Shown in pieces: positions 1-22,622 of a DNA stretch of 22,622 bases. The notes beneath the pieces were generated by a model. It was not told the DNA's origin. It ran no database searches and saw only the letters and a list, made by a program, of their open reading frames with translations. The position numbers and the translations under genes were made by a program. Source of the DNA: a virus; IMG/VR virus record IMGVR_UViG_3300042391_000582, positions 1 through 22,622 of that record, one strand, 5' to 3'. Position 1 is the stretch's first letter, and the number at the start of each line of letters is the position of its first letter.

Positions 1-2
1 AA

Positions 3-335
3 ACTCAGTTAGTATTAAAAAATATAATGACTGAAGAAGATTGGAATGATATAAAAGATAATATCATTTATAATTTTTCTCAAGATACTTATTATACTGA
101 ATCTAAAAATCAAGAAATATTGAGAAGTAGATTTGAAGTATTGCAAGGAGCGTCTTCTTTTATTGGTTCATTGTTCAGCAAAGAGTATGCACAGAAAAAT
201 ATACTTATGCTTACAGATGAACAAATAGAAGAAATTAACATGCAAATGCAAGTAGAAGCACCTTTTAAAACGCAAGACCAAGAACATCAAATGGACATGC
301 AACAGCAACAAGCTGATTTGAGTGGAGAGCAATAA
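3..335 (+). CDS. 20: Portal vertex protein gp20, C-terminal fragment
   Basis: The reading frame is open from base 3, upstream of the first ATG at 27, so the gene begins outside the window. The visible 110 residues match what I recall of the gp20 C-terminus: a TQLVLKN segment, then a (T)EEDWNDIK motif, then 'LQGASSFIGSLFSKEYAQKN' and an acidic/glutamine-rich tail. gp20 forms the dodecameric ring at the head vertex through which DNA is packaged and on which the prohead assembles. The stop codon overlaps the next start (TAATG), and a core protein, protease, scaffold and capsid follow, as in T4. The ATG at 27 is internal, not the true start. Identification rests on remembered family sequence and synteny. 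Confidence 0.88.
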   Translation, partial: TQLVLKNIMTEEDWNDIKDNIIYNFSQDTYYTESKNQEILRSRFEVLQGASSFIGSLFSKEYAQKNILMLTDEQIEEINMQMQVEAPFKTQDQEHQMDMQQQQADLSGEQ

Positions 336-571
336 TGGACAATCATCAAGCAATTAGAGACATGATTAATAATATTAGTATGGGTAATGCTAGTGAAGTT
401 CAAACAAATTTTAATGCTATTATGCAAGCAAGAGCAGGTGATGCTTTAAATGATTACAAACAAACTCTTGCAAGATCAATTTTTAAAAATCCAGAAATGC
501 AAGCAATGGGTTTAGCGGATGGTGAAGAACACATTTTAGATATTGATGACGAATACGAAACCAAAGAGTAA
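335..571 (+). CDS. 67: Prohead core protein, gp67-like
   Basis: This 78-aa protein lies directly after the portal gene with a TAATG overlap, the position of T4 gene 67 (prohead core protein, 80 aa). The sequence shows the same layout as gp67: a short helical N-terminal half with a 'FNAIMQARAGDALNDYKQTLARS' type segment (T4 has a comparable F-x-x-A-M-A-A-R stretch), then an acidic C-terminus (DIDDEYE). In T4 the product helps shape the head scaffold and is digested by gp21 during maturation. The similarity is modest, so the call leans on synteny. Translation is probably coupled to gene 20. Confidence 0.7.
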   Translation: MDNHQAIRDMINNISMGNASEVQTNFNAIMQARAGDALNDYKQTLARSIFKNPEMQAMGLADGEEHILDIDDEYETKE

Positions 572-578
572 TATAAAA

Positions 579-890
579 ATGAAAACATTCAAAGAATTTA
601 GATCCAATGTTGAAACAGATATTCAAGAAGAACCTATGGACGGCGTTGCAAAAGGTTCTTTGGATGGTGATAAGCACATGTGCGCCACTAAAATCTTTAA
701 AGAAGGTTTAGGTGAAGGAACCCCAATTCACGGCGAACATGCCATACCAGACAGTCAAGGTAATATCTCTTGGTATAAAGTTATGTTCGAACATGGTATT
801 GAAACAGTAAGAGTGGAAGATGATGGTGTTCAAATACTTATGTCTGAAAGTCATATGCACTCCAATTCTAAAAAGAAAATGCCAAAGTAA
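579..890 (+). CDS. Conserved small protein between genes 67 and 21, unassigned
   Basis: The product is 103 aa starting at ATG 579 (MKTFKEF...). A longer frame from a TTG at 543 would overlap the upstream gene by 29 bases and lacks a ribosome site, so I prefer 579. No known domain is recognised. Visible traits are an acidic N-terminal half, a central 'GTPIHGEHAIPD' stretch followed by 'WYKVMFEHGIETVRV', and a His/Lys-rich end (SHMHSNSKKKMPK). T4 has gene 68 (a core protein) in this slot, so a scaffold or head role is a positional inference only. It belongs to the head operon. Confidence 0.7.
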   Translation: MKTFKEFRSNVETDIQEEPMDGVAKGSLDGDKHMCATKIFKEGLGEGTPIHGEHAIPDSQGNISWYKVMFEHGIETVRVEDDGVQILMSESHMHSNSKKKMPK

Positions 891-906
891 CAGGGGGAAA
901 AAATAA

Positions 907-1305
907 ATGCCTGCTCTTATAAAAAATATAGTAAAATTAACACAGGTACAAGGTGTTGTAGTTCTGCGAGGTGATGACGGAAGCGCCACCATTGATCTTG
1001 ATGTTGATCTTAAAAAAACAAGTGAGACTGTTTCTGGTACTCAATTGGTCAATATCAAGGGTTTACAGTGGACTTTAGGTACTGGAACTCAAGCAACTGT
1101 AACAAGAGACTCAGTTGTACTGTATACATGTATAGGAACTGGGCGCATAGATTTTTATGATTGGGCAGACACTCATGAAAATGATGCAAATATTGTTGTA
1201 GCTGTTGATAACGGAGGAACCGGTGGTACTGTAATTCTTTCTTTATCTAAAGTTGCAGGATTCGGTTCACAGCAACACCAAGGTGCTGACGGAGTATTAG
1301 GTTAA
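907..1305 (+). CDS. Predicted beta-rich head-region protein, unassigned
   Basis: The product is 132 aa. A strong GGGGG purine ribosome site lies at 893-897, nine bases before ATG 907, and the stop overlaps the gp21 start (TAATG). The sequence is rich in Gly, Thr, Val and Asp with alternating hydrophobic residues, e.g. 'TIDLDVDL', 'VVLYTCIGTGRIDFYDW', 'NIVVAVDNGGTGGTVILSLS', which reads as beta strands. No signal peptide or membrane segment is present. T4 has no counterpart in this position. A minor virion or head-decoration protein is a reasonable inference from composition and position, but I recognise no family. Confidence 0.75.
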   Translation: MPALIKNIVKLTQVQGVVVLRGDDGSATIDLDVDLKKTSETVSGTQLVNIKGLQWTLGTGTQATVTRDSVVLYTCIGTGRIDFYDWADTHENDANIVVAVDNGGTGGTVILSLSKVAGFGSQQHQGADGVLG

Positions 1306-1964
1306 TGAAACTTATTAAAGAACTCAACGAAGATTTACAATTCATTGTAGAAGAAAGCAGTGAGAATGGTAAAAAAAGTCTCTTTATAGAAGGCGTTTTT
1401 TTACAAGCAAATTTAAAAAACAGAAACGGTAGAATGTATCCAAAAGAAATAATGGCAAAAGAAGTCAACCGTTATATTAAAGAACAAGTCAGTACTAAAA
1501 GAGCATATGGTGAATTAGGACACCCTGAAGGTCCTAACATTAATCTTGACCGTGTTTCACATATGATCGTATCTCTTAGAGAAGACGGCAATAATTGGAT
1601 TGGGCGAGCAAAAATTTTAGATACTCCTATGGGCAATATTGCTTCAAGTCTAATTAAAGAGGGAGCTGGATTGGGTGTTAGTTCACGAGGTCTAGGCACA
1701 CTTAAAGAAGTTAATGGAATCAATGAAGTTCAAGATGATTTTATGCTTGCTACTGCCGCAGATATTGTAGCAGACCCATCAGCACCTGATGCGTACATAC
1801 AAGGTATTATGGAAGGTAAAGAGTGGGTGTTTGTCAAGGGTGTATGGCAAGACAGAGAGATTGAAGAAACCAAAAACTTAATTAAAAAGACAAGTTCTAG
1901 AAATTTATCAGAAGCAAAAGTTAAAGCGTTTGAAGCATTCTTAGATAAAATTTCAAGAATTTAA
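1305..1964 (+). CDS. 21: Prohead core scaffold protease gp21
   Basis: The 219-aa product is the maturation protease that cleaves scaffold and capsid proteins inside the prohead (T4 gp21 is about 212 aa). Visible family features are 'NRNGRMYPKEIM' (40-50), 'AYGELGHPEGPNINLDRVSHMI' around residues 67-88 with the probable catalytic His73, 'GAGLGVSSRGLG' at 120-131 carrying the nucleophile Ser (S126 or S127), and 'DIVADPSAPDA' at 153-163 with a candidate Asp. An I-V-E at 14-16 fits the enzyme's own (L/I)xE cleavage rule and may be a self-processing site. The gene starts inside the stop of the preceding gene and is followed by scaffold gene 22. Confidence 0.95.
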   Translation: MKLIKELNEDLQFIVEESSENGKKSLFIEGVFLQANLKNRNGRMYPKEIMAKEVNRYIKEQVSTKRAYGELGHPEGPNINLDRVSHMIVSLREDGNNWIGRAKILDTPMGNIASSLIKEGAGLGVSSRGLGTLKEVNGINEVQDDFMLATAADIVADPSAPDAYIQGIMEGKEWVFVKGVWQDREIEETKNLIKKTSSRNLSEAKVKAFEAFLDKISRI

Positions 1965-1968
1965 TTTT

Positions 1969-1976
1969 TATAAATA
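1969..1976 (+). promoter_or_regulatory. T4-type late promoter upstream of gene 22
   Basis: TATAAATA, an exact match to the T4 late -10 element recognised by gp55, sits five bases after the gp21 stop and 42 bases before the gp22 start. No -35 box is expected for this class. gp55 itself is encoded in this window. Confidence 0.85.
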
Positions 1977-2018
1977 TATAGAACATTTAAATATCATTTA
2001 AATCGAAAGGAGATAACA

Positions 2019-3113
2019 ATGGGCGTAGAATCAAAAATCCGAGAGCTTATGGAGGGTGCAGCAAATCGTCCTCTGGATAAGCAACAGGGTGATGCTTCTT
2101 TTCCTACTCAAGGTAATTCAAATGCAAATCCTGAAGTCCAAGACTTAAACAGTCCTGGTAATCCGGAAGGTGGTTTGACCTCTGACGTAGGCGTGAAAGC
2201 AGCATCTAAAGCATCTAAAGACGGTACTCTTCCGAAAGGACAGGGTGCAGGCAAAGCCGTTAACTACCAGGACATGGAAGATACCAGTTCTGTTGTAAAT
2301 CAACCTAATTCTGCTGGTGTTCGTGAAGAGTATGAAACTCAAGACGAAGAAGAGTATGAAGAAGATGAAGAGTATGCAACAGAAGAAGGCTTGTTTGAAG
2401 AAGATTTAAAAGCACTTTTTGCTGATGATGAAAATCTTACTGAAGAATTTAAAACTAAAGCGGCTGAAATTTTTGAAGCTGTAGTATCTTCCCGCGTAAT
2501 TTCTGAAGTGGAAGCTATTGAAGTTGAATTGACAGAACAGGCTAATGCAGCATATGCAGAACGTGTTGAAGATTTAGTTGAAAACATTGACAAGTATCTT
2601 AACTACGTTACAGAAAATTGGATGAAAGAAAACGAAATGGCTATTGAAAACGGCCTTCGTAACGAAATAACTGAATCTTTTATTAAAGGATTGCAACAAG
2701 TGTTCACTGAACATTACATTGAAGTCCCTGAAGATAAGTACGATGTTTTAGCTGAGATGCAGGAAAAATTAGATACTCTTGAATCTAATTTGAATGAAGA
2801 AATCCAGAAAAACATTAACTTGAATGAAGAAGCAGTTTATCTGAAAAAGCAAAATATTTTTTCTGTAGTTTCAGAGGACTTGGCTGATACCGAAGCTGAA
2901 AAGTTTGCTACATTAGTGGAAGATATTACTTACACAAGTGATGAATCTTATAATAACAAACTCAAAGTAGTTAAAGAAAATTATTTCCGTAAAACATCTG
3001 TTAATACTTCTGCTGACAATGCGTTAGAAGATACTGTTAATGAACTTGTTTCATCGGACAATAGTATAATGAGTAAGTATGCCAAAGCAATTAGCAAGCA
3101 TTCTAAATTTTAA
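2019..3113 (+). CDS. 22: Major prohead scaffolding core protein gp22
   Basis: The 364-aa product lies between the protease and the major capsid protein, exactly where T4 has gene 22 (269 aa). It has a low-complexity Asn/Gly/Ser-rich N-terminus (20-100), a very acidic stretch (EEYETQDEEEYEEDEEYATEE, about 103-123), and then long amphipathic helical segments. Near residues 240-280 there is likely coiled coil (LAEMQEKLDTLESNLNEEIQ). Scaffold proteins of this family form the transient internal core and are degraded by gp21. A strong AAAGGAGA ribosome site at 2006-2013 and its own late promoter fit a protein made in quantity. It is longer than the T4 protein because of the N-terminal extension. 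Confidence 0.9.
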   Translation: MGVESKIRELMEGAANRPLDKQQGDASFPTQGNSNANPEVQDLNSPGNPEGGLTSDVGVKAASKASKDGTLPKGQGAGKAVNYQDMEDTSSVVNQPNSAGVREEYETQDEEEYEEDEEYATEEGLFEEDLKALFADDENLTEEFKTKAAEIFEAVVSSRVISEVEAIEVELTEQANAAYAERVEDLVENIDKYLNYVTENWMKENEMAIENGLRNEITESFIKGLQQVFTEHYIEVPEDKYDVLAEMQEKLDTLESNLNEEIQKNINLNEEAVYLKKQNIFSVVSEDLADTEAEKFATLVEDITYTSDESYNNKLKVVKENYFRKTSVNTSADNALEDTVNELVSSDNSIMSKYAKAISKHSKF

Positions 3114-3117
3114 TTTT

Positions 3118-3125
3118 TATAAATA
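3118..3125 (+). promoter_or_regulatory. T4-type late promoter upstream of gene 23
   Basis: Exact TATAAATA, 44 bases before the capsid start and inside the sequence AATTTTTATAAATA. The same AATTTTTATAAATA context is found before gene 22. Confidence 0.88.
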
Positions 3126-3161
3126 GTAAAGTTATTAAATACAACAATAAAGGAGACACAA

Positions 3162-4427
3162 ATGTATCTTTCAGAAACAATTGAAAAAAAGTGGGAACCT
3201 GTACTGAAGCATGAGAGCCTTGCACCTATTGCAGACCCTTATCGCCGTGCAGTAACTGCCGTAATTCTTGAAAACCAAGAAAAAGCAATGCGTGAAGAGC
3301 GTGGTATTCTCCACGAAGCTACTCATGCAAACGCAACTGGCGCTAGTATCGACAACTACGATCCTATTCTTATTAGTTTGGTAAGACGCGCTCTTCCTAA
3401 TCTGATGGCATATGACGTAGCTGGTGTACAGCCTATGACTGGCCCAACTGGTTTGATCTTTGCTATGAGATCACACTACACTAGCCAATCAGGCACAGAA
3501 GCTCTGTTTAACGAAGCAGACACTGACTTCTCTGGTGAGGGTACTCATGCTGGTTCAAACCCAGTGGATGGTTCTTACACTACAGGTACTGGTGTATCTA
3601 CATCAACTGCTGAAGGTTTTGGTGATTCTACTTCTCTTGCTCAAGTAGCATTCTCTATTGATAAAACCACAGTAACTGCTAAATCTCGTGCGTTGAAAGC
3701 AGAATACACGATTGAATTGGCACAGGATCTGAAAGCGATTCATGGTCTGGACGCAGAAAGCGAACTCTCCAACATCCTTTCACAAGAGATTCTTGCTGAA
3801 ATTAACCGTGAAGTTATTCGTACAATTTACAAAGTTGCTAAAACAGGTGCTGCTTCTACTGCAACTGCTGGTACTTTTGACCTTGACGTTGATTCAAACG
3901 GTCGTTGGTCAGTTGAACGCTTCAAGGGCTTGCTGTTCAATATCGAACGTGATGCTAACGCGATTGCACAAGATACTCGCCGCGGCAAAGGCAACTTCAT
4001 CATCTGTTCTTCAGATGTTGCAAGCGCCTTGGCAATGGCTGGTGTTCTTGATTACACTCCCGCACTCAGCACCAACTTGAATGTTGATGACACTGGTAAT
4101 ACTTTTGCTGGTGTACTGAATGGTCGATACAAAGTGTATGTAGATCCGTATAGTGCCAACACTGGTGCAGCTTCTCAGTTCTACGTTGTTGGTTACAAAG
4201 GCACCAGCCCGTATGACGCAGGTATTTTCTACTGCCCTTACGTTCCGTTGCAGATGGTTCGTGCAATTGACCCTAACACCTTCCAGCCGAAAATCGGCTT
4301 CAAGACTCGTTACGGTATGATTGCTAACCCCTACGTAACACAGTCCAACGGTACTATTGATGCGGATACTTTCACATCAGCTCGTAACCAGTACTACAGA
4401 AAAGTCAAGGTAACAAACTTGATGTAA
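3162..4427 (+). CDS. 23: Major capsid protein gp23
   Basis: The 421-aa product matches the T4-like gp23 family: 'VRRALPNLMAYDVAGVQPMTGPTGLIFAMR' (72-101), 'YTIELAQDLKAIHGLDAESELSNILSQEILAEINREV' in the middle, and 'GFKTRYGMIANPYV' near the C-terminus. It is shorter than T4 gp23 (521 aa). A gp21-type cleavage site (L50-H51-E52, then ATHAN) is predicted, leaving a mature protein of about 369 aa. The ribosome site AAAGGAG (3149-3155) is strong. Codon use is visibly more GC-rich than in neighbouring genes (about half G+C in the line 4201-4260), as expected for the most abundant virion protein. It is driven by the late promoter at 3118 and closed by the terminator at 4459. Confidence 0.98.
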   Translation: MYLSETIEKKWEPVLKHESLAPIADPYRRAVTAVILENQEKAMREERGILHEATHANATGASIDNYDPILISLVRRALPNLMAYDVAGVQPMTGPTGLIFAMRSHYTSQSGTEALFNEADTDFSGEGTHAGSNPVDGSYTTGTGVSTSTAEGFGDSTSLAQVAFSIDKTTVTAKSRALKAEYTIELAQDLKAIHGLDAESELSNILSQEILAEINREVIRTIYKVAKTGAASTATAGTFDLDVDSNGRWSVERFKGLLFNIERDANAIAQDTRRGKGNFIICSSDVASALAMAGVLDYTPALSTNLNVDDTGNTFAGVLNGRYKVYVDPYSANTGAASQFYVVGYKGTSPYDAGIFYCPYVPLQMVRAIDPNTFQPKIGFKTRYGMIANPYVTQSNGTIDADTFTSARNQYYRKVKVTNLM

Positions 4428-4458
4428 TAATAAAAAGAATCCCTAAAGGGACATTTTT

Positions 4459-4485
4459 AAGGGGCTATTCGTAGCCCCTTTTTTA
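4459..4485 (+). terminator. Rho-independent terminator after gene 23
   Basis: Nine-base-pair stem AAGGGGCTA / TAGCCCCTT with a TTCG tetraloop (4468-4471), followed by an unbroken T tract (4479-4484). It closes the head operon. Confidence 0.93.
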
Positions 4486-4500
4486 TGTTTAAAAATTGCA

Positions 4501-4529
4501 TTGACAGATGTCTAAATTCTTGATATTAT
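4501..4529 (+). promoter_or_regulatory. Sigma70-type promoter upstream of the 35-aa membrane peptide
   Basis: -35 TTGACA (4501-4506), 17-base spacer, -10 TATTAT (4524-4529). It lies just after the gene 23 terminator, so it starts a separate transcript. Confidence 0.85.
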
Positions 4530-4540
4530 ATATAGTGTAT

Positions 4541-4564
4541 TAAAGTAACAATGTCGTTACTTTA
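4541..4564 (+). other. Hairpin at the predicted transcript start
   Basis: TAAAGTAAC (4541-4549) and GTTACTTTA (4556-4564) form a perfect 9-bp stem with a 6-base loop, five to six bases after the expected start site of the promoter at 4501. A further AAGTAACTTTA follows at 4563-4573. It could be an RNA 5' hairpin that stabilises the transcript or an operator at DNA level. Confidence 0.6.
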
Positions 4565-4594
4565 AGTAACTTTAAAAACAAGGGTTTATAATTT

Positions 4595-4702
4595 ATGAGT
4601 AACCGTAGGATGATAGCATCAGTGACTTTTTCAGCATTTGCAATGGTTTGTTTTATAGCTTTACCATTTTTTGTGATCTTAAAAACTTCAATCGGAATGT
4701 AA
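4595..4702 (+). CDS. Predicted 35-aa single-pass membrane peptide
   Basis: An ATG at 4595 opens a 35-codon frame ending with TAA at 4700-4702. The peptide begins MSNRRMIAS, giving a positively charged N-terminus, and continues as one hydrophobic stretch (about residues 9-29, 'TFSAFAMVCFIALPFFVIL') ending in KTSIGM. This is the layout of a one-segment inner-membrane peptide with the N-terminus inside. AGGG at 4581-4584 could serve as ribosome site with a slightly long spacing of ten. It has its own sigma70-like promoter and is bounded by a terminator upstream and a late promoter downstream, which argues against chance. Function is unknown; no homologue is recognised. Confidence 0.6.
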   Translation: MSNRRMIASVTFSAFAMVCFIALPFFVILKTSIGM

Positions 4703-4713
4703 TGTTTAAGTAT

Positions 4714-4721
4714 TATAAATA
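4714..4721 (+). promoter_or_regulatory. T4-type late promoter upstream of the tail-tube-like gene
   Basis: Exact TATAAATA, 22 bases upstream of the ATG at 4744, so the leader is very short. AAGGTGAT at 4734-4741 provides the ribosome site. Confidence 0.87.
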
Positions 4722-4743
4722 GTGTCATCGAAAAGGTGATACT

Positions 4744-5319
4744 ATGGCATACACTCCAACCTCTAATATTACAGAAGCAACGTTTGACGCAGGTAATCCA
4801 AGTGAACTAGATTATATGAGACCTAATGGTTTCAAGTTTTTGGTTCATAATATTCCTAACGTTTCATTTTTCTGTCAATCAGCAAATATTCCTGATGTTA
4901 CCTTAGGGGTGGCTACACAAGCCACTCCTTTGATTGACTTTCCTTTGCCAGGAGAAAAGATTTCATTTGGTGAACTTAACATAAGATTTCTTATACAAGA
5001 AAACATGGCAAACTATAATGAAATATATAATTGGATGAGAGGTTTAGGTAGCCCAGAAAGCTCCGATGAATATACAAATTATGTTCAATCTCAAATATAT
5101 AGATTTCCAGGTAAAACTGTTGTCAATGCAACAGCCGCTTTAACAAGTGAAGCATCGTTGTTCATTTTAAATTCTAATAATATTCCTTTTATAAAAATTG
5201 TTTTTCAAGAAGTTTTTCCAGTTGCATTAAGTGGACTAGATTTCGATTTGGGAAATTCGGAATACTTTCAAGGTTTAGCATCATTTAGGTATAGACAGTA
5301 TAAGATTGAATCTGTTTAA
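4744..5319 (+). CDS. gp19-like tail tube family protein
   Basis: The 191-aa product has the signature layout of T4-like tail-tube-fold proteins. Near the N-terminus is 'LDYMRPNGFKFLVHNIPNVSFFCQSANIPDVTLG' (the 'cq...lP' segment), then 'ISFGELNIRFLIQENMANYNEIYNWMRGLG' (the family's F-x-x-L-x-x-x-F ... NY-x-E-x-x-x-W motif), and a C-terminal 'LASFRYRQYKIESV'. Such proteins stack as hexameric rings forming the tail tube or its end structures. In several marine T4-like phages the slot between 23 and uvsY holds a tail completion protein, so it may be a tube-end or paralogous tube protein rather than the main gp19. Late expression fits a virion protein. Confidence 0.75.
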   Translation: MAYTPTSNITEATFDAGNPSELDYMRPNGFKFLVHNIPNVSFFCQSANIPDVTLGVATQATPLIDFPLPGEKISFGELNIRFLIQENMANYNEIYNWMRGLGSPESSDEYTNYVQSQIYRFPGKTVVNATAALTSEASLFILNSNNIPFIKIVFQEVFPVALSGLDFDLGNSEYFQGLASFRYRQYKIESV

Positions 5320-5331
5320 ACAGGTTTTTTT
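5312..5331 (+). terminator. Weak terminator-like palindrome at the end of the tail gene
   Basis: CTGTTTAAACAG (5312-5323) is a perfect palindrome containing the stop codon, followed by G and seven T. The hairpin can have only a 4-bp stem with a 4-base loop, so termination is probably partial. Confidence 0.4.
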
Positions 5332-5335
5332 GTCG

Positions 5336-5343
5336 TATAAATA
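5336..5343 (+). promoter_or_regulatory. T4-type late promoter upstream of uvsY
   Basis: Exact TATAAATA, 49 bases before the uvsY ATG, immediately after the T-rich end of the tail gene. Confidence 0.82.
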
Positions 5344-5392
5344 ATGTTGTAATTTTTGAGATTTAAAAATATATTATTTATGGGAGTTATCA

Positions 5393-5836
5393 ATGATAAC
5401 ATTGAATGAATTACAAGATCAATGGACATCAGATTGCAAAATTGATGAATTGAATTTAGGTACCGCGTCAACTAAAACACCTGAACTTCACTCAAAATAT
5501 CTTAACCACCTAACAACATTTAAATTGCAACTCAGAAAACATGAGTCGCAAATGTTATCTTTGCGTAGAATAAAGTGGAAGTACTACAGAGGAGAACTCT
5601 CTAAAGAAGAACTATTGGAATTAGGGTGGTCACAATATTTAGGCAATCATCCTTTAAAAAATGAAATGATAGAATTTCTAGACAGTGATCCAGACGTAAT
5701 AAAAGTTGTGGATAAGATTGAATATATTAAAGCATGTTTATATCAATGTGAACTTATAATGAAATCTTTGAGCAGCAGAACATGGGATATCAAGTCAGCC
5801 ATTGAATGGCACAAATTTACAAATGGTCTAATGTGA
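5393..5836 (+). CDS. uvsY: UvsY recombination mediator
   Basis: The 147-aa product (T4 UvsY is 137 aa) matches the family: it starts with 'LNELQDQWTSDCKIDELNLGTASTKTPELHSKYLNHLTTFKLQLRK' and continues with 'LRRIKWKYYRGEL', a pattern of short helices with the 'K(Y/W)L..H...K' core. It ends with 'SRTWDIKSAIEWHKFTNG', like T4's 'SRGFAIKHIQDMRAFEAGK'. UvsY loads the UvsX recombinase onto single-stranded DNA covered by gp32. GGGAG at 5380-5384 is the ribosome site. It is directly followed by and overlaps uvsW, as in related phages. A late promoter lies upstream. Confidence 0.92.
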   Translation: MITLNELQDQWTSDCKIDELNLGTASTKTPELHSKYLNHLTTFKLQLRKHESQMLSLRRIKWKYYRGELSKEELLELGWSQYLGNHPLKNEMIEFLDSDPDVIKVVDKIEYIKACLYQCELIMKSLSSRTWDIKSAIEWHKFTNGLM

Positions 5837-7317
5837 TAAAAGTTACTAAAATAAATGAAGTGTATTTGAGAGTAACTACTGATCCTAGTATTTCACAAGA
5901 ACTCAATGACTTCTTTACCTTTGATGTTCCTGGCGCTAAGTTTATGCCACTCTATAAAAATAGAATGTGGGATGGTAAAGCGCGGTTATACAATATGTAT
6001 AGAAGAGAACTATATGTGGGGCTATTGCCTTATCTAAAAGAGTTTGCAAATACATTAGAGTACCCTATAGAACTTGACATGGAGAATATAGGTGATCCAG
6101 TATCAACAGAATATGTTGAGAATTTTGCAAAGTCTTTAAAATTACAAAGTCAGGAAAAAGATATTGAAATAAGGAACTATCAAATTGAAGCAGTTAAACA
6201 CGCAATAAATAATGGAAGAAGTTTGTTACTATCTCCAACTGCATCAGGTAAGTCGCTTATAATTTATACTCTTATAAGATATCATCAACGTTTTGATCGT
6301 AAACAACTAATTATTGTTCCTACCACTTCATTGGTTGAACAACTGTATGGTGACTTTCAAGACTATGCAACAAAAGAAAATTGGCAAGTATCAGAAAACT
6401 GTCACCGAATTTATGGCGGCAAAGAAAAAACAAATGATTATCCAATAACAATATCTACTTGGCAATCAATATACAAATATCCAAAGTCTTGGTTTGATAA
6501 GTTTGATGTAATATATGGTGATGAAGCACACCTGTTCAAAGCAAAATCATTAACAACTATTTTAGATAAGTGTGTAAACTCTAAGTATCGAATAGGAACT
6601 ACAGGTACATTAGATGGATCCAAAACTCATAAATTAGTTCTTGAGGGTATATTCGGTACTGTAAAGCATGTAACTACTACTAAAAAATTGATGGACACAA
6701 ATCGAATAGCAGAATTAAAAATAGTTGCTATGGTTTTAGATTATCCTGAAAGTGATAGAAAATCTATGAAAGATATGACGTATCAGGAAGAAATGGATTG
6801 GCTTGTTAGTAATAACAAAAGAAATATAATTATAAGAAATTTATCCATAACACAGAAAGGTAATACTCTTGTTCTGTTTCAGTATGTAGAAAAACATGGT
6901 CGAATAATATTCGATATGATTAATAATAAAATAGGTGATACTAGAAAAGTCTTTTTTGTATTTGGAGGAACTGATACTGATACTAGAGAACAGATTCGTG
7001 CTATTACTGAGAATGAAACCGATGCAATTATTGTTGCCTCTTATGGCACTTTTAGTACAGGTATAAATATAAGGAACTTGCACAATATTGTTTTTGCATC
7101 ACCTAGTAAAAGCAGAGTAAGAAATTTACAAAGTATTGGTAGAGGATTACGAAAAGGAACTGATAAACTTTCATGTAATCTATTTGATATTGGTGATGAC
7201 TTACAATGGAAATCTAAAAAGAATTATACTTTGATACATATGATAGAACGAATAAAATTATACAATGAAGAAGGTTTCAATTATAAACTAGTAAGGATTC
7301 CGATTGATGGACAATAA
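5806..7317 (+). CDS. uvsW: UvsW RNA-DNA/DNA helicase
   Basis: The 503-aa superfamily 2 helicase unwinds R-loops and branched DNA and ends origin-dependent replication in T4. An N-terminal DNA-binding region ends with 'FMPLYKNRMWDGKARLYN' (47-63), as in UvsW. Helicase motifs: Walker A SPTASGKS (143-150), 'IVPTTSLVEQ' (Ia), DEAH box at 239-242, 'GTTGTLDG' (III), 'ASYGTFSTGINIRNLHNIVF' (V) and 'QSIGRGLRKG' (VI). The ATG at 5806 overlaps uvsY by 31 bases. Alignment with T4 UvsW suggests the protein could instead begin at GTG 5833 (MIKVTKINEVYL...), overlapping the uvsY TGA. Neither start has a clear ribosome site, so translation is probably coupled. Length agrees with T4 (about 500 aa). Confidence 0.95.
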   Translation: MAQIYKWSNVIKVTKINEVYLRVTTDPSISQELNDFFTFDVPGAKFMPLYKNRMWDGKARLYNMYRRELYVGLLPYLKEFANTLEYPIELDMENIGDPVSTEYVENFAKSLKLQSQEKDIEIRNYQIEAVKHAINNGRSLLLSPTASGKSLIIYTLIRYHQRFDRKQLIIVPTTSLVEQLYGDFQDYATKENWQVSENCHRIYGGKEKTNDYPITISTWQSIYKYPKSWFDKFDVIYGDEAHLFKAKSLTTILDKCVNSKYRIGTTGTLDGSKTHKLVLEGIFGTVKHVTTTKKLMDTNRIAELKIVAMVLDYPESDRKSMKDMTYQEEMDWLVSNNKRNIIIRNLSITQKGNTLVLFQYVEKHGRIIFDMINNKIGDTRKVFFVFGGTDTDTREQIRAITENETDAIIVASYGTFSTGINIRNLHNIVFASPSKSRVRNLQSIGRGLRKGTDKLSCNLFDIGDDLQWKSKKNYTLIHMIERIKLYNEEGFNYKLVRIPIDGQ

Positions 7318-7732
7318 TTATCAAGTAATTAGATTAATTAATGGTACTACTATTGTAGGCGATATCATCACATCTTCAGATGAGTTTATAATTCAATATC
7401 CTTTAGAAGTACATTTTAAACCTGTAATTAATTCCGAAGGAACACTTATAGGTGAACAAATGACATTAAGACCTTATTTAATATTGACAAGAGAAACTGA
7501 AGTTTGTATTGAACATTACAACGTAATGACTTGCAATCCTCTAGATGCTCGTTTAAACTTGTCATATGAAGAGATGGTATCCACTGCATATAAAAAGAAT
7601 ATTAATTTCGAAGGTAACTTCTACAAAGAAGACCACAGTGTAAAAAGTTCTGATGATTTAAGTGAAAATGAACTTGATTACTTGAAAGATTTACTTGATA
7701 AGTTACAGAGTGGTGATGAAGTCATACATTAG
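7307..7732 (+). CDS. Sm/LSM-like small phage protein
   Basis: The product is 141 aa from ATG 7307. AAGGA at 7293-7297 supports this over a TTG three bases earlier. The gene overlaps the end of uvsW by 11 bases. The first 65 residues, 'YQVIRLINGTTIVGDIITSSDEFIIQYPLEVHF', show the beginning of an Sm fold (strand, L-x-x-G-x-x-I-x-G, strand, P). The rest is acidic, ending 'DLSENELDYLKDLLDKLQSGDE'. Comparable proteins occur after uvsW in marine T4-like phages as hypothetical or 'Hfq/LSM-like'. RNA binding is inferred from the fold only. Confidence 0.7.
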   Translation: MDNNYQVIRLINGTTIVGDIITSSDEFIIQYPLEVHFKPVINSEGTLIGEQMTLRPYLILTRETEVCIEHYNVMTCNPLDARLNLSYEEMVSTAYKKNINFEGNFYKEDHSVKSSDDLSENELDYLKDLLDKLQSGDEVIH

Positions 7733-7758
7733 TTTATCACTTTCTTTCTAACAAACCA

Positions 7759-7787
7759 ATTATATCAATTAGAAAAAACCATGTCAA
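7759..7787 (-). promoter_or_regulatory. Perfect-consensus sigma70 promoter on the minus strand
   Basis: Read on the minus strand: TTGACA (complement of 7782-7787), a 17-base spacer (7781-7765), and TATAAT (complement of 7759-7764). This matches both consensus hexamers at the optimal spacing. Transcription would start near 7752 and run leftward, antisense to the LSM-like gene and the end of uvsW. No minus-strand gene is apparent downstream of it. Its -35 is an inverted copy of the rightward -35 at 7801. Confidence 0.6.
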
Positions 7788-7800
7788 GCATTATTTACAC

Positions 7801-7829
7801 TTGACATACATAAATTATTGTAGTATTAT
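7801..7829 (+). promoter_or_regulatory. Sigma70-type promoter of gene 55
   Basis: -35 TTGACA (7801-7806), 17-base spacer, -10 TATTAT (7824-7829). It lies 30 bases upstream of the gp55 ATG, so the late sigma factor is itself transcribed from a host-type promoter. Confidence 0.88.
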
Positions 7830-7858
7830 AGTACATTAACGTGAGGTGTAAATAAATT

Positions 7859-8488
7859 ATGGCAAAAACATCAGTTCATTATATTGACAATAAAAAATTC
7901 TTCCAAGCAATGAAAGAGTGGAAGAATGAAATTTCTATTTCTGAATCCGCAGGAAATAAACGACCTCAATGCACCAATTATTTGGGAGAATGTTTTGTTA
8001 AAATTTGCAATCATCTTGCATATAAATCTAATTTTGTAAACTATACTTTTCGAGATGAAATGATTCTTGATGGTATTGAAAACTGTTTACGATATGCTGA
8101 TAGATTTAATCCTGAAAAGAGTGAGAATCCTTTTGCATATTTTACACAAATAACATACTACAGTTTTATACGCCGTATCAAAAAAGAAGCCAAGCACACT
8201 GAAACTAAACTTAGATATTTACAGAGTATTGACCTACAACAATTGTTAGATGAAATTGAAGGTGGTGGTGATAACTATGAATATCTAAATTGGATCCAAA
8301 GTCAAATAGACAACAATGCTAAACAAAAAGAAGATTTTGCTAAAGTATCACCTACAGTCTTTAAAAGAAGACCTAAATACTTTGATGAGTCTAAGTCTGA
8401 AAGTTCTTTAGACAGTGAAATTATAGATGATGTTGATGAGTTTGAATTGGATGAAGAAGTTGAAGAATTGCTTGACAAAGAAGTTTAA
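7859..8488 (+). CDS. 55: Late transcription sigma factor gp55
   Basis: The 209-aa product is the small phage sigma factor that directs host RNA polymerase to TATAAATA promoters (T4 gp55 is 185 aa). The conserved region 2-like core is clear: 'FRDEMILDGIENCLRYADRFNPEKSENPFAYFTQITYYSFIRRIKKEAK' (64-112). It corresponds to the family's 'D...DGI.NC..Y...F.P.KS.NPFAYFTQI...AFLRRI.KE' signature. The C-terminus is acidic (DEFELDEEVEELLDKEV), as expected for the segment that contacts the clamp-bound machinery in T4. GAGG at 7843-7846 with a spacing of 12 is a weak ribosome site. The target promoters at 1969, 3118, 4714, 5336 and 20208 are in this window. Confidence 0.95.
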   Translation: MAKTSVHYIDNKKFFQAMKEWKNEISISESAGNKRPQCTNYLGECFVKICNHLAYKSNFVNYTFRDEMILDGIENCLRYADRFNPEKSENPFAYFTQITYYSFIRRIKKEAKHTETKLRYLQSIDLQQLLDEIEGGGDNYEYLNWIQSQIDNNAKQKEDFAKVSPTVFKRRPKYFDESKSESSLDSEIIDDVDEFELDEEVEELLDKEV

Positions 8489-8538
8489 ATGAATTATTAT
8501 AGTGATAATAGATGGTTAATTTTTCCATGGGAAATTTC

Positions 8539-8733
8539 ATGAGAACTAGTGATATCATACGTGTCGGTTATTATGGTGATGGTGTAAGAGGCCCCGATCA
8601 CATGTACATTGTACATATGTTTGAGGACAACATTTTAATCGAAGCCCGTGAATTACCAAACAAAAGCAAATGTTATGCAGAATCTTTAGCTAAAAACTGG
8701 ACTGAAGGCATCGGAGAATTTAAACATGATTAG
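8539..8733 (+). CDS. Small conserved-type protein, unknown function
   Basis: The product is 64 aa from ATG 8539 (MRTSDIIRVGYYGDGVRGPDHMYIVHMF...). GGGA at 8529-8532 lies six bases upstream; the ATG at 8512 lacks such a site and would add nine poorly conserved-looking residues. The composition suggests a small alpha/beta cytosolic protein with 'EARELPNKSKCYAESLAKNW' near the end. It sits between gp55 and the exonuclease on the same strand. No function can be assigned. Confidence 0.6.
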   Translation: MRTSDIIRVGYYGDGVRGPDHMYIVHMFEDNILIEARELPNKSKCYAESLAKNWTEGIGEFKHD

Positions 8734-8745
8734 TGAGTTTTTTCA

Positions 8746-9288
8746 ATGTCTATAAAACCCAATCAACCTCAATTTGTAGTGGATTTAGAAACACTCAGTA
8801 CTCGTGCTAACGCATGTATAGTTTCTATTGGTGTAGTTAAATTCACACTTGAAGATGGTATACTTGAAGAATTTTTTGTAAATGTTGATCCTGCTTCATG
8901 TAAAGAATATGGTTTACATTTCGATAAAGATACTATTGCTTGGTGGAAAACTCAAAGTAAAGAAGCAAGAGAATCATGGCAAAAAGATCCTATTTCACTG
9001 CCTGAAGCATTGTATAGACTTGCTGATTTTTATGAGAAAAAAAGTCCAATATGGGGTTTCGGTGCTAATTTTGATATAACAATACTAGAGTCTGCATATT
9101 ATGCTATTGGTTATAATAAAGATAGCAAAGATCGTGAATATTTACCTTGGAAATTTTGGGACATTTATTGTCTTAGAACATTATCAAATATTTTAAATAA
9201 AAGATTGCAAAAGACTGGCATTAATCACAACGCTCTGCATGATGCTATTGCAGAAGCTAAATTAATTATAGAGATATTAAAATCATGA
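8746..9288 (+). CDS. dexA: DEDDh 3'-5' exonuclease, DexA-like
   Basis: The 180-aa protein belongs to the DnaQ-like exonuclease fold. Metal-binding residues are visible in order: D13 and E15 in 'VVDLETLS', D110 in 'WGFGANFDITIL', and H161 and D166 in 'HNALHDAIAEAK' (H-x4-D, DEDDh type). 'KDTIAWWKTQSKEAR' (61-75) and 'WKFWDIYCLRTL' are close to T4 DexA ('STIEWWKNQSPEAR', 'CKFWNQRDIRT'), which supports exonuclease A rather than a polymerase proofreading subunit. It is shorter than DexA (227 aa), mainly at the C-terminus. In T4, DexA is dispensable and contributes to DNA degradation and repair. The stop overlaps the next gene's start. Confidence 0.85.
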   Translation: MSIKPNQPQFVVDLETLSTRANACIVSIGVVKFTLEDGILEEFFVNVDPASCKEYGLHFDKDTIAWWKTQSKEARESWQKDPISLPEALYRLADFYEKKSPIWGFGANFDITILESAYYAIGYNKDSKDREYLPWKFWDIYCLRTLSNILNKRLQKTGINHNALHDAIAEAKLIIEILKS

Positions 9289-9644
9289 AAATTGAAGAAT
9301 CATCTCAGTATCAGAATTTGATTGGTGAAAAAAAAGTAAAAGATAATAGACCCGTTTCTCTTTTAGATCACATGGAATTAAATGAAACTGAGAAAGAAAA
9401 ATATACTGACCAAGATGAAAAAGAATCGAAAAAACTTTGGAAAGGAATGCCTGAGTTTGAACAAGAAGACAATGCAACATATAAAACAATCTATGTGCAT
9501 TTCAGAAATGAATCTGATTATAAAGAATTTGCTAAATTAGTTGATCAAAAAATTTCAATCAAGACAAAGAGTATCTGGTATCCAGCACTTGATAGAACAC
9601 AAAACTCTCTTCTTAGGTGGGTAGTCGATGATGCAGAATCCTGA
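9285..9644 (+). CDS. Small phage protein paired with TAGT glycosyltransferase
   Basis: The 119-aa product overlaps the exonuclease stop by four bases and the following glycosyltransferase by 17. The N-terminal half is charged and probably flexible. The C-terminal half has a recognisable phage motif: 'LWKGMPEFEQEDNATYKTIYVHFRNESDYKEFAKLVDQKISIKTKSIWYPA'. From memory, proteins with this 'W..MPEF.Q.......I.V.F....D...FA.L..Q.....T.S.WYP' pattern often stand next to TAGT-type glycosyltransferases in phages. The biochemical role is not known to me. The overlaps suggest coupled translation, so a shared pathway with the next gene is likely. Confidence 0.75.
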   Translation: MKIEESSQYQNLIGEKKVKDNRPVSLLDHMELNETEKEKYTDQDEKESKKLWKGMPEFEQEDNATYKTIYVHFRNESDYKEFAKLVDQKISIKTKSIWYPALDRTQNSLLRWVVDDAES

Positions 9645-10566
9645 GCATCCAGTTTATATTATATCAAAGGGTCGTGCTGACTCAATGATTACTTCAAAGT
9701 CACTTTCAAGGATGAAGGTGCCTCACTATATTATTATTGAACCACAAGATGAAAAGCCATATGAAGATGCACTAGATAAATTTAATATCAGACCTTGGGT
9801 CACTTTGATTGTCGCACCATTTTCAAATCATGGCGATGGTCCTGGTCGTGCAAGAAATTATGCATGGGATCATTCGATATATATTGGTGCAGAAAAACAT
9901 TGGGTGATGGACGATAATATTTCAGACTTTTATAGACTACATAAAAATCAACGAATTCGTGTTGAATCTGGTGTACTCTTCTATATCTGCGAACAGTTTA
10001 TTGATAGATTTGAAAACGTTCCTGTGTCTGGTTTGCAATATAGATTCTTCATTGCACCAAATCAGAAGTATCCACCATTTGTAAAAAACACTAGAATTTA
10101 TTCGTGCCTTTTAATTGATAACAATTGCAAACATCGTTGGCGTGGTCGTTATAATGAAGACACCATTCTAAGTCTTGACGTTCTTAAAGATGGTGATTGC
10201 ACAATCCAGTTTAATGCATTCTTGCAAGGTAAGGCAGCCACACAAACTGTCAAAGGTGGTAATACTTCAGAATTTTATCACGCTGAAGTCGGCTTTGATG
10301 ATGAAACTGGTGAAGCAATTAAAGCAGATAAGTTAGTTGATGCGAAAGGCAAAAAATACAATGAGTCTGGTACAATTGCAAAATCACAGATGCTTGCTGA
10401 TGTTCATCCAGATGTTTCTAGTGTGGTGTGGAGATATGATCGCTGGCACCATTATGTTGACTACTCTCAATTTAAAGGCAATCAGTTAAGATTGAAGCCA
10501 AACATAATCATACCAAATGAAATTAACAACTATGGAATGAAACTTGATACCAATTGGAGAAATTAA
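9628..10566 (+). CDS. TAGT-type (TET-associated) DNA glycosyltransferase
   Basis: The 312-aa protein resembles the phage TAGT family of GT-A-like glycosyltransferases, some of which add sugars to hydroxymethylated DNA bases. Visible hallmarks are 'PVYIISKGRADS' at the N-terminus, 'GPGRARNYAWDHS' (71-83), 'KHWVMDDNISDFYRL' with a DDN metal/nucleotide-sugar motif at 95-97, and 'HRWRGRYNEDTILSLDVLKDGDCTIQFNAFLQGKAATQTVKGGN' (169-212) with a second acidic NED motif. AGGTGG at 9615-9620 supports ATG 9628 (a second ATG follows directly). If T4-like hydroxymethyl-dCMP synthesis exists elsewhere in this genome, it would supply the substrate; nothing in this window shows that. Confidence 0.8.
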   Translation: MMQNPEHPVYIISKGRADSMITSKSLSRMKVPHYIIIEPQDEKPYEDALDKFNIRPWVTLIVAPFSNHGDGPGRARNYAWDHSIYIGAEKHWVMDDNISDFYRLHKNQRIRVESGVLFYICEQFIDRFENVPVSGLQYRFFIAPNQKYPPFVKNTRIYSCLLIDNNCKHRWRGRYNEDTILSLDVLKDGDCTIQFNAFLQGKAATQTVKGGNTSEFYHAEVGFDDETGEAIKADKLVDAKGKKYNESGTIAKSQMLADVHPDVSSVVWRYDRWHHYVDYSQFKGNQLRLKPNIIIPNEINNYGMKLDTNWRN

Positions 10567-10604
10567 AGAAGTTTTTGACTGTAAGGTTTAAAATTAATTT
10601 AATC

Positions 10605-10633
10605 TTGACAAGCACTAAAAATGTGTGTATATT
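10605..10633 (+). promoter_or_regulatory. Sigma70-type promoter of the dsbA-47-46 operon
   Basis: -35 TTGACA (10605-10610), 17-base spacer, -10 TATATT (10628-10633), 47 bases before the next ATG. An extra TTGACT at 10575-10580 with TTTAAT 17 bases later (10598-10603) may be a weaker tandem promoter. Confidence 0.83.
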
Positions 10634-10680
10634 AAAATATAGTATTAATAATCATGTAGCAATTCAATCAGGAGTATATC

Positions 10681-10911
10681 ATGGATACACAAAAAGTTAG
10701 AAACGCAATTGTAGAAGTGTCGAACGCAATGACAAGAGCGCAAGCTGAAAGAGAACTTATTCGTGAAATTGCAAAGAAGATTTATGAAGAAGAAGGTCTT
10801 AACAAAAGAGTGTTTCGTAAAATTTGCACAGTGTATAACCGAGGCAACTTTGCAGACGAGACTACTCTGAATGAGGAGTTTGAGACTACATTCACTAATG
10901 TTATGAGTTAA
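10681..10911 (+). CDS. dsbA: DsbA-like double-stranded DNA-binding protein
   Basis: The 76-aa product resembles T4 DsbA (89 aa), a double-stranded DNA-binding protein associated with late promoters. The shared segment is the C-terminal two thirds, 'LIREIAKKIYEEEGLNKRVFRKICTVYNRGNFADETTLNEEFETTFTNV', compared with T4 'LIKDIRIRAKDELGVDGKMFNRLLALYHKDNRDVFEAETEEVVELYDTVF'. It is predicted to be almost wholly helical. AGGAG (10670-10674) with spacing six is a good ribosome site. It is the first gene after a sigma70-type promoter. This is unrelated to the periplasmic disulfide enzyme of the same name. Confidence 0.75.
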   Translation: MDTQKVRNAIVEVSNAMTRAQAERELIREIAKKIYEEEGLNKRVFRKICTVYNRGNFADETTLNEEFETTFTNVMS

Positions 10912-10913
10912 TT

Positions 10914-11444
10914 ATGAATATATTTGCCCTACATCAAGAAACAAAACCTTCTGCTATAATGCACTGTGACAAACATTGTGTAAAAATGATTGTAGAATAT
11001 GCTCAGTTGATGTCCACAGCACATCGCTTTCTTGACGGTGAATATTATGCAGGTAAAACAGTAAAAGGTCATAATATCAAGCGATATCGTATGAAACTTG
11101 ATATTATGGAAAACAACTTGTATAAGGCTAGTCATATTAATCATCCATCAGCAGTGTGGGTTCGTCAATCAAAATACAATTATGAATGGTTGTATTCTCT
11201 GTGGCGAGAACTAATGAGCGAATATACTTTTCGCTATGGTAAAAATCATGCGTGTGAAAAACTTATACCGTTTCTAAGTAATGTACCTAATAAAATTGGT
11301 ATAAATCAGTTTACGATGCCTACACCTGCAATGCCAGACATTTATAAAGTTAGTAGCGTAGTAGAATCATACAGAAATTATTATCGTGGTGATAAAAGAA
11401 GATTTGCCACTTGGAAGAATCGTAGTGTACCGGAGTGGTTCTAA
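10914..11444 (+). CDS. Conserved phage protein, possible pyrimidine-dimer-glycosylase-like family
   Basis: The 176-aa product begins two bases after the preceding stop. It shows a strongly patterned sequence common in T4-like phages: 'MHCDKHCVKMIVEYAQLMSTAHR' (16-38), 'SHINHPSAVWVRQSKYNYEWLYSLWRELMSEYTFRYGKNHACE' (72-114), and a C-terminal 'MPDIYK..SVVESYRNYYRGDKRRFATWKNRSVPEWF'. The H-x-D-K-H and H-P-x-x-x-W-V motifs suggest a defined active or binding site. I associate this type with the Pyr_excise-like family, but similarity to T4 DenV is not visible by eye, so the enzymatic label is tentative. It is followed by the gp47/gp46 nuclease genes, which fits a nucleic acid role. Confidence 0.6.
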   Translation: MNIFALHQETKPSAIMHCDKHCVKMIVEYAQLMSTAHRFLDGEYYAGKTVKGHNIKRYRMKLDIMENNLYKASHINHPSAVWVRQSKYNYEWLYSLWRELMSEYTFRYGKNHACEKLIPFLSNVPNKIGINQFTMPTPAMPDIYKVSSVVESYRNYYRGDKRRFATWKNRSVPEWF

Positions 11445-12505
11445 TGAAAATTGCACTAGTAACCGACTTGCACTTTGGCGCGAGAGGTGATTCAGTACCA
11501 TTTGATAATTTCTTCAAAAAGTTTTATGATGAAACTTTTTTTCCTTATCTGGTAGAACACGGTATTAAAACTATCTTTGATTTAGGAGATACTTTTGATA
11601 GACGTAAATATATTAATTTTAATAGTCTGAGAAGTTGCAAAGAGTATTTTTTTGATAAAGCAAGAGATTTAGGTATTGATATTCATATGATACCAGGTAA
11701 TCATGATACTTATTTTAAAAATACTAATGATGTAAATTCTCCTGATTTACTATTGAGAGAATATAGTAATATAAGTATATACGAAGGTCCCACAGAAATT
11801 ACTATGGGCAAGACTAAAATACTTTTTTTACCTTGGATTTGCACGGAAAATTACAATGAAATCATGGAAAGAGTTAAAAACACAAGTGCAACAGTATGCT
11901 TTGGTCATTTTGAATTCCTCGGTTATCAGATGTATCGTGGCACCCCTAATCCTCATGGCATGGATCCTAGTATTTTTAGTAATTTTCAGCGGGTTATTAG
12001 TGGTCACTTTCATCACCGCCACACTAGAGGCAATATTACATATATGGGAAACCCGTATGAAATAACCTGGGCTGATCATGATGATCCAAGAGGGTTTGCT
12101 ATTTTTAATTGTGACAATCAGGAAATAGAATATGTTGATAATCCGAATAAAATGTTTGCTAAGTTATATTATGACGATTCTGAACCCGGAAGCATTGCAG
12201 CTTTTAATAATTATCCTTTTGAGCATCTACAGTCAAAGTGTGTGAGGCTTATAGTAGTTAAGAAAACAAATATATCTTTGTTTGAAAAGTTTATTGATAA
12301 TCTTTATCAGCAAAATCTTATTGAATTAAAAATCATTGAAGATTTATCTGAGTTTGAAGATAATGATGTAGGAGAAGATGTAGACTTAGAAGACACCATG
12401 ACACTTCTTAAAGAATATGTTGACGGTATTGAGTTGAATGTTGATAAAGAAAAACTCAAAAACATGTTACAAACTCTATATGTTGAAGCGCAGGACGTAG
12501 CATAA
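11444..12505 (+). CDS. 47: Recombination endonuclease subunit gp47 (Mre11/SbcD-like)
   Basis: The product is 353 aa from ATG 11444, which overlaps the preceding stop (TAATG) and has GGAG at 11432-11435; a GTG three codons earlier is less likely. It carries the metallophosphoesterase motifs in order: 'VTDLHFG' (D8, H10), 'DLGDTFDRR', 'IPGNHDT', and 'GHFHHRH', followed by 'MGNPYEITWADHDDPRGFAIF'. With gp46 it forms the Mre11-Rad50-type complex that resects DNA ends for recombination-dependent replication and degrades host DNA. Length agrees with T4 gp47 (339 aa). The C-terminal helical part is acidic. Confidence 0.96.
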   Translation: MKIALVTDLHFGARGDSVPFDNFFKKFYDETFFPYLVEHGIKTIFDLGDTFDRRKYINFNSLRSCKEYFFDKARDLGIDIHMIPGNHDTYFKNTNDVNSPDLLLREYSNISIYEGPTEITMGKTKILFLPWICTENYNEIMERVKNTSATVCFGHFEFLGYQMYRGTPNPHGMDPSIFSNFQRVISGHFHHRHTRGNITYMGNPYEITWADHDDPRGFAIFNCDNQEIEYVDNPNKMFAKLYYDDSEPGSIAAFNNYPFEHLQSKCVRLIVVKKTNISLFEKFIDNLYQQNLIELKIIEDLSEFEDNDVGEDVDLEDTMTLLKEYVDGIELNVDKEKLKNMLQTLYVEAQDVA

Positions 12506-12509
12506 ACTG

Positions 12510-14180
12510 ATGATTAAATTCAAGACTATTCGATGGAAGAATTTTCTGTCAACGGGCAATGCCTTTACAGAAATAAAACTAGACAAAAGTTTTAGTACTC
12601 TTATTGTGGGTGAAAATGGTTCAGGCAAATCAACCTTGCTTGATGCAATTACTTTTGCATTGTTTAATAAACCTTTTCGTAATATATCTAAACCTCAGTT
12701 GGTAAATTCAATTAACAAGAAAAACTCGTTAGTTGAAGTCGAATTTACAATTGGCACTAAAGGGTATGTTATTCGTAGGGGAATAGCCCCTAGTGTATTT
12801 GAAATTGAAGTTGACGGTAACTTGGTCAATCAAGATGCTAGTGTTAGAGACTATCAACAATACTTAGAAGAAAATATATTAAAACTAAACTATAAATCAT
12901 TTACACAGATTGTAGTATTGGGCAGTGCTTCTTTCACTCCCTTTATGCAATTGCCTCTTGCACAACGTAGAGAAATTATTGAAGATATTTTAGACATCAG
13001 TATTTTCACAAAAATGAAAGAAGTACTAAAAAATAAAATAACAGAACTAAAAGAAAAAGTAAAATCAATTGATGGAGAATTAACTCTCATCAAAGAAAAA
13101 GCTAAACTACAAGAACAATACATCAAGACACTAGAGTCCGATAAACAAGAACGCATTTCTAAAATAGAAGAAGAGATATGCAGTATTCAAAAAACTATTG
13201 AAAGTTTAACAACAATGGTTACTGCTAACACAGAAGAGAAAAAATCACTGAGTTCTATTGAATCTAAAAAACAAAAAGTTGATTCTCTTAAAAATGAATT
13301 TATAAGAAAAATTAAAGATGCTAAAATAGAATTAGAATTTTATCATAACAACAGTGATTGCCCTACTTGCAAACAAGAAATATCCCATGAATTTAAAGTT
13401 AGTATGTCTGAAGAAAAATTAGACAGAATTGATGAATTAGAAAAAGCACAAATAGAATTGTCTGTTAAGTGGGAAGAAATAAATAAAACTTATGAGCAGT
13501 ACTTGGAAATAAATCAAAAAATTATAGAGGTTAATAATAGTATAATTACGAATCAAACTATACTTCAAAGATTCTTAGTAGAAAAAAACAGTGTACAGAG
13601 CAAGATAGGTGACATCGAAAAAGAAAATAAAAAATTGAAAGAAATAGCCGTAGACGCTTTAGATAAAAATGCTATACGTAATGAACTAAAAGAACAACAA
13701 GAGTATCAAAACATTGCAGAGCATTTGTTAAAAGATTCTGGTATCAAGACCAAAATTATTAGACAATATCTTCCTGTGATAAATAAACTGGTAAATAATT
13801 ATTTACAAGCAATGGATTTTTTTGTACAGTTTGATTTGGACGAGACATTTAAAGAAACAATCAAGTCACGACACAGAGATACGTTTAGTTACGCATCATT
13901 TAGCGAAGGTGAGAAGCAAAGAATTGATTTGGCACTTATCTTTACTTGGCGAACAATAGCAAAGATGAAGAACAGTGCAAATACTAATTTGTTACTGTTG
14001 GACGAAGTTTTTGATAGTTCACTGGATGTCAATGGAACTGATTATGTAATGTCATTACTAAATACTATAGGTGAAGATACAAATGTTTTTGTAATAAGCC
14101 ATAAAGGTGATCAACTGTTTGACAAGTTTAGAAGTCAAATTAAATTTGAAAAGAAAAATAATTACTCGGTGATGTCATAA
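12510..14180 (+). CDS. 46: Recombination endonuclease subunit gp46 (Rad50/SbcC-like ATPase)
   Basis: The 556-aa SMC-type ATPase starts four bases after gp47. N-terminal Walker A is GENGSGKST (34-42). Long coiled-coil arms (about 165-410) enclose a zinc hook with C284-P-T-C287. The C-terminal lobe has the ABC signature 'SFSEGEKQRIDLAL' near residue 464, Walker B 'NLLLLDEVFDSSLD', and the switch histidine in 'FVISHKG'. It is the same length class as T4 gp46 (560 aa). It partners gp47. The stop codon shares bases with the start of the deformylase gene (TAATGG), indicating translational coupling. Confidence 0.97.
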   Translation: MIKFKTIRWKNFLSTGNAFTEIKLDKSFSTLIVGENGSGKSTLLDAITFALFNKPFRNISKPQLVNSINKKNSLVEVEFTIGTKGYVIRRGIAPSVFEIEVDGNLVNQDASVRDYQQYLEENILKLNYKSFTQIVVLGSASFTPFMQLPLAQRREIIEDILDISIFTKMKEVLKNKITELKEKVKSIDGELTLIKEKAKLQEQYIKTLESDKQERISKIEEEICSIQKTIESLTTMVTANTEEKKSLSSIESKKQKVDSLKNEFIRKIKDAKIELEFYHNNSDCPTCKQEISHEFKVSMSEEKLDRIDELEKAQIELSVKWEEINKTYEQYLEINQKIIEVNNSIITNQTILQRFLVEKNSVQSKIGDIEKENKKLKEIAVDALDKNAIRNELKEQQEYQNIAEHLLKDSGIKTKIIRQYLPVINKLVNNYLQAMDFFVQFDLDETFKETIKSRHRDTFSYASFSEGEKQRIDLALIFTWRTIAKMKNSANTNLLLLDEVFDSSLDVNGTDYVMSLLNTIGEDTNVFVISHKGDQLFDKFRSQIKFEKKNNYSVMS

Positions 14181-14701
14181 TGGAAGAATTAAAGTTATTG
14201 CCTTTTGTAGATCCTAAATTGAAAATGCCACCGGATATTTTTAATTTTGAAAAAGAAAACGCAGAAGAAATAAGTGAACAACTTTTTATAGCAATGAGAA
14301 GACTTGGTGGTGTAGGACTATCAGCAAACCAAGTTGGTTTAAATGTAAGAATGTTTGTGATTGGAGGTTCGTCAAATATACCTGAAAAGGTTATTATCAA
14401 CCCAGATTTACTTTCAGTATCAGACAAAACAACGATTATGAAAGAAGGCTGTCTTTCATATCCTGGTCTTTGGTTATTGATAAAAAGACCCATGGGTTGC
14501 ATATTAAGATACCAGAATGAAAAGGGTGAAGAAATTATTGAAGAGTTTAAAGGTGTTTCTGCTAGAGTGATATTACATGAATATGACCATATGCTTGGAC
14601 AAAATTTTACTATGAGAGCATCTAGTTTAAAAATTCAAAGAGCTTTAAAGTCATTAGATAAAAAAGTAAAAAACTATCACATGAATAAAGGAAACTCCTA
14701 A
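14180..14701 (+). CDS. def: Peptide deformylase
   Basis: The 173-aa metalloenzyme removes the formyl group from nascent protein N-termini. All three family motifs are present: 'GVGLSANQVG' (44-53, canonical G-x-G-L-A-A-x-Q with Ser in place of the first Ala), 'EGCLSYPG' (89-96, metal ligand Cys91), and 'HEYDHMLG' (133-140, ligands His133 and His137, catalytic Glu134). It is similar in length to bacterial enzymes. Phage deformylases are known in marine T4-like phages and are thought to keep protein maturation going during infection. It overlaps gp46 upstream and the next gene downstream (TAATG). Confidence 0.95.
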   Translation: MEELKLLPFVDPKLKMPPDIFNFEKENAEEISEQLFIAMRRLGGVGLSANQVGLNVRMFVIGGSSNIPEKVIINPDLLSVSDKTTIMKEGCLSYPGLWLLIKRPMGCILRYQNEKGEEIIEEFKGVSARVILHEYDHMLGQNFTMRASSLKIQRALKSLDKKVKNYHMNKGNS

Positions 14702-15075
14702 TGTCAGACAATAATTTTGATTTTGGTTTTACTGCGGTAGATGAAATACCAATAAGCAATAGCAATACAACTCCTACTAATGTAGTTGCTCATGTAGAGG
14801 ATGCACAACTAGAAAGTATTCTAAATAAACTAGAAAGATTAGAACTTCTTATTTTAAATTCTGATAATTCTGATATGATTAATGAACACCGTGAACTAGT
14901 AAAACAAGAGGTAGTTGACAAATTAGCACAAGTAGAAAATCTTATATTGCCTTTATTGTACAATCTTCAAAAGAATCCAGAAAAAGAATATATCCATTGG
15001 CCGAATAGAACAATTATTATTGATAAACAAATAGAAAAAATAAAAGCAGTTACTCGATATTTTAACGTTGTTTAG
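14701..15075 (+). CDS. Conserved small protein between deformylase and ClpP-like protease, unknown
   Basis: The 124-aa product starts within the deformylase stop codon. The N-terminal 35 residues are low complexity (Asn, Ser, Thr). The rest is helical with a probable coiled coil ('QLESILNKLERLELLILNS', 'EHRELVKQEVVDKLAQVENLILPLLYNLQKN'). It ends in a distinctive 'EYIHWPNRTIIIDKQIEKIKAVTRYF' motif, which I have seen in uncharacterised T4-like phage proteins. No enzymatic residues stand out. An adaptor or structural role is possible but unproven. Confidence 0.8.
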   Translation: MSDNNFDFGFTAVDEIPISNSNTTPTNVVAHVEDAQLESILNKLERLELLILNSDNSDMINEHRELVKQEVVDKLAQVENLILPLLYNLQKNPEKEYIHWPNRTIIIDKQIEKIKAVTRYFNVV

Positions 15076-15082
15076 GAAAATT

Positions 15083-15703
15083 ATGAGACAAGTGACCGAT
15101 CAAGATCAAAAATTTGAAGTTCTTCCTGTTGTGGAAGGAGTATTTACACGCCCCAGTGGTGTAGTATATGATTTTTATTTAAATGAAACCATAGAATCTC
15201 CTAGTCAATACGTTGCTTGGAATCATATAATTCGTTCAGCAGCAGAAAGAGATATAATTTATTTGCATATTAATTGCTATGGCGGAGATGTTATGACAGC
15301 CATACAATTGATGAGATCAATTGCTGAATCAAATGCTCATGTTATTGCTTCAGTAGAAGGTGCTTGTATGTCAGCAGCCACTTTCTTATTTTTAATTGCA
15401 GATTCTTTTGAGATATCAGAACACTCAATATTCATGTTTCACAATTATTCAGGATTTTCATTTGGTAAAGGCAATGAAATGAGAGATAAAGTTAATCATG
15501 AAGAAAAGTGGGGTAAACATTTACTTGATTCTATTTACTTAGACTTTCTTTCACCTGAAGAAATAAAAGAAATTTCTAACGGTAAAGATTTTTGGATGAC
15601 ACCTAGTGAAGTGCAAAAGAGGCTAGAATTGAGAGTTAAGAAATGGGGTAAAAAAACAGCAACAACAAAATCTTCTCCAAAAAATACGAATAAAAATGCT
15701 TGA
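15083..15703 (+). CDS. clpP: ClpP-like serine protease
   Basis: The product is 206 aa from ATG 15083, with AGGA at 15074-15077; a frame from TTG 15068 is less likely. The Clp/crotonase protease fold is clear: oxyanion-hole segment 'NCYGGDVMTAIQLMRSI' (64-80), nucleophile Ser97 in 'EGACMSAATFLFLIAD', His120 in 'IFMFHNYSG', and Asp169 in 'GKDFWMTPSEVQKR'. The size matches host ClpP. The C-terminal 20 residues are Lys/Ser/Thr-rich and probably disordered. No ClpX/ClpA-type unfoldase is in this window, apart from the MoxR-type AAA+ protein 3 kb downstream, which is a different clade. It may degrade host or phage proteins, or replace host ClpP subunits. Confidence 0.92.
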   Translation: MRQVTDQDQKFEVLPVVEGVFTRPSGVVYDFYLNETIESPSQYVAWNHIIRSAAERDIIYLHINCYGGDVMTAIQLMRSIAESNAHVIASVEGACMSAATFLFLIADSFEISEHSIFMFHNYSGFSFGKGNEMRDKVNHEEKWGKHLLDSIYLDFLSPEEIKEISNGKDFWMTPSEVQKRLELRVKKWGKKTATTKSSPKNTNKNA

Positions 15704-15728
15704 CAATTATATATAAGTGTAGTAAAGT
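15700..15728 (+). promoter_or_regulatory. Sigma70-type promoter of the lipoprotein gene
   Basis: -35 TTGACA (15700-15705, overlapping the protease stop codon), 17-base spacer, -10 TAAAGT (15723-15728). Confidence 0.82.
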
Positions 15729-15730
15729 AG

Positions 15731-15754
15731 TTTTACTATTTCGTAATAGTAAAA
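15731..15754 (+). other. Hairpin at the predicted transcript start of the lipoprotein gene
   Basis: TTTTACTATT (15731-15740) and AATAGTAAAA (15745-15754) form a perfect 10-bp stem with a TCGT loop, starting two bases after the -10 box. No T tract follows, so it is not a terminator. The arrangement parallels the hairpin at 4541-4564. Confidence 0.6.
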
Positions 15755-15780
15755 AATTAACCATTTAAAGGAAAACAAAT

Positions 15781-16017
15781 ATGAATGTTATGATTAAAGG
15801 TGTTGTGATTGCTACTATGTTGACAATGATTGCCTGCAGTAATGAGGCAGAAGTTTCAGAAGAGACTGTAGCAGATGAATTACTTCCTGCAGGAACATCT
15901 TTTGATGTAAGCGATTTGCCTGCTGTTCCAGTAGCAGAAGAAGTAACTGAAGAAGAAGTCGCTGAAGAAGAAGTAACTGAAGAAGAAGTCGCTGACAGCA
16001 TTGCTGACGAAGTGTAA
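15781..16017 (+). CDS. Small predicted lipoprotein with acidic repeats
   Basis: The product is 78 aa. Lys6 is followed by a hydrophobic segment (GVVIATMLTMIA) and Cys19, reading M-I-A-C, an imperfect lipobox (Leu is more usual at -3). Ser follows Cys, which would favour the outer membrane by the usual +2 rule. After cleavage a 60-residue acidic tail remains, with the tandem repeat (V-T-E-E-E-V-A-E-E-E)x2. AAAGGA (15767-15772) is a good ribosome site. It is a stand-alone unit with its own promoter and leader hairpin and an inverted repeat downstream. Small phage lipoproteins such as T5 Llp block receptors against superinfection; that role here is only a hypothesis. Confidence 0.75.
   Translation: MNVMIKGVVIATMLTMIACSNEAEVSEETVADELLPAGTSFDVSDLPAVPVAEEVTEEEVAEEEVTEEEVADSIADEV
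15936..15995 (+). repeat. Two exact tandem 30-bp repeats inside the lipoprotein gene
   Basis: 15936-15965 and 15966-15995 are identical, encoding two copies of a ten-residue Glu/Val/Thr/Ala unit. Copy number could vary by slippage without changing the frame. Confidence 0.85.
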
Positions 16018-16031
16018 AAAGTATCTTTTAA

Positions 16032-16071
16032 AATCAAGCACTTACACAACGATTACTGTAAGTGCTTGATT
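16032..16071 (+). repeat. 14-bp perfect inverted repeat downstream of the lipoprotein gene
   Basis: AATCAAGCACTTAC (16032-16045) pairs with GTAAGTGCTTGATT (16058-16071) around a 12-base loop. There is no T run after it, so it may be a factor-dependent terminator, an RNA-stabilising hairpin or a protein-binding site. The same core sequence forms the inverted repeat at 18556-18603. Confidence 0.75.
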
Positions 16072-16100
16072 CCTCACGAAAAAATAAATTCAAATAGTGC

Positions 16101-16129
16101 TTGACTTTTAGCATTTAGTGTGCTACCAT
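16101..16129 (+). promoter_or_regulatory. Cassette promoter copy 1 (distal, VWA gene)
   Basis: -35 TTGACT (16101-16106), 17-base spacer, -10 TACCAT (16124-16129), within AGTGCTTGACT...CTACCATATACG. It is a diverged copy of the promoters at 16204 and 18655. Confidence 0.75.
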
Positions 16130-16167
16130 ATACGTCTAAAGTGAATAAATTACTGTAGATATAAGTC

Positions 16168-16250
16168 ATTGATTTCATTAGCAAAAGAAATTTCAAATAA
16201 TGCTTGACTTTTCGTATTTGTTGTGTTACCATATACGTATTGAATGAAAA
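16168..16250 (+). repeat. 83-bp promoter cassette, copy upstream of the VWA gene
   Basis: By hand alignment this stretch matches 18619-18701 with seven mismatches over 83 bp and no gaps. It contains the whole promoter, including the spacer. A third, shorter and more diverged match surrounds 16092-16136. Confidence 0.85.
16204..16232 (+). promoter_or_regulatory. Cassette promoter copy 2 (proximal, VWA gene)
   Basis: -35 TTGACT (16204-16209), 17-base spacer, -10 TACCAT (16227-16232). CGTAT (16213-16217) and ATACG (16233-16237) form an inverted pair around the -10 region, a possible operator. Confidence 0.82.
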
Positions 16251-16269
16251 AGGTTGTGAGGACCTGTGT

Positions 16270-18510
16270 ATGAAAATCGAATCAAAATCAATGTTAGCAA
16301 AGTTACTTGCAACTGAAAACATATCAGTTGAAGTAAACTCATCATTGTCAACAGCCGCTTTTAACCCAACAACCCGTGTAATGTATCTTCCTCAATGGAA
16401 AGAAATGGCTACTGCCACTCAAGACTTGCTTATCGGTCATGAAGTCGGTCATGCTTTTGAAACTCCAGCAGAAGGATGGCATGATGCTATATGTGACGAC
16501 AAATCCCTCAAAGGGTTTCTCAATGTAATTGAGGACGCTCGTATTGAGCGTAAGGTAAAAACACGTTACCCTGGTTTAGTCCGTAGTTTTTACGCGGGCT
16601 ATCGTGACCTTTGGGAACGTGATTTTTTCGGTGTCAAAAATATTGATGTCAATACCCTCCCTTTGATTGACCGCATTAACCTACACTTTAAAGTAGGGTC
16701 ATATGTAAATGCAAAGTTTACTCCTGAAGAACAGGTATTCGTAAACCGCTGTGCCAAAACTGAAACATGGGAACAAGTAGTAGAACTTGCCCGTGAATTA
16801 CATGGTAAAGCAAAGGATGATGCTGAAGAAAACATTGAACAATTGATGCAACCGTTTGTCTATGAAAATGACAATACTCCTGATGATGAGGAAAATGACG
16901 ATTCAGAATCTAATATGGAAATGGAGGGTAACACCCCCGATTCTGATGAAGACTCTGATTCTGATGAAGACTCTGATTCAGGTGATAGTTCGGATGATTC
17001 GGACTCTGATGATGATTCTGATTCGAACTCTGATGATGATTCCGATTCGGACTCTGATGATGATTCGGATGATGATTCTGAGGTACCTTCTGCAATTCAG
17101 GATTTTGTAGATAACGGCGGTGCTGTTTCAATCACTGATGCTGCTTTCCGTGAGAATGAATCTAGTTTGGTGGATGATTCAGTAAACAAAGAAACTGTTT
17201 ACATTAACATTCCTAAAGTTGATCTTTCACAATTTATTATTTCCCCAAAAGATATTTACAATTGGGATAATGTTAAAATTGATCACGGTTTTATACAGCC
17301 TAAAGTGTATGCTCAAACATTGTATTCATCTTTTGTTACAAAAAATAGTAAAACCATTAATCAAATGGTTGCAGCATTTGAGATGAAGCGTAAAGCATCA
17401 CTTTTCATTAAAGCGCGAACCGCTAAAACAGGTGATTTGAATGAGGATCGTCTGTGGGCATATAAAATTTCTGATTCATTGTTTAAGCAAGTAACTAGTA
17501 TCCCTGAAGGTAAAAGTCACGGATTCATTATGTACCTGGATATGTCAGGCTCAATGTCTCCAAACATGGCGGATACTATAGATCAATTAATTAATTTGAC
17601 AATATTTGCTCGTAAAATAAATGTTCCTTTTGAAGTGTATGGGTTTAATTCGTATGATTCATCATATGAACCTACACACACTCCATTGACTAATGAATAT
17701 GAATTATTGGATATTAAACTTGTAAATCTTCTATCTTCAAGTTTTACTAAAACTCAGATTGAAGAGGCATACAAATTCCTGTTGTTGTATAAGCAATCAT
17801 TTTTAGCAAGAAACAGCAGATCAATACCTGATATTTCGTTGGGTAACAAATATTTTAGATTAGGAAGTTCAACGCCTCTTAATAAAACATTGGTATTGGC
17901 TATTGAAGTTGCTAAATCTTTCCGTGAAAAGACGAAAGTTGAAATTCTTAATACTATTATTTTAACTGATGGTGATGCTACTGATGATGGTGAGTACTGG
18001 AGTTTTCGTGATGATTCTGCACACAAAGGATTTGTACGTACACGACCTTCTTACTATAAAAACAAATACTATTTTAAATATGATTCAGCATCATATCCTG
18101 TTTTAGGTGATGTGGATGACAGGTATGTTAAACTAACAATTAGTTTACTTGAAATGTATAAAAGTGTAACTAATTCTAATGTGATTAATTTTCACATAGC
18201 TGGTAAATTAAACAAAAGAAGCAGTTATAATAGTCACCATGCTTCTAAAGTAGGCAATAAAGAATTTTCATGGATTGAATGGGACAAAAATTGGAATAAG
18301 CAACAAGCCTCTGGGGTAGTTGAAATTAAGGACGCATTGGGTTTCAACACTCGGTATATATTGTCTGGTGACACCTTGAATATTAGAGACCAAGAATTGA
18401 CAGTAAAGTCTGATTCAAAAGGTGATTTGTTGCGAGGTTTCCGTAAGTTTGCGAGTTCTAAGTCCCAGCAACGCATACTTATACAGAAATTCATACCACA
18501 AGTTGCTTAA
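16270..18510 (+). CDS. Zincin-like / von Willebrand A (CobT-like) protein
   Basis: The product is 746 aa from ATG 16270, with GAGGA at 16258-16262; a longer frame from TTG 16204 would begin inside the promoter. The N-terminal domain has 'LLIGHEVGHAFETP' with HExxH at 57-61 and a downstream 'NVIEDARIERK' (E88/D89), a metallopeptidase-like pattern. Residues 200-272 are an Asp/Ser/Glu-rich linker. The C-terminal VWA domain has a complete MIDAS: D424-x-S-x-S428 in 'YLDMSGSMS', T535 in 'GSSTPLNKT', and D567 in 'LTDGDATDDG'. Such VWA proteins act with MoxR/CobS-type AAA+ ATPases, and one is encoded next. The target complex is unknown; a cobaltochelatase role is not implied. Confidence 0.9.
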   Translation: MKIESKSMLAKLLATENISVEVNSSLSTAAFNPTTRVMYLPQWKEMATATQDLLIGHEVGHAFETPAEGWHDAICDDKSLKGFLNVIEDARIERKVKTRYPGLVRSFYAGYRDLWERDFFGVKNIDVNTLPLIDRINLHFKVGSYVNAKFTPEEQVFVNRCAKTETWEQVVELARELHGKAKDDAEENIEQLMQPFVYENDNTPDDEENDDSESNMEMEGNTPDSDEDSDSDEDSDSGDSSDDSDSDDDSDSNSDDDSDSDSDDDSDDDSEVPSAIQDFVDNGGAVSITDAAFRENESSLVDDSVNKETVYINIPKVDLSQFIISPKDIYNWDNVKIDHGFIQPKVYAQTLYSSFVTKNSKTINQMVAAFEMKRKASLFIKARTAKTGDLNEDRLWAYKISDSLFKQVTSIPEGKSHGFIMYLDMSGSMSPNMADTIDQLINLTIFARKINVPFEVYGFNSYDSSYEPTHTPLTNEYELLDIKLVNLLSSSFTKTQIEEAYKFLLLYKQSFLARNSRSIPDISLGNKYFRLGSSTPLNKTLVLAIEVAKSFREKTKVEILNTIILTDGDATDDGEYWSFRDDSAHKGFVRTRPSYYKNKYYFKYDSASYPVLGDVDDRYVKLTISLLEMYKSVTNSNVINFHIAGKLNKRSSYNSHHASKVGNKEFSWIEWDKNWNKQQASGVVEIKDALGFNTRYILSGDTLNIRDQELTVKSDSKGDLLRGFRKFASSKSQQRILIQKFIPQVA

Positions 18511-18555
18511 CTGTAGTATGACACACAAAAAATCTCAGATATTGAGTAGGAGATG

Positions 18556-18603
18556 TAAGTGCTTGATTCTTCGTTAAAAAATTGTATATGAATCAAGCAC
18601 TTA
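18556..18603 (+). repeat. 14-bp perfect inverted repeat between the VWA and AAA+ genes
   Basis: TAAGTGCTTGATTC (18556-18569) pairs with GAATCAAGCACTTA (18590-18603) around a 20-base loop. The core AAGTGCTTGATT is shared with the hairpin at 16032-16071, and as there a cassette promoter follows about 50 bases further on. Confidence 0.75.
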
Positions 18604-18618
18604 TTTCACTTGTAACTT

Positions 18619-18701
18619 ATTGATTTATATAGTAAAAGAAATTTAAAATAATGCTTGACTTTCCGTATTTGTTGTGTTACCATATACGTATAGAATGAAA
18701 A
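18619..18701 (+). repeat. 83-bp promoter cassette, copy upstream of the AAA+ gene
   Basis: Partner of 16168-16250 (seven mismatches over 83 bp, ungapped, counted by eye). The similarity stops shortly before the leader, but both leaders carry TTGTGAGGA as the ribosome site region. Confidence 0.85.
18655..18683 (+). promoter_or_regulatory. Cassette promoter copy 3 (AAA+ gene)
   Basis: -35 TTGACT (18655-18660), 17-base spacer, -10 TACCAT (18678-18683), with the same flanking CGTAT/ATACG pair as copy 2. Confidence 0.82.
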
Positions 18702-18732
18702 ATTAACTAATGTCTTGTGAGGAGACTATATT

Positions 18733-19932
18733 ATGAACAATCCGACTTTTGTAGAAAACCTTCGTCAATTAGTTGACGGTAATAACTGTGTTCGCCGTAA
18801 GGACATTGTTGATGTGGCATCTGCTGCTGGACTGGTCATCCAACAGTGGAAACTGGATATGTATAAAGTTGATAGAGGACTTTATGATTTGACCGAAATG
18901 TTTGCAGGTACCGCTAAAAGTTTTGCTCGCCCGGTGCGAGGTACTTTGCCTTCAGTTCGACCCACTAAACTTGAGGTTGTTAATACAACACAAGCTCCAG
19001 TTTCAGTTCCATCTGCTAAAGTTGTAACAATGGCTAAACTGATTATGGATATTCAGAATTTGGTTCCTTCGAAGGATGATACTTATGTGCCTTTCGGTTT
19101 TCATAAGGATCTTAAAACCATTTTGAATGCAGGTATTTTTTATCCTGCGTTTATCTCAGGACTTTCTGGTAACGGTAAAACCACAATGATTGAGCAAGTT
19201 TGTGCCCAGCTCAAGCGTGAGGCTATCCGTGTTAATATTAGTATTGAAACCGATGAGGATGATTTGATCGGTGGCAATACACTAGTTGATGGTAACGTAG
19301 TCTATCGTGAAGGACCGGTCCTCACCGCCATGAAACGTGGCGCGGTCCTAATCCTTGATGAAGTAGATCGTGGCTCTAACAAGTTGATGTGTCTCCAGGC
19401 CATACTTGAGGGCAAACCCTACTTCAATAAGAAGACTGGCGAAACCACTACTCCTGCCCGCGGGTTTACTATCATAGCCACTGCTAACACAAAGGGCCGT
19501 GGATCAGACGATGGTAAATTCATCAGCGCACAGTTGTTGGACGAAGCGTTCCTGGAGCGTTTTGCAATTACCGTGGAGCAGGAGTATCCTACAATGGCAG
19601 TTGAGAAGCGTATTGTTCTCAACAAGATGGAACGCGCCGGGTGCGTTGATGATGAATTTGCCACTCATCTTGTTACTTGGTCAGACGTTATACGTAAAAC
19701 CTATTTTGAAGGTGGTATAGACGAGCTGGTCAGCACCCGGCGCTTGGAACACATTGTCAATGCCTTTGCAGTCTTTAAGGACAAGATTAAGGCTATCACT
19801 TTGTGTACTAATCGTTTTGATCCTGATACTAAACAGGCGTTTGTTGATTTGTACAGCAAAGTTGATCCTTCAAATCTTCAAACATCAGAAGAATCTACTA
19901 CTGATATGTACAGTGAGGAGATTAGTTTTTAA
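18733..19932 (+). CDS. cobS: CobS/MoxR-type AAA+ ATPase
   Basis: The 399-aa product has Walker A 'GLSGNGKTT' (143-151, K149), 'IETDEDDLIGG' (171-181), Walker B 'VLILDEVDRG' (205-214), sensor 1 in 'IIATANTKGRG' (N252), a likely arginine finger in 'LLDEAFLERF' (R276), and a sensor 2 arginine in 'VSTRRLEHIV' (R336/R337). This set is typical of the MoxR/CobS clade, which remodels proteins together with a VWA partner; the VWA gene lies directly upstream under an almost identical promoter. The N-terminal 110 residues are a separate helical region. GC content is raised in the middle (19300-19780), unlike the flanks. The cobS symbol follows cyanophage usage and does not prove a role in cobalamin synthesis. 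Confidence 0.9.
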   Translation: MNNPTFVENLRQLVDGNNCVRRKDIVDVASAAGLVIQQWKLDMYKVDRGLYDLTEMFAGTAKSFARPVRGTLPSVRPTKLEVVNTTQAPVSVPSAKVVTMAKLIMDIQNLVPSKDDTYVPFGFHKDLKTILNAGIFYPAFISGLSGNGKTTMIEQVCAQLKREAIRVNISIETDEDDLIGGNTLVDGNVVYREGPVLTAMKRGAVLILDEVDRGSNKLMCLQAILEGKPYFNKKTGETTTPARGFTIIATANTKGRGSDDGKFISAQLLDEAFLERFAITVEQEYPTMAVEKRIVLNKMERAGCVDDEFATHLVTWSDVIRKTYFEGGIDELVSTRRLEHIVNAFAVFKDKIKAITLCTNRFDPDTKQAFVDLYSKVDPSNLQTSEESTTDMYSEEISF

Positions 19933-19934
19933 TT

Positions 19935-20216
19935 ATGAATTATAAATTTAATGAAGATATTTTGGTAGAAGAATTTATGGATTACATAGATTCTACCTAT
20001 GCAGGACACTACGGCCAAGGCGGACTACAATCCGCTGAGGTCATTGTTGATAGGGGGCATGGACTCGGATTCTTTCTGGGCAATGTTGATAAGTACAATG
20101 CTCGGTATGGTAAGAAAGGTGAGCCAGAAGACTATCGTAAAGATTTGTTTAAAGTAATTCATTATGCCTTTTTAGCATTAAATGAGCATGATAGAATTTA
20201 CAAGACATATAAATAA
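19935..20216 (+). CDS. DUF3310-like small phage protein
   Basis: The 93-aa product starts three bases after the ATPase stop. Its pattern, 'YIDSTYAGHYGQGGLQSAEVIVDRGHGLGFFLGNVDKYNARYGKKG...YRKDLFKVIHYAFLALNEHD', follows the DUF3310 layout: H-Y, then a residue-rich 'I..G...GF..GN..KY..RY..K', then a helix 'DL.K..HY'. These proteins are common in phages and sometimes annotated as nucleotide kinases without firm proof. No good ribosome site is next to the start (GAGGAG is 13 bases away), so coupling to the upstream gene is likely. Confidence 0.7.
   Translation: MNYKFNEDILVEEFMDYIDSTYAGHYGQGGLQSAEVIVDRGHGLGFFLGNVDKYNARYGKKGEPEDYRKDLFKVIHYAFLALNEHDRIYKTYK
20208..20215 (+). promoter_or_regulatory. 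T4-type late promoter upstream of the 97-aa gene
   Basis: Exact TATAAATA overlapping the stop codon of the preceding gene, 34 bases before ATG 20250. Overlap with coding sequence makes chance somewhat more likely than for the intergenic copies. Confidence 0.65.
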
Positions 20217-20249
20217 GAGTAAACTCTTTACTTTTATTAGGAGATATAA

Positions 20250-20543
20250 ATGGGATTTAAAGTACAATTCACAATGACAAAACCCTCTGAGGATACGGAC
20301 GTATCTACTATGAAGGTGATAGAAGACCCACTAGCAATTACAAGTCTCTTATCTAAATACGAAGGCACTCAAGAAATTTTTAAAGAAGGAGCAGTAAAGA
20401 GTATAATTTACGGATTTCCAACACAAGCAAATTGGCAAGCGTTTTACAACGAAGCACTTCCAATCTGGAATAAAGCTGGATTGATGAGTAAAGCTGCCAA
20501 TTTAGGTATTACATACGATGTTAAGGTTGTAGAAAACAATTGA
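20250..20543 (+). CDS. Small conserved-type phage protein, unknown function
   Basis: The 97-aa product has a strong ribosome site (TTAGGAGATATAA before ATG 20250). Visible traits: a Thr/Ser/Asp-rich beginning 'KVQFTMTKPSEDTDVSTMKVIEDP', then mixed alpha/beta segments 'FKEGAVKSIIYGFPTQANWQAFYNEALPIWNKAGLMSKAANLGITYDVKVVE'. No signal peptide or membrane segment is present. I recognise no family with certainty. It lies between a late promoter and the gp45 promoter, so it may be expressed late even though its neighbours are replication genes. Confidence 0.75.
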   Translation: MGFKVQFTMTKPSEDTDVSTMKVIEDPLAITSLLSKYEGTQEIFKEGAVKSIIYGFPTQANWQAFYNEALPIWNKAGLMSKAANLGITYDVKVVENN

Positions 20544-20568
20544 CAAGTTAGTTTGTGTATGTTATAGT
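20540..20568 (+). promoter_or_regulatory. Sigma70-type promoter of gene 45
   Basis: -35 TTGACA (20540-20545, overlapping the upstream stop codon), 17-base spacer, -10 TATAGT (20563-20568). A second TATAGT (20582-20587) comes from the duplicated 17-mer listed separately. Confidence 0.86.
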
Positions 20569-20591
20569 ATACAATGTATGTTATAGTATAC
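20556..20591 (+). repeat. Direct repeat over the gene 45 promoter -10 and start site
   Basis: TGTATGTTATAGTATAC occurs at 20556-20572 and 20575-20591, a 17-bp exact repeat separated by two bases (period 19). Each copy contains the palindrome GTATAC. It could be paired operator sites or a simple duplication. Confidence 0.8.
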
Positions 20592-20620
20592 GAATATTAT
20601 TTTATTTATGGAGATATATT

Positions 20621-21277
20621 ATGAAGTTGAGTACAAACACTGTAGAAGTTTTTAAGAACTTTGCATCTATTAATCCTAACATTCTTATTCGCGCTGGTGA
20701 TTCTATATCTACCATTAGTGCAGGTAAGAACATTTTTGCTAAAGCTAAAATTCAAGAAACCTTTGATCGTGAATTTGCAATTTACGATTTGAATAGTTTC
20801 TTAGCTACTCTTAGCTTGGCAAATAATTCTGACATTAAATTTGAAAATGAATTCTTGCAAGTTGAGATTGATTCAGGTACAATGCAGTATTATTATTCAG
20901 ACCCGTCAGTTATTCAAGCCGCGCCTGATAAAGAAATTCAAGTTGATAATTATTTTCAGTTTACTCTTACGAAAGAGGCACTTAAAACTATTTTTAGCAC
21001 TGCTTCGGTAAGTCAAGCTACTATGTTTAGCGTGATTGGTAATGGAACTAACGTTAGTATTGTTGTTGGTGATCCTAAAACTCCATCAAGTAATAATTAT
21101 CAGAAAACAATTGCAGCTTCGAATAAAGTATTCAAAGCACATTTGCCAATTGATAGTTTGAAAATTATGAATGACACCTATACTGTAACAGTTTCAGAAA
21201 AGAAATTCTTCTATCTAGAAGGCACCGCTGGTAGTTCACGATACTGGTTGGCACTTGATAAAGATTCGGAGTTTTAA
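20621..21277 (+). CDS. 45: Sliding clamp gp45
   Basis: The product is 218 aa from ATG 20621, with GGAG at 20610-20613; the upstream in-frame start at 20555 lies inside the promoter. T4 gp45 is 228 aa. Family features are the start 'MKLSTNTVEVFKNFASINPNILIRAGDSISTIS', 'REFAIYDLNSFLATLSL' (probably the interdomain region of the first domain), and the C-terminal 'MNDTYTVTVSEKKFFYLEG...YWLALDKDSEF'. The trimer encircles DNA, holds the gp43 polymerase and, in T4, activates gp55-dependent late transcription. The clamp loader gene follows downstream. Confidence 0.95.
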   Translation: MKLSTNTVEVFKNFASINPNILIRAGDSISTISAGKNIFAKAKIQETFDREFAIYDLNSFLATLSLANNSDIKFENEFLQVEIDSGTMQYYYSDPSVIQAAPDKEIQVDNYFQFTLTKEALKTIFSTASVSQATMFSVIGNGTNVSIVVGDPKTPSSNNYQKTIAASNKVFKAHLPIDSLKIMNDTYTVTVSEKKFFYLEGTAGSSRYWLALDKDSEF

Positions 21278-21279
21278 TC

Positions 21280-21453
21280 ATGGATGAATCTAAACTTATT
21301 GTAGAAGTGCGCGAGACTGGCAACGGATGGTTGGTTTCATTTACTAAGTGGGATGATACCGTAGAGTTTGTATTTGCCCGTGCAGGTTCTGCAATTAGTA
21401 TGGTTAAGAAGGTTATGACAGGTCAAGAAAATCCATTCAAAGGAGAAAAATGA
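21280..21453 (+). CDS. 57-aa protein between clamp and clamp loader genes
   Basis: ATG 21280 lies two bases after the gp45 stop, with GGAG at 21268-21271 and eight-base spacing. The frame ends with TGA at 21451-21453. The peptide begins MDESKLIVEVRETGNGWLV and looks like a small beta-hairpin protein ('LIVEVRETGNGWLVSFTKWDDTVEFVFA') followed by a Lys-rich tail (KKVMTGQENPFKGEK). It is packed tightly between two replication genes, with a ribosome site on both sides. No function is recognised. Confidence 0.7.
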   Translation: MDESKLIVEVRETGNGWLVSFTKWDDTVEFVFARAGSAISMVKKVMTGQENPFKGEK

Positions 21454-21602
21454 TGGAAGAAGATACCGATCTATCTCTATTTCGTAATAAGGTCGCTGAA
21501 ATGAGTAAGACTCTGGACACCATTCTTGAGAAGAAAGAAACAGGTAAACATATTGAATTATCTATTAATGATGCGACTAATGTTTTTGAAAAGTTGGGCT
21601 GA
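21453..21602 (+). CDS. 49-aa protein upstream of gp44
   Basis: ATG 21453 shares a base with the preceding TGA, and AGGAG (21441-21445) is seven bases upstream; the ATG at 21450 is also possible but too close. The frame ends with TGA at 21600-21602. The product (MEEDTDLSLFRNKVAEMSKTL...) is charged and helical, ending 'IELSINDATNVFEKLG'. The arrangement suggests coupled translation with the 57-aa gene. No family is recognised. Confidence 0.65.
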   Translation: MEEDTDLSLFRNKVAEMSKTLDTILEKKETGKHIELSINDATNVFEKLG

Positions 21603-21628
21603 TCTTATTTTATATTATGGAGTTGTGA

Positions 21629-22561
21629 ATGGAACATTTTTTATGGGTCGAAAAGTATAGACCGAAGACCATTAATGAATGTATTCTGCCAGAATCTATC
21701 AAAAACATGTTTAAGGAATTTCTCTCTAAAGGAGAAATTCCTCATTTGTTATTGTGTGGTACAGCAGGTACAGGTAAAACTACAGTAGCACGTGCCCTCT
21801 GTGAAGAACTTGGTGCTGACTATATTATCATCAATGGCTCTGATGAAGGTCGTCAAATTGATACCCTGAGAACTAAGATTAAACAGTTTGCTAGTGGTGT
21901 TAGTTTTGGACAAGGCACTAAAGTTGTTATTATAGATGAGGCTGATTATCTAAACCGAGAATCAGTACAACCTGCACTACGGGCTTTTATAGAAAACTTT
22001 TCTGATAATTGTCGATTCATTTTTACTTGTAATTATAAGCAAAAGATAATTGCACCTCTGCATAGTAGAACCACCGTTATTGATTTTAAATCTAATAAAG
22101 CAGATAAAGCAGCCCTTGCTTCTGCCTTTATGAAACGGATGCAAGGTATACTTAAAGCAGAAAATGTAGAATACAAAGATAAAGTGTTGGTTGAATTGTT
22201 GATGAAGTACTATCCTGATTATAGGCGAGTGCTTAATGAGTTGCAACGGTATAGTTCTTCTGGTATTATTGATGAAGGCATTCTTAGTAATTTTTCTGAG
22301 ATAAATACTAAGGAGTTGATAGATTCTCTTAAGGAAAAAGATTGGAAAAAGATGCGTCAATGGGTCGCTAATAATGTTGAGTCAGATCCTCAAGGTATTT
22401 TCAGATTCATATATGATAGTTTGATTCCTGAAATCACTACTATTCCTCAAGTAGTACTATTAATTGCTGACTATCAATATAAAGCCGCATTCGTGGCTGA
22501 TCAAGAAATTAATCTTACTGCATGTTTAACTGAAATTATGGCGAGTGTAAAATTCAAATGA
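21629..22561 (+). CDS. 44: Clamp loader large subunit gp44
   Basis: The 310-aa AAA+ ATPase loads gp45 onto primer junctions (T4 gp44 is 319 aa). It opens with the RFC-type 'LWVEKYRPKTINECILP' (5-21), then Walker A 'GTAGTGKT' (44-51), Walker B with DEAD box 'VVIIDEADYL' (99-108), sensor 1 'FIFTCNYKQKI', and the 'PLHSRTTVIDF' segment corresponding to the SRC motif with Thr in place of Cys. The C-terminal collar is helical. GGAG (21619-21622) precedes ATG 21629. The stop overlaps the next start (ATGA). Confidence 0.96.
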   Translation: MEHFLWVEKYRPKTINECILPESIKNMFKEFLSKGEIPHLLLCGTAGTGKTTVARALCEELGADYIIINGSDEGRQIDTLRTKIKQFASGVSFGQGTKVVIIDEADYLNRESVQPALRAFIENFSDNCRFIFTCNYKQKIIAPLHSRTTVIDFKSNKADKAALASAFMKRMQGILKAENVEYKDKVLVELLMKYYPDYRRVLNELQRYSSSGIIDEGILSNFSEINTKELIDSLKEKDWKKMRQWVANNVESDPQGIFRFIYDSLIPEITTIPQVVLLIADYQYKAAFVADQEINLTACLTEIMASVKFK

Positions 22562-22622
22562 TATATCATCACCTTGATCTTGACAATTTAACTAAAGAAG
22601 ATTGTGTACAAACATTTGAACT
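22558..22622 (+). CDS. Start of the next gene, probably clamp loader small subunit gp62
   Basis: ATG 22558 overlaps the gp44 stop (ATGA) and the frame stays open to the window edge, giving MIYHHLDLDNLTKEDCVQT and a few more residues. In T4-like phages gene 62 follows gene 44 directly and with translational coupling, so gp62 is expected. The visible sequence is too short to confirm this. Confidence 0.55.
   Translation, partial: MIYHHLDLDNLTKEDCVQTFE

Follow-up and report, generated by a model that had tools for sequence, protein, structure and literature searches.

A dispersed, PeSL-like early-promoter cassette as the likely source of the near-identical promoters of a VWA/CobS gene pair in a T4-like phage

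Nearly the same promoter sequence stands before two neighboring genes of a T4-like phage, one for a VWA protein and one for an AAA+ ATPase, and we asked if this sequence is a switch reserved for the pair or an element of more general use. The window, meaning the whole stretch of DNA that was analyzed (22,622 nt), is a 22.6-kb IMG/VR fragment of a marine or aquatic, Kyanoviridae-like phage. The reading that we favor, with a probability of roughly 0.78, takes the sequence for a composite early-promoter cassette, similar to the promoter-early stem-loop (PeSL) cassettes, that has been copied around the genome of a T4-like phage and lies dispersed in it.

The VWA and CobS genes and their phage

The two genes are the following:

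16270..18510, + strand: VWA/HExxH protein of 746 aa, matching phrog_459 ('peptidase', E 2.4e-175) and carrying a DMSGSMS MIDAS-like motif
18733..19932, + strand: AAA+ ATPase of the CobS/MoxR group, 399 aa, matching phrog_249 and AAA_5 (E 9e-16)

The AAA+ protein matches midasin at E about 6e-36 and the solved structure of cobaltochelatase CobS at E 1.8e-20. Comparison of the VWA protein with Pfam gave no match, with VWA not appearing even at E 5, and the assignment is based on its DxSGS motif together with the fold of a model whose mean pLDDT is only 64.7; this fold is closest to the NorQ-bound VWA domain of NorD and to the MIDAS domain of midasin. An AAA_5-type ATPase thus adjoins a VWA protein, as in the known pairs of CobS/MoxR AAA+ proteins and VWA partners. 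Because of the CobS and midasin matches and the NorD and midasin fold matches, the two proteins are likely to form such an AAA+/VWA partnership.

Phrog matches identify gene 23 (major head protein) and gp55 (late sigma factor), and head, tail-tube, UvsW-like, gp47/46, gp45 and gp44 genes were recognized from order and sequence, those T4-like calls that lack a family search being made by eye. T4-type late promoters (TATAAATA) lie at 1969, 3118 and 4714, before the homologues of genes 22, 23 and 19. A ClpP-like protease, a small lipoprotein-like ORF, the VWA/HExxH protein and the CobS-like ATPase occupy the interval between gp46 and gp45. The peptidase-cobS order is annotated in P-SSM4, Syn1, S-CAM7, S-RIM50 and Pelagibacter phage Mosig, the cultured carriers being Prochlorococcus, Synechococcus and Pelagibacter phages of the Kyanoviridae, and cobS is a cyanophage core gene (PMC3037559). 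Our search of the literature found nothing direct on the VWA/MoxR pair in phages. In the window, an Rfam search gave no match and a tRNA search found none.

Three further features were seen. The lipoprotein-like ORF (15781-16017, + strand, 78 aa) has the look of a small lipoprotein (MNVMIKGVVIATMLTMIACS... followed by acidic EEV/AEE repeats) and its own TGCTTGACA promoter at 15697; the acidic tail is also seen in the relative L005. The protein encoded at 9628-10566 (+ strand) matches phrog_842, a family annotated as beta-glucosyl-HMC-alpha-glucosyltransferase, and might be a sign of modified DNA or of another glycosyl transfer. The promoter that precedes the gp45 region (20540-20600, + strand) shares sequence with a short direct repeat, two copies of GTATGTTATAGTATAC, which yields a second -10-like TATAGT close downstream.

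Promoter copies and stem-loops in the window

The intergenic stretches before the two genes hold these elements:

16032..16071, + strand: stem-loop 1, 15-bp stem AATCAAGCACTTACA/TGTAAGTGCTTGATT with a 10-nt loop, shortly past the stop codon of the lipoprotein-like ORF
16092..16136, + strand: promoter copy 1 (pattern match 16098-16135), -35 TTGACT at 16101-16106, -10 TACCAT at 16124-16129; distal promoter of the VWA gene
16162..16251, + strand: promoter copy 2 (pattern match 16201-16238), -35 TTGACT at 16204-16209, -10 TACCAT at 16227-16232; proximal promoter of the VWA gene
within 16162..16251, + strand: upstream parts of copy 2, a TAAGTCATTGATTT element followed by the A/T-rich, UP-like AAAAGAAATTTCAAATAA
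18556..18603, + strand: stem-loop 2, 15-bp stem TAAGTGCTTGATTC ... GAATCAAGCACTTA with a 20-nt loop, between the VWA stop codon and promoter copy 3
18613..18702, + strand: promoter copy 3 (pattern match 18652-18689), -35 TTGACT at 18655-18660, -10 TACCAT at 18678-18683; promoter of the AAA+ gene
16059, 16162 and 18556 on the + strand, 16044 and 18603 on the - strand: repeated unit TAAGTnnTTGATT

A repeat search returned copies 2 and 3 as a 90-nt repeat with 90% identity and a third copy at 76%. An earlier note on this DNA had described the repeat as 83-bp blocks (16168-16250 and 18619-18701) with seven mismatches, and the count is exact (16176, 16177, 16178, 16182, 16194, 16212 and 16241). TTGACT-N17-TACCAT is likewise present in all three copies as it had claimed, and the copy that it called diverged differs at 7/45 positions from copy 2 and at 8/45 from copy 3. 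The 38-base pattern TGCTTGACTTTNNNNNTTNNNTGTGNTACCATATACGT matches the window three times (16098, 16201 and 18652, all on the + strand) and 100 shuffled sequences not once; in IMG/VR, the exact pattern occurs in only two fragments, both near-identical to the window. Those other sigma70-like promoters of the window with which we compared the cassette are distinct from it, as had been stated, and differ from the three copies at 12-18 of 29 positions. The CGTAT/ATACG arms that the earlier note places around the -10 box are present in copies 2 (CGTAT 16213-16217, ATACG 16233-16237) and 3, and copy 1 lacks the first arm. Three uses of the cassette do not mean three regulated genes, for the VWA gene has both copies 1 and 2 before it, in tandem and with 103 bp between them.

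TACCAT is a weak -10 box. A MotA-type middle promoter was considered and rejected: in T4 the Mot box TGCTTtA lies 11-13 nt before TATAAT and there is no sigma70 -35 (PMC1524935), whereas the TGCTTGA of the cassettes is 19 nt from the -10 and overlaps a normal -35. A T4 late promoter, which has TATAAATA at -10 and no -35, was also rejected, as TATAAATA is absent from the cassettes.

The stem-loops upstream of copies 1 and 3, which the earlier note does not mention, stand out from shuffled sequence (z -6.6 for 16032-16071 and z -5.1 for 18556-18603). Their stems are built from the unit TAAGTnnTTGATT and its reverse complement, and the arms (TAAGTGCTTGATT) resemble the -35 region (AGTGCTTGACTT; AGTGCTTGAYT). 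All five strict occurrences of the unit in the window (three direct, two inverted) fall within the two intergenic stretches that bear cassettes. Copy 2 has a lone TAAGTCATTGATTT arm in place of a full stem-loop. Given 15-bp stem-loops upstream of copies 1 and 3 and a lone unit at copy 2, we regard the cassette as a stem-loop plus promoter and not as a promoter alone. The unit itself looks modular because hairpins of both polarities occur in relatives, where its two variable bases are usually matched on both arms (GC/GC, CA/CA), with mixed, mismatched pairs found too. The stem-loop probably serves to shield the promoter from transcripts that arrive from upstream, or else to end such transcripts. 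On the + strand neither stem is followed by a U-tract, and a terminator scan of the window lists neither stem-loop; in the relatives L007 and L008, AAGCCCTTA...TAAGGGCTTT ahead of the promoter has a terminator-like look. A TAAGTGCTTGATT hairpin with a 24-nt loop was also seen in three far longer viral contigs, L169 (217 kb), L174 (340 kb) and L177 (64 kb), which possibly belong to other phage groups.

Cassettes and matched promoters in related phages

The earlier note had proposed a private switch for the two genes and had named, as evidence that would speak against it, occurrence of the motif before many unrelated genes. This is what the relatives show. A 56-aa ORF is preceded by the same upstream half in other contigs and by the same stem-loop in L042, L149 and L155/L192; the last of these, whose core TTTACATTTATTGTGCTATGATATAC resembles that of the window, lies in a 15-kb contig that also encodes UvsX. 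At least six cassette copies are carried by the 22-kb contig G009 (L039/L148/L190/L191), before ORFs of 92, 143, 69, 52, 56 and 118 aa, and two of them stand in tandem before the 92-aa gene, like those of the VWA gene in the window. Across the window's clade the UP half of these cassettes is 80-98% identical to that of window copies 2 and 3, whatever the gene. In a 170-kb relative, about ten GAGTGCATAAT-type promoters stand before the genes for VWA, CobS, a phosphohydrolase and DNA polymerase as well as before ORFans; the polymerase was identified through a family match obtained at the homologous site in L184. Since relatives place the cassette before unrelated early genes, we take it to be a general early promoter. 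Enrichment of the element TAAGTnnTTGAT is clear in the window's clade (G009, 8 occurrences vs 0.4 expected) and weak or absent in large pelagic records (G023, 14 vs 9.2), and it therefore looks like a feature of the clade. Between VWA and CobS, L007 carries an additional ORF of 72 aa that falls exactly between two cassette promoters, and L008 and L010 have a single promoter there; this is a module indel bounded by cassettes, which would have arisen by recombination.

The relatives L005 and L006, with 92% CobS identity over the aligned part, carry cassettes at the same places as the window and keep the stem-loop, the UP-like stretch and the -35. The spacer, -10 and start region of both their promoters are TCATAAAAACTTCTGTATAATACTTGTATAAACTGA or a relative of it, with TATAAT as the -10. 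The shared operator proposed in the earlier note is thus not supported, because these phages keep the upstream half and the -35 but have exchanged the whole of the spacer, TACCAT and the CGTAT/ATACG arms. Relatives at 94-96% (L004 and L072) already have TATTAT in place of TACCAT, and no arm is kept beyond the closest relatives; as an operator the arms were rejected, the first being absent from copy 1 and both from L005-L008. Core identity is 95% between the VWA and CobS promoters of the window and 80% between those of L005, against 55% for the two VWA promoters and 45% for the two CobS promoters when window and L005 are compared. For the VWA upstream half this order is reversed (96% between orthologues, 86% between window paralogues).

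A recent local duplication, with one or two tandem or dispersed copyings in this lineage and little divergence since, would account for the tandem arrangement of copies 1 and 2 and for the 90% identity of copies 2 and 3. It is very unlikely, because the same three places are occupied in L005/L006 by cassettes with different cores, so that the copies predate the split from these phages, and because upstream halves are closer between orthologues and cores between paralogues.

Within a phage, the likeness of the VWA promoter to the CobS promoter goes beyond genome-wide similarity. With sites located by regular expressions that demand a -10-like box, the two promoters of one phage were closer to each other than to their orthologues in 19/21 phages. 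Mismatches over spacer and -10 averaged 3.4, compared with 9.3 for shuffled partners, and none of 2000 shuffles of the 21 distinct phages did as well, a significance that is overstated since the phages are related and the shuffles ignore this. In six of six larger records the two promoters are each other's closest match, with 1 vs 4, 0 vs 3, 3 vs 4, 2 vs 20, 3 vs 4 and 5 vs 6 mismatches to the partner and to the next-closest promoter, respectively, so that the margin is small in several of them. This mutual match exceeds what a purely genome-wide promoter family needs. The excess similarity begins at about -58 and ends at about +26 relative to the -10 box, and it peaks in the spacer (about 0.77 within phages vs 0.46 between phages). 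Convergence on an ordinary sigma70 consensus, in which selection by the same host sigma factor produces chance likeness, would fit the TTGAC and the region before the -10 that are common to early promoters of these phages. It is extremely improbable, as the bases that match within a phage include those of the spacer and start region, with which sigma70 can dispense, and as convergence cannot produce an 83-bp identity or stem-loops.

The same matching bears on a dedicated two-gene switch, in which a phage or host regulator would read the common spacer and -10 so that the AAA+ protein and its VWA partner are made simultaneously and in a fixed ratio. The 19/21 and 6/6 counts, the limitation of the excess to the core promoter and its near flanks, and the resemblance of the products to interacting AAA+/VWA partners (top fold match, NorQ in complex with the NorD VWA domain) are all in its favor. 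We nevertheless consider such a switch unlikely: the same promoter types stand before unrelated genes, arms and spacer sequence differ between close relatives, the promoters are poorly matched in the clade L086/L087/L091 (8-9 mismatches), and by eye cultured Syn1 and Mosig have no comparable spacer match. Somewhat more doubtful still is a putative phage or host factor that reads the spacer and start region of both promoters, leading to their co-evolution and joint switching across T4-like phages, with a sequence that shifts along with the factor. Of the separately controlled two-gene module in the earlier note, what stands is that each gene has its own sigma70-type promoter, recurring in relatives and matched within a phage, and what falls is the private switch with its shared operator.

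We infer that the matching reflects concerted evolution, most simply by recombination between cassette copies. In the dispersed-cassette reading, each cassette would open with a stem-loop, whole or half, and continue through an A/T-rich, UP-like stretch, TGCTTGAC and a 17-nt spacer to a -10 box, at which host RNA polymerase with its housekeeping sigma factor would start early transcription. Tandem copies 1 and 2 would serve the VWA gene and copy 3 the CobS-like AAA+ gene. Spread of copies through the genome and recombination among them would keep the cassettes nearly identical, and the VWA and CobS copies would trade the core (-35 to about +20) as a short tract, so that both change together from phage to phage. 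The literature gave us nothing direct on concerted promoter evolution in phages; the locus offers a measured case of promoter pairs changing together, in which tracts of a few dozen bases that make up the cores would be exchanged and the flanks conserved. If the matching were due to selection and not to recombination, the widespread and unexplained VWA/CobS pair would have to be expressed in step.

Comparison with known phage promoters

PeSL cassettes of T4-like phages were reportedly described by Arbiol et al. in 2010 (evq006) and Comeau et al. in 2014 (evu129), both cited in PMC4503421. Our definition of them is drawn from the titles of these two papers, a summary in PMC4503421 and general knowledge; that summary names PeSLs as mediators of gene shuffling in T4-like phages. 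On this definition, the cassettes of the window share with PeSLs a stem-loop joined to a sigma70-type early promoter (here copies 1 and 3), several near-identical intergenic copies per phage (three in the window, at least six in G009) and a gene indel between two copies (here L007 vs L008/L010, with recombination as the presumed route). They differ from PeSLs so defined in sequence, in their 10-20-nt loops and in the lack of a U-tract behind the stem, terminator activity not being evident, and in serving a conserved gene pair as well as ORFans. The finding adds an uncultured aquatic T4-like clade to the phages with composite stem-loop/early-promoter cassettes.

In T4-like phages the consensus of early promoters is particular to each phage and has an A-rich stretch at -40 to -44, and novel ORFs are among those that early promoters precede (Nolan et al. 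2006, PMC1524935). The cassettes share with these promoters their sigma70-type hexamers, an A-rich UP-like stretch, a phage-specific consensus (-10 TACCAT in the three window copies, TATTAT or TATAAT in relatives) and use before both conserved and novel ORFs. They differ in that the match here takes in the 17-nt spacer as well, the VWA and CobS promoters forming the closest pair.

The peptidase-cobS pair (phrog_459, phrog_249) of T4-like cyanophages and pelagiphages consists of the same genes in the same order, upstream of gp45. The cultured cyanophages listed differ from the window in their CobS (about 47-62% identity) and in intergenic promoters of other sequence. S-CAM7 has its own matched terminator-promoter pair before peptidase and cobS. 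In the L231, L233 and L234 set, the two S-CAM7 promoters have a terminator-like CCCC...GGGGCTTTTT and ATGCTCTATAATAAT in common, and a TGTCCACT-like element lies before both peptidase and cobS in P-SSM4, S-RIM50 and S-CAM7.
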